From assembly GCA_944332395.1 (NCBI GenBank), contig CALVJV010000014.1, forward strand, positions 1 to 40,689: 40,689 bases of DNA. Direction: 5' to 3'. Positions 1 through 40,689 of this stretch are shown one piece after another (position 1 is the first letter of the stretch; every line of letters begins with the position of its first letter). The notes below the pieces were generated by a model, which was not told the origin of the DNA, made no database searches, and was given only the letters and a program-made list of their open reading frames with translations. The DNA is from an uncultured Clostridia bacterium. GTDB lineage: Bacteria > Bacillota > Clostridia > Christensenellales > UBA1242. The position numbers and the translations under genes were made by a program.

Positions 1-91
1 CATAACATTCACGAAGTTGACCTTCAATGGATTGTTCAGTTTGATTATGCGAACTAAATCTCGCATATATTACAGCTCGTTTTTTACTCAA
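1..91 (-). CDS. Large serine recombinase, N-terminal part (runs off left edge)
   Basis: Only the first 30 codons are inside the window; the gene continues past position 1. It reads from a TTG at 91-89, preceded by a strong ribosome binding site (AAAAGGAG, complement of 99-106). The visible protein starts MSKKRAVIYARFSS and continues with EQSIEGQLREC. This is the N-terminal signature of the resolvase/invertase catalytic domain of large serine recombinases: the Y-A-R-x-S block holds the nucleophilic serine and E-Q-S-x-x-x-Q-x-x-x-C follows. Such enzymes integrate and excise phages, conjugative elements and transposons. Its presence says a mobile element lies to the left, or that this end of the window is within one. 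Too little is visible to say whether the gene is intact. A decayed relative lies at 1861-2172 on the same strand. Confidence 0.82.
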   Translation of the reverse strand, partial: MSKKRAVIYARFSSHNQTEQSIEGQLRECY

Positions 92-411
92 AATATTACT
101 CCTTTTAATTAAACATCTCAAAAACTTGAATCTTTAAAAATCTTGCAATCTTAAAGAGTGCAATTATTCTAAAATTCTCATTATTAGTCATTATTTTATT
201 TAATGTGCTTTGACTAATTTTGCACATTCCAAAAAACTTGCTTTTAGACAAGTTGTTATCTTTTATAAAGTTTTATATCAATTCAGTTTTAATTGTGTTT
301 TTCATAACTCATCATTCCTTATTCAGGATAATTATATCATCTCTATTCAGGAAAAGTCGACTATTTATCCCTTGTTTGGGACATACTTATAAAAAATTTA
401 AGGTGGTATCT
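92..411. other. Intergenic region between recombinase and XRE stump; short repeats
   Basis: 320 bases of AT-rich DNA between divergent genes; I see no credible gene. It holds an inverted repeat AACTTG/CAAGTT (235-240 and 249-254), a direct repeat ATTCAGGA at 321-328 and 345-352 with a further ATTCAG at 281, and the palindrome AGTCGACT at 355-362. These could be regulator operators or part of an attachment site; the sequence alone cannot decide. Confidence 0.4.
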
Positions 412-486
412 ATGAAAATATTTGCAGAAAGATTAAAAGAATTAAGACAAGAAAAAGGACTTTCAATCCAAGCATTGTTAAAATAG
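412..486 (+). pseudogene. Truncated XRE-family helix-turn-helix regulator (24 residues)
   Basis: The frame opens at ATG 412 behind a good ribosome binding site (AAGGTGG, 400-406) and stops at 484-486 after MKIFAERLKELRQEKGLSIQ plus four residues. This is the exact opening of XRE/Cro-type repressors (K-x-F-x-x-R-L-K-x-L-R-x-x-K-G-L-S). The rest of the five-helix DNA-binding domain is missing and the stop is followed at once by a terminator hairpin. It looks like the stump of a regulator gene that lost its body, perhaps through element insertion or deletion. A deliberately short leader peptide ahead of an attenuator is a less likely reading. It cannot bind DNA as the full fold would. Confidence 0.6.
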
Positions 487-509
487 GAGCAACAAATGCT
501 CTTTTTTTT
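487..509 (+). terminator. Rho-independent terminator after XRE stump
   Basis: Stem GAGCA (487-491) and TGCTC (497-501) around loop ACAAA, followed by eight T (502-509). It begins one base after the stop codon of the XRE stump. Confidence 0.7.
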
Positions 510-523
510 ATTCTTGTCTTTTT

Positions 524-555
524 TTGATACAATTTTACATTTCTTATGCTATACT
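524..555 (+). promoter_or_regulatory. Promoter of transglutaminase-like gene
   Basis: An extended -10 (TG-C-TATACT, 547-555) is preceded by a possible -35 TTGATA at 524-529 with a long 20-base spacer. Transcription would start near 562, just before the AAGGAG at 566-571. This rules out translation from the earlier in-frame TTG at 524 and fixes ATG 578 as the start. Confidence 0.6.
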
Positions 556-577
556 TATTTTAGATAAGGAGCATTTT

Positions 578-1390
578 ATGAAAAAATATGCAGGAGAAAA
601 TAAAGAATTAGGACCATTGGCGGCAAGTATTTCTATTCAATATGGAAAACAACCAGATATTGAAAATGAATGGAAATCTATTATTGAAATAGAAAATGTT
701 GACGAAAGAAGAAAAAGAATAGATTTATTATTAGAAAAGTTAGAACAAAACGCAGAACAAAATGGTTTTTTTGGACCAAAACAAGAAGTTTTAATTTCAG
801 CTTTGCATAATAATGTTGTCTTGTTTAATGATAAAGAAATGTATTATCAGTTTTTTGACATATTGAGAAATTTTAGTGAATTAAACAAAGATGGTCAACA
901 ATTTACAGAAGGTGCAATAATAAAGAAAGCTATTGAAGAAACTGAAAAAGCATATTGGGGTGGCCTTGGTAGCAATAGAAATACTAGATTAGCAAAAACA
1001 AAGGCAGAAGTTGTCGATGATGAATATAGAATTCCTTCAATTAGCAATTTAAAAGGACAAAATTGTTCTGCTTGTGTAGAGCGTGCGGTTATGGCTCATA
1101 ATTTATGGCTATTGACAGGCAAAACTTCATATTTTATTAATGTGTCAGCAAGTGAGTGCGACTTTGGGCAAGAATCTGATGAATACAAAAATGATGGACA
1201 CGCGTTTAGCATTGTTGAGTATGATGGTAAGTATAGATTATTTGATTTATCAATGAATAATATTTGTATGTTGCAAGGAAATCCTATTGAAGATATAGAA
1301 AATGGGAAACCTCTAAAAGTAGAAGGACCTGCTGTTAATAATCCGGGATATTATGCGAATTACTCTAAACTAGAACAAGAAATGGTATGA
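578..1390 (+). CDS. Orphan transglutaminase/cysteine-protease-like protein
   Basis: 270 residues, start at ATG 578 with AAGGAG at 566-571. I do not recognise a named family. The C-terminal half has the order Cys-His-Asp expected of the transglutaminase-like fold: GQNCSACVERA (Cys163 and Cys166; Cys166 followed by x-E is the better nucleophile candidate), then DGHAFSIVEYDGKYRLFD (His208, Asp223), and a WLLTG stretch after the cysteines as in that fold. The first 150 residues are charged and helical. There is no signal peptide or membrane segment, so it is probably cytoplasmic. The gene has its own promoter and terminator and sits among mobile-element remnants, which suggests acquired cargo. 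The catalytic assignment is inference from motif order. Confidence 0.6.
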   Translation: MKKYAGENKELGPLAASISIQYGKQPDIENEWKSIIEIENVDERRKRIDLLLEKLEQNAEQNGFFGPKQEVLISALHNNVVLFNDKEMYYQFFDILRNFSELNKDGQQFTEGAIIKKAIEETEKAYWGGLGSNRNTRLAKTKAEVVDDEYRIPSISNLKGQNCSACVERAVMAHNLWLLTGKTSYFINVSASECDFGQESDEYKNDGHAFSIVEYDGKYRLFDLSMNNICMLQGNPIEDIENGKPLKVEGPAVNNPGYYANYSKLEQEMV

Positions 1391-1394
1391 TAAT

Positions 1395-1426
1395 AAAAAG
1401 GAGCAAGAGAAATCTTGTTCCTTTTT
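1395..1426 (+). terminator. Bidirectional terminator
   Basis: A 14-base-pair stem (1395-1408 with 1413-1426, one G-U pair) closed by a GAAA tetraloop, A-rich on the left and ending in five T. It ends the transglutaminase-like gene and could also serve the minus-strand subtilase fragment ending at 1446. Confidence 0.85.
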
Positions 1427-1445
1427 CATCAATGTTTAGTTTACA

Positions 1446-1880
1446 TTAACTTTTACAAAGCTTGTCTTGGGTGCCTAAATAATTTTGTTTAACATTTTTA
1501 ATAAGCTGTTCAGCATTTAAAATACTCATATTATTGGAATTTTTTTCACAACTTTTCATACATTGGCTTGTAAATTGTTTAAAATTTAGTTCTGGATTTA
1601 TTTGTAAACATAAAGCATATAGTCCAACGCATTGTGGTATTGTCCACGAAAAACAATCTACTGCTTCGTATTTATTGCCATTTTCGTTGCAAAATTCTGG
1701 CATTGTTCTGCCAGAACAAAGAATATTTATCTTATCTTTTGTTAATTTTTCATAGGGTTTACCTTGTGCAAAAGAAGCAATATGATATTTATGTTTATCA
1801 TCACTTTCATTAAGAAAAGTTGTGCCACAACAAAAGAAATTTTCTCCAAATCTTGTTGAGTCAATTACTTCGCATGTCAA
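1446..1880 (-). pseudogene. C-terminal fragment of a subtilase (peptidase S8)
   Basis: 144 residues, apparent start TTG 1880 without a clear ribosome binding site. The stretch VDCFSWTIPQCVGLYALC followed by LQINPELNFKQF matches the serine block of subtilases (S-x-x-x-P-x-V-x-G-x-x-A-L-x-L-Q-x-N-P), here with S-W-T-I-P. The part before it (NFFCCGTTFL ... HIASFAQGK) matches the strand and loop just upstream of that block. The aspartate and histidine parts of the catalytic triad are absent, so this is only the tail of the peptidase and is presumed inactive. It directly abuts the recombinase remnant at 1861-2172 in another reading frame, so the junction near 1875 looks like a recombination scar. 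Confidence 0.55.
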
Positions 1881-2172
1881 GTTTCATAAGTCTTTCTTGT
1901 GTTGAATTTGTTATTATTCCTTTTTCCATTGCATTTAGAATAGAGTCTATTACTCTATTCTTTTCTTTTAATTCTTCTTATAGTTTTGTTAAAACTACAT
2001 TGTTAGATAATTCGCTATTAAATCTATTTACAACAACTTCGGCAATACTGTCAATAACATTTGGCTCAAGAACATAATTTTTTATCTTTTCAAAAACAAA
2101 ATCTTCAATTGTATCTTTTCTAACATTATGTTTATCACATTTTGATAACATGTCTTTTACAACATCAAAAAC
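1861..2172 (-). pseudogene. Decayed C-terminal part of a large serine recombinase
   Basis: Reading the minus strand from 2172 gives CDKHNVRKDTIEDFVFEKI, then NVIDSIAEVVVNRFN and LSNNVVLTKL, an in-frame TAA at 1980-1978, then EELKEKNRVIDSILNAMEKG, IITNSTQERLMKL and an end at 1861. Cys-x-K-x-x-V-R-K-D-x-x-E followed by a coiled-coil E-L-K-E ... I-x-x-x-L-x-A-M-E-x-G-I-I-T-x-x-T-x-E-R-L is typical of the zinc-ribbon/coiled-coil tail of large serine recombinases. The frame is closed by TAG (2175-2173) on the upstream side and broken once inside, so it is a pseudogene. It is a different copy from the recombinase at 1-91, because its C-terminus lies upstream of that gene's start. Confidence 0.7.
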
Positions 2173-2207
2173 CTACAAAAGGCATCCACCAATAATATAT
2201 CTTGTTT

Positions 2208-4010
2208 TTACATATTTTCAGCTAAAAACATTGTCTTAAATTTTTCATTTTTATTAAACAATTCATCAAAAGTTCCAGAATCAGCAATTTCACCATTGTC
2301 AAGAAAGAAAATCTTGTCAACGTCTTTTATTGTTGAAAGCCTATGAGCGACAACAATAATTGTACTTTTCCCCTTCAATCCATCAATGCTTTTTTTAATG
2401 TCATTCTGCGCGAAATTGTCAAGAGAACTCGTGCTTTCATCAAAAATAATTATATTCGAATTCCTTAGCAAAGCCCTTGCTATTGCCAATCGCTGTTTTT
2501 GCCCTCCCGAAAGCTTAATTCCGCTTTCTCCCACTTTTGTTTCTATTCCTTTTGGAAGAGATTCAACAAATTCCTTAAGAGAAGCTTTTTCGATAGCATT
2601 AATCAATTCTTCTTCGCTTGCATCTCCTTTAGCCAACAATAAATTTTCTTTTATTGTCATATCAAAAATGTAAGGAAATTGATTTACCAAAGATATAGTA
2701 TTCCTCAAAGTTTTTTTGTTTAAGTTGTTTATATTGTGTCCATCTATTAAGACTTCTCCAGAGTCAACTTCATACATTTTGCTCATTAAGTTTAATATTG
2801 TTGACTTTCCACTACCACTTTTCCCAACAAAAGCAACTGTAGTATTAGGATTTATTTTAAAAGAAAGATTTTCAAAAATTTTATTTTCAGAAACCAAGAT
2901 TTTCTTTTTATTTTGCAATTTCCCCTTTTCTTCTCTTTCTTCATCATTTGCTGGGTATTCGTATTCTCTAAAGGTATACGACACATTTTTAAATTCAATC
3001 ATTCCTTTTAAATTTTGGCAATCTTCATTTCCAAATTTTTCTGTAACAAACTCTTTTTCATCAAATAAAGAGAACATTCTTTTTTGGCAAACTTTTATAT
3101 TAGTAAATGTGTTTCCTAAATTTCCTACATTATAAACAACGTTCCATAAAGAATCACGATTTGAATAAACAATCATGAATGCAGCCAAAGAAATCAGGCC
3201 TTTGTCCATAAGAAATACACCAAATAGGATAATGGCAAGACTACCAATTCCTATAATAAAATTTCTCGTTGTCCAAAAGTTCACGTCAGTGATATCAAGC
3301 TTATATCTGCTAGCTCTGTATGCTTCATAATATTTGCTAGAAGTTTCAGTTAACTTTTCTTCTAACCCAAGCGATTTTATATCCTTTTCGCTTCTTACAA
3401 TTTCTGTAGTTAAAGATTGAACAATATCGTTTTTCTTTCTCATCTCCCATCTGTTTTTTCTTCTAATTTTTACTCTTTTGAATTCTATAATTCCGGCGAT
3501 AATAGTCAAGCAAACTAAAATTATAGAAATCCAAAAATTTAATGTTGTAATATAAATCAACATAACTAATGCAGCTACCAACTCTGTTACCGTATCAATT
3601 ATGCTCGCAAGACTATCCACAATTTGTGCCGGATCTTCAACAATTCTTTGAACAAAAGTTCCTGTATCATGGTCGTTATAGGTTTTAGAATTTAGCTTGA
3701 ACGCTTGTTTTGCCAAATCTGTGTTTATTGCCGTCATAATTTTGTTTGAATATTTGTAATAAATAAAGCTTGTCAAATACCAACATATTCTTTGAAAAAC
3801 AGAAATTGCAATTACTACACATAATAAATATATTGCTTTAATGTAATTAGGAATTGTTATAACCTCAATCGCTTTCGCCAATAATATTGTCATAAAAATA
3901 TCACAAACGGCTGCAATCAAAGAAATAATTGTATAAAAAATTATCCAATTCCTATATTTTTTAAAATATTTCCAAATGCCATTTACTTTTTTCATTTTTT
4001 CTTTTGCCAT
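2208..4010 (-). CDS. ABC transporter, fused permease and ATPase
   Basis: About 600 residues in the usual half-transporter order: a six-helix exporter membrane domain (roughly residues 15-310) then a nucleotide-binding domain. Visible motifs are Walker A GKSGSGKST, signature LSGGQKQR, Walker B IIIFDESTSSLD and the H-loop VVAHRLSTI. In Walker B the serine after D-E is standard for this exporter class. A charged insert rich in E and K (YEYPANDEEREEKGKLQNKK) separates the first strand of the ATPase from the rest, longer than usual. The longest frame opens at TTG 4061, but that TTG is the -35 of a strong promoter, so ATG 4010 is chosen; ATG 3995 is also possible. It probably works as a homodimer exporting an unknown substrate. 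It stands alone. Confidence 0.85.
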   Translation of the reverse strand: MAKEKMKKVNGIWKYFKKYRNWIIFYTIISLIAAVCDIFMTILLAKAIEVITIPNYIKAIYLLCVVIAISVFQRICWYLTSFIYYKYSNKIMTAINTDLAKQAFKLNSKTYNDHDTGTFVQRIVEDPAQIVDSLASIIDTVTELVAALVMLIYITTLNFWISIILVCLTIIAGIIEFKRVKIRRKNRWEMRKKNDIVQSLTTEIVRSEKDIKSLGLEEKLTETSSKYYEAYRASRYKLDITDVNFWTTRNFIIGIGSLAIILFGVFLMDKGLISLAAFMIVYSNRDSLWNVVYNVGNLGNTFTNIKVCQKRMFSLFDEKEFVTEKFGNEDCQNLKGMIEFKNVSYTFREYEYPANDEEREEKGKLQNKKKILVSENKIFENLSFKINPNTTVAFVGKSGSGKSTILNLMSKMYEVDSGEVLIDGHNINNLNKKTLRNTISLVNQFPYIFDMTIKENLLLAKGDASEEELINAIEKASLKEFVESLPKGIETKVGESGIKLSGGQKQRLAIARALLRNSNIIIFDESTSSLDNFAQNDIKKSIDGLKGKSTIIVVAHRLSTIKDVDKIFFLDNGEIADSGTFDELFNKNEKFKTMFLAENM

Positions 4011-4032
4011 TTTTTTAAACTTTTCCCTACTA

Positions 4033-4061
4033 GTTATAGCAAAAAAGTATTTAATGGTCAA
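4033..4061 (-). promoter_or_regulatory. Promoter of ABC transporter
   Basis: TTGACC (4061-4056), 17-base spacer, TATAAC (4038-4033). It overlaps the apparent TTG start of the longest frame, so translation must begin downstream. Confidence 0.75.
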
Positions 4062-4377
4062 TATTTGATCAAAATTATTTTTTGTGTTTTAATTATTAAA
4101 CTAACAAAAAAATTGCCTCTAACAAAATGAAATATAACGAAATATTAGGTTAATTGACTTGGAACCAGATAAAAGTTTTCTTTTGTATATCGCAATTTTC
4201 ATTCTCCTTCCCACATATAAAAAAAATTTAATAATTTCACAATATTTTTTTATTTTATCTAATTTTTATATAGTTTTTTCATTTTAACATTTTAAAACAA
4301 CTATTTGTTTTAATACATTCAAATAAATATCAATAATTTGAATTATAGAAACATTCAAGTTAATAATTTTAGGATAT
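4062..4377. other. Intergenic region with a weak hairpin
   Basis: 316 AT-rich bases between the promoter of the ABC transporter and the end of the hydrolase operon. The only structure I see is a perfect 9-base-pair stem TTAAAACAA/TTGTTTTAA (4292-4300 and 4305-4313) with a CTAT loop. It may end the 8163-4378 operon, but it lacks a good T tract. No gene is apparent. Confidence 0.4.
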
Positions 4378-4935
4378 TTAGTCATGCCCAGGCATTAACT
4401 TGTTATATTTTATTAATTTTATTTTCTCTAAACTTTTTCTCATTTCGTCTGGTGACGACCCCAACAAATCAGTTCTTCCAATATCCTGAAAAAATAATGT
4501 ATCTCCGCTAAACAAAATGCTATCAAACAAATAGCACATTGAATCTTTCGTATGTCCTGGGGTGGCAAAACACTTTATTTCATATGTATCAAATTTAATA
4601 ATATCACCATCTTTTACAGGAATTAAATTATTAATTAGATATTTTTTATTTTCACCAAAATAAGCAGAAGCATTAAAATTAGGATTTTTTATAGTTTCTG
4701 ACAAATATTTTGAACCATAAACAGTAATATCTTTAAATTCCTCTATATTATTTATATGATCAAAATGACCATGAGTAATCAAAATTCCAGCAATTGGCTT
4801 TGAACATTTTTTTTTAATTAGGGCAACTGAACAACCCGCATCAATTACAACACAAGAATTATTCAACTCAATAATATAAGTATTTTGCTCTAAAATGCCC
4901 TTAATTTTATAAATTTTATAGTTTTTTTCTTCCAT
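4378..4935 (-). CDS. Metallo-beta-lactamase-fold hydrolase, C-terminally clipped
   Basis: 185 residues of the glyoxalase II/YcbL type. The zinc ligands are visible: THGHFDH (His55, His57, Asp59, His60), GHT (His128), the bridging aspartate in FSGDTLF (Asp145) and the last histidine in MPGHD (His184). The chain stops one residue after that histidine. Family members usually continue for about 15-25 more residues (G-P-x-T-T ... N-P-F/Y), so the C-terminal segment is missing although all metal ligands remain. The start overlaps the end of the DUF1461 gene by 20 bases, so the two are translated from one message. Likely a thioester or related hydrolase; substrate unknown. Confidence 0.8.
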   Translation of the reverse strand: MEEKNYKIYKIKGILEQNTYIIELNNSCVVIDAGCSVALIKKKCSKPIAGILITHGHFDHINNIEEFKDITVYGSKYLSETIKNPNFNASAYFGENKKYLINNLIPVKDGDIIKFDTYEIKCFATPGHTKDSMCYLFDSILFSGDTLFFQDIGRTDLLGSSPDEMRKSLEKIKLIKYNKLMPGHD

Positions 4936-5599
4936 TTTCTCTTTTTTTTATTATTATACTCTTGATGATTGATGATAACGCAAATAAAAAAATTATGCAA
5001 GCAATTAATATTCCCATATTTAAAAAAAACCGACTAGGTAAAATTTTTATTATTGGATCAGTGACTTCAGAAAATTGCCAATTTGTCTTCCCAAAAAAGA
5101 AAATTTTATGAAACAAATTAAATAAAAAATCAAAATTAATAAGAGCAACCATTAAAACAGAAAAAGAAATAAATAAAATAAAAATTCCAACCCAAAATCC
5201 AACTGTATGTCCCATTATTTTTTTTAATTTTATATATTGCAATTTATCAAAAATTGTCAATAGAGTCAATAACCCCACGCTAACCACAAACACAATATTA
5301 TTAATTTTAATAAGTTTTCTACAGTCCTCAAAATGAGCTTTACCCTCTGGCGAATAATCAAAAACTCCCAAATCAAAATCCTTGCTTTTTGTCAAAAAAT
5401 CCAAACAAGCATCATACCCATCAATTATTTCTCGTTTTGAATAACCAGAATCCTCTACAATATTCAACAAATCAATTTGTGAATAATATAATGGTCTAAA
5501 ATAAATAACAAACGAAAAAGCAGCTGTTACCCAAAACAATAATAGAACAAAAGCAAAGAGGAAAGTAAAAACACTACTGCAAAATTCTTTTTTTATCAT
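4916..5599 (-). CDS. DUF1461 (TIGR01906-type) integral membrane protein
   Basis: 227 residues with four membrane segments: about 8-33, 100-116, 133-155 and 192-213. The extracytoplasmic loop after the first helix contains SPEGKAHFEDCRKL and the loop after the third contains KTNWQFSEVTDPIIKILP, both typical of the DUF1461 family of Bacillota membrane proteins. The function of the family is not known. The start codon overlaps the stop of the upstream HExxH gene (ATGA, 5599-5596) and the end overlaps the hydrolase gene, so three genes form a coupled operon. In this setting it may anchor or support the neighbouring hydrolases, which is a guess. Confidence 0.8.
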   Translation of the reverse strand: MIKKEFCSSVFTFLFAFVLLLFWVTAAFSFVIYFRPLYYSQIDLLNIVEDSGYSKREIIDGYDACLDFLTKSKDFDLGVFDYSPEGKAHFEDCRKLIKINNIVFVVSVGLLTLLTIFDKLQYIKLKKIMGHTVGFWVGIFILFISFSVLMVALINFDFLFNLFHKIFFFGKTNWQFSEVTDPIIKILPSRFFLNMGILIACIIFLFALSSIIKSIIIKKRENGRKKL

Positions 5600-8163
5600 T
5601 TTTCCACCGAATGGGCACCCATATCAAAAACACTTACATAAGAAAAACTTTGTTTTTGAATCCTCTCAATCGTTTTTCTATATTCCGCCTTGATATCATC
5701 TTTACTTTTTTTATAAATATGTTTACATAAAAGATCAACAGGCAAGGAAATGCTGTATTGCCCATCGTACTTCATTTTCTTAATATTTAAATCTAATTTA
5801 TATTCTTTCTCTATTGCTTGCAACACTTTAAACAAAGGCGAATAAAAATTTACATAAGTTTTCCCATTTGGTTCAAAGTCACATCCATAACTTAAAAGGC
5901 CATCGTTGGTATAATCTACAAAGTCATTGACTATTCTGTTATTTATAAATATTGCCAAATCTTTTTTTATACCATCGTCGTTGATTTGTTCACTATTTGA
6001 CATTTTTAAAAGCAACTTAAATAAATCAATAGTAATTTGATAGTTTGAATTATTATATGATGAAACGATCATATTGAACACATCTCTAAAAGAACACTCT
6101 TTGCTTAATACGTCAACAACTTTAGGTAATAATAAATAATTTTTTGTTTCTTTATTAAACCGCAATTCATCTAATATTTTCGTAAAGATTTCATTTTTTG
6201 AATCTCTATCTAGAACGCCATCTTGCAGCAACATATTCAAAACAAAACCTTCATCGTCAATTAACGAATAATCACATATTTCTTTAAATTCTTTTTCGCT
6301 TAAATCCTCAATTATGCCTACAAAACGTTTTTTCGCTAATAAAAACAAAATATTAGCCTCTTCCATCATATCTTCCATAGGTTGACTACAATCTATGCCC
6401 CAATTTAAATGGTTTGCTATACTAGACAAATATAAAAACATAGGTGGCTTTTTATCAACATTTTTTAGTACATCACAATAATAATTCATAGATGCAGCAA
6501 TTGGCCGATCATTGGAAAATTTATTTAAAATTAATCTAGTATTCTCATTGGTATTTTGAGCATTCTTTCCATAATATTTTTTATAGAACATATCTCTCTG
6601 GCTATTCGTATAATTGCGATCTAGATCTTTTATAACAAGTCTAATCCAATTTGGGGCTTGTTCATTTGTAAAAGTCATAATTTTTAATAATAACTTAGTA
6701 TATAAAAAAGCTTCATACTCTCCCATAAACTTTATGTCTTTTAAAAACTCACTTTCACTTGGAATAAATGTTTTATAAAAATCTTTCAAATAGAGCAACT
6801 CTTTTTTATCTTTGTCAGAATTAGCAATCATCTCCCTAACAATAGACATTGTCACCATCATTTCGGCAATATCAAAATTATGATTCAGAACTCTATCCTT
6901 AAAAATGTTTTTAAATCGATCATAATCCATAAATTCCCTTAATTTCACATTATTTAATCTATCCAAAACTAAGTCCAACATATCTTGGTCATCAACAAAT
7001 GTTCCCGTTTCCAAAAATTTATAATATTTTTCTATAAGTTTCTTTTCTTGTTCCACAGATAAACACTTTACAAATAAACTAAATAATATTTTGTCTTTCA
7101 GCATAATGCAATAATCAAATAAGTCACTAACTTCATCGTCTCTTAGCTTTCGTATTTTTTCTCCGAAAACATCATTTATCTTAAATAATAAGTCCTCTTT
7201 ATTTTTCAAGATCAAACGTAGCAACTGCTCATTTGTTAATTCATTTATAGAAGTATCAAACAATGCAGATATATTTTCATTATAACTCATAGATTCAATA
7301 TATTTTGATAATGCAGATACTTTTTTCATAACAAAATTTTTACCTAGTTTGCAGACTCTAATAATTTCGTTATCTTGCGTATTTGATTGCCAAATATCAA
7401 ATAATATGTAAGCAAACTTACAAGCAAAAACATTTGCATCAATTTCAACAAATTGTTTTCTATACTTATCAAAATCTATTAAAGAAACTATATATTTAAT
7501 ATGGCTATCAGACGATTCTGGATTGATTGTTTTTAGTATGTTATATATCAAGTTATAATTTGATTTATCATTAAACGAATAATAAGGTTCATTACTTTTA
7601 TAATGAAGTTCGTTAGTCAAATCTATATCCCTATTTTGCAAATAATGACGATATTCGTGTGCAAATGTAAAAATTTTAGCAAATATATTATCTATATCTA
7701 CATTTTCTTCATATTCTCCCCCATCAAATATAACAATACCTAATGAGTCCCGATATTCCCCATTCTTTGCCTCATCACCTTGGTCTGGTCTTTTAAAAAG
7801 AATGTCAACCTCTCCCATTAAAAATGGATTTGATTTTATCAGAGCCTTTAACAAATTTTGCAGTTTGTCATAATTTGAAAGATCAGAAAAACAATCTTTA
7901 AACAAACTTAACTGCTCTGCTATTTTATTTTTGGACATATTTACTTTTTTTTCACTTGATAATATTGAAGATCTTACATCATATGCCTTTCTATATCTAA
8001 AATACAAATCTTCAAATTCTTCTTGATCAAAAACAGCACTTCTATCATGTTTCAATTTTGTATGAGGAAATAACTGCAAAATGCTCGTTTCATTATTAAA
8101 CTTAACTACTTTACTCTTTCTTCCGGCTTTTTTTAAAAAGCCATCTCTAGTATAAAAATTCAT
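5596..8163 (-). CDS. Large HExxH zinc-metallopeptidase-like protein, unknown family
   Basis: 855 residues, start ATG 8163 behind AGGGTG (8176-8171). Residues 165-175 read TFAHEYRHYLQ, a zinc-peptidase HExxH motif (His169, Glu170, His173). About 67 residues later FVEIDANVFACKFA gives the third ligand candidate Glu240 in the E-x-x-A-N-x-F-A arrangement seen in gluzincins such as ImmA-type proteins. The remaining 600 residues have no motif I know and read as long amphipathic helices, resembling a helical-repeat scaffold. There is no signal peptide or transmembrane segment, so it should be cytoplasmic. It has its own promoter and heads the operon with DUF1461 and the clipped hydrolase. It is too large to be a simple ImmA; I cannot name the family. 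Confidence 0.65.
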   Translation of the reverse strand: MNFYTRDGFLKKAGRKSKVVKFNNETSILQLFPHTKLKHDRSAVFDQEEFEDLYFRYRKAYDVRSSILSSEKKVNMSKNKIAEQLSLFKDCFSDLSNYDKLQNLLKALIKSNPFLMGEVDILFKRPDQGDEAKNGEYRDSLGIVIFDGGEYEENVDIDNIFAKIFTFAHEYRHYLQNRDIDLTNELHYKSNEPYYSFNDKSNYNLIYNILKTINPESSDSHIKYIVSLIDFDKYRKQFVEIDANVFACKFAYILFDIWQSNTQDNEIIRVCKLGKNFVMKKVSALSKYIESMSYNENISALFDTSINELTNEQLLRLILKNKEDLLFKINDVFGEKIRKLRDDEVSDLFDYCIMLKDKILFSLFVKCLSVEQEKKLIEKYYKFLETGTFVDDQDMLDLVLDRLNNVKLREFMDYDRFKNIFKDRVLNHNFDIAEMMVTMSIVREMIANSDKDKKELLYLKDFYKTFIPSESEFLKDIKFMGEYEAFLYTKLLLKIMTFTNEQAPNWIRLVIKDLDRNYTNSQRDMFYKKYYGKNAQNTNENTRLILNKFSNDRPIAASMNYYCDVLKNVDKKPPMFLYLSSIANHLNWGIDCSQPMEDMMEEANILFLLAKKRFVGIIEDLSEKEFKEICDYSLIDDEGFVLNMLLQDGVLDRDSKNEIFTKILDELRFNKETKNYLLLPKVVDVLSKECSFRDVFNMIVSSYNNSNYQITIDLFKLLLKMSNSEQINDDGIKKDLAIFINNRIVNDFVDYTNDGLLSYGCDFEPNGKTYVNFYSPLFKVLQAIEKEYKLDLNIKKMKYDGQYSISLPVDLLCKHIYKKSKDDIKAEYRKTIERIQKQSFSYVSVFDMGAHSVEK

Positions 8164-8180
8164 AAATTAACACCCTATTT

Positions 8181-8209
8181 ATTATACAAAATAACAATAT
8201 TAAAGTCAA
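8181..8209 (-). promoter_or_regulatory. Promoter of HExxH-DUF1461-hydrolase operon
   Basis: TTGACT (8209-8204), 17-base spacer, TATAAT (8186-8181). It is in the 59-base gap after the FTR gene, so this operon can be transcribed independently of trxA. Confidence 0.85.
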
Positions 8210-8222
8210 TAGTAAAGCATTT

Positions 8223-8402
8223 TTAATCAATAGGTATAAATAGTTTGCATTTACACTCACCTGAATGAATAAACTCATCACATGGACAAAGAGTACTTTC
8301 ATCAGCTACTAATCGACAAGGACAATGCCCATTCTTTTTTTCTACTCCATTAATAATTTTATTAACATAATCCAAGTCTGGATTTAATCTATATCCTTTC
8401 AT
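8223..8402 (-). CDS. Ferredoxin:thioredoxin reductase catalytic subunit, short form
   Basis: 59 residues: ATG 8402-8400, stop 8225-8223. The start overlaps the thioredoxin stop as ATGA, so the two are translationally coupled. The protein carries three Cys-x-Cys pairs: C27-P-C29, C39-P-C41 and C50-K-C52 (NGHCPCRL, LCPCDE, ECKCKL). This is the pattern of the FTR catalytic chain, where four cysteines hold a 4Fe-4S cluster and two form the redox-active disulfide that reduces thioredoxin. Plant and cyanobacterial FTR has CPC-x16-CPC-x8-CHC; here the first gap is only 9 residues, the second is 8 as expected, and the CHC histidine is lysine. No variable subunit is visible nearby. It most likely passes electrons from ferredoxin to the adjacent thioredoxin. 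Confidence 0.85.
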   Translation of the reverse strand: MKGYRLNPDLDYVNKIINGVEKKNGHCPCRLVADESTLCPCDEFIHSGECKCKLFIPID

Positions 8403-8707
8403 AAAATTTTCTCTACCGCTTTTAAAATTTGAGCACCAGTCATGTATCCCTGTAACTTTGTAACAGGCTTTCCAGCCTTAAAGATAATCATAGTCGGTAC
8501 CGCATTAATATTAAAACTAGAAGCCAATTCATAGTTGTTATCAACATCAATTTTAACTATTTTTAAACCTAGGCTGTTCTTCTCAATTTTTTCCAATTCT
8601 GGGCCCAACAACTGACAAGGCCCACACCATGATGCAAAAAAGTCAACCAAACATAACTTATTTTCACTTATTATTTTTTCAAAACTAAATTGATCTGCGT
8701 ATTCCAT
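8399..8707 (-). CDS. trxA: Thioredoxin
   Basis: 102 residues, full length for a thioredoxin, with the active site ASWCGPC (Cys28, Cys31) after the central strand, the cis-proline loop NAVPTMIIF and a final amphipathic helix. The start ATG 8707 follows GGAGG. It reduces disulfides in the cytoplasm. In this operon it is followed, with an overlapping ATGA, by an FTR-type reductase subunit rather than a flavin thioredoxin reductase, so its electrons probably come from ferredoxin. Confidence 0.93.
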   Translation of the reverse strand: MEYADQFSFEKIISENKLCLVDFFASWCGPCQLLGPELEKIEKNSLGLKIVKIDVDNNYELASSFNINAVPTMIIFKAGKPVTKLQGYMTGAQILKAVEKIL

Positions 8708-8740
8708 AGTTCCTCCAATTAATAAAAGTTATTTATTCTT

Positions 8741-8770
8741 AATATAGTATTTTTGCTATTTTTTTGTCAA
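8741..8770 (-). promoter_or_regulatory. Promoter of trxA-FTR operon
   Basis: TTGACA (8770-8765), 18-base spacer, TATATT (8746-8741), followed by GGAGG ahead of the trxA start. Confidence 0.75.
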
Positions 8771-8830
8771 GATTTATTATGCTCAATATAGTAATAATTT
8801 GTAATTAACAATTTTTATGATGAATAAATG

Positions 8831-9442
8831 TTACATATTCGCAAACTTATTATAATCATCAAATCTCTTTTCCAACGAAACCGCATCTCCAGATCTTTTA
8901 AACGCATGTTTTTCTGACCAAAGTCTCCATTTGTTATGTAATTTTATGCATGGAATATAGGCTTGCGCGTTTGGAATTATTTCTAAATCTTGAATGTATG
9001 GACAATTCATAATGAGAAAAAATCTATATCCAAGAATGGTATTAATTTTGTTAATTTTAACATTATTGTTTAGCATGTTCTGGGCAACCCCATTAAAAAA
9101 CATTAAATAATTTCTTATTCCAGTTATATCATTTTCATTAAATAAGTTAACCTTTCTTCGTTTTAAACACTCCAATTTGTATTGTATAATTTTATTTGTA
9201 GGAACTTCTATAAATTTGGAATAAGCCGTAATAATCTCATTACATAAATCAATAGAATTATTCTTTTTGTATTCAACAATTGATGCATAAGCGCCTATAA
9301 TTGTTGCAAGAACCGTAACTATATCAGCAAAAATGCTAGATGCATCAGTAAATAGATAAACAAAAAACATACAAATTAAAATGGCAACACAAAGTCCAAT
9401 TAAAAAAGCATATACTAATTTTTCACTGCTAATTTTTTTCAT
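8831..9442 (-). CDS. Two-helix membrane protein, tandem paralogue B
   Basis: 203 residues, start ATG 9442 behind GAGGGG. Two hydrophobic helices lie at about 10-31 and 37-55, and the rest is a soluble, mostly helical domain probably in the cytoplasm. The C-terminal core LGYRFFLIMNCPYIQDLEII, then Y-x-P-C-I-x-L-x-x-x-W, lines up with paralogue A just upstream (FGDMFFVAMNNKYIQEREII, then Y-x-N-I-I-x-L-x-x-x-W). Proteins of this shape are common hypotheticals in Clostridia, but I know no function. The start lies 14 bases inside the end of paralogue A, so the pair is co-translated, which favours a heteromeric complex or a recent duplication that diverged. Confidence 0.7.
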   Translation of the reverse strand: MKKISSEKLVYAFLIGLCVAILICMFFVYLFTDASSIFADIVTVLATIIGAYASIVEYKKNNSIDLCNEIITAYSKFIEVPTNKIIQYKLECLKRRKVNLFNENDITGIRNYLMFFNGVAQNMLNNNVKINKINTILGYRFFLIMNCPYIQDLEIIPNAQAYIPCIKLHNKWRLWSEKHAFKRSGDAVSLEKRFDDYNKFANM

Positions 9443-10070
9443 AAATACCCCTCAACAATAATTTGTAATCCAGCGGTGAATCTGGATAAGGACAAGGAAT
9501 ATTCCGCTTAATTCTATACTTATACCATTCTTCGTACAATTTTATAATGTTAATATAATGTTCTTTATACGGAATTATTTCACGTTCTTGAATATATTTA
9601 TTGTTCATTGCAACAAAAAACATATCACCAAAGCAATCGTCTAAGTCCTTTAAAACCAAATTTCCAGAAAAATACATTATTCCAATATTTTCAAAAAATT
9701 CAAGATATTCTATAATGTTGATCGAATCATCATAAATAAAGTTATCTAAATCATTTGTTGTATTTTTATTTCCAAGTTTTCCATCAAATGAATAATCTTT
9801 TTCATTATCAGTTTTCTTTAATTTATCTCTTAAATAAATAATGCCATTAGATTTTAATAATACATTATTCATATTTGATAATAGTTCACTAGATGTTTTA
9901 ATATTAGTTCTTTTTAATTGTATCCAAATAATAACAGCTCCTAAAGTTGTGATAATTGTAGTTATGAGTGATGCTATAATTTCACCGATTTTGTCCGTCA
10001 ACATTGCAAAAACAACAGCAACTATAACAACAATACATGAAATATAAATTATTGCATTACTTCTTTTCAT
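9429..10070 (-). CDS. Two-helix membrane protein, tandem paralogue A
   Basis: 213 residues, start ATG 10070 behind a run of seven G (complement of 10073-10079) serving as ribosome binding site. Helices at about 7-23 and 29-50, then a soluble domain with an acidic, Asn-rich linker (about 78-115) missing in paralogue B. The conserved core is at about 140-182: FFVAMNNKYIQEREIIP, then HYINIIKLYEEW. Sequence identity to paralogue B is modest but spread along the length, including the order of membrane helices, so they come from one duplication. No catalytic motif is visible. First gene of the two-gene unit. Confidence 0.7.
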   Translation of the reverse strand: MKRSNAIIYISCIVVIVAVVFAMLTDKIGEIIASLITTIITTLGAVIIWIQLKRTNIKTSSELLSNMNNVLLKSNGIIYLRDKLKKTDNEKDYSFDGKLGNKNTTNDLDNFIYDDSINIIEYLEFFENIGIMYFSGNLVLKDLDDCFGDMFFVAMNNKYIQEREIIPYKEHYINIIKLYEEWYKYRIKRNIPCPYPDSPLDYKLLLRGIYEKN

Positions 10071-10430
10071 AGCCCCCCCTTTTTTAATACAAATATTCAG
10101 CAGCCCATCAATATTTTTTTATTCTGAACTAAATTATATTAAATTAATTATAACAAACTGAATATTCTAAATAGTAGCAAAATAAAATATATCTAAAATT
10201 TTTAATACCATATTATTTTTTTTATTGCAAAAAATATACAATATTGTTTTCACAAAGTAATTTTATTTTTATTATGAATATATGTCAAGCAATCTATATA
10301 ATAATAGGTAATAATAGTTTAATTTATAAAAAGCTTTTGTTCACTCAATTAATTTTTTACATTTAAAGTCTATTGACTTCCTTACACTTAATTATTATAC
10401 TGAACTTAAATCTTTATTAGGAGAATATTA
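10071..10430. other. Divergent intergenic region
   Basis: 360 very AT-rich bases separating the paralogue pair (minus) from the serine hydrolase (plus). On the minus side TTGATG, 16 bases, TATTAA lies shortly ahead of the G7 ribosome binding site and may be a promoter. On the plus side there is a clear promoter at 10373-10401. I see no gene or RNA structure in the middle. Confidence 0.5.
10373..10401 (+). promoter_or_regulatory. Promoter of RBBP9-like hydrolase
   Basis: TTGACT (10373-10378), 17-base spacer, TATACT (10396-10401), then AGGAG at 10419-10423 ahead of ATG 10431. Confidence 0.85.
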
Positions 10431-10991
10431 ATGTACTGTATAATTATGCATGGAATGAGCGCTCATTTAGAACAAGGATTTGGTGCATCATTAATAAAAA
10501 GAATGGAAAGTTTAGGACTAAATGTAATTACGCCACACTTTCCACTGAAAGAAGAAATAACTTTTAAAGCTTGGGAAGAAACTGCAAAAAAATATTTACT
10601 GTTTTTTCAAAATTCGGTAGTTATATGCCATAGCTTATCAACACTATTTATTTTAAAATTTTTAAAAAAATACAAACTGAAATGCAAAATATTGATTACA
10701 ATTGCTGGAGGATATGCAGAAAAAATAGATGATCCTAAATTTTTATATCTAATTGATTTTATACCCACAAAGCAAGATTTTGAATACGCAAAAGAAAACA
10801 TCCCATTTCGTTATTCATTTTATAGTGATAATGATGATGTATTCTCTCAAAAAAATTTATCCGATTATATTTCTTTGCTTTCATCAAATGGAATTTTTTT
10901 AAAAAATCACGGGCACTTTGGTCAGTCAAGCAAAGTAACTGATATCCCAGAAATAGAAACGATTGTTAAAAATATCTTAGTTTCTAACTAA
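10431..10991 (+). CDS. RBBP9/YdeN-family alpha/beta serine hydrolase
   Basis: 186 residues, the usual size for the small RBBP9/YdeN hydrolases. The chain opens with strand-turn IIMHGMSAHLEQGFG, a P-H-F-P loop follows, the nucleophile elbow is VICHSLSTLF (Ser68, in a C-H-S-L-S variant of G-x-S-x-G), the acid is in YSDNDDVF (Asp133, 135 or 136) and the base is His162 in NHGHFGQ. All three triad members are therefore present. It lacks a signal peptide. Substrates of the family are small esters or unknown. It stands alone with its own promoter; I see no convincing terminator after it. Confidence 0.85.
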   Translation: MYCIIMHGMSAHLEQGFGASLIKRMESLGLNVITPHFPLKEEITFKAWEETAKKYLLFFQNSVVICHSLSTLFILKFLKKYKLKCKILITIAGGYAEKIDDPKFLYLIDFIPTKQDFEYAKENIPFRYSFYSDNDDVFSQKNLSDYISLLSSNGIFLKNHGHFGQSSKVTDIPEIETIVKNILVSN

Positions 10992-11104
10992 TGCGCTTTT
11001 AATATATTGTCGCAAATAAAATTTATTTTAAAGCATATTTAAAAAACTTTTTAAGAGAAAATGTACTAACTTTTTTAGTCCTTAATTTATTAAATTTTTT
11101 AAAT

Positions 11105-11599
11105 TTATTTTTCTGTATTCGCTTTTTCTTCACAAACATCATTAATATAATTAATAGCTTTTTTTAATTTTGCTTTTAAAAACATTTTATTAATTTTCTT
11201 ATTCTTTGCTTCCTCTTTCAATGCTTCGTTTATTAATTCTATTGCAAATTTAACCAAAGCAATTTTCTTTTGTTCATCTTTAAACAATTGATCATTCAAT
11301 TGATCAAAAGTTTTTTTCCCCATATAAAAATCAATTAATGATTTATCTATAGTTTCCTCGCTCTCGTGTATGTATCCAAGTAAATCCACATACACAAACT
11401 TATTTTCATTGTCAAATAGTGAAATTGCCTTAAAATATCCTGCTTTATTATACCTATCAAAATAATAAGTAGGAGCCAACACTAATCCATTTCTAGCAAG
11501 GAACTCCAACTTATCCTTACCACTTCCATCCTTGCATAAGATTGTGTCATCTGGTAATTTTTGCCTTGAAGGCAAATTTCTATAATCATATATTTTCAT
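11105..11599 (-). CDS. Hypothetical protein
   Basis: 164 residues. ATG 11599 is chosen over the upstream in-frame start at 11626 because GAGGTG sits just ahead of it. I do not recognise a family. The N-terminal 100 residues look like a compact mixed alpha/beta domain (IYDYRNLPSRQKLPDDTILC at the start, LVLAPTYYFDRY near the middle) and the last 60 are lysine- and glutamate-rich helices. No membrane segment or signal is visible. It lies between the serine hydrolase and tRNA-Arg, transcribed with the tRNA strand. Confidence 0.6.
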   Translation of the reverse strand: MKIYDYRNLPSRQKLPDDTILCKDGSGKDKLEFLARNGLVLAPTYYFDRYNKAGYFKAISLFDNENKFVYVDLLGYIHESEETIDKSLIDFYMGKKTFDQLNDQLFKDEQKKIALVKFAIELINEALKEEAKNKKINKMFLKAKLKKAINYINDVCEEKANTEK

Positions 11600-11709
11600 A
11601 ATGTAACACCTCACTTTAAATGCCATTTTTGTTATGCAAAATTTTATTCAAATTTTTAATAGCCAACAACAATACATAAAAAACCTAAAAAATTCACTAT
11701 AACAAATAT

Positions 11710-11786
11710 TGGTGTGAGTGGGCAGATTCGAACTGCCGACGTTTCGCTTAGGAGGCGAACCCTCTGTCCTACTGAGGTACACCCAC
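11710..11786 (-). tRNA. tRNA-Arg (anticodon CCU), CCA encoded
   Basis: A full cloverleaf on the minus strand: acceptor GTGGGTG pairing with CACTCAC, D stem CCTC/GAGG, anticodon stem TTCGC/GCGAA with loop CTCCTAA (anticodon CCT, reading AGG), a five-base variable region ACGTC, T stem GGCAG/CTGCC with TTCGAAT loop, discriminator A and a genomically encoded CCA (11712-11710). Confidence 0.95.
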
Positions 11787-11803
11787 ATAATCCCTACAAA
11801 CTC

Positions 11804-11832
11804 AATATAAAGCAAAGGTTAATTATTGTCAA
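11804..11832 (-). promoter_or_regulatory. Promoter of tRNA-Arg
   Basis: Consensus TTGACA (11832-11827), 17-base spacer, TATATT (11809-11804), about 10 bases ahead of the expected start of the precursor. Confidence 0.85.
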
Positions 11833-11850
11833 CCCAATTTTAATTTAATT

Positions 11851-12519
11851 TTACAATCCCTTTATTTCCGTTTTAACATATACCGAGGCAATCTCTCCTG
11901 CCTGCTTTACATATTCCGAATTATGGGGTTTTTCTGGCAAATCTCCTTCATGCGTTTGTTGTCTATATTGCTGAATTGAATATAGTCTGGAGCCTTGTAT
12001 CCACTTTGCTATTTCTCTTATATCTTCGTGGTGCAAATCTGGAGAAAAAGTTGTTCTAAATTCATATTCTATTCCACTATTTTGTATAAGTTTTATACTT
12101 TCTTCAATTTTTTTCATATCAATAATACGCCTTGTTATTTGCTGATATTTATCTTTTGGCGCCTTTATGTCCATTGCAATATAATCTAATAACTTTTTAT
12201 TTAATAAATCTTTTACTATTAAAGGATTTGTCCCATTCGTATCAAGTTTAACCTGAAAGCCCAAGGCCTTGATTTCCTTAATTCTGTCGGCCAAATCCGT
12301 TTGGAGAGTTGCCTCTCCACCCGAAAAGACTACACCATCTATAAACCCTATCCGCTTCTTCAAATATGCAATTATCTCATCAAATTTTATATTTTCATCT
12401 TTAATTCCTGCATTATGACAATACCAACATGACATATTACAGCCAGGGGCGAATATCACTGTTGATATTCGCCCAGGAAAATCTAAAAATGAATTTTTGG
12501 TCCAACCGGCAATTTTCAT
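11851..12519 (-). CDS. nrdG: Anaerobic ribonucleotide reductase activating protein
   Basis: 222 residues. A radical-SAM enzyme of the NrdG2 type that installs the glycyl radical on NrdD using S-adenosylmethionine and a 4Fe-4S cluster. The cluster motif is PGCNMSCWYCH (Cys27, Cys31, Cys34), followed by the SAM-binding FSGGEATLQ. The start codon overlaps the nrdD stop (TAATG), so the enzyme and its activase are made together. The longer form with a C-terminal extension past the core barrel matches the TIGR02495 group rather than the short E. coli NrdG. Confidence 0.92.
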   Translation of the reverse strand: MKIAGWTKNSFLDFPGRISTVIFAPGCNMSCWYCHNAGIKDENIKFDEIIAYLKKRIGFIDGVVFSGGEATLQTDLADRIKEIKALGFQVKLDTNGTNPLIVKDLLNKKLLDYIAMDIKAPKDKYQQITRRIIDMKKIEESIKLIQNSGIEYEFRTTFSPDLHHEDIREIAKWIQGSRLYSIQQYRQQTHEGDLPEKPHNSEYVKQAGEIASVYVKTEIKGL

Positions 12520-14627
12520 TAACCTTCGACTTGCTCCTTCTTTATAACATATTTCTTTCTTTCTGCATATTCTTCACGTTTGCCATTGTTAAAGCACTGA
12601 ACCGGCCTCAAATATCCAACAACACGTGTCCAAACTTCTGCAGGTTTTCCACAAGACGGGCATGTAAAATGTTCGCCAGCAATATACCCATGATCTGGAC
12701 AAACACTAAATGTAGGAGTAAGAGAAATATATGGCATTTTTGAATTCTCAAACACTTTTTTAATCAAATTTTTTGCAATATTAATGTCGCTAATTCTTTC
12801 TCCCAAGTATAAATGCTGCACCGTTCCACCTGTGTATAATGATTGTAATTCATCTTGCAGTTCAATTGTTTCGAAAATATCATCTGTAAAGCCAACCGGC
12901 AATTGTGTTGAATTTGTATAGTATGGCTCATTCGTTCCAGCCGTTATAATGTCTGGATATTTTGCCCTATCTTTTCTTGCCAAACTATAACTCGTTCCTT
13001 CGGCTGGAGTCGCTTCCAAATTATACTGATGACCAGTTTCTGCCTGAAATTGAACCATCAATTCACGCATATAATTCATGACTTTTTTGGCAAACTCCTG
13101 ACCTTCTTGAGTCGTCAAATCTTTACCCATAAAGTTCAGTAAAGCCTCATTCATACCAACGATTCCTATAGTATTAAAATGGTTTGACCAATATTCTCCC
13201 GTTCTCCTCTTAATATCTCTCAAATTATTTACCGAATATGGATATAAATTTTGTTCACTTTGCTCTTCAATTATTTTTCTCTTTATTTCTAAACTTGTTT
13301 TTGCCACATAACACAAATATTCTAATCTTTCAAAAAATTCCTTCTCTGATTTTGCAAGATAACCAATTCTAGGCAAATTTAAAGTTACAACTCCAATAGA
13401 ACCAGTCATTGGATTCGAACCAAACAGACCTCCACCTCTTTTGCGCAACTCTGTAACATCAAGTCTTAATCTACAACACATTGAAACAGCATCTTCTGGT
13501 GACAAATCACTATTTACATAATTAGCAAAATAAGGAATTCCATATTTGCATGTCATCTCCATAATAGAATCAGCAACCGGGCTGTCCCAATCAAAATTTT
13601 TAGTTATGTTAATTGTTGGAATGGGAAATGTAAACACTCTACCAGTCGCATCACCATCAACCATGACTTCACAGAAGGCCTTATTAAACATATCCATTTC
13701 AGCCTGAAATTCACCATAGGTATATTCTTCTGAGTATTGTCCTCCAACAACAATTGGCATATCTTTTAGGGTTTTTGGCACTTTAATGTCTAATGTGACA
13801 TTAGAAAATGGACATTGAAAACCTACTCGAGTTGGAACATTCATGTTAAATACAAACTCTTGCAAGGCTTGTTTTACTTGCTTATAGTCCAAATTGTCAA
13901 GCCTAATAAATGGTGCGCAGTATGTGTCAAAACTACTCCAAGCCTGGGCGCCGGCACATTCACCTTGCGTGGTAAAAGTTGCATTTACTATTTGTCCCAA
14001 AAATGATCGCAAATGTTTTGCTGGTCTGCTATCCATTTTGCCAGGAACCCCACCAAATCCATTCATCAATAGCTGTTTTAAATCCCAGCCCGCACAATAT
14101 GGCCCAAAAAATCCAAGATCATGTATGTGCAAGTCACCAGACAAATGCGCTTCCCTTACTTCATTTGGATAGATTTCATGCAACCAATATTGTTTTGTAA
14201 AAGTTTCACGAACATAATTGTTTAGCCCATTAACAGACCTTTGTTGGTTTGCGTTCTCCTTAATTAACCAATCTTTATCGTTTAAATAATCGCCAAACAT
14301 ATTTATTGTCGCCCCTATAAGTGCATTCATTTCTCTTGCACTAGAACGCTTTTCTCTATATAAAATATAACTTTTTGCGGTTTGCGCATGACCATTTTCA
14401 ATCAATACTTTTTCAACAATATCTTGAATTTGTTCAACTTCAGGGATTGTTCCACGAAACATTCTTTCTATTTCAACTACAACCTCATCGGATAACGTCT
14501 GAGCTTTATCCTTATCGTTTCCACCACAAGCTATTGCAGCTCTAAATATTGCATTTGTAATTTTGGACTGATCAAAATCTACTACTCTTCCGTCTCTTTT
14601 CTTTATTTTTGTAATAGTTATATTCAT
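12519..14627 (-). CDS. nrdD: Anaerobic (class III) ribonucleoside-triphosphate reductase
   Basis: 702 residues. Makes dNTPs under strict anaerobiosis. The first 95 residues are an ATP-cone allosteric domain (KIKKRDGRVVDFDQSKI). The catalytic barrel contains ECAGAQAWSSFD and GSIGVVTLNLPRIG. Near the C-terminus is the zinc site CPDHG ... CPSCG and then the glycyl-radical loop GYLRPVQCFNNGKREEYAER, with the radical on the glycine in N-N-G-K. ATG 14627 follows AGGAGG. The promoter carries two NrdR boxes, so expression should fall when dATP is plentiful. It is oxygen-labile, which implies an anaerobic organism. Confidence 0.96.
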   Translation of the reverse strand: MNITITKIKKRDGRVVDFDQSKITNAIFRAAIACGGNDKDKAQTLSDEVVVEIERMFRGTIPEVEQIQDIVEKVLIENGHAQTAKSYILYREKRSSAREMNALIGATINMFGDYLNDKDWLIKENANQQRSVNGLNNYVRETFTKQYWLHEIYPNEVREAHLSGDLHIHDLGFFGPYCAGWDLKQLLMNGFGGVPGKMDSRPAKHLRSFLGQIVNATFTTQGECAGAQAWSSFDTYCAPFIRLDNLDYKQVKQALQEFVFNMNVPTRVGFQCPFSNVTLDIKVPKTLKDMPIVVGGQYSEEYTYGEFQAEMDMFNKAFCEVMVDGDATGRVFTFPIPTINITKNFDWDSPVADSIMEMTCKYGIPYFANYVNSDLSPEDAVSMCCRLRLDVTELRKRGGGLFGSNPMTGSIGVVTLNLPRIGYLAKSEKEFFERLEYLCYVAKTSLEIKRKIIEEQSEQNLYPYSVNNLRDIKRRTGEYWSNHFNTIGIVGMNEALLNFMGKDLTTQEGQEFAKKVMNYMRELMVQFQAETGHQYNLEATPAEGTSYSLARKDRAKYPDIITAGTNEPYYTNSTQLPVGFTDDIFETIELQDELQSLYTGGTVQHLYLGERISDINIAKNLIKKVFENSKMPYISLTPTFSVCPDHGYIAGEHFTCPSCGKPAEVWTRVVGYLRPVQCFNNGKREEYAERKKYVIKKEQVEG

Positions 14628-14655
14628 AACCGCCTCCTAAAGTTTATTTTATATC

Positions 14656-14684
14656 AATTTATCACCCACAACATATTGTGTCAA
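14656..14684 (-). promoter_or_regulatory. nrdDG promoter
   Basis: TTGACA (14684-14679), 17-base spacer, TAAATT (14661-14656). The -35 overlaps the end of the proximal NrdR box. Confidence 0.65.
14666..14681 (-). promoter_or_regulatory. NrdR box, proximal
   Basis: On the minus strand ACACAATATGTTGTGG, matching the NrdR consensus ACACWATATATWGTGT in all but two positions. It covers the -35 and spacer of the nrdDG promoter. Confidence 0.85.
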
Positions 14685-14698
14685 CAAATATCGCGCAC

Positions 14699-14714
14699 AC
14701 ACAACATATTGTGT
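14699..14714 (-). promoter_or_regulatory. NrdR box, distal
   Basis: On the minus strand ACACAATATGTTGTGT, a near-perfect NrdR box. It lies 33 bases upstream of the proximal box, about three helical turns, the spacing expected for cooperative NrdR binding. No nrdR gene is in the window. Confidence 0.88.
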
Positions 14715-14758
14715 TTTATTTGTTGATTTTGCACAAATTTAATTTTTTATTAACAAAT

Positions 14759-16003
14759 TTATTTATTGCGTTTTTTCTTTGGAATTAACGGGATCAATAG
14801 AAAAACAGCCAACACAACAATTATACAAACAACAATTTGCCACCAACTCGTAACTACCGAATCTGCCGTTCCCGTGTAATATACCGCACTTTCTATATTT
14901 TTCATGTCAGAACTATTATAGTAAAAAGTTATATCACCATTTTCGTTTGTTGTTAATATCACTCCAGACTTGTTGTTTTTCTCCCAAATCTCTTTGGCCC
15001 TAGCCAAAAAATCGACATGTGGATGAGTACTACTTTCACCACACTGAATAACAATATACTTCGGCATAATTAAAGACAAAAATGCTTCGCAACTAGAACT
15101 ATTAGAACCATGATGTCCTGCGACATATACTTCAGAATTTTGAAACAAGACTTTCTCGTTATCATTCAGCGTCTCCAAAAAGTCTCTTTCGACAGAAGAA
15201 CTTGCATCCCCCGTTAAAACCATATTTACACTTAAATATGAAATTGAGATAATTGGTGAATAATCATTAGTAGAGGAACATTTTTGAGTTACATTGCCAT
15301 AAGTTAAACCACTATCTTGAGTTTTTTGATCAATGGGCTCTTGTCCACTTAAAACTGGTGGCCACCAAAACTTTATCACTGATGATCCTGCCGAAATAAA
15401 AAGTCCATCACTTATTACCCAAACTTTTGAACTTTTTTGTTGGTTATTAATAGTATATGTTTCCTTGTAAATAAGATCTATACACTTTGCATAATCCGTT
15501 CCTTCTACAACAGTAACTAGTGATTTTCCATTTTCATCTGTTCCAAGTTCTTCCTCATAAAATAATAATGGATCACAATTAGGATATTTGTTATTGTCTG
15601 CCAAAATAAAAGGACGATAAATAGTTTTAACCTGAAAATTATCCAATATTGCATCTGCGCCGCCTGTATGGTCATTATCGCTATGAGTGAAAACCAAATA
15701 ATCTATAACTTCAATTTTTTGCTTTTCTAAAAAATTTACCAATTTCTTTTCACTACTATTCGTCCCTGTATCAATAAGCATTTTTTCGTTATTAGGTAAA
15801 GAAATCAAGCAAGAAGCTCCCTGCCCAACATTTATAAAATCCACTTTAAATTCATAATTAGTTAATTTAGACACGCCTTGAGGTATCAGACCCAACTTCT
15901 TTTCAATTTTTTCCGAAAATATAAGACTTAGCAATAGTCCAAAAGTTAATATAAAAAATAAAGATAAACAAAAGGTCAACTTCTTTCTATTTTTTCTTTC
16001 CAT
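14759..16003 (-). CDS. Membrane-tethered ComEC-like metallo-beta-lactamase-fold hydrolase
   Basis: 414 residues with one hydrophobic helix near each end (about 11-28 and 386-406) and a metallo-beta-lactamase fold between, so the domain should sit outside the membrane, held at both ends. Motifs are FINVGQGASCLI, TGTNSS, FTHSDNDHTGG (metal ligands His107, Asp109, Asp111, His112 in the ComEC style), MVLTGDAS and VAGHHGSN. They match the C-terminal hydrolase domain of the competence protein ComEC and the secreted COG2333 proteins. There is no competence channel part, so DNA uptake is not implied. A 60-residue insert (about 135-200) follows the first metal site. It overlaps the patatin gene by 28 bases and is co-transcribed with it. 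Confidence 0.8.
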   Translation of the reverse strand: MERKNRKKLTFCLSLFFILTFGLLLSLIFSEKIEKKLGLIPQGVSKLTNYEFKVDFINVGQGASCLISLPNNEKMLIDTGTNSSEKKLVNFLEKQKIEVIDYLVFTHSDNDHTGGADAILDNFQVKTIYRPFILADNNKYPNCDPLLFYEEELGTDENGKSLVTVVEGTDYAKCIDLIYKETYTINNQQKSSKVWVISDGLFISAGSSVIKFWWPPVLSGQEPIDQKTQDSGLTYGNVTQKCSSTNDYSPIISISYLSVNMVLTGDASSSVERDFLETLNDNEKVLFQNSEVYVAGHHGSNSSSCEAFLSLIMPKYIVIQCGESSTHPHVDFLARAKEIWEKNNKSGVILTTNENGDITFYYNSSDMKNIESAVYYTGTADSVVTSWWQIVVCIIVVLAVFLLIPLIPKKKRNK

Positions 16004-16857
16004 AATTTTCTTTTCCTTCTTGAAACTTTATTAGAGACCAACTTTGCAATTTCATCAATATGGTTCATAACTTCTTGATAACCTATATTTATCATCTCAT
16101 CAATGTTTTCAAGTTTAGTTGAAGGATATTTTGTAACATCCGGCTCCAAAACCAAATCAGCAAACTCAAGCTTCTTCTTCACAACATCTCGCATTAAAAC
16201 ACCAATTGTTGAACCCAAAACATTAAGCAACTTAGTACTTTCTGTTCCACTACCTCTTTTATGATTAACATCAATAGCAAAAACAACATCTGCGCCCATT
16301 TTTCTAACCACATCAGCTGGAACATTATTTTTAAGCCCCCCATCAACCAAATGCATGTTTTGATAAACTACAGGGGCAAAAACACCAGGAACCGCACAAC
16401 TTCCAGACACTACTTGTGCCACACTCCCTCTATCAAAGTCAACTTCCTCTCCATTTTTTAAATCAACAGCGACTGAAATAAATGGCCGTTTTAACTCATT
16501 AAAGTTCAAATCCTTTCCAAAAACATCTATTAAAATATCAGAAATCGCACTGGCCTTAGATGGCCTAAAGAATATTTTTGAAGTTTTAATATCTTTAGTT
16601 CGAAGAGATAAAGCTATATCTCTTATTTGTAACGATGTCAAACCGGCGCTATATAATGCCCCGACAACAGCCCCAGCACTAGTACCCGCTACATAATCAA
16701 AATCTATACCCAATTCTTCGAATGCTTTTAAAACTCCAATGTGAGCTATTCCCCTGGCTCCACCGCCACCAAAAGCTATTCCTATTTTTATTTTTTTATG
16801 CTTAAAAATTCTTGATTTATTTTCTGCACCACTTTTTTTAAATATCCAGAAACCCAT
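15976..16857 (-). CDS. Patatin-like phospholipase
   Basis: 293 residues, cytoplasmic. A Ser-Asp dyad lipase of the RssA/patatin type: glycine-rich oxyanion loop GGGGARG (about 30-36), nucleophile elbow GTSAG (Ser60) and the catalytic aspartate in VDGGLKNNVP (Asp172). It probably releases fatty acids from phospholipids. First gene of a two-gene unit with the membrane-tethered hydrolase. The start ATG 16857 has no ribosome binding site; instead TATATT ends six bases upstream with TTGACT 18 bases further, so the mRNA is probably leaderless. Confidence 0.88.
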   Translation of the reverse strand: MGFWIFKKSGAENKSRIFKHKKIKIGIAFGGGGARGIAHIGVLKAFEELGIDFDYVAGTSAGAVVGALYSAGLTSLQIRDIALSLRTKDIKTSKIFFRPSKASAISDILIDVFGKDLNFNELKRPFISVAVDLKNGEEVDFDRGSVAQVVSGSCAVPGVFAPVVYQNMHLVDGGLKNNVPADVVRKMGADVVFAIDVNHKRGSGTESTKLLNVLGSTIGVLMRDVVKKKLEFADLVLEPDVTKYPSTKLENIDEMINIGYQEVMNHIDEIAKLVSNKVSRRKRKLWKEKIERS

Positions 16858-16863
16858 ATTAAA

Positions 16864-16893
16864 AATATACTATAAACTGATAAATTAAGTCAA
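16864..16893 (-). promoter_or_regulatory. Leaderless-type promoter of patatin operon
   Basis: TTGACT (16893-16888), 18-base spacer, TATATT (16869-16864), six bases, ATG. It begins exactly where the terminator of the upstream gene ends. Confidence 0.75.
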
Positions 16894-16927
16894 ATATAAA
16901 AGGCACTTAGTAAGTGCCTTTTATATT
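16893..16927 (-). terminator. Strong terminator of coiled-coil gene
   Basis: A perfect 16-base-pair stem (16893-16908 with 16912-16927) and three-base loop, core AAAAGGCACTT/AAGTGCCTTTT. It starts within the stop codon of the gene ending at 16926 and separates it from the patatin promoter. Confidence 0.9.
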
Positions 16928-17678
16928 AATCATCATTTTTATTTAAGAATTCTTCCAAACTTTTAATTTCTTCTTCATATCTTTGATACTCTCTCTCGAG
17001 ATAAGTATTTAATTTTACTTCTTGAAGATGTTTCTCTTTATTTGCTTCTAAATACTCATCAGCTTCAACGATTGCTGATTTAAGCTCTGCAACGTGCTTT
17101 GTCAAATCCTCTTGCTTCGCTTTTTTTTCTGGGTCTATGTCTTTAATGTCTTTAACATCATAAATAGACAGATTCAAGCTTGCTAATTCTGCAGCCTTTT
17201 TATTTAGTAGTTTCTCATTTCGAGCCTTCTTTCTCTCAGTTCTACGATATTTATTTAATGATTTTGTATTTTTATTATAATCCTTTTTTAATTTTTCAAA
17301 TGCTTCTTTAGCCTTTGCTAAACGCTCTTCATAATTAAGTTCACTTTGCTCTTCTTTTGCTTCTTCCTTTTGCAACACCAAAGGAATTATAGTAGGTTCT
17401 TCTTTTTTATCTTCTTTTTCTTCAGTTTTGGCAATTTCATTTTCTTTTGCACGTTTTTCCAATGTTGCCAACATTTCATCTAAATCAATTTCTTCAACAT
17501 CTTTTGACTCATTTTGTCCATCATTGCCTTGTTCAGTAGGCAAAACCACTTCAAGATCTTCTTGAAATTTATTTTGACGTATTGAATCGAGAACTAAATG
17601 AGCAAAGAAAAGCCCCGAAAAAACAACCGAAACAACAGCACCAGCCAAAAGTATTGAAACTAAAACCAAGCTAATCAT
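16926..17678 (-). CDS. Membrane-anchored coiled-coil protein, unknown
   Basis: 250 residues, start ATG 17678 after AAAGGAG. An N-terminal hydrophobic helix (about 3-28) is followed by an acidic linker rich in E and K (about 40-115) and then a long coiled coil to the end (about 117-247), with K-R clusters at 140-155. No enzyme motif and no named family recognised. The single anchor may be a signal-anchor; which side the coil lies on is not decided by the sequence. It sits downstream of ssrA with only about 50 bases between, and a strong terminator follows it. Confidence 0.65.
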   Translation of the reverse strand: MISLVLVSILLAGAVVSVVFSGLFFAHLVLDSIRQNKFQEDLEVVLPTEQGNDGQNESKDVEEIDLDEMLATLEKRAKENEIAKTEEKEDKKEEPTIIPLVLQKEEAKEEQSELNYEERLAKAKEAFEKLKKDYNKNTKSLNKYRRTERKKARNEKLLNKKAAELASLNLSIYDVKDIKDIDPEKKAKQEDLTKHVAELKSAIVEADEYLEANKEKHLQEVKLNTYLEREYQRYEEEIKSLEEFLNKNDD

Positions 17679-17728
17679 ATTTTTTCTCCTTTTTATATAA
17701 AGATACTCATGGTATCAATTACCAAAAT

Positions 17729-18078
17729 TGGTGGAGGCGGAGGGAATCGAACCCTCGTCCAAACAAACAAAACCTTAGTATACTACGTGTTCTAGTCAAC
17801 AATTTTTTACGACACATTCTCTGTTGACGGATCCTGTATCGGTTGCAAATATAATTTTCGTTCACCATCCCTATTTGCAAAAGATAGCGACTACCCACCT
17901 AAACTAAATGTCTTAAAAATCAAGTGAGCCGACTTTTAGACACGCCGTGCATTAAGCAGCGGCAAGAACAGTTTTTTGTTCTGCGTTTATTTTTGCTCTC
18001 AATTGATAACGCGGTCAAAAGCACCCGCGAACACGCTAGCCAAAATTTTGATAATGCCTGTCGAAACCAAACGCCCCC
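17729..18078 (-). ncRNA. ssrA: tmRNA (SsrA)
   Basis: 350 bases. The 5' end GGGGGCG followed by TTTGGTTTCGACAGG and the 3' end GGTTCGATTCCCTCC then CGCCTCC-A-CCA pair as a tRNA-like acceptor (one G-U), with a T-arm carrying TTCGATT. The tag frame is GCA at 17984 to TAA at 17954-17952, encoding AEQKTVLAAA. An in-frame GCA four codons earlier would give a longer tag starting AKIN; the later one is preferred because it follows a TAAAC stretch as in many tmRNAs. It rescues stalled ribosomes with SmpB, whose gene ends five bases upstream. Confidence 0.96.
17952..17984 (-). other. tmRNA proteolysis-tag reading frame
   Basis: Resume codon GCA, tag AEQKTVLAAA, stop TAA. The end LAAA has one more alanine than the usual LAA and the residues before it are hydrophobic, as ClpXP and related proteases need. 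Confidence 0.75.
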
Positions 18079-18082
18079 ATAA

Positions 18083-18547
18083 TCAATTAAAAGAGGTGTT
18101 AGGTTTGTTATGCTTCATTACTCGTTCCAAATCTCGCTTCAAGTCTCGCTCTTTCAAAGTTTGACGTTTGTCATATAACTTTTTAGGTTTTCCTAACCCA
18201 ATCTCCAACTTCGCTAAACCATCTTTTAAATATAAATTCAGCGGTACAATAACATAATTTTTTGTTTTTGTAAGTCTACTAAATTTTTGTATTTGGTTTT
18301 TATGCGCTAATAGTTTTCGAGTTCTCGTTTGATCCAAAACAAAGTTTGAAGTCTTCTCATAAGTTGCAATGTACGCGCCTACTAGAAACATTTCATCATT
18401 CTTTATAAGAATATAAGCATCATTAAGATTTACTTTCCCAAGTCTAATTGATTTTATCTCGCTTCCGCTTAATACTATTCCAACTTCTAATTTTTCATCA
18501 ATTAAAAAATCAAAAAATGCTTTCCTATTTTCAATGATCTGTTTCAT
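18083..18547 (-). CDS. smpB: SsrA-binding protein SmpB
   Basis: 154 residues, full length. It brings tmRNA to stalled ribosomes. Typical blocks are NRKAFFDF, GIVLSGSEIKSIRLGKVNLN, an LLAHKNQI loop, GLAKLEIGLGKPKKLYDKRQ and the basic tail ERDLKRDLERVMK. The start is ATG 18547; the in-frame TTG at 18559 is part of the GGGG-containing stretch ahead of it. The upstream TATAAT ends only 11 bases before the ATG, so the mRNA leader should be a few bases and the GGGGTG may lie at or before the transcription start. Order rnr-smpB-ssrA is the usual one in Bacillota. Confidence 0.95.
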   Translation of the reverse strand: MKQIIENRKAFFDFLIDEKLEVGIVLSGSEIKSIRLGKVNLNDAYILIKNDEMFLVGAYIATYEKTSNFVLDQTRTRKLLAHKNQIQKFSRLTKTKNYVIVPLNLYLKDGLAKLEIGLGKPKKLYDKRQTLKERDLKRDLERVMKHNKPNTSFN

Positions 18548-18558
18548 TTGACACCCCA

Positions 18559-18587
18559 ATTATATCACATGATTTTTGCAATTACAA
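18559..18587 (-). promoter_or_regulatory. Promoter of smpB-ssrA
   Basis: TTGTAA (18587-18582), 17-base spacer, TATAAT (18564-18559), 11 bases before the smpB ATG. Confidence 0.65.
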
Positions 18588-18626
18588 TACCATTTTTGTA
18601 AAAAATTTATATTTTTTATTGATTTT

Positions 18627-20774
18627 TTAAACTTTTTTTAGTTTTTTTTCGTCCTCTTTACCAACAATACCAAAATTAATATGTGCTCTAGGAAGATCAA
18701 CCGACAACAATTTTACTCTTAGTTTTGCACCCAAAATATAAATATTTTTTCTACCAACTAATCTTATTTTTCTTTCTTCATAATAATACTTATCACTTGG
18801 CAAAATATCAATATCAATAAAACCTTCAACCGTGTTATTTAGTTCAACAAAAATTCCACTTTCAACAACCCCTGAAATAACAGCATCAAACTCTTGACCA
18901 ATTTTATCTTTCATAAATTCAGCTTTTTTCAAATCATCAACAGCTCTTTCAACTTCATCGGCTTTTCGTTCTGTTATGCTCGCCTGCTCGCTCACATCAT
19001 GAACATATTCCTCTAACGAAGCCACTTTATCTTGAGTCAACTTACCATTAATTGTCATTTTTATGATCCTATGAATGGTTAAATCAGCCAATCTTCTAAT
19101 AGGAGAAGTAAAATGACAATAATTTCTACATGCCAAACCAAAATGTCCAAGATTTTTTTCAAAATAAACAGCTTTTTGCATACATCTTAGCATAATTTTA
19201 CTAACCATCGTTTCATATAATTGATTTTTAGATTCTAACAAAAATTTTTGAAAATCTTTAGGCCTCGAACTTGTTGTTAATTTTTTTCCATCTAAACCCA
19301 ATGCCTGAGTAAATTCTACAAAACGCTTTACGCCTTCTTCACTTGGACTTTCATGAACTCTATAAACAAAAGGAATGTTAAGTTTGTCAAAATGTTTAGC
19401 AATCGTTTCGTTTGCAATCAACATAAACTGCTCTATTAATCTATCAGATAAATCTCTAGGCTTTCTTATTATATCTTTTGTCTTATAATTTTCATCAACC
19501 ACAACCTGACACTCGGCAATATCAAAATCAAGTTGCCCCATATCATCGCGACGCTTTATGAGAATTTTTGTTAATTCGGCCATTTTATTTAACATAGGCA
19601 CAATTATTGCGTATTCTTTACACAAATCATCGTCCTTATTTAATATTTTTGTAACTTTTTGATAAGTCATACGAAACGCGGAATTAATTATCCCTTCATG
19701 AATTTCGTAATCAACGACTTCACCATTTTTATTAATTTTCATTTCAAGAGACAGTGTTAATCTATCCTTATTTGGCTGAAGAGAACACATTTCATTTGAC
19801 AAGCACTCAGGCAACATAGGAATTACATAATCGGGGAAATAAACACTCGTACCTCTTTTAAAAGCCTCCCGTCCAATGGCACTTGTTGGCGAAACATAAT
19901 GCGAAACATCTGCAATATGAACAAAAAGACAATATAGCTCACCATCCATTTTTAAACTAATAGCATCATCAAAATCTCTAGCATCATCACCATCAATGGT
20001 AAAACAAATAGACTTTCTATAATCCTTTCGCCCAATAATATCTTTTGGTTTTACTTCTTTAGGAACTCTTTTTGACTCTTCAATTACATCTTCAGGGAAC
20101 TCCTCGCTATAACCAAAATTTCTAACAATAGATAATGTACTTACTTTATAATCAGAAGCATCTCCTAAAATCTCAACAATTTTTCCTTCTGCAATATCTT
20201 TTCTTCCCGGATATCTAGTAATTTCAACAACAACTTTTTGACCATTTTGAGCACTCAACGTGTGATCTTGTTGTATGAAAACATCCTTTGCAAATCTAGT
20301 ATCATCAGGGACTACCGAATAGTAAACGCCATTATTATGGAAAGTTCCAACAATAGATGAGTAGCCCCTTTTTAGTATTTTTATTATTTCACCACTTCTA
20401 TTTAGTGATTGATTTTTTTTGTGCCTCCCTTTTTGAGATTTTTTATCTATAATTTTGGCCAATACAATATCTCCATGGACAGCTCCATTTAAATTACGTT
20501 CAGCAACATACAAATCTTCACAATCGGTTTTATCTATTGGAATAACAAATGCGAATCCTCGACTATTCCCAGATACCTCTCCTTTTATTATTCCAACATT
20601 TTTAACGAGAGCTAATTTATTGCGGGCAGTCTCCACAACATCTCCGTTTTTTATCAATTCTGATATAATTTTTTCTGCCTTAATACGACTTTCTATCGAA
20701 AAAGCCCCAATTCCTTTAAAAACTTGTTCTTTTGTTGCAAACTTCAATCTTTTTAATACATCTATAACTTCCAT
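18627..20774 (-). CDS. rnr: Ribonuclease R
   Basis: 715 residues. A processive 3'-5' exoribonuclease that degrades structured RNA, including messages released by tmRNA. Domains in order: an N-terminal winged helix (1-60), two cold-shock domains (60-230), the RNB catalytic domain with DGDDARDFDDAISL (four metal-binding aspartates), and an S1 domain near the end (GQEFDAVISGVVESGIFVEL). The usual lysine-rich tail is reduced to KKLKKV. ATG 20774 lacks a ribosome binding site; TAAAAT ends six bases upstream and TTGATA lies 16 bases further, so the message is probably leaderless. First in the rnr-smpB-ssrA group, though smpB has its own promoter. Confidence 0.95.
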   Translation of the reverse strand: MEVIDVLKRLKFATKEQVFKGIGAFSIESRIKAEKIISELIKNGDVVETARNKLALVKNVGIIKGEVSGNSRGFAFVIPIDKTDCEDLYVAERNLNGAVHGDIVLAKIIDKKSQKGRHKKNQSLNRSGEIIKILKRGYSSIVGTFHNNGVYYSVVPDDTRFAKDVFIQQDHTLSAQNGQKVVVEITRYPGRKDIAEGKIVEILGDASDYKVSTLSIVRNFGYSEEFPEDVIEESKRVPKEVKPKDIIGRKDYRKSICFTIDGDDARDFDDAISLKMDGELYCLFVHIADVSHYVSPTSAIGREAFKRGTSVYFPDYVIPMLPECLSNEMCSLQPNKDRLTLSLEMKINKNGEVVDYEIHEGIINSAFRMTYQKVTKILNKDDDLCKEYAIIVPMLNKMAELTKILIKRRDDMGQLDFDIAECQVVVDENYKTKDIIRKPRDLSDRLIEQFMLIANETIAKHFDKLNIPFVYRVHESPSEEGVKRFVEFTQALGLDGKKLTTSSRPKDFQKFLLESKNQLYETMVSKIMLRCMQKAVYFEKNLGHFGLACRNYCHFTSPIRRLADLTIHRIIKMTINGKLTQDKVASLEEYVHDVSEQASITERKADEVERAVDDLKKAEFMKDKIGQEFDAVISGVVESGIFVELNNTVEGFIDIDILPSDKYYYEERKIRLVGRKNIYILGAKLRVKLLSVDLPRAHINFGIVGKEDEKKLKKV

Positions 20775-20780
20775 AATATG

Positions 20781-20808
20781 ATTTTAACATAAAAAACTAT
20801 TATATCAA
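20781..20808 (-). promoter_or_regulatory. Leaderless-type promoter of rnr
   Basis: TTGATA (20808-20803), 16-base spacer, TAAAAT (20786-20781), six bases, ATG. Confidence 0.65.
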
Positions 20809-20824
20809 AATATTTTTTTTATTT

Positions 20825-22033
20825 TTAGCCCCGAGGCTTTCTTAACATATCATATTTTTTTAATTTAAATGGGCAATTAATATACAACATTTCTTGGGCA
20901 ACATTTGCAGAATTTTTATTTTCTTTTTTTAAATTTTTTATTTCTTTTATTTCAAAAGTTTTCAAAAAATTATCATCGGGCGATAAAATTTCTAAAACAT
21001 CACCAACTATAAATTTATTTCTTTGTGAAATCAAAGCTTTACCTTTAAACCCGCGAACAACCTCAGCTACGACATCATATGTTTGCACAGTTCCCGAGCT
21101 TTTTAAATTTGTTTTGGATTTTTCATCAAGATAAAATCCTGTGGTGTATTCTCGATGACTTGATTTTCTTGTCTCTACATCAGGTTCAAATTCAATTTTT
21201 TTCTTAAAAAGGATAGAATCAATAACTCTTCTGTAAACATTTGTTATATTAGCGACATAATAATCAGACTTCATTCGCCCTTCTATTTTTAAAGAGTAAA
21301 CTCCAACCTTTATAAAGTTTTTTATATAATTTATCATACAAAGATCTTTAGAATTTAATATATAGGTTCCAAACTTATCCTCAACAATTGGATACATTTC
21401 TTCAGAGTTGTTTGTTCTTACTAAATTATAAGCAAACCTGCAGGCCTGAACACAAGCCCCAGCATTTGCATCTCTTCCAACAAACACATTAGAAAGCAAG
21501 CACCTGCCCGAATGCGCAATACACATGGCTCCATGAACAAACGCTTCCAACTCAATATTTGAAGGTATATTGTTTTTTATTTCGGCGATTTCTTTAAAAG
21601 ATAACTCTCTTGCCAAAACTATTCTTTTAGCGCCCAATCTAATCCAACAATTAGCCGCATGAATATTCATAACATTGGCTTGGGTCGAAACATGTAAATC
21701 TAATTTTGGGACAACTTTTTTTGCAATTTCTGCAATTCCTAAATCAGAAACAATTATCCCATTTGCACCTTCGTTATAAAGGAATTTTAAATAATCTTCT
21801 ATTCCTCTAAAATTATCATTGTGAGCAACAATATTTATCGCGACATAAACTTTTTTATCCAAATTTTTTGCTAATTTAAATGCTTTTTTTAATTGCTTTT
21901 TACTAAAATTATCAGCTCCAGACCTAAGTCCCCAATTTTTCCCCGCTAAATAAACAGCATCCGCACCATATGCAAACGCTATTTCCATTCTTTTATAATT
22001 ACCTGCCGGCGCCAACAACTCTAATTTTATCAT
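20825..22033 (-). CDS. Peptidase U32-family protein (probable RNA hydroxylation factor)
   Basis: 402 residues from ATG 22033 (MIKLELLAPAGNYKRMEIAF). The family core is present: ELLAPAG at the start, AYGADAVYLAG, the HVSTQANV strand and the cysteine cluster GAMCIAHSGRCLLSNVF ... CVQACRF. The later KIEGRMKSDYYVA block and the C-terminal beta domain are also typical. Although named peptidases, studied members (TrhP, RlhA) are needed for hydroxylation of tRNA uridine-34 or 23S rRNA; this is the likely role, but which RNA cannot be told. The longer frame to TTG 22081 is rejected because it spans a promoter (TTGAAA-17-TAAAAT) whose -10 ends seven bases before ATG 22033, again a leaderless arrangement. 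Confidence 0.88.
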   Translation of the reverse strand: MIKLELLAPAGNYKRMEIAFAYGADAVYLAGKNWGLRSGADNFSKKQLKKAFKLAKNLDKKVYVAINIVAHNDNFRGIEDYLKFLYNEGANGIIVSDLGIAEIAKKVVPKLDLHVSTQANVMNIHAANCWIRLGAKRIVLARELSFKEIAEIKNNIPSNIELEAFVHGAMCIAHSGRCLLSNVFVGRDANAGACVQACRFAYNLVRTNNSEEMYPIVEDKFGTYILNSKDLCMINYIKNFIKVGVYSLKIEGRMKSDYYVANITNVYRRVIDSILFKKKIEFEPDVETRKSSHREYTTGFYLDEKSKTNLKSSGTVQTYDVVAEVVRGFKGKALISQRNKFIVGDVLEILSPDDNFLKTFEIKEIKNLKKENKNSANVAQEMLYINCPFKLKKYDMLRKPRG

Positions 22034-22040
22034 CGTGATG

Positions 22041-22069
22041 ATTTTATCATTTTGAATAAAATTTTTCAA
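22041..22069 (-). promoter_or_regulatory. Leaderless-type promoter of U32 gene
   Basis: TTGAAA (22069-22064), 17-base spacer, TAAAAT (22046-22041), seven bases, ATG. No ribosome binding site is seen. Confidence 0.6.
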
Positions 22070-22087
22070 CAAAAATATCAATTTTGT

Positions 22088-22115
22088 TTGATATTGAACT
22101 TTTTGGCAATAATAG
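22088..22115 (+). promoter_or_regulatory. Promoter of rubrerythrin-like gene
   Basis: TTGATA (22088-22093), 16-base spacer, TAATAG (22110-22115), directly followed by AAAAAGGTG. The short distance to ATG 22131 makes the exact -10 uncertain. Confidence 0.45.
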
Positions 22116-22130
22116 AAAAAGGTGATAAAT

Positions 22131-22805
22131 ATGAATTTTGAACAAACAAAAACTGCCGAAAATTTGGCAAAGACAATAGTTATTGAAAGTTTGAACTACA
22201 CAAATTTAAAATATGCTACTGAAATAATATCAAAAAACAAAAGTATTAACAATCTATTAATTAAAATCTCAAAACATGATTTTGCGCATGCAAAGATTTT
22301 TATAGATATATTAACAAAAAAGACCTCCTTTAACATCGAATCAATGCAATTAATAGTAGATTTGTCTCTACATTTAGGTGATATTGAAAATTTATTGCTA
22401 AAAATTGCACAAAACAAGCGCAAATTGGCCTTAGACACTTACACGAATTTTGCAAGAATCGCAGACGAGGAAAAACAAGAAGAGATAAAAGATATCTTTC
22501 TAAATATAGCAAAAATAAAAGCAAAACAAAGTAATTTATTGTATAATTATTATAAAAAATTATCAAATAACAATTTGTATAATCCAAATAAAGAGGTCAA
22601 ATATGAATGCATAAATTGTGGATACACCTTAAAAGCAAAAAGTCCATGGAAAAAATGTCCAGTCTGCAATAGTCCTCAAGAGTTTATCTTTTCTGAAAGT
22701 TTTAACATCGAATCAAATCCAACAACAGAAAAAAGTTGCTTTAATGCTTATGAGATATGTAAAACAAAGAAAATTACAAACAAAAAATTATTAGATTTAA
22801 AATAA
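22131..22805 (+). CDS. Rubrerythrin-like protein with decayed diiron site
   Basis: 224 residues, ATG 22131 behind AAAAAGGTG. A four-helix ferritin-like part (about 1-145) is followed by a rubredoxin-type zinc/iron ribbon with all four cysteines (YECINCGY ... KKCPVCNS) and an extra C-terminal 40 residues. Normal rubrerythrins detoxify peroxide in anaerobes using six carboxylate or histidine ligands. Here the first Glu (Glu19) and His53 remain, but N-E-x-x-H has become H-D-F-A-H, the Y-P-E-F-A glutamate is Asn, and the last E-x-x-H is K-A-K-Q. The rubredoxin half is intact. It may bind one metal, or act as an electron carrier or sensor. Transcribed divergently from U32 and convergent with recR with no gap. 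Confidence 0.75.
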   Translation: MNFEQTKTAENLAKTIVIESLNYTNLKYATEIISKNKSINNLLIKISKHDFAHAKIFIDILTKKTSFNIESMQLIVDLSLHLGDIENLLLKIAQNKRKLALDTYTNFARIADEEKQEEIKDIFLNIAKIKAKQSNLLYNYYKKLSNNNLYNPNKEVKYECINCGYTLKAKSPWKKCPVCNSPQEFIFSESFNIESNPTTEKSCFNAYEICKTKKITNKKLLDLK

Positions 22806-23408
22806 TTAAATTTCATTTCTATTTTCAAGTGCATGTTGCAAAGTAGCTACATCGGCAAACTCAATATCGCTTCCCATTTGAATGCCTTGAGCAATCCTAG
22901 AGACCTTTATTCCCAAAGGTTTTAAAATGTTAGATATATAAATAGCAGTAGCTTCCCCCTCAATATCTGGGTTAGTTGCCATTATAACTTCTTTTATATT
23001 ATTTGTTTTTACTCTTTCTAAAAGCTCCTTTATTCTTAAATCATTAGGCCCCTTCTTTTGCAAGGGAGAAATCACCCCGTTTAAAACATGGTACTCTCCA
23101 TTATAACTTTTTGTTTTTTCTAATGCAATTACATCTTTTGGAAATGCGACAACACAAATTATATCCTTTTTTCTAGAAACATTGTCACAAAATTGGCATT
23201 TTTGTCCTTTTTCCAAAAAATAACCACATCTTGGGCATAATTGGACTTTTTGTTTTACTTCTAGTATTGCCTCAGCAAACTGTTCGGCAAACGAACTCTC
23301 TTGTTCGACTATAAAATGTGCAAAACGCATAGCAGTTTTCCCTCCAACTCCTGGAAGTTTTGAAAACTGGTTTTTTAATCTAGCGATTGATTCAATTTGC
23401 TCACTCAC
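22806..23408 (-). CDS. recR: Recombination mediator RecR
   Basis: 200 residues, full length. RecR forms a ring on DNA and with RecO/RecF loads RecA at gaps. Visible parts: helix-hairpin-helix SKLPGVGGKTAMRFA, the four-cysteine zinc finger CPRCGYFLEKGQKCQFC, the Toprim domain with ATNPDIEGEATAIYI, and the C-terminal Walker-B-like end. It starts at GTG 23408, which overlaps the ybaB stop (GTGA), a coupled pair as in most bacteria. Confidence 0.96.
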   Translation of the reverse strand: MSEQIESIARLKNQFSKLPGVGGKTAMRFAHFIVEQESSFAEQFAEAILEVKQKVQLCPRCGYFLEKGQKCQFCDNVSRKKDIICVVAFPKDVIALEKTKSYNGEYHVLNGVISPLQKKGPNDLRIKELLERVKTNNIKEVIMATNPDIEGEATAIYISNILKPLGIKVSRIAQGIQMGSDIEFADVATLQHALENRNEI

Positions 23409-23728
23409 AAAAGGCCTCCAGATAATGGCCCAAGTTTTTTGGCGTTTAATTCCTCGACTTTATTTAGCGCATCTTTCAATGCAACGTAAATTAAATCTTC
23501 AAGCAATTCTGAATCATTAGGGTCTATTATCTGAGAATTTATATGAACACCTAACACTTGCCTATCTCCAGTCATTTCTATTACAACCATATCATTTTGC
23601 GCAACTCCAGTGACCTTTGTATTTGCGACCTCTTCCTTTGCCTTTTGCAACTCTTCTTGCATTCTTTGGGCCTGCTTCATTAATTGTTGCATATTCCCGC
23701 CACCAAAGCCTCCAAATTTATTTATCAT
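23405..23728 (-). CDS. ybaB: Nucleoid-associated protein YbaB/EbfC
   Basis: 107 residues from ATG 23728, placed by GGAGGAG just upstream; the frame extends to 23755 but that part lies in the preceding gene. The glycine-rich start FGGFGGGNMQQLMKQAQRMQ, the long helix, the VIEMTGDRQVLGVHINSQII strands and LGPLSGG at the end are typical. It binds DNA as a dimer; the conserved dnaX-ybaB-recR order links it to replication and repair. Confidence 0.95.
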   Translation of the reverse strand: MINKFGGFGGGNMQQLMKQAQRMQEELQKAKEEVANTKVTGVAQNDMVVIEMTGDRQVLGVHINSQIIDPNDSELLEDLIYVALKDALNKVEELNAKKLGPLSGGLL

Positions 23729-24794
23729 CTTTACTCCTCCCATATAATTTTGCAAAATCTTTTAAGAATGCTGGCTGCTCTTCTTTTGAGCCAAGCGGCT
23801 CTAAAACCAAACACAAAAAATCATAATATAAATTTTTATACTTTACTGCATCACCATTGTCAACATTTAATAGTTCATCTCGCATCAAATATTTCAAAAT
23901 GCTAAAATTCATTACAGTATTTAAATCTTGCCTGAATTTAAAATTTGTATATGATGATCGATAACTAGCCATCAAAAATGAAGAAAAATCTAAATACGCC
24001 TCTTTTATTTTATCAATATCAATGCGATTAACAATCAATTCCCCACCCTTTACAAAGTCGCTAATTTTTGCCAAAAGTGTACCAAAATCAGCACGTTTTA
24101 ATTCATCTTTTTCTACAGAAAATTTATCCACAATTTTTGTATAATCAAATTTATTTCTTGCTCTTTCATCTAATTTCTCCGCCATGCTTTCATTAAAATT
24201 GCCACCAAATCTCGTCTTTAAAACTTCTTTCATTTCCATTAAATCGAATTTTATTTTATTTATAACTTCTGTTGTTTCAAGATTATAACATGTATCATAT
24301 GGGCTCACACATTCTTCTCTATCACACGACCCACATAATTCGCCAATACGGCTATCTAATTGCTTGACTTTGTCATCAATTAAATTCAGAAGATCAAAAT
24401 ATTGTTCGCTTTTGTCATTTCCATCTTCATCCAAATAATGCATATATTTATTAGATACAAACAAAATGGCATCAACAAGGGTTCTTTTATAACTCTCATA
24501 CTCTTGATTATGTGCAACTAACTTATCTAGCTCATCAAAACCTTCTTTAATATTTTTATCTTTCTCAAGTTGGTCTTTTGCTACTTCATATCTTAATTCA
24601 ACCATCAACTCAATAATTTTGTTCTTAATAGCAAGATAAACTCCGTCTTTATTGGCAATAGCATTTTCTATATTTTTTAAATTGTTTAATGTCTGATTCG
24701 TTGGTTGCTCTAAAAAATTTTTTAAACATATCTTATACTGGATAGCTTTTTCTTCGATACCATACTTCTTGCAAAATTGGGTAAATTTATCCAT
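23718..24794 (-). CDS. Unknown helical protein between dnaX and ybaB
   Basis: 358 residues, ATG 24794 after GAGGAGGA at the end of dnaX. I do not recognise any family. It is almost all helix, acidic and lysine-rich, with a cysteine cluster C154-G-S-C157-x4-C162-x6-C169 that could bind zinc or an iron-sulfur cluster. No membrane segment or signal. Its end overlaps the ybaB start by 11 bases and it begins three bases after dnaX, so it is fully embedded in the dnaX-ybaB-recR operon, where most bacteria have nothing. By position a role with the clamp loader or in repair is possible but unproven. Confidence 0.7.
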   Translation of the reverse strand: MDKFTQFCKKYGIEEKAIQYKICLKNFLEQPTNQTLNNLKNIENAIANKDGVYLAIKNKIIELMVELRYEVAKDQLEKDKNIKEGFDELDKLVAHNQEYESYKRTLVDAILFVSNKYMHYLDEDGNDKSEQYFDLLNLIDDKVKQLDSRIGELCGSCDREECVSPYDTCYNLETTEVINKIKFDLMEMKEVLKTRFGGNFNESMAEKLDERARNKFDYTKIVDKFSVEKDELKRADFGTLLAKISDFVKGGELIVNRIDIDKIKEAYLDFSSFLMASYRSSYTNFKFRQDLNTVMNFSILKYLMRDELLNVDNGDAVKYKNLYYDFLCLVLEPLGSKEEQPAFLKDFAKLYGRSKDDK

Positions 24795-24797
24795 CTA

Positions 24798-26249
24798 TTA
24801 TTCCTCCTCTTCAAAAGCCTCGCCAAAAAGTTTTTTCAGTTCAGATACTTCAGCTAAATCTTTTTTATTTTTCTCAACATTAATTATTATATCTTTAATT
24901 TTTAAATCTTTTAATACACCAAAAATTTCGGCTTTTTTGCTATCTATTATATTTTTCGTAATAATTGAACCAGTTCCAACAAGAAAATCATTTACTTTCT
25001 CTAAAGACCCGACTTCGCTAAAAGCTGAAAACAACTGCATTTTACCACTTTCTCTTAAAAAATGCAATATTTGTCCTAAATAATTTTTATCTTTAATATC
25101 ATCTTTTTTTTTCTCTGTCATTGTAGAACCTGGATTATTTGAGATATTTTCTTCTTTATTTACAGCATTAACAGCCTTAAACAAAGCCATTTCTAAAACA
25201 ATCTTCGGTTGCACACTTAAACGCAATTCAGCCTCTAAATTGCCTAAAGAATCAATAATTTTAAGTAAAATATTTTTCCCCGATTTTTTTGCAATTTTTT
25301 CATATTTGCTAAACACAGCATCATCAAATTGCAACATATTTTTAGAAGAACTACCAAGCGTTTCAACTACCATCAAATCACAAAGACACGACATTAGTTC
25401 CTTGCACATTACCAATGGGCTTTTTCCAGACACTAATAAATTATCTAATGACAAAAGCATAGATTTTAAATTATTATCAATAATATTTTCTATTATTTCT
25501 AGAACTCTATCCCGTCCAACTATCCCCAAAACATCAACTACCGAACTAACAGTTAAGTTTCCAGGATTATATGCCAAACAAGCATCTAATACAGACAAGG
25601 CATCTCTCACACTTCCTTCTGCAGCCCTTGCAACCATATTAACAGCGTCGTTTTCAAAAACAACCTTATCGTTATCTAATATTTTTTTTATTATTTGTTC
25701 TATTTCTGACACAGCCAACAAATGAAAATCAAATCTCATCAACCTTGATAAAATAGTAGATGGAATTTTTTGTATTTCGGTGGTTCCTAAAATAAAAACA
25801 ACATGTTCAGGTGGTTCTTCAATAGTCTTCAATAACGCATTAAATGCACTGGTTGATAACATATGCACTTCGTCAATAATAAAGACTTTTTTCTTTCCTA
25901 TAACTGGCAAAAATCTTACCGATTCTCTAAGTGCGCGTGCATCATCAACTCCATTATTTGATGCCGCATCTATTTCAATAATATCAAATTGTTCTCCATG
26001 TGAAAGAGCTTTACACACTTCACATTTTCCACATGGTGAGCCATTAACTGGATTTAAACAATTTATTGCTTTTGCAAAAATACGAGCTGTTGTCGTTTTC
26101 CCAGTTCCACGACTTCCACAAAACAAATATGCATGAGCAACCTTATTGTTAATTACCTGATTTCTCAAAGCTTTTATAATATGATCTTGCCCAACAACAT
26201 CATCAAAATTTTGCGGTCTATATTTTCTATATAAAGCAATATATGACAT
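24798..26249 (-). CDS. dnaX: DNA polymerase III gamma/tau subunit
   Basis: 483 residues from ATG 26249 (MSYIALYRKYRPQNFDDVVG) behind AAGGAG; the frame runs further up into sigH but this start fits the family. It is the AAA+ motor of the clamp loader. Motifs: Walker A GSRGTGKTTTAR, zinc module with CLNPVNGSPCGKCEVC, Walker B FIIDEVHMLS, sensor 1 TTEIQKIPSTILSR and SRC-type arginine finger region. The tail is short (about 120 residues after the core), so an extended tau-like region with many repeats is absent. Its start overlaps the sigH stop (TGATG). Confidence 0.96.
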   Translation of the reverse strand: MSYIALYRKYRPQNFDDVVGQDHIIKALRNQVINNKVAHAYLFCGSRGTGKTTTARIFAKAINCLNPVNGSPCGKCEVCKALSHGEQFDIIEIDAASNNGVDDARALRESVRFLPVIGKKKVFIIDEVHMLSTSAFNALLKTIEEPPEHVVFILGTTEIQKIPSTILSRLMRFDFHLLAVSEIEQIIKKILDNDKVVFENDAVNMVARAAEGSVRDALSVLDACLAYNPGNLTVSSVVDVLGIVGRDRVLEIIENIIDNNLKSMLLSLDNLLVSGKSPLVMCKELMSCLCDLMVVETLGSSSKNMLQFDDAVFSKYEKIAKKSGKNILLKIIDSLGNLEAELRLSVQPKIVLEMALFKAVNAVNKEENISNNPGSTMTEKKKDDIKDKNYLGQILHFLRESGKMQLFSAFSEVGSLEKVNDFLVGTGSIITKNIIDSKKAEIFGVLKDLKIKDIIINVEKNKKDLAEVSELKKLFGEAFEEEE

Positions 26250-26779
26250 CAATTTTCTCCTTTTATTTTCTTTCGAATTCGATAACAAATATCTTCAATA
26301 GCTTTTTTTGTTTTGTTAGTCCTACATGCAATTTCTTGTTTTGAGTATCCAATTAACAAATAATTTATTATTTGCAACTCGTTCTCTGATAATCCAATAT
26401 TCCTTAATTTTTCAAACTGCGTCTCCTTATCAATAATAATTTGTTCGGGCTCATTTTGAATTTTAGGTTCGTTTACAGTACCAACAAGAGTCCCCAATGG
26501 AACAAAGCCGTTTAATGGCGAATATTTTTGACACGAGGCATGCCTTACAGCATCTAACATTTCTCTTTTTGCACACATTAACGCAAATTTAGTAAAGGCT
26601 TCACTACCCAAATCGCCTCTAGTCCTATCAAAACTTCTTATGCCATCTATAAAACCAATCATTCCTTCCTGAACCAAATCATCTTCATTTCCGCCAGCGA
26701 TTTTTAACTTATGCGCAATTTTCCTAATATTTTCTTCGTTTTGAATTAATAATTCTTCTATTTTGTTTTCTTCAATCAT
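26249..26779 (-). CDS. sigH: Sigma-70-family factor, SigH (Spo0H)-like
   Basis: 176 residues. Region 2 reads EDDLVQEGMIGFIDGIRSFD, followed by the SigH-type stretch FTKFALMCAKREMLDAVRHA and SCQKYSPLNGFVPL, which in SigH of Bacillus reads very similarly (R-Q-K-H-I-P-L-N-S-Y-V-S-L). Region 4 is LSENELQIINYLLIGYSKQE with a helix-turn-helix. It sits after mrnC and rlmB as sigH does in Bacillus, which supports the assignment. In spore formers it drives transition-state and early sporulation genes; whether this organism sporulates is not shown here. At 176 residues it is shorter than the usual 210 or so. Weak ribosome binding site GGGA. Confidence 0.85.
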   Translation of the reverse strand: MIEENKIEELLIQNEENIRKIAHKLKIAGGNEDDLVQEGMIGFIDGIRSFDRTRGDLGSEAFTKFALMCAKREMLDAVRHASCQKYSPLNGFVPLGTLVGTVNEPKIQNEPEQIIIDKETQFEKLRNIGLSENELQIINYLLIGYSKQEIACRTNKTKKAIEDICYRIRKKIKGEN

Positions 26780-26781
26780 AA

Positions 26782-27492
26782 TTAAATTCCCATTTTTTGT
26801 CGTATAATTTCATACAAAACAATACCTGTGCTAACAGACGCATTAAGCGAATTGATTTTTCCAAACATCGGAATTGAAATTATCGCATCAGCTTTTTTCA
26901 AACTCAAATCGGATACTCCTTTCCCTTCGCCACCAACTATTACAGCAACATTCCCTTCAAGGTTAACATCATACATTCTTTGTCCGCTCATATCACAAGC
27001 ATAAACAAATATATTGTTGCTTTTTATTTTATCAATTGCATCATGTAAATTATTTACACAGCAAATTTTCACATGAGAAGCTGCCCCGGCAGAAACCTTT
27101 AGCACGGTATCATTAACTTGCACCGACCTGTGCTTTGGAATAATTATACCAGTCACTCCAGCGCATTCTGCAACTCTAATTATAGCTCCAAGGTTATGTG
27201 GATCTTCTATATGGTCAAGTAACACTAAAAAAGGATTTTCTTGAGCTAATAACTCTTCTAGTGAAGAATAAATATAGTCTTGCATATAAGCGACTACTCC
27301 TTGATGCGATTCGGGATATTTAGCTTTAAATTCTTTTTGATCCATTACTAAAAAGTCAATATTCTTTTTTTTACAAATTTGCTTAAAATTATTAATTAAT
27401 TGGGCGTTTATAGATCTAGAACAAACAACCCGATCTACTTTTTGGGTCGAATTCAAACTTTCAGCCACAGAATTTTTGCCACTAATCAACAT
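26782..27492 (-). CDS. rlmB: 23S rRNA (guanosine-2'-O)-methyltransferase RlmB-like
   Basis: 236 residues of the SPOUT (TrmH) class. An N-terminal L30e-like substrate-binding domain (1-75) is followed by the knotted methyltransferase: DHIEDPHNLGAIIRVAE (motif 1), VVGGEGKGVSD (motif 2) and SIPMFGKINSLNASVSTGIV (motif 3). AGGAGG precedes ATG 27492. It overlaps mrnC by 11 bases; this pair of ribosomal RNA maturation genes is conserved in Bacillota. Confidence 0.92.
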   Translation of the reverse strand: MLISGKNSVAESLNSTQKVDRVVCSRSINAQLINNFKQICKKKNIDFLVMDQKEFKAKYPESHQGVVAYMQDYIYSSLEELLAQENPFLVLLDHIEDPHNLGAIIRVAECAGVTGIIIPKHRSVQVNDTVLKVSAGAASHVKICCVNNLHDAIDKIKSNNIFVYACDMSGQRMYDVNLEGNVAVIVGGEGKGVSDLSLKKADAIISIPMFGKINSLNASVSTGIVLYEIIRQKMGI

Positions 27493-27868
27493 AATTTGGG
27501 CCTCCTAAATCTAACATAATATTAAGTCGCTCTTTTTGCTCTGTTAAAAACAAAAAACCTAGTAATGCTTCGTACCCCGTTGCATGCCTATACTCATCAA
27601 TAGTGGAATTCTTGGCTCGATGATGTATAGATGAATTTCTTCCTCGTATTGCAATTTGTTTTTCCTCATCATTTGCAATTTCCATAGCTCTAAAAAAAGC
27701 AACTTGTTGTGCCCTTGCTTTACAAAATTTGTTACAATTTTTTGACAATTCAATCATATTTGCGTTCTTTTTGGTCAACATTGTATTGCGAACATATAAA
27801 GTATGAACAGCATCTCCAATAAACGCCAGCTTTTGCGCAGAAAATTCTGCAATTTCTTTTTTTGTCAT
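27482..27868 (-). CDS. mrnC: Mini-ribonuclease III
   Basis: 128 residues: an RNase III catalytic domain without the double-stranded RNA-binding domain, as in MrnC, which matures 23S rRNA. KLAFIGDAVHTLYVR holds the first acidic residues, and GYEALLGFLFL the second set. First gene of the run mrnC-rlmB-sigH-dnaX-unknown-ybaB-recR. ATG 27868 has no ribosome binding site; TATAAT ends six bases upstream with TTGCAT 17 bases further, so the mRNA is probably leaderless. Confidence 0.94.
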   Translation of the reverse strand: MTKKEIAEFSAQKLAFIGDAVHTLYVRNTMLTKKNANMIELSKNCNKFCKARAQQVAFFRAMEIANDEEKQIAIRGRNSSIHHRAKNSTIDEYRHATGYEALLGFLFLTEQKERLNIMLDLGGPNYVD

Positions 27869-27874
27869 GTGTCG

Positions 27875-27903
27875 ATTATATCATTTATTTAGTTTTGATG
27901 CAA
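27875..27903 (-). promoter_or_regulatory. Leaderless-type promoter of mrnC operon
   Basis: TTGCAT (27903-27898), 17-base spacer, TATAAT (27880-27875), six bases CGACAC, ATG. Confidence 0.8.
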
Positions 27904-27925
27904 CAATAAATTCTTTTTTTTCAAC

Positions 27926-27954
27926 TTGACACATAATAATCAAATAATTATACT
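27926..27954 (+). promoter_or_regulatory. Promoter of yugP
   Basis: Consensus TTGACA (27926-27931), 17-base spacer, TATACT (27949-27954), then AGGAG ahead of ATG 27975: a normal leader. Confidence 0.88.
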
Positions 27955-27974
27955 AAAAACCTAGGAGCAAAAAA

Positions 27975-28700
27975 ATGAATATAACATATATTTTATATCT
28001 AATAATTTGTACAGCAATCTTGCCAATAATTATTTGGGGAATTGTTGTACAAGTTCAGGTCGACTCAACTTTTAAAAAGTTTTCAAAATTTTCAAATCAA
28101 AAGGGATTTACTGCAGATGCTGCGGCAAAAAGTATATTAGAGTCACAAAAGATAAATAATATAAAAATCGTCCCCGGCCAGGGCAACCTAACAGACCACT
28201 TTGATCCTAAAAACAATCTTATTTCGTTATCAAAGCCAGTTTATGGATCCACTAGTATTGCAGCAATCGGCGTTGCCGCACATGAATGTGGACACGCGAT
28301 ACAAAGCTCAAAAAATTATTTACCATTAAAAATTAGAGCTTTTTTAGTCCCAATTGTAAATTTGTTTTCAACCATGTTTCTTCCATTATTATTAGTTGGA
28401 ATAATATTTTCATCAATGAGCTACACTTTTGGAATTTTCTTTACTTATACAGCAATTTCTTTTTACGGACTTTCCACTCTTTTTTATTTAGTCACATTGC
28501 CTGTTGAATTAAATGCCTCAAAGAGAGCACTAAACAGCCTAAAAACATTAAATATATTAGACCAAAATGAACTTAATGGAGCAAAACAAGTATTAAAAGC
28601 CGCGGCAATGACATACATAGTTGCATTTTTAACTTCGTTAATTTATTTATTAAGATTTGTACTATGGATAATATTGGTCTTCGGTTCAAGAAGAGACTGA
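27975..28700 (+). CDS. yugP: YugP-type zinc metallopeptidase
   Basis: 241 residues. A membrane protease of the YugP (Peptidase_M_2 / DUF2268-like) group. An N-terminal membrane helix (5-26), the zinc motif AAHECGHAIQ (His103, Glu104, His107), and further helices at about 117-150, 152-172 and 211-236. LPVELNASKRAL supplies the third ligand glutamate. Substrates are unknown; membrane-protein quality control is likely. Own promoter with normal leader. Its stop abuts the secA stop on the other strand with no gap and no visible terminator. Confidence 0.9.
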   Translation: MNITYILYLIICTAILPIIIWGIVVQVQVDSTFKKFSKFSNQKGFTADAAAKSILESQKINNIKIVPGQGNLTDHFDPKNNLISLSKPVYGSTSIAAIGVAAHECGHAIQSSKNYLPLKIRAFLVPIVNLFSTMFLPLLLVGIIFSSMSYTFGIFFTYTAISFYGLSTLFYLVTLPVELNASKRALNSLKTLNILDQNELNGAKQVLKAAAMTYIVAFLTSLIYLLRFVLWIILVFGSRRD

Positions 28701-31343
28701 TTATAAATTTTTCCCACAACAGTTTTTATATTTCTTACCAGATCCACAAGGACAATCGTCATTTCTTCCAATAGCTTTTTTCTTTTGTATTGGACTGTTT
28801 GATTTCCCTGCTTCAATCCTAGACTTGGTTGCACTTGATACTTTAATCCCTCTAATAGTCAATAATTGTCTTCCAACATCAAATCTCAATGAATTAATCA
28901 TGTCATCAAACATATCAAATCCCTCTTTTTTATATGCAACAATAGGATTTTGCTGTCCCAATCCTCTCAATCCTATTCCCTGGCGCAATGCGTCCATGTT
29001 ATCAATATGCTCTATCCACTTTCTATCTAAAATTGTTAAAAGAATATCATTTTCTATTTTACCAAATTCTATGTTTTGATTTTTCCAAAACTCAATTCTT
29101 TTTTCCAACTGATCAATTGCTTCATCTACGATTAATTCTTTTAATTGTTTTTGACTATATTTTTCCAAAAGTTCTATGCTAACAAAATTAGAATTATCCT
29201 CAAGTACACCACATTTTTCAACAAATTTATTTATCTCTTCAGCGTCCCATTCTTCTGCATCAAACGCTGGATCAATCATCTCAAATGCAGCTTCTCTTGC
29301 CATCTGCATGATTTTATCATGCATATCCTCTCCATCTAAAACTCTATTTCTTTCTTTGTAAACTTCTTCTCTCATACGATTAATAACATTATCATATTCA
29401 ACCAAACTTTTTCGAATAGAATAGTTTCTATTCTCAACTCTTCTCTGGGCGGTTTCTACACTTCTAGTGAAAAATTTCCATCTAATATTAACATTTTGAT
29501 CTAAATTAAAAGTGCTTGCCAATTTTTTTAATCTTTCAGATCCAAAGACGCGAGCCAAATCATCATCTGCAGATAAATAAAAAATACTAGAACCTGGATC
29601 GCCCTGTCTTCCCGAGCGTCCTCTCAACTGATTATCAATTCGTCTTGATTCGTGTCTCTCTGTTCCAATAATTCGCAATCCACCAAGTTCAACAACTTCT
29701 GCCTTTTCCTTCGCAACTTCGTTTTTATATTTTTCTAAAGATTGTTGATATTTCTCTCTTATTTCCAAAATACGAGGATCGCTTAATGATTGATAACTAG
29801 TCGCTAACTCAATGTCGTCATGTTCAATACCCATATTTTCAAGCTCTTTCTTCGCCATAAATTCAGCATTTCCACCTAGCATTATATCAGTTCCACGACC
29901 CGCCATATTTGTAGCAATCGTAACAGCTCCCTTTTTTCCCGCTTGAGCAATAATCTCAGCCTCTCTGAGATGATTTTTTGCGTTTAAAACATTGTGCACA
30001 ATTTTCTTTCTTTTTAAAAGCTTTGAAAGTTCTTCACTTTTTTCAACGGTAATTGTTCCCACAAGAACAGGCTGTTCCTTTGAATGTGTATCAACTATAT
30101 CTTCAATTATAGCGTCTAACTTTGCTTTATGTGAAAAATAAAAAGCATCATTTTCATCAATTCGAATCATTGGTTTGTTTGTGGGAATCGTAACAACATC
30201 TAATCCATAAATCTCCTTAAATTCCCCTTCTTCAGTCTTTGCCGTTCCCGTCATACCACTAACTTTTTTATATTGCTTAAATAAATTTTGTAATGTTATT
30301 GTAGCTAAAGTCCTGTTTTCTCCGTTTATTTTTACATTTTCTTTAGCCTCTATTGCCTGGTGCAAGCCATCAGAATATCTTCTACCAACCAAAATTCTTC
30401 CCGTAAATTCATCTACAATTAAAATCTCTCCATTTCTTACAATATAATCACTATCCTTTTTCCTTAAATGCCAAGCTTTTAAAGCATTGTCAATTGCATG
30501 ATTGATTTCTATACTATCGCTTAAATTTTCTACACCATACCATCTTTCAGCTTTTTCAATGCCAGATTCAGTTAATGTAACCGCTTTTTCCTTTTCATCA
30601 ATTGAATAATCTTCTGCTCTTAAACTCTTTACAAAATTATTCGCTATTTTGTAAGAATCATTACTTTGCCCACTGGCACCAGATATAATTAAAGGAGTTC
30701 TAGCCTCATCAATCAAGATACTATCAACTTCATCAATAATAGCAAAAACTTGTCCTCTCCCAACCATATTGTCTTTTGATTTTTGCATGTTATCCCTTAA
30801 ATAATCAAATCCAAATTCTGAATTAGTTCCATAAGTAATATCGGCTTGATATGCTTTTTTCTTTTCAATAAAACCTTGTCCAGAATAAATATAACCAACA
30901 GACAAACCTAAAAATTGATGAATTTTACCCATCCACTCTGAGTCTCTTTTTGCTAGATACTCATTAACAGTAACAATATGAACCGGCTCTCCTGACAAAG
31001 CATTCAAGTATGCAGGCAAAGTAGCAACTAAAGTTTTACCTTCACCGGTCTTCATCTCGGCAATACGTCCCTGATGCAAAACAATACCACCTAAAATTTG
31101 CACATTAAAATGTTTCATCTTAAGAACTCTTTTTCCGGCCTCTCTAACCACGGCAAAAGCGTCTGGCAAAATATCATCAAGAGATTCCCCTTTTTTCAAT
31201 CTCTCCTTTAAAATCTGAGTTTGATTTTTTAACTCCTCGTCAGACATAGATTCATATTTGTCATTAAGTAGAAGAATTTTATTTGCTATTTTTTGTAATT
31301 TTTTTATGCTTTTTTTATTATCAAAATCACTAAACAATCCCAT
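28701..31343 (-). CDS. secA: Preprotein translocase ATPase SecA
   Basis: 880 residues from ATG 31343 (MGLFSDFDNKKSIKKLQKIA), placed by AAAGGAA; the frame runs on upstream into recD2. It drives proteins through SecYEG. Motifs: Walker A MKTGEGKTLVA, GTNSEFGFDYLRDN, Walker B and DEAD-type DEVDSILIDEARTPLIISG, RGTDIMLGG and GRSGRQGDPG in the second motor domain. The C-terminal zinc finger CPCGSGKKYKNCCG that contacts SecB or lipids is present. A single full-length copy, presumed essential. Confidence 0.97.
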   Translation of the reverse strand: MGLFSDFDNKKSIKKLQKIANKILLLNDKYESMSDEELKNQTQILKERLKKGESLDDILPDAFAVVREAGKRVLKMKHFNVQILGGIVLHQGRIAEMKTGEGKTLVATLPAYLNALSGEPVHIVTVNEYLAKRDSEWMGKIHQFLGLSVGYIYSGQGFIEKKKAYQADITYGTNSEFGFDYLRDNMQKSKDNMVGRGQVFAIIDEVDSILIDEARTPLIISGASGQSNDSYKIANNFVKSLRAEDYSIDEKEKAVTLTESGIEKAERWYGVENLSDSIEINHAIDNALKAWHLRKKDSDYIVRNGEILIVDEFTGRILVGRRYSDGLHQAIEAKENVKINGENRTLATITLQNLFKQYKKVSGMTGTAKTEEGEFKEIYGLDVVTIPTNKPMIRIDENDAFYFSHKAKLDAIIEDIVDTHSKEQPVLVGTITVEKSEELSKLLKRKKIVHNVLNAKNHLREAEIIAQAGKKGAVTIATNMAGRGTDIMLGGNAEFMAKKELENMGIEHDDIELATSYQSLSDPRILEIREKYQQSLEKYKNEVAKEKAEVVELGGLRIIGTERHESRRIDNQLRGRSGRQGDPGSSIFYLSADDDLARVFGSERLKKLASTFNLDQNVNIRWKFFTRSVETAQRRVENRNYSIRKSLVEYDNVINRMREEVYKERNRVLDGEDMHDKIMQMAREAAFEMIDPAFDAEEWDAEEINKFVEKCGVLEDNSNFVSIELLEKYSQKQLKELIVDEAIDQLEKRIEFWKNQNIEFGKIENDILLTILDRKWIEHIDNMDALRQGIGLRGLGQQNPIVAYKKEGFDMFDDMINSLRFDVGRQLLTIRGIKVSSATKSRIEAGKSNSPIQKKKAIGRNDDCPCGSGKKYKNCCGKNL

Positions 31344-31362
31344 AAATTTATTCCTTTTGCAT

Positions 31363-31391
31363 ATTATATTTCCATTTTTTGTTTTTTGCAA
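31363..31391 (-). promoter_or_regulatory. Promoter of secA
   Basis: TTGCAA (31391-31386), 17-base spacer, TATAAT (31368-31363), with a leader carrying AAAGGAA. Confidence 0.75.
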
Positions 31392-31407
31392 GTAAATTTT
31401 AATCGCA

Positions 31408-33621
31408 TTATACACTAATCTTGTCATCTGACATTTTTCGTAAAAAATCAACAAGCAAAGTTTCTCTTTTTGTCATTTTTGTATTTGCCACCATAAAAGC
31501 TATATTTTCTTTTTTACCCACCAACACAACACACTTCTTTGCACGTGTAATTGCCGTATAAATTAAATTTCTATTAAATAAAAATGGATTTCCACTGGTG
31601 ATTGGAATAACAACTATATTGAACTCACTTCCCTGTGATTTATGAATTGTTATTGCATATGCTAAAGATAGTTCGTTCATATCAATTGAATTGTAAACAA
31701 CCTGTTTGCCATCTTCAAATTCAACAACCAATTCTGCGCTTTTTGTATCCACTTCAACAATAAACCCTATATCTCCATTAAAAACGCCTTTACCCAGTTC
31801 GAATGTTAAAGGTTTTGACCATGTCTTATCGTAATTGTTATTCATTTGCATGACTCTATCGCCAACCATAAATTTTTTATTGTTGTATTCAATAAATTTA
31901 GAACTATTACAACTATTAAGAATTTCTTGCAGATTTTGGTTTAAGCTTTCAACTCCACTTTGCCCAGTTTTAATTGGACTTAAAATCTGAATATCTCTCC
32001 AATCGCAGTCAAAGTATTGCGGTAGTCTCTTACTAACTAAAGAAACAACTTCATTTTTTATAGAATTTGAGTCAACCTGACTTGAAAAGAAAAAATCAGT
32101 ATTATGGGAGCTTAAATACGGCATTTTTCCTTGATTTATTCTGTGCGCATTAATTATAATTTGGCTTGCATCTGTCTGTCTAAATATTTGAGTTAATTCG
32201 ACAACAGAAAACAAATTAGACGATATTATGTCTGCCAAAACGTTTCCGGCACCAACACTAGGAAGTTGGTTCTTATCTCCCACAAGAATTAATCTTGCCC
32301 CCGAGCGAACAGCCCTTAAAAGAGAACTTGCCAAAAAAACATCTAACATACTCACTTCATCCACCAAAACGACATCTGCCAACAAAGGATTTTTTTCATA
32401 ATGTGCAAAACGCCGAACCCCGCCAGAAAAATCTACTTCAAGCATTCGATGAATTGTGCCAGCTTCAATATTTGTTGACTCCTCAAGTCTTTTTGCGGCT
32501 CTACCAGTTGGAGCCATCAAAAGACAAGTTTTATTTTGTTTTTTAAAAATATCTATTATACATTTTACTATTGTAGTTTTTCCGGTACCAGGTCCACCTG
32601 TAATTATTACCACCCCTTCAGTTATAGCCGTTTTAATTGCCTGCTTTTGTTGATCATGCAACTTAATCTTCTTTTTTTGTTCAAATTCTAAAATATCTTG
32701 ATCAATATCTGCAATTAAAAAATCTGCATTTTCTTTTATTCTGATTAAATTATTCGCAATTGACTTTTCATAGGTAACATATTTAGTAAGTGAAATATAT
32801 TCAATAGATTCCTTTATTATATTTTGCAATACACCATCAATTTTAATTTTAGTTAATACAACATCAAAAAGTTCCAATAAATCCTTATCGTTCAATTCCA
32901 AAAGAACAGAAACCTGATTAAATAATTCTTTTTTGCTCAAAATAGTACTCCCAATTCGCTCCGTATTTAAAGATAAACAATGTATTATGCCAGCTCTAAT
33001 TCTAAACTCACTATTCTTTGATATTCCTACTTTAATGGCAATTTTGTCTGCCGTTTTAAATCCAACACCTTCAATATCTTCAACAAGTTTATATGGGTTA
33101 TTTTTTACGACATTTTCCGTTTCTGATTTATAACATTCAAAAATCTTTACTGCCAAACTTAAAGTTACATCATATTGCTGTAGAAACATAACTGCACTTT
33201 GCATCTTTTTAACATTGTTTACCGATTGAGAAAACTCTAGTGCTTTGCGTTCATTAATACCTTTTATTCTAGTTAAATATAAAGGATTATTTTCTATTAT
33301 TGAAAGAGCTTCAATGGAAAACATATCAACAATTCTCTTTGCAAAAACAGGGCCTATTCCTCTAATTAAACCACTGGACAAAAATCTTATTAAATTTTCT
33401 TTGTTTTGAGGGTTTTCGATTTTTACTTGTTCTGCTAAAAACTGTCGGCCATACTTATTTGTTATAAACTCACCATTAGCAATAACCATTTCACCTTCAC
33501 CAACAACTGGAAATTTTCCGGAAATCTTAACATTTCCAATATCTGTATCAACTTCCAAAACAGAATATCCTGTCTCAATATTACTAAAAATAATTTTATT
33601 AATCACCCCACGAATCTGCAT
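31408..33621 (-). CDS. recD2: RecD2-type (RecD/TraA) DNA helicase
   Basis: 737 residues from ATG 33621 (MQIRGVINKIIFSNIETGYS). A 5'-3' superfamily 1B helicase acting alone, without RecB or RecC, in repair and replication. The N-terminal OB-like and helix-hairpin-helix region (IRGIGPVFAKRI, EGVGFKTADKIA) precedes the helicase core with Walker A GGPGTGKTT, LMAPTGRAAKRL, VDEVSMLD, and SH3-like inserts; the last motif is AITIHKSQGSEF. The ATG has no ribosome binding site and TATAAT ends six bases before it, so the earlier in-frame start at 33690 is excluded and the message is probably leaderless. It is divergent from the deacetylase gene. Confidence 0.93.
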   Translation of the reverse strand: MQIRGVINKIIFSNIETGYSVLEVDTDIGNVKISGKFPVVGEGEMVIANGEFITNKYGRQFLAEQVKIENPQNKENLIRFLSSGLIRGIGPVFAKRIVDMFSIEALSIIENNPLYLTRIKGINERKALEFSQSVNNVKKMQSAVMFLQQYDVTLSLAVKIFECYKSETENVVKNNPYKLVEDIEGVGFKTADKIAIKVGISKNSEFRIRAGIIHCLSLNTERIGSTILSKKELFNQVSVLLELNDKDLLELFDVVLTKIKIDGVLQNIIKESIEYISLTKYVTYEKSIANNLIRIKENADFLIADIDQDILEFEQKKKIKLHDQQKQAIKTAITEGVVIITGGPGTGKTTIVKCIIDIFKKQNKTCLLMAPTGRAAKRLEESTNIEAGTIHRMLEVDFSGGVRRFAHYEKNPLLADVVLVDEVSMLDVFLASSLLRAVRSGARLILVGDKNQLPSVGAGNVLADIISSNLFSVVELTQIFRQTDASQIIINAHRINQGKMPYLSSHNTDFFFSSQVDSNSIKNEVVSLVSKRLPQYFDCDWRDIQILSPIKTGQSGVESLNQNLQEILNSCNSSKFIEYNNKKFMVGDRVMQMNNNYDKTWSKPLTFELGKGVFNGDIGFIVEVDTKSAELVVEFEDGKQVVYNSIDMNELSLAYAITIHKSQGSEFNIVVIPITSGNPFLFNRNLIYTAITRAKKCVVLVGKKENIAFMVANTKMTKRETLLVDFLRKMSDDKISV

Positions 33622-33627
33622 AAGAAA

Positions 33628-33657
33628 ATTATATAATAAATAAACATTTAAAAGCAA
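33628..33657 (-). promoter_or_regulatory. Leaderless-type promoter of recD2
   Basis: TTGCTT (33657-33652), 18-base spacer, TATAAT (33633-33628), six bases TTTCTT, ATG. Confidence 0.7.
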
Positions 33658-33686
33658 ATCATTTGAATAGAGAGAAAAACAAATGA

Positions 33687-33705
33687 ACATACTAAAAATA
33701 TGAAA
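33687..33705 (+). promoter_or_regulatory. Start-region repeat at deacetylase gene (copy 1)
   Basis: The 19 bases ACATACTAAAAATATGAAA, which include the ATG at 33700, are identical to the start of the vanW-like gene at 35681-35699. CATACT would be a -10 ending six bases before the ATG. The -35 is weak here (TTGAAT at 33663 with a 19-base spacer). Confidence 0.55.
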
Positions 33706-34491
33706 AAATTAATAATTTTTACAATTTGCTTATTATTTTACTCTGTGATGCTTACGGATTTACCAAAGAATTATGCAATAGCAGAGAATAAGATTGACTC
33801 TCCTAAATTAGCTATAGTAATAGATGATTTTGGTGAATCTAGGGAAGGCGTTAAACAAATGCTTTCTATAAAAGAACCTCTAACTTGTGCTATAATGCCT
33901 GACTTAGAATACTCAAAAGAAGATGCCGAAAACGCACATAAAAACGGACATGAAGTAATTTTGCACATGCCACTAGAATCAAAAAATGGACTACCCAGAA
34001 GCTGGTATGGTCCGAGAATAATTTCAAATAACGATACTATTGAAAAAGCAAAAGAAACATTTAAATCATGTTTAGAGTCTATTCCATACGCAGTAGGCGC
34101 TAACTATCATATTGGGACTGGCGTGTCAGAGAACAAAAAGTTAATGAAAGCGATACTTGAAGTTATAAAAGAAAAAAATTTATATTTTTTGGATAGTAAA
34201 ACAACAATGAATTCGGCGGGACCTGGCGTTGCAAAAGAATTAAATGTAAAATTTATAGAAAGAAATTTATTTTTAGAAGGCTCAGGACCAAATTATGGAT
34301 ACACCAAAAAAATACTAAATGAGGCAATAGACCTAGCTAAAACCAATGGATATGCCGTTGTAATTGGACATGTTGGCCCAATGGGTGCAGAATCAACCGG
34401 AAAAGCAATTATTGACTCATTAGAAGAAATCAAGCAAGCTGGTGTAAAAATAGTTCCACTATCTAAAATTGTAGAAATAACAAATAAATGA
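33700..34491 (+). CDS. Divergent polysaccharide deacetylase (YibQ-type)
   Basis: 263 residues. N-terminal signal peptide or anchor (about 4-22), then a divergent polysaccharide deacetylase domain (PF04748-type): AIVIDDFGES, CAIMPDLEYS, VILHMPLES, NYHIGTGVSENK, FLDSKTT and VIGHVGP, the order and spacing of the family. It should act outside the membrane on a cell-envelope glycan or a related ester; no member's substrate is certain. The start ATG 33700 has no ribosome binding site but shares a 19-base start context with the VanW gene. A six-codon upstream frame from ATG 33683 ends in TGA overlapping the start, a possible alternative route to initiation by coupling. Confidence 0.88.
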   Translation: MKKLIIFTICLLFYSVMLTDLPKNYAIAENKIDSPKLAIVIDDFGESREGVKQMLSIKEPLTCAIMPDLEYSKEDAENAHKNGHEVILHMPLESKNGLPRSWYGPRIISNNDTIEKAKETFKSCLESIPYAVGANYHIGTGVSENKKLMKAILEVIKEKNLYFLDSKTTMNSAGPGVAKELNVKFIERNLFLEGSGPNYGYTKKILNEAIDLAKTNGYAVVIGHVGPMGAESTGKAIIDSLEEIKQAGVKIVPLSKIVEITNK

Positions 34492-34504
34492 CAAAAAAAA
34501 CATA

Positions 34505-34559
34505 AAGTTATCAACAAAAATTCAAGTTATCAACAAAAAAAATGTTGATAACTTTTTTT
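34505..34559 (+). terminator. Terminator with duplicated left arm and TTATCAACA repeats
   Basis: AAGTTATCAACA (34524-34535) and TGTTGATAACTT (34543-34554) form a 12-base-pair stem with an all-A loop and seven T (34553-34559): a strong terminator for the deacetylase gene. The left arm with its A tail is present twice (34505-34520 and 34524-34539), 19 bases apart, so two stems compete for one right arm. The motif TTATCAACA occurs again at 34627-34635. Confidence 0.8.
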
Positions 34560-34639
34560 GTCATAACAAAGACAAATTGGCTCTTTTATAAAAAAAACAA
34601 AACAATTGTTCAAAAATTTAATTACATTATCAACAAAAT

Positions 34640-34663
34640 TGTGAAACAAAATTTTGTTTCACA
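34640..34663 (-). terminator. Palindromic terminator of exchanger gene
   Basis: A perfect 24-base palindrome, TGTGAAACAAAA and its complement, which includes the TGA stop of the exchanger gene (34661-34659). Arms are perfect, the T tract after it is short (AATTTTG). Confidence 0.6.
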
Positions 34664-35612
34664 TAAAGTACAGATAAATGCAATAACATAAGTAAATCAA
34701 TAAAAGAAGAAAGCCTTGAACTCTACTTGTCTTTTGTCTTAAAACAGTTGGTATTATTGCTACCATATAACTGACCAACAAAATCAAGAAAGCAATAAAA
34801 GCCCCACCATCTATAACCAACTTTCCTTTAGCAAAAATACAACATATTCCCATCAAAAAAGCACCATTTATTATATTTGCGCCAATCATATTGCCAACTC
34901 CAATGCTAGAATTTTTGTGTCTTATTGATGAAATTGTTGTTACAATTTCGGGCAAACCCGTTACCAAAGCAACCAATGTTATAACAGTAAATTTAGGACC
35001 AAACCCCAAAATACCCCCAATAGAAATCGAATTTTCTACTAAAATGTGTGAACCAAAAGCAATAGCAAACGCACCAACAACAAATTGGAGAAACATAGTA
35101 AATCCATTTTCATATTCAAAAAATTGGAACTCCTGAGTGGAGATAAAGTAATCTTTTTTCTTTAAACTTTCAAATATATTTAGCAATATAAATATTAGAA
35201 ATACGACCAATAAAAAGCATCCCTCAACAACAGAAAAACTGCCATTGATTGAAAAAACAACTAATAACAATAAATCAACAAATAATACAGAACATTTTGA
35301 GGCAAAACCAACACGATTAAATCTGGCGGGCATAAAAGAAAAAGCTATACCTAAAATAAGTGCAAAATTACATATCATAGAACCAAGCACATTTCCGGTT
35401 GCAAAAGCAAACTCATCTTTTTTAATTGCTATTAACGAAATACAAGTTTCTGGCAAGGTCGTTGCCAAACTAACAATAGTTGACCCAACAATAATTGGAG
35501 AAATCTTTAACTTGTTTGATATAAAAATTGCCGATTCAACCAACATCTCTCCACCCTTAAAAATTACTACAACTGACAAAAAAAACAAAATCAATATGAA
35601 AAAAGTATCCAT
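34659..35612 (-). CDS. Sodium/calcium exchanger family protein
   Basis: 317 residues with about ten membrane helices in two inverted halves. Each half carries an alpha-repeat: GSTIVSLATTLPETCISLIA with GNVLGSMICNFALILG, and LVALVTGLPEIVTTISSI with GNMIGANIINGAFLMG. The glutamates in LPE are the cation ligands. Matches the YrbG/CaxA group of bacterial Ca2+(or other cation)/Na+(or H+) antiporters. ATG 35612 has no obvious ribosome binding site (upstream is AT only). Single-gene unit between two plus-strand envelope genes. Confidence 0.92.
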   Translation of the reverse strand: MDTFFILILFFLSVVVIFKGGEMLVESAIFISNKLKISPIIVGSTIVSLATTLPETCISLIAIKKDEFAFATGNVLGSMICNFALILGIAFSFMPARFNRVGFASKCSVLFVDLLLLVVFSINGSFSVVEGCFLLVVFLIFILLNIFESLKKKDYFISTQEFQFFEYENGFTMFLQFVVGAFAIAFGSHILVENSISIGGILGFGPKFTVITLVALVTGLPEIVTTISSIRHKNSSIGVGNMIGANIINGAFLMGICCIFAKGKLVIDGGAFIAFLILLVSYMVAIIPTVLRQKTSRVQGFLLLLIYLCYCIYLYFM

Positions 35613-35680
35613 ATTTAATAAATACTCTAACTAGTATTTAAAAATACATAATATCAAAATCATTTTTCGACAAAAACTGC

Positions 35681-35699
35681 ACATACTAAAAATATGAAA
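35681..35699 (+). promoter_or_regulatory. Start-region repeat at vanW-like gene (copy 2)
   Basis: Same 19 bases as copy 1 at 33687-33705, including ATG 35694. Extending left, both copies read TG, then A or C, then ACATACT. No TTGACA-like -35 at 16-19 bases, so a sigma factor other than sigma-A (CATAC is the start of sporulation sigma-E type -10 sites) should be considered. Confidence 0.5.
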
Positions 35700-36905
35700 T
35701 ATATAGCAATAATATTAATTGTTTGTGCGTATCTAAGCTTAGTATTTGTAAAAACAAACAACAAAACATTTGCACAAAACTCTACACCTATTTATTTTGA
35801 ATTACAATTAAAAGAAAAAAAGATCTCATTTGATTCTCATTCTATTTGTAATGATAAAACTTTACTTAATAAATGGGGAAGAAATAATGGCCACAGTGAA
35901 TTGTTTAAAAATGCCAATATCATTATGAACAAAATGGGGTTTTCCGCACAAACCACTGTTGAATTTCTCTTCCCTGGGTTAAAAAAAATATACGAAGCCA
36001 TTTCTAAAAAAATCAACACACCATCAAAAGATGCAAATATTTTATTTACACCAAATACTGGTGATTTCAAAATAGAAAATGAAGTTGTCGGTGAAGAATT
36101 TTTAATTGAAGAGACTTCAAACCTAATAATACAAGAATTAGAAAAAAGTAATTATATTAAATTAAAAATAATTACACAAACGATTGATCCGTTAAAAAAC
36201 AAAACAACACTAGAAAATTACACAAAAAAGAAATCCAATTTTTCTACCTATTGCTCAAATAGTTCTCAATCCAGGAAAAATAATATAAAAAAAGCAATAA
36301 ACTCAATAAATGGATATAGAATTGAACCAAATGGTCAATTCTCTTTTAATAATGCTACAGGCCCTAGATCTATAGAAAATGGATATGAATTATCTAATAT
36401 AATATTAAATGGAATGTTTACGCAAGGCGCTGGAGGTGGAGTTTGTCAAGTTTCAAGTACACTATATAACGCCGCCCTTTTGGCTGGTCTAGAAATAGTA
36501 GAACACCATCAACATAGTCTTCCTATAAGTTATGTACCACCTTCGAGAGACGCCATGGTTAGCGAAAATTTAGCTGATTTAATAATAAAAAACAATACAA
36601 ACGGACCCGTTTTTATAAGAGCAAGATTTTTAAATAATAATGAAATAAATATTCAGTTTTATGGCGAAAAAAACAAATATAAATATTCTTTGGAGAGTAA
36701 AATAACAAAAAAAATTAAAAGTTCTAAAGAAAAAATAATTAAAAATGAAACACCTTTATTAGAAAAAAAACGAATTTGTTATCCAAAAGATGGTTACACC
36801 AGCGAAGCTTATTTAATAGCAAAAGACGAAAACGACAAAATCGTTTCAACAAAACATTTGCGTTCAGATTACTATGCACCTATTGATGGCATAATCATAA
36901 TGTAA
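35694..36905 (+). CDS. VanW-family envelope protein
   Basis: 403 residues. N-terminal signal peptide (about 3-20), a 170-residue region with a probable peptidoglycan-binding-4 type fold, then the VanW domain: GYRIEPNGQFSFNNATGPRS, GGGVCQVSSTLYNAALLAGL, HHQHSLPISYVPPSRDAMVS and a beta-rich NGPVFIRARF. About 75 further residues follow with lysines and a RSDYYAP end. VanW proteins are secreted cell-wall-associated proteins of unknown activity; the link to vancomycin resistance is only by name. Start context is the same as that of the deacetylase gene, so the two envelope genes are probably co-regulated. A perfect terminator follows. Confidence 0.9.
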   Translation: MKYIAIILIVCAYLSLVFVKTNNKTFAQNSTPIYFELQLKEKKISFDSHSICNDKTLLNKWGRNNGHSELFKNANIIMNKMGFSAQTTVEFLFPGLKKIYEAISKKINTPSKDANILFTPNTGDFKIENEVVGEEFLIEETSNLIIQELEKSNYIKLKIITQTIDPLKNKTTLENYTKKKSNFSTYCSNSSQSRKNNIKKAINSINGYRIEPNGQFSFNNATGPRSIENGYELSNIILNGMFTQGAGGGVCQVSSTLYNAALLAGLEIVEHHQHSLPISYVPPSRDAMVSENLADLIIKNNTNGPVFIRARFLNNNEINIQFYGEKNKYKYSLESKITKKIKSSKEKIIKNETPLLEKKRICYPKDGYTSEAYLIAKDENDKIVSTKHLRSDYYAPIDGIIIM

Positions 36906-36921
36906 AGAATACCAAAAAGTA

Positions 36922-36949
36922 AAAACTCTACAAAATTTTGTAGAGTTTT
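36922..36949. terminator. Bidirectional terminator
   Basis: A perfect 28-base palindrome (AAAACTCTACAAAA and its complement) between the convergent vanW-like gene and the gene ending at 36981. It can serve both strands. Confidence 0.85.
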
Positions 36950-36980
36950 ATATTAGATCAAAACAAATTACAAGACATAA

Positions 36981-37256
36981 TTATTCTTTTTCAGATCCTA
37001 ACTTTTCTTTTTGAAAAACAACCTTTCCATCTCTTTGTATTGATTTTATACATTGTAAAGAAACTATGTTGTCCAATCCTTCGCCAAGTCCAATTTTTAC
37101 ACAAGGAGTCTTTCCATCCAAACCAAAAGGCAAGTAATAAGCAACTCCGGACAATTTTCTTGTTATTTTAGTTCCCAAAACATTATACTCTGCTTCCAAA
37201 ACTATATTTTTTTTATTCAATGATGAAACAATTCGATTAATATCAACTTTTCGCAT
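36981..37256 (-). CDS. Small hypothetical protein
   Basis: 91 residues, ATG 37256 behind a run of eight G (complement of 37262-37269) that is the ribosome binding site. I do not recognise it. The pattern is one short helix (DINRIVSSLNKKN) followed by alternating strands (VLEAEYNVLGTKITRKLSGV, then YLPFGLDGK, CVKIGLGEG) and a charged tail, suggesting a small beta barrel such as an SH3- or Sm-like fold. It is about the size of Veg but does not have its sequence. Downstream of cca in the same direction, with 58 bases between. Confidence 0.55.
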   Translation of the reverse strand: MRKVDINRIVSSLNKKNIVLEAEYNVLGTKITRKLSGVAYYLPFGLDGKTPCVKIGLGEGLDNIVSLQCIKSIQRDGKVVFQKEKLGSEKE

Positions 37257-37314
37257 AAAATCCCCCCCCTAATTGATAATAGGTTATCACAAATCAAACA
37301 AAATGTCTACATCT

Positions 37315-38712
37315 TCAATAATCTTTGTGCATTTTGCACAATTGCTTTTTTGCAATTTTTTTGATTACTTTTAAATTTTGAATTTTATTTAAAATAATGC
37401 CTTTTTTTGCTCCATAATTTAATAAACACTCCAGAATATTTCTCATTTTTTGCGGATCTGTAATTCCAAATTTCTCTTTGAGATCATTTTTTGAAATCCT
37501 CAATTGGTTAATCTCAATCGCGTATTTTTTCATGTATGCCTGCTTTACGGCCAATTTAATATTTTTTTCACTTCGACTCGTTCTTATTTTTAATAATAAT
37601 TCTGTTTCTCTGCAAGAAACCAAAAAATCACACAGCCTTTTTACATCATTTTTAAATTTTATTAACAACATTCTAGCCTGTTCTAAAGAAATCTTATCTT
37701 TCCTCGCAATATCAAAAATATCGAGAGCATTAAAAATGTATTTCATTTCTTTGTCCGAAAAATCAAATTTTTCATCATATTTTTCTGCATAAATTTTGCT
37801 TTGAATAGAAAATCCATTTTTTATCTTATTGCCATCATTAATATCAAGGGCCCCACAACAAGTTAATAAAGCTAGATTTCTATTTTCTGGCATACAATTA
37901 TTAAGCAATAACAAAGTATAATCACCTATTGTTAAGCCATTACTCATTTTTAACTCAGAAGCCAACAATAAATTAAAATCCTCAAATATATATTTGTATG
38001 CCCCCATTTCAAATAGAATATTAATAGCGCGGACATGTGCAGATTTTAATCCCAGCATAGGATAATCTTTATCACATTTAAGAATTTTCAAAAATTCCTT
38101 TCTAACACGCGCTTTTGTTAAAAATTTTAATCTAAATACATTTCTTTTTGCCTCATAATACGTCTTTTCATCTATATCAAAGCCACATGAACACGCTATT
38201 CTCACCATTCTAAGAATTCGTTCAGCATCATCTTTAAACAAATTTCCAGAATAACCAATTGCTTTAATAGTTTTATTTCGAATATCTGAGATTCCTTCAT
38301 ACGGATCAATGATTTGCCCAGATAAAATTTCATAATAAATTGCATTACAACTAAAATCTCTTCGCTCAGCGTCTAAATTAACATTATCAATGAAGCTAAT
38401 TTCACATGGCATATGTTCTCCATGCACAGCATAACTTTCCGTCCTAAATGTTGCATGTTCAAATTTTATGCCATTAATTTCAATTTTTAAGACGCCAGTT
38501 TTTAAATTTTTTTCACAAATTTTATAATCAGTTCCTTTCAAGATGTCAATTACTTTATCTGGCTTCATAGCCGAGGCCAAATCAATATCGTCTTCACGGC
38601 CAACGCCTAAATAAAAACTTCTAACATAACCACCTACTAAAAACAAAGATGTTTTATGCTTTTCAAATAATTCGGCAAGCAAAATTATTTCATTTGGAAG
38701 TGGAATCGTCAT
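37315..38712 (-). CDS. cca: CCA-adding tRNA nucleotidyltransferase
   Basis: 465 residues, class II nucleotidyltransferase. Motifs: FLVGGYVRSFYLGVGREDDIDLA (the metal-binding D-x-D in DDIDL), ERRDFSCNAIYYE with the template R-R-D, DPYEGISDIRNKTIKAIG and AERILRMVRIACSCGFDIDE. The family V-R-D is V-R-S here. It adds or repairs the 3' CCA of tRNAs. The one tRNA in the window encodes CCA, so repair is at least one of its jobs. Its start overlaps the tilS stop (ATGA, 38712-38709) with GGAGG ahead, so both tRNA maturation genes are coupled. Confidence 0.92.
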   Translation of the reverse strand: MTIPLPNEIILLAELFEKHKTSLFLVGGYVRSFYLGVGREDDIDLASAMKPDKVIDILKGTDYKICEKNLKTGVLKIEINGIKFEHATFRTESYAVHGEHMPCEISFIDNVNLDAERRDFSCNAIYYEILSGQIIDPYEGISDIRNKTIKAIGYSGNLFKDDAERILRMVRIACSCGFDIDEKTYYEAKRNVFRLKFLTKARVRKEFLKILKCDKDYPMLGLKSAHVRAINILFEMGAYKYIFEDFNLLLASELKMSNGLTIGDYTLLLLNNCMPENRNLALLTCCGALDINDGNKIKNGFSIQSKIYAEKYDEKFDFSDKEMKYIFNALDIFDIARKDKISLEQARMLLIKFKNDVKRLCDFLVSCRETELLLKIRTSRSEKNIKLAVKQAYMKKYAIEINQLRISKNDLKEKFGITDPQKMRNILECLLNYGAKKGIILNKIQNLKVIKKIAKKQLCKMHKDY

Positions 38713-40016
38713 ATTTTCGCCTCCACAATTTCAATTTTAATTATATTTTTAGTATTTTTATCTATTTTAATCAAATCTGAAACATCATGTTGTAAAACAG
38801 CCAACACATTATTTCCTTCAGTTAATAAAATAATATGTTTTCTTTCCCGTTTATTAATTTTTTTATCAATAAAATAATCACTTAATTTTTTATTTCCAGG
38901 CGCATTTAGTTTTTTGAAGATATCCCCCGTTCTCGCGGTTCTAAACTTTGCATCATTTGGAATTTTATCTAAATCAGCATAAATACAATTTCTCTTATAC
39001 TTAGTAGCCTTGCAATTTTTTACAATTATTTTTAAGTCATCAAACTCGATTTGCCCCAATTTGAAATCAACACAAGCGTTATGCTCATTTTTTGTTGATA
39101 ACACTATTCCATTTTGTTCCTTCCAAGCAGTTATATTATGCGGTAAATTAATTCTCTTTCCAACATTTTGTGTAAATAATTTTTTTAAAGCAAATATATG
39201 TTTTTCCTCAATATCAAAATAAACATCCAATAAATTACAAGCCAAATAAACATATTTTGTCCATAAAATATCATTTTCGTAGAATTTTGATAATAATACT
39301 GAATATTTATTTAATTTTTTCGGTAAATCAACCATAGAATTAATTAAATCTTCAACACTTTGCATTTTTTTTGCAAACCCACAAAAATGCTCGACAGACT
39401 TTTTTTGAATAACATTTAGTTTAGGGAAAATTTCTAATCTCAAATAATTTCTGGCATAATTTAAATTCTGATTTGAATCGTCTGAAACATAATTTAATTT
39501 ATTTTTCAAAGCAAAGTCAACTAACTGCTTTTTTGACATATCCAGCAATGGCCTAATAAACATGCCCGAAGCTTTTTTCATACCGACAGCCCCGGCAACC
39601 CCAGAACCTCGCAATAAGTTTAATAATACTGTTTCAGCCTGATCTGAAGAATGATGTGCCAAACAAACAAAATTAACTTGGTTTTGAAAAGCCATTTCCT
39701 TTAAGGCTGCATATCTCAATTTCCTTGCGGCTTCTTCTGTTCCCAATTTATCGGTCTTTATAAGTTCCGGAACATTTACTTTTTTACAAGAAAATTTCAC
39801 TCCCAACTTTTTTGCTAAATCACGAACAAAGAATAACTCCTCATCGCTTTCTCTTCTTAATGAATGATGAACATGCATACATACAATATTTTTATTGTAT
39901 TTTTTCGCAAATTCACAACACAAATACAACAAACAAACCGAATCAAGCCCGCCACTAACGGCCACTCCAATATTTTTTTCATTAGCAAAGACATTATTCA
40001 TTAAGCTATAATCCAT
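38709..40016 (-). CDS. tilS: tRNA(Ile)-lysidine synthetase
   Basis: 435 residues. It converts C34 of the tRNA-Ile CAU anticodon to lysidine with ATP and lysine. The PP-loop GVAVSGGLDSVCLLYL is at residues 16-31; HVHHSLRRESDEE, LAHHSSDQAETVLLNLLRGSG and RPLLDMSKKQL follow. The N-terminal half is catalytic and the C-terminal half (TilS-C) ends in ...GNNVLAVLQHDVSDLI. ATG 40016 lacks a ribosome binding site. TTTACA-17-TACCAT with six bases to the ATG is a possible leaderless promoter, but TATATT further up would give a short leader, so this case is ambiguous. Divergent from lysS. Confidence 0.94.
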   Translation of the reverse strand: MDYSLMNNVFANEKNIGVAVSGGLDSVCLLYLCCEFAKKYNKNIVCMHVHHSLRRESDEELFFVRDLAKKLGVKFSCKKVNVPELIKTDKLGTEEAARKLRYAALKEMAFQNQVNFVCLAHHSSDQAETVLLNLLRGSGVAGAVGMKKASGMFIRPLLDMSKKQLVDFALKNKLNYVSDDSNQNLNYARNYLRLEIFPKLNVIQKKSVEHFCGFAKKMQSVEDLINSMVDLPKKLNKYSVLLSKFYENDILWTKYVYLACNLLDVYFDIEEKHIFALKKLFTQNVGKRINLPHNITAWKEQNGIVLSTKNEHNACVDFKLGQIEFDDLKIIVKNCKATKYKRNCIYADLDKIPNDAKFRTARTGDIFKKLNAPGNKKLSDYFIDKKINKRERKHIILLTEGNNVLAVLQHDVSDLIKIDKNTKNIIKIEIVEAKI

Positions 40017-40068
40017 ATTTATATGGTAACAAAATATAAGTTTTTTGTAAACTATAAACTATTATTTA

Positions 40069-40097
40069 TTGACTTAAAATAGTCAATTTGCTATAAT
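40069..40097 (+). promoter_or_regulatory. lysS promoter with overlapping palindrome
   Basis: TTGACT (40069-40074), 17-base spacer, TATAAT (40092-40097). The arms ATTGACT (40068-40074) and AGTCAAT (40081-40087) form an inverted repeat that includes the -35, like an operator. No T-box elements are seen in the short leader. Confidence 0.85.
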
Positions 40098-40129
40098 TAC
40101 AACACTAATGATTTTGGGGGAAGAACAAC

Positions 40130-40689
40130 ATGCACTGGTCCACAAGAAAAGCACAAGAAATGATAAACAAAAATCCTGATAAAAATGATTTTGTTTGTGC
40201 CTCAGGTATAAGTCCATCTGGCACTATTCATTCTGGTAATTTAAGAGAATATTTAACCACCCATTTTGTTACACAAGCATTAAAAAAAGCTGGAAAAAAT
40301 GCAAAAATGATATTGTCGTGGGACGATTTTGATAGATTAAGAAATGTTCCCGCAAACTTTCCCGATTTAAGTGAAACAGAAATTGGAAAGCCATATAGCG
40401 AAATAAAATCTCCTGTTTTAGGTTACAAATCATATGCAGAATATTTTGAACATCAATTTGAAGATGCTTTAAAGGATATGGGTCTTGACTGCACTAAAAT
40501 ACGGCAAAATGAACAGTATAAATCAGGCAAATACACTGATCAGATTGCACTTGCAATACGAGAAAGAAAAAAGATATATGATATATTAATGAGTTTTAAA
40601 ACTCAAGAAGCAAATTTACAAGAACGAGAATCCTTTTCTCCTGTTTCAATTTATTGTTCAAAATGCTTACATGATTCTACTCAAGTTTT
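40130..40689 (+). CDS. lysS: Class I lysyl-tRNA synthetase, N-terminal part (runs off right edge)
   Basis: The first 186 codons, from ATG 40130 behind GGGGG (40116-40120). It opens MHWSTRKAQEMINKNP and then has the class I signature FVCASGISPSGTIHSGNLRE, with HSGN as the HIGH-type motif, followed by MILSWDDFDRLRNVP and LGYKSYAEYFEHQFEDAL. These are features of LysRS1, the archaeal-type enzyme found in archaea and scattered bacteria, and not of the usual bacterial class II LysRS. The KMSKS end lies outside the window. Transcribed divergently from tilS. Its use here suggests replacement or co-existence with LysS class II. Confidence 0.93.
   Translation, partial: MHWSTRKAQEMINKNPDKNDFVCASGISPSGTIHSGNLREYLTTHFVTQALKKAGKNAKMILSWDDFDRLRNVPANFPDLSETEIGKPYSEIKSPVLGYKSYAEYFEHQFEDALKDMGLDCTKIRQNEQYKSGKYTDQIALAIRERKKIYDILMSFKTQEANLQERESFSPVSIYCSKCLHDSTQV

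Follow-up and report, generated by a model that had tools for sequence, protein, structure and literature searches.

Stand-alone catalytic proteins of the ferredoxin-thioredoxin reductase (FTR) type are already known outside phototrophs, as are the ferredoxin disulfide reductase (FDR) of Methanosarcina and the small protein Gp5 of the phage crAss001. In a recent survey of thioredoxin systems in bacteria and clostridia, the enzymes counted were flavin TrxB, and the term FTR is absent from the paper (PMC10880999). The same paper uses the joint presence of GxGxxA and HRRxxxR motifs as the criterion for an NADPH-dependent thioredoxin reductase.

Here, we analyzed a stretch of 40,689 nucleotides from an uncultured Clostridia bacterium (assembly GCA_944332395.1, contig CALVJV010000014.1), which we call the window. 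Our results indicate that a 59-residue FTR encoded in it most likely recharges the thioredoxin of this small fermenting bacterium with electrons from ferredoxin rather than from NADPH, and perhaps its only DNA-precursor enzyme as well.

A 59-codon gene overlaps trxA

The initial annotation had pointed to a 59-residue frame that shares ATGA with the trxA stop and encodes three CxC pairs in FTR order. This frame is present on the minus strand (8402-8223), with the translation MKGYRLNPDLDYVNKIINGVEKKNGHCPCRLVADESTLCPCDEFIHSGECKCKLFIPID. The features of this part of the window are as follows.

8223..8402, minus strand: ftr, stand-alone FTR/FDR-type catalytic protein of 59 residues (open reading frame, PF02943, phmmer, model and fold matches)
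8399..8707, minus strand: trxA, thioredoxin with WCGPC, 102 residues (PF00085, E 8e-26; TIGR01068, 99.9 bits, above cut-off)
8399..8402, minus strand: ATGA stop/start overlap of trxA and ftr (read from the sequence)
8741..8770, minus strand: promoter-like TTGACA-18-TATATT upstream of trxA (consensus match only; the region has 10 such sites against 6.7 expected)

Judging from the ATGA overlap, translation of trxA and ftr is likely coupled. The window holds one frame with three CxC pairs, against 0.005 expected in Markov-resampled sequence of its composition. In addition, ftr differs from its relative at locus L002 at 13, 7, and 24 sites in codon positions 1, 2, and 3, respectively, with 16 of the 29 changed codons synonymous, and differences from close homologues in general fall mostly in third codon positions. 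Given both the expectation for triple-CxC frames and the third-position bias, we consider ftr to be a gene, and a chance or non-coding frame is ruled out. Small homologues are annotated in public records (crAss001 Gp5, 65 residues; Vescimonas, 81 residues), and the Vescimonas protein, encoded beside trxA, is named there “ferredoxin-thioredoxin reductase catalytic domain-containing protein”. The suggestion that the product is one of the smallest enzymes of its kind did not hold up, as homologues of similar size are common and the ftr product is not exceptional within its subfamily.

Several other genes surround the pair on the same strand. An open reading frame for an 855-residue protein (5596-8163), which matches nothing in Pfam or NCBIfam and contains HEYRH, a motif resembling that of metalloproteases, lies 59 bases downstream of ftr; a terminator-like site was looked for between the two and none was found. 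This frame is overlapped by a gene (4916-5599) that Pfam assigns to the Lit family (lipoprotein intramolecular transacylase). Between trxA and the nrd genes described below lie two overlapping genes (8831-10070) whose products, small membrane proteins, look related; one of them weakly matches DUF4760 and SLATT_1.

The protein matches the catalytic core of FTR and FDR

Pfam FeThRed_B (PF02943) scores 20.8 bits on the 59-residue protein (E 4e-4; cut-off 22) and exceeds the cut-off on its homologues (23.6-24.4 bits). With the protein as a phmmer query against the PDB, the top match is 4tpu, and a profile built from 38 homologues retrieves FTR/FDR catalytic chains only (4tpu, E 5e-9; 7pwe; 2pvd; others). 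The AlphaFold model has a pLDDT of 94.5. All 13 convincing Foldseek matches of this model are FTR or FDR chains, with TM-scores up to 0.76, and VIA-align places it on such chains with Z of 6.4-6.8 and an rmsd of 1.6-2.0 Å over 58-59 residues. Its 59 residues can all be superposed on 2pvd (residues 24-94) at 1.7 Å; therefore, the protein corresponds to the bare catalytic core, without terminal extensions. Altogether, sequence searches and the predicted model identify the protein as a stand-alone catalytic core of the FTR/FDR type.

A gene for the variable chain (PF02941) gave no match in the window's genome, which is 90% complete, while a Synechococcus control did give one. The absence noted in the initial annotation thus stands, and we rejected it as a special feature: the variable subunit is reported to be exclusive to oxygenic phototrophs and normally absent elsewhere (PMC9025218, citing Balsera 2013), so that its absence from this genome is expected.

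Six invariant cysteines and a possibly displaced histidine

The motif of the protein is CPC-X9-CPC-X8-CKC, with cysteines C27/C29, C39/C41, and C50/C52, encoded as follows.

8325..8327, minus strand: His26, directly before the first CPC (tally of homologues)
8316..8324, minus strand: first CPC (C27, C29), with C27 a predicted cluster ligand and C29 the predicted half of a redox disulfide (cysteines invariant in the alignment; roles taken from the FTR family)
8280..8288, minus strand: second CPC (C39, C41), predicted cluster ligands (both invariant in the alignment; roles likewise from the family)
8247..8255, minus strand: CKC, with C50 a predicted ligand and C52 the predicted surface redox cysteine (both invariant; CxC variants tallied)

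Since the aligned FTR chain 2pvd has spacings of X16 and X8, it is the first spacing alone that is shorter here, by seven residues, while the second is equal; the earlier remark that the first spacing is shorter than in photosynthetic FTR was therefore correct. A scan of species genomes found 54 loci with a relative of the 59-residue FTR. Conservation of the six cysteines had been proposed as a check, and all six are kept in each of 78 distinct homologues. Among these 78 proteins, 70 have X9/X8 spacing, 7 have X9/X15 with CHC, and 1 archaeal protein has X14/X12.

The histidine of the CHC pair is reported to play a part in FTR catalysis. In the window's FTR, lysine takes this position between the last two cysteines, and a histidine precedes the first CPC. 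The latter arrangement holds in 66 of the 70 proteins of the X9/X8 type, whose last pair is C[KCRV]C. In the bacterial loci, the X9/X15 type has tyrosine before the first CPC and CHC as its last pair. The initial annotation had not mentioned this pattern. From this tally, the catalytic histidine of classical FTR may have moved, in the X9/X8 subfamily, to the residue before the first CPC.

A protein with the FTR fold could also bind metal without redox catalysis, for instance as a carrier of zinc or of a cluster. Six cysteines in so small a protein and a catalytic histidine position that is not conserved would fit this explanation. However, the two non-ligand cysteines on which disulfide chemistry depends do not vary, and FTR is associated in genomes with thioredoxin and nrdD/nrdG, so that we regard a purely metal-binding function as very improbable.

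FTR often pairs with thioredoxin and largely excludes TrxB across genomes

The proposed survey for trxA-FTR pairs showed that they recur: trxA adjoins FTR in 28 of the 78 distinct loci. It immediately precedes FTR in 23 of them and immediately follows it in 5, so that the pair occurs in both orders. Two further loci have the order trxA, desulfoferrodoxin, FTR. Roughly half of the FTR loci lack a cytosolic trxA next to FTR; the neighbors there are spmA/spmB, a signal-peptide-bearing thioredoxin-fold gene, or nrdG. In a Hadesarchaeon (L055, 4842-5615), FTR and thioredoxin domains are joined in one chain, both above Pfam cut-offs.

Thioredoxin is present in all 28 FTR-positive genomes examined. 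For the 95 genomes related to genome G071, a TrxB-family protein occurs in 6 of the 31 with FTR vs 51 of the 64 without (Fisher p = 2e-8, a value that takes the genomes as independent of shared ancestry). G071 itself lacks TrxB and has a single thioredoxin, encoded 26 bases away from FTR; the weak match to TrxB in this genome is a 416-residue protein without the TrxR signature, which is absent from the TrxB-like matches of about 416 residues in all three TrxB-negative genomes inspected (G071, G081, and G073). Among FTR-negative relatives, the TrxB of G123, G105, G096, and G127 lacks both NADPH motifs, and that of G147 keeps both. On their motifs, the former four fit the ferredoxin-dependent flavin enzyme FFTR; therefore, FTR would often replace another ferredoxin-driven enzyme.

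Other neighborhoods were recorded alongside. Genes resembling spmA/spmB (spore maturation) are divergent from FTR in 12 loci (L002-L006, L008, L012, L047, L050, L051, L077, and L081). A signal-peptide-bearing thioredoxin-fold gene adjoins FTR in 18 loci (L009, L011, L015, L017, and 14 others), most of which have a radical-SAM gene on the other side of FTR; the association with a signal-peptide-bearing partner may hint at extracytoplasmic disulfide reduction. On a Vescimonas fastidiosa plasmid (L132, 1913-6024), an oxidative-stress-like cluster comprises desulfoferrodoxin, rubredoxin, FTR, 4Fe-4S proteins, trxA, and an FAD oxidoreductase.

The window's genome also encodes a TrxB-family flavoprotein

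The window's own genome (0.88 Mb) encodes two thioredoxins, a clostridial-type 2[4Fe-4S] ferredoxin, and a POR-family 2-oxoacid:ferredoxin oxidoreductase. It also encodes one TrxB-family flavoprotein (336.7 bits, at G000:C9:30182) with an intact CATC, so that we rejected the statement that this genome has no thioredoxin reductase. The expectation that TrxB would be missing thus applies to most FTR-positive genomes and fails for this one. Of the two motifs, the flavoprotein has GxGxxA (as GGGNSA) and lacks HRRxxxR (HILKELQ in its place); by the published criterion (PMC10880999), it is possibly not an NADPH enzyme. Given this flavoprotein and the second thioredoxin, FTR need not be the sole reduction route, and it is possibly one of two in this genome.

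These findings bear on the possibility that FTR is accessory or a relict here, with thioredoxin reduced mainly by the flavoprotein. The TrxB-family match with its intact CATC is consistent with this possibility, as is the absence of FTR from 33 of the 35 genomes of the window's family. Against it, the flavoprotein without HRRxxxR may not use NADPH, and FTR is intact, overlaps trxA, and has changed mainly in third codon positions relative to its homologues. We therefore consider an accessory or relict FTR improbable.

With 2 of 35 genomes carrying it, FTR was rejected as a marker of the family, and this distribution suggests transfer or repeated loss. An FTR gene tree, aimed at dating a transfer, had too few columns to place the window's row.

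A possible link to class III ribonucleotide reductase

Farther upstream, on the same strand as trxA and 3.1 kb from it with other genes between, lie two genes of a class III ribonucleotide reductase.

11851..12519, minus strand: nrdG, activase of class III ribonucleotide reductase (NrdG2 TIGR02495, 210 bits)
12519..14627, minus strand: nrdD, class III ribonucleotide reductase, NrdDh4-like (TIGR02487, 582.7 bits; aligned to Thermotoga maritima NrdD, 4coi/4u3e)

The NrdDh signature consists of Tyr-Cys, an (S/M)CCR motif, and a hydrophobic finger-loop residue, and the window's NrdD carries it (YC, MCCR, and the finger loop GGGLFGS, as aligned to T. maritima NrdD) in the set described for NrdDh4 (PMC4493059). 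For the members of this subclass that have been studied, the reductant is a protein: thioredoxin for N. bacilliformis, and a protein factor for T. maritima, whose enzyme is inactive with formate (PMC4493059). A class I/II reductase (PF02867) gave no match in the window's genome, and NrdD is the only ribonucleotide reductase found.

Taken alone, the 3.1-kb distance in the window is a weak link to FTR. In relatives, nrdD-nrdG-FTR runs with FTR last and without trxA occur at L096 and L099-L104, and FTR lies near nrdG-nrdD at L097 and L098; in the examples tested, the two proteins were confirmed as NrdD and NrdG by NCBIfam. The NrdD of the former runs has QCCR, a variant of the SCCR motif, and that of L097 (7986-10130), a locus that also holds FTR, has a redoxin-like C-terminal extension that weakly matches glutaredoxin. 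In Methanosarcina barkeri, the class III enzyme is reported to be served by a ferredoxin disulfide reductase (Wei 2015, as cited in PMC9176816). The gene runs, the NrdDh4 signature, the lack of a second ribonucleotide reductase, and the M. barkeri report together make NrdD a plausible client of the thioredoxin/FTR path, and possibly an essential one. We put the chance that it would be a main client of reduced thioredoxin at about even.

The same observations can be read differently, namely that FTR, as a reductase of the FDR type, mainly serves an acceptor other than TrxA: NrdD (directly or via another redoxin) or further disulfide proteins such as the thioredoxin-fold protein with a signal peptide, with trxA one of several pairings. 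Runs without trxA, the glutaredoxin-like match at L097, the 18 loci with a signal-peptide-bearing partner, and the cited account of M. barkeri (PMC9176816) all point this way, whereas the ATGA overlap, the single-chain FTR-thioredoxin fusion, and the exclusion between FTR and TrxB across genomes argue for TrxA as the acceptor. On balance, we find a main acceptor other than TrxA rather unlikely.

Proposed mechanism and its implications

Thioredoxin reduction is, on the gene-level evidence, the best-supported role of FTR. The best explanation, which we hold to be very probable from the sequence, the model, and analogy with known enzymes, is that an FTR core with a predicted [4Fe-4S] cluster and redox disulfide moves ferredoxin electrons to TrxA. 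The earlier proposal of a minimal ferredoxin-driven thioredoxin system is in keeping with this explanation; cysteine conservation, trxA pairs, TrxB exclusion, the predicted FTR/FDR fold, and the genes for ferredoxin and POR agree in supporting it. Counting against the explanation are a Pfam score slightly below the cut-off, lysine at the position of the CHC histidine, the TrxB-family flavoprotein and second thioredoxin of this genome, the low frequency of FTR in the family (2 of 35 genomes), and the many FTR loci that lack a neighboring trxA.

In the predicted mechanism, C27, C39, C41, and C50 would bind one [4Fe-4S] cluster beside a redox-active C29-C52 disulfide. This ligand assignment comes from the alignment with solved chains and from what is generally known of FTR. 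Ferredoxin, reduced for instance by pyruvate:ferredoxin oxidoreductase, would dock on one face of FTR and give electrons singly to the cluster, which would help cleave the disulfide in two one-electron steps. The freed surface thiol of C52 would then attack the disulfide of TrxA, whose gene directly precedes ftr, and the second electron would free the product. By analogy with FTR, we infer the cluster and the roles of its ligands, and that ferredoxin is the donor and TrxA the acceptor.

A broader proposal is that, in many small-genome Bacillota, an FTR core of 57-90 residues has replaced flavin thioredoxin reductases, that the resulting ferredoxin-to-redoxin line feeds a redoxin-dependent class III ribonucleotide reductase, and that the catalytic histidine of CHC has moved before the first CPC. 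We advance it tentatively, at somewhat less than even odds. If true, DNA precursor synthesis would be tied directly to fermentative ferredoxin, not to NADPH or formate. If the best explanation above holds, many uncultured bacteria seemingly without thioredoxin reductase would use a tiny iron-sulfur enzyme. Its very small FTR core would then lend itself to the study of disulfide cleavage by one [4Fe-4S] cluster, and a ferredoxin route to class III ribonucleotide reductase could be tested in bacteria. Within a limited literature search covering few subscription papers, three things appear to be new: the minimal X9/X8 subfamily with its histidine shift, the way in which it and FFTR-like TrxB exclude each other, and the nrdD-nrdG-FTR runs that recur.

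Comparison with known systems

The closest PDB sequence match, M. acetivorans FDR (4tpu), shares with the window's FTR the order of the six cysteines and the fold over 59 residues; it differs in its X14 and X12 spacings, its CYC, and its 173-residue chain, labelled rubredoxin. The FTR catalytic chain of oxygenic phototrophs (PF02943; 2pvd, 1dj7, 7c2b) is alike in fold (Z 6.8, rmsd 1.7 Å, 59 residues), in its six cysteines, and in its second spacing, whereas the window's FTR has no variable chain, X9 in place of X16, CKC in place of CHC, and no terminal extensions. In Desulfotalea psychrophila (7pwe), an FDR domain of the same fold and motif (36% identity) is fused to glutaredoxin; in the window, FTR is a separate protein whose gene overlaps that of thioredoxin.

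Small FTR-type proteins with short spacings also occur in phages, in crAss001 (Gp5; L133, 2271-2468) and in Lak megaphages (Prevotella phage Lak-B1, L134, 3001-3168). They are 33-40% identical to the window's FTR and differ from it in being phage-borne; the crAss001 gene is annotated, lies within a tRNA array, and encodes CHC, and the Lak homologues are unannotated. Finally, within the same bacterial class, FFTR has the same predicted task of passing electrons from ferredoxin on to thioredoxin (PMC10880999, PMC9025218), but it is a TrxB-family flavoprotein unrelated to FTR, and in relatives FTR and FFTR-like TrxB replace each other.
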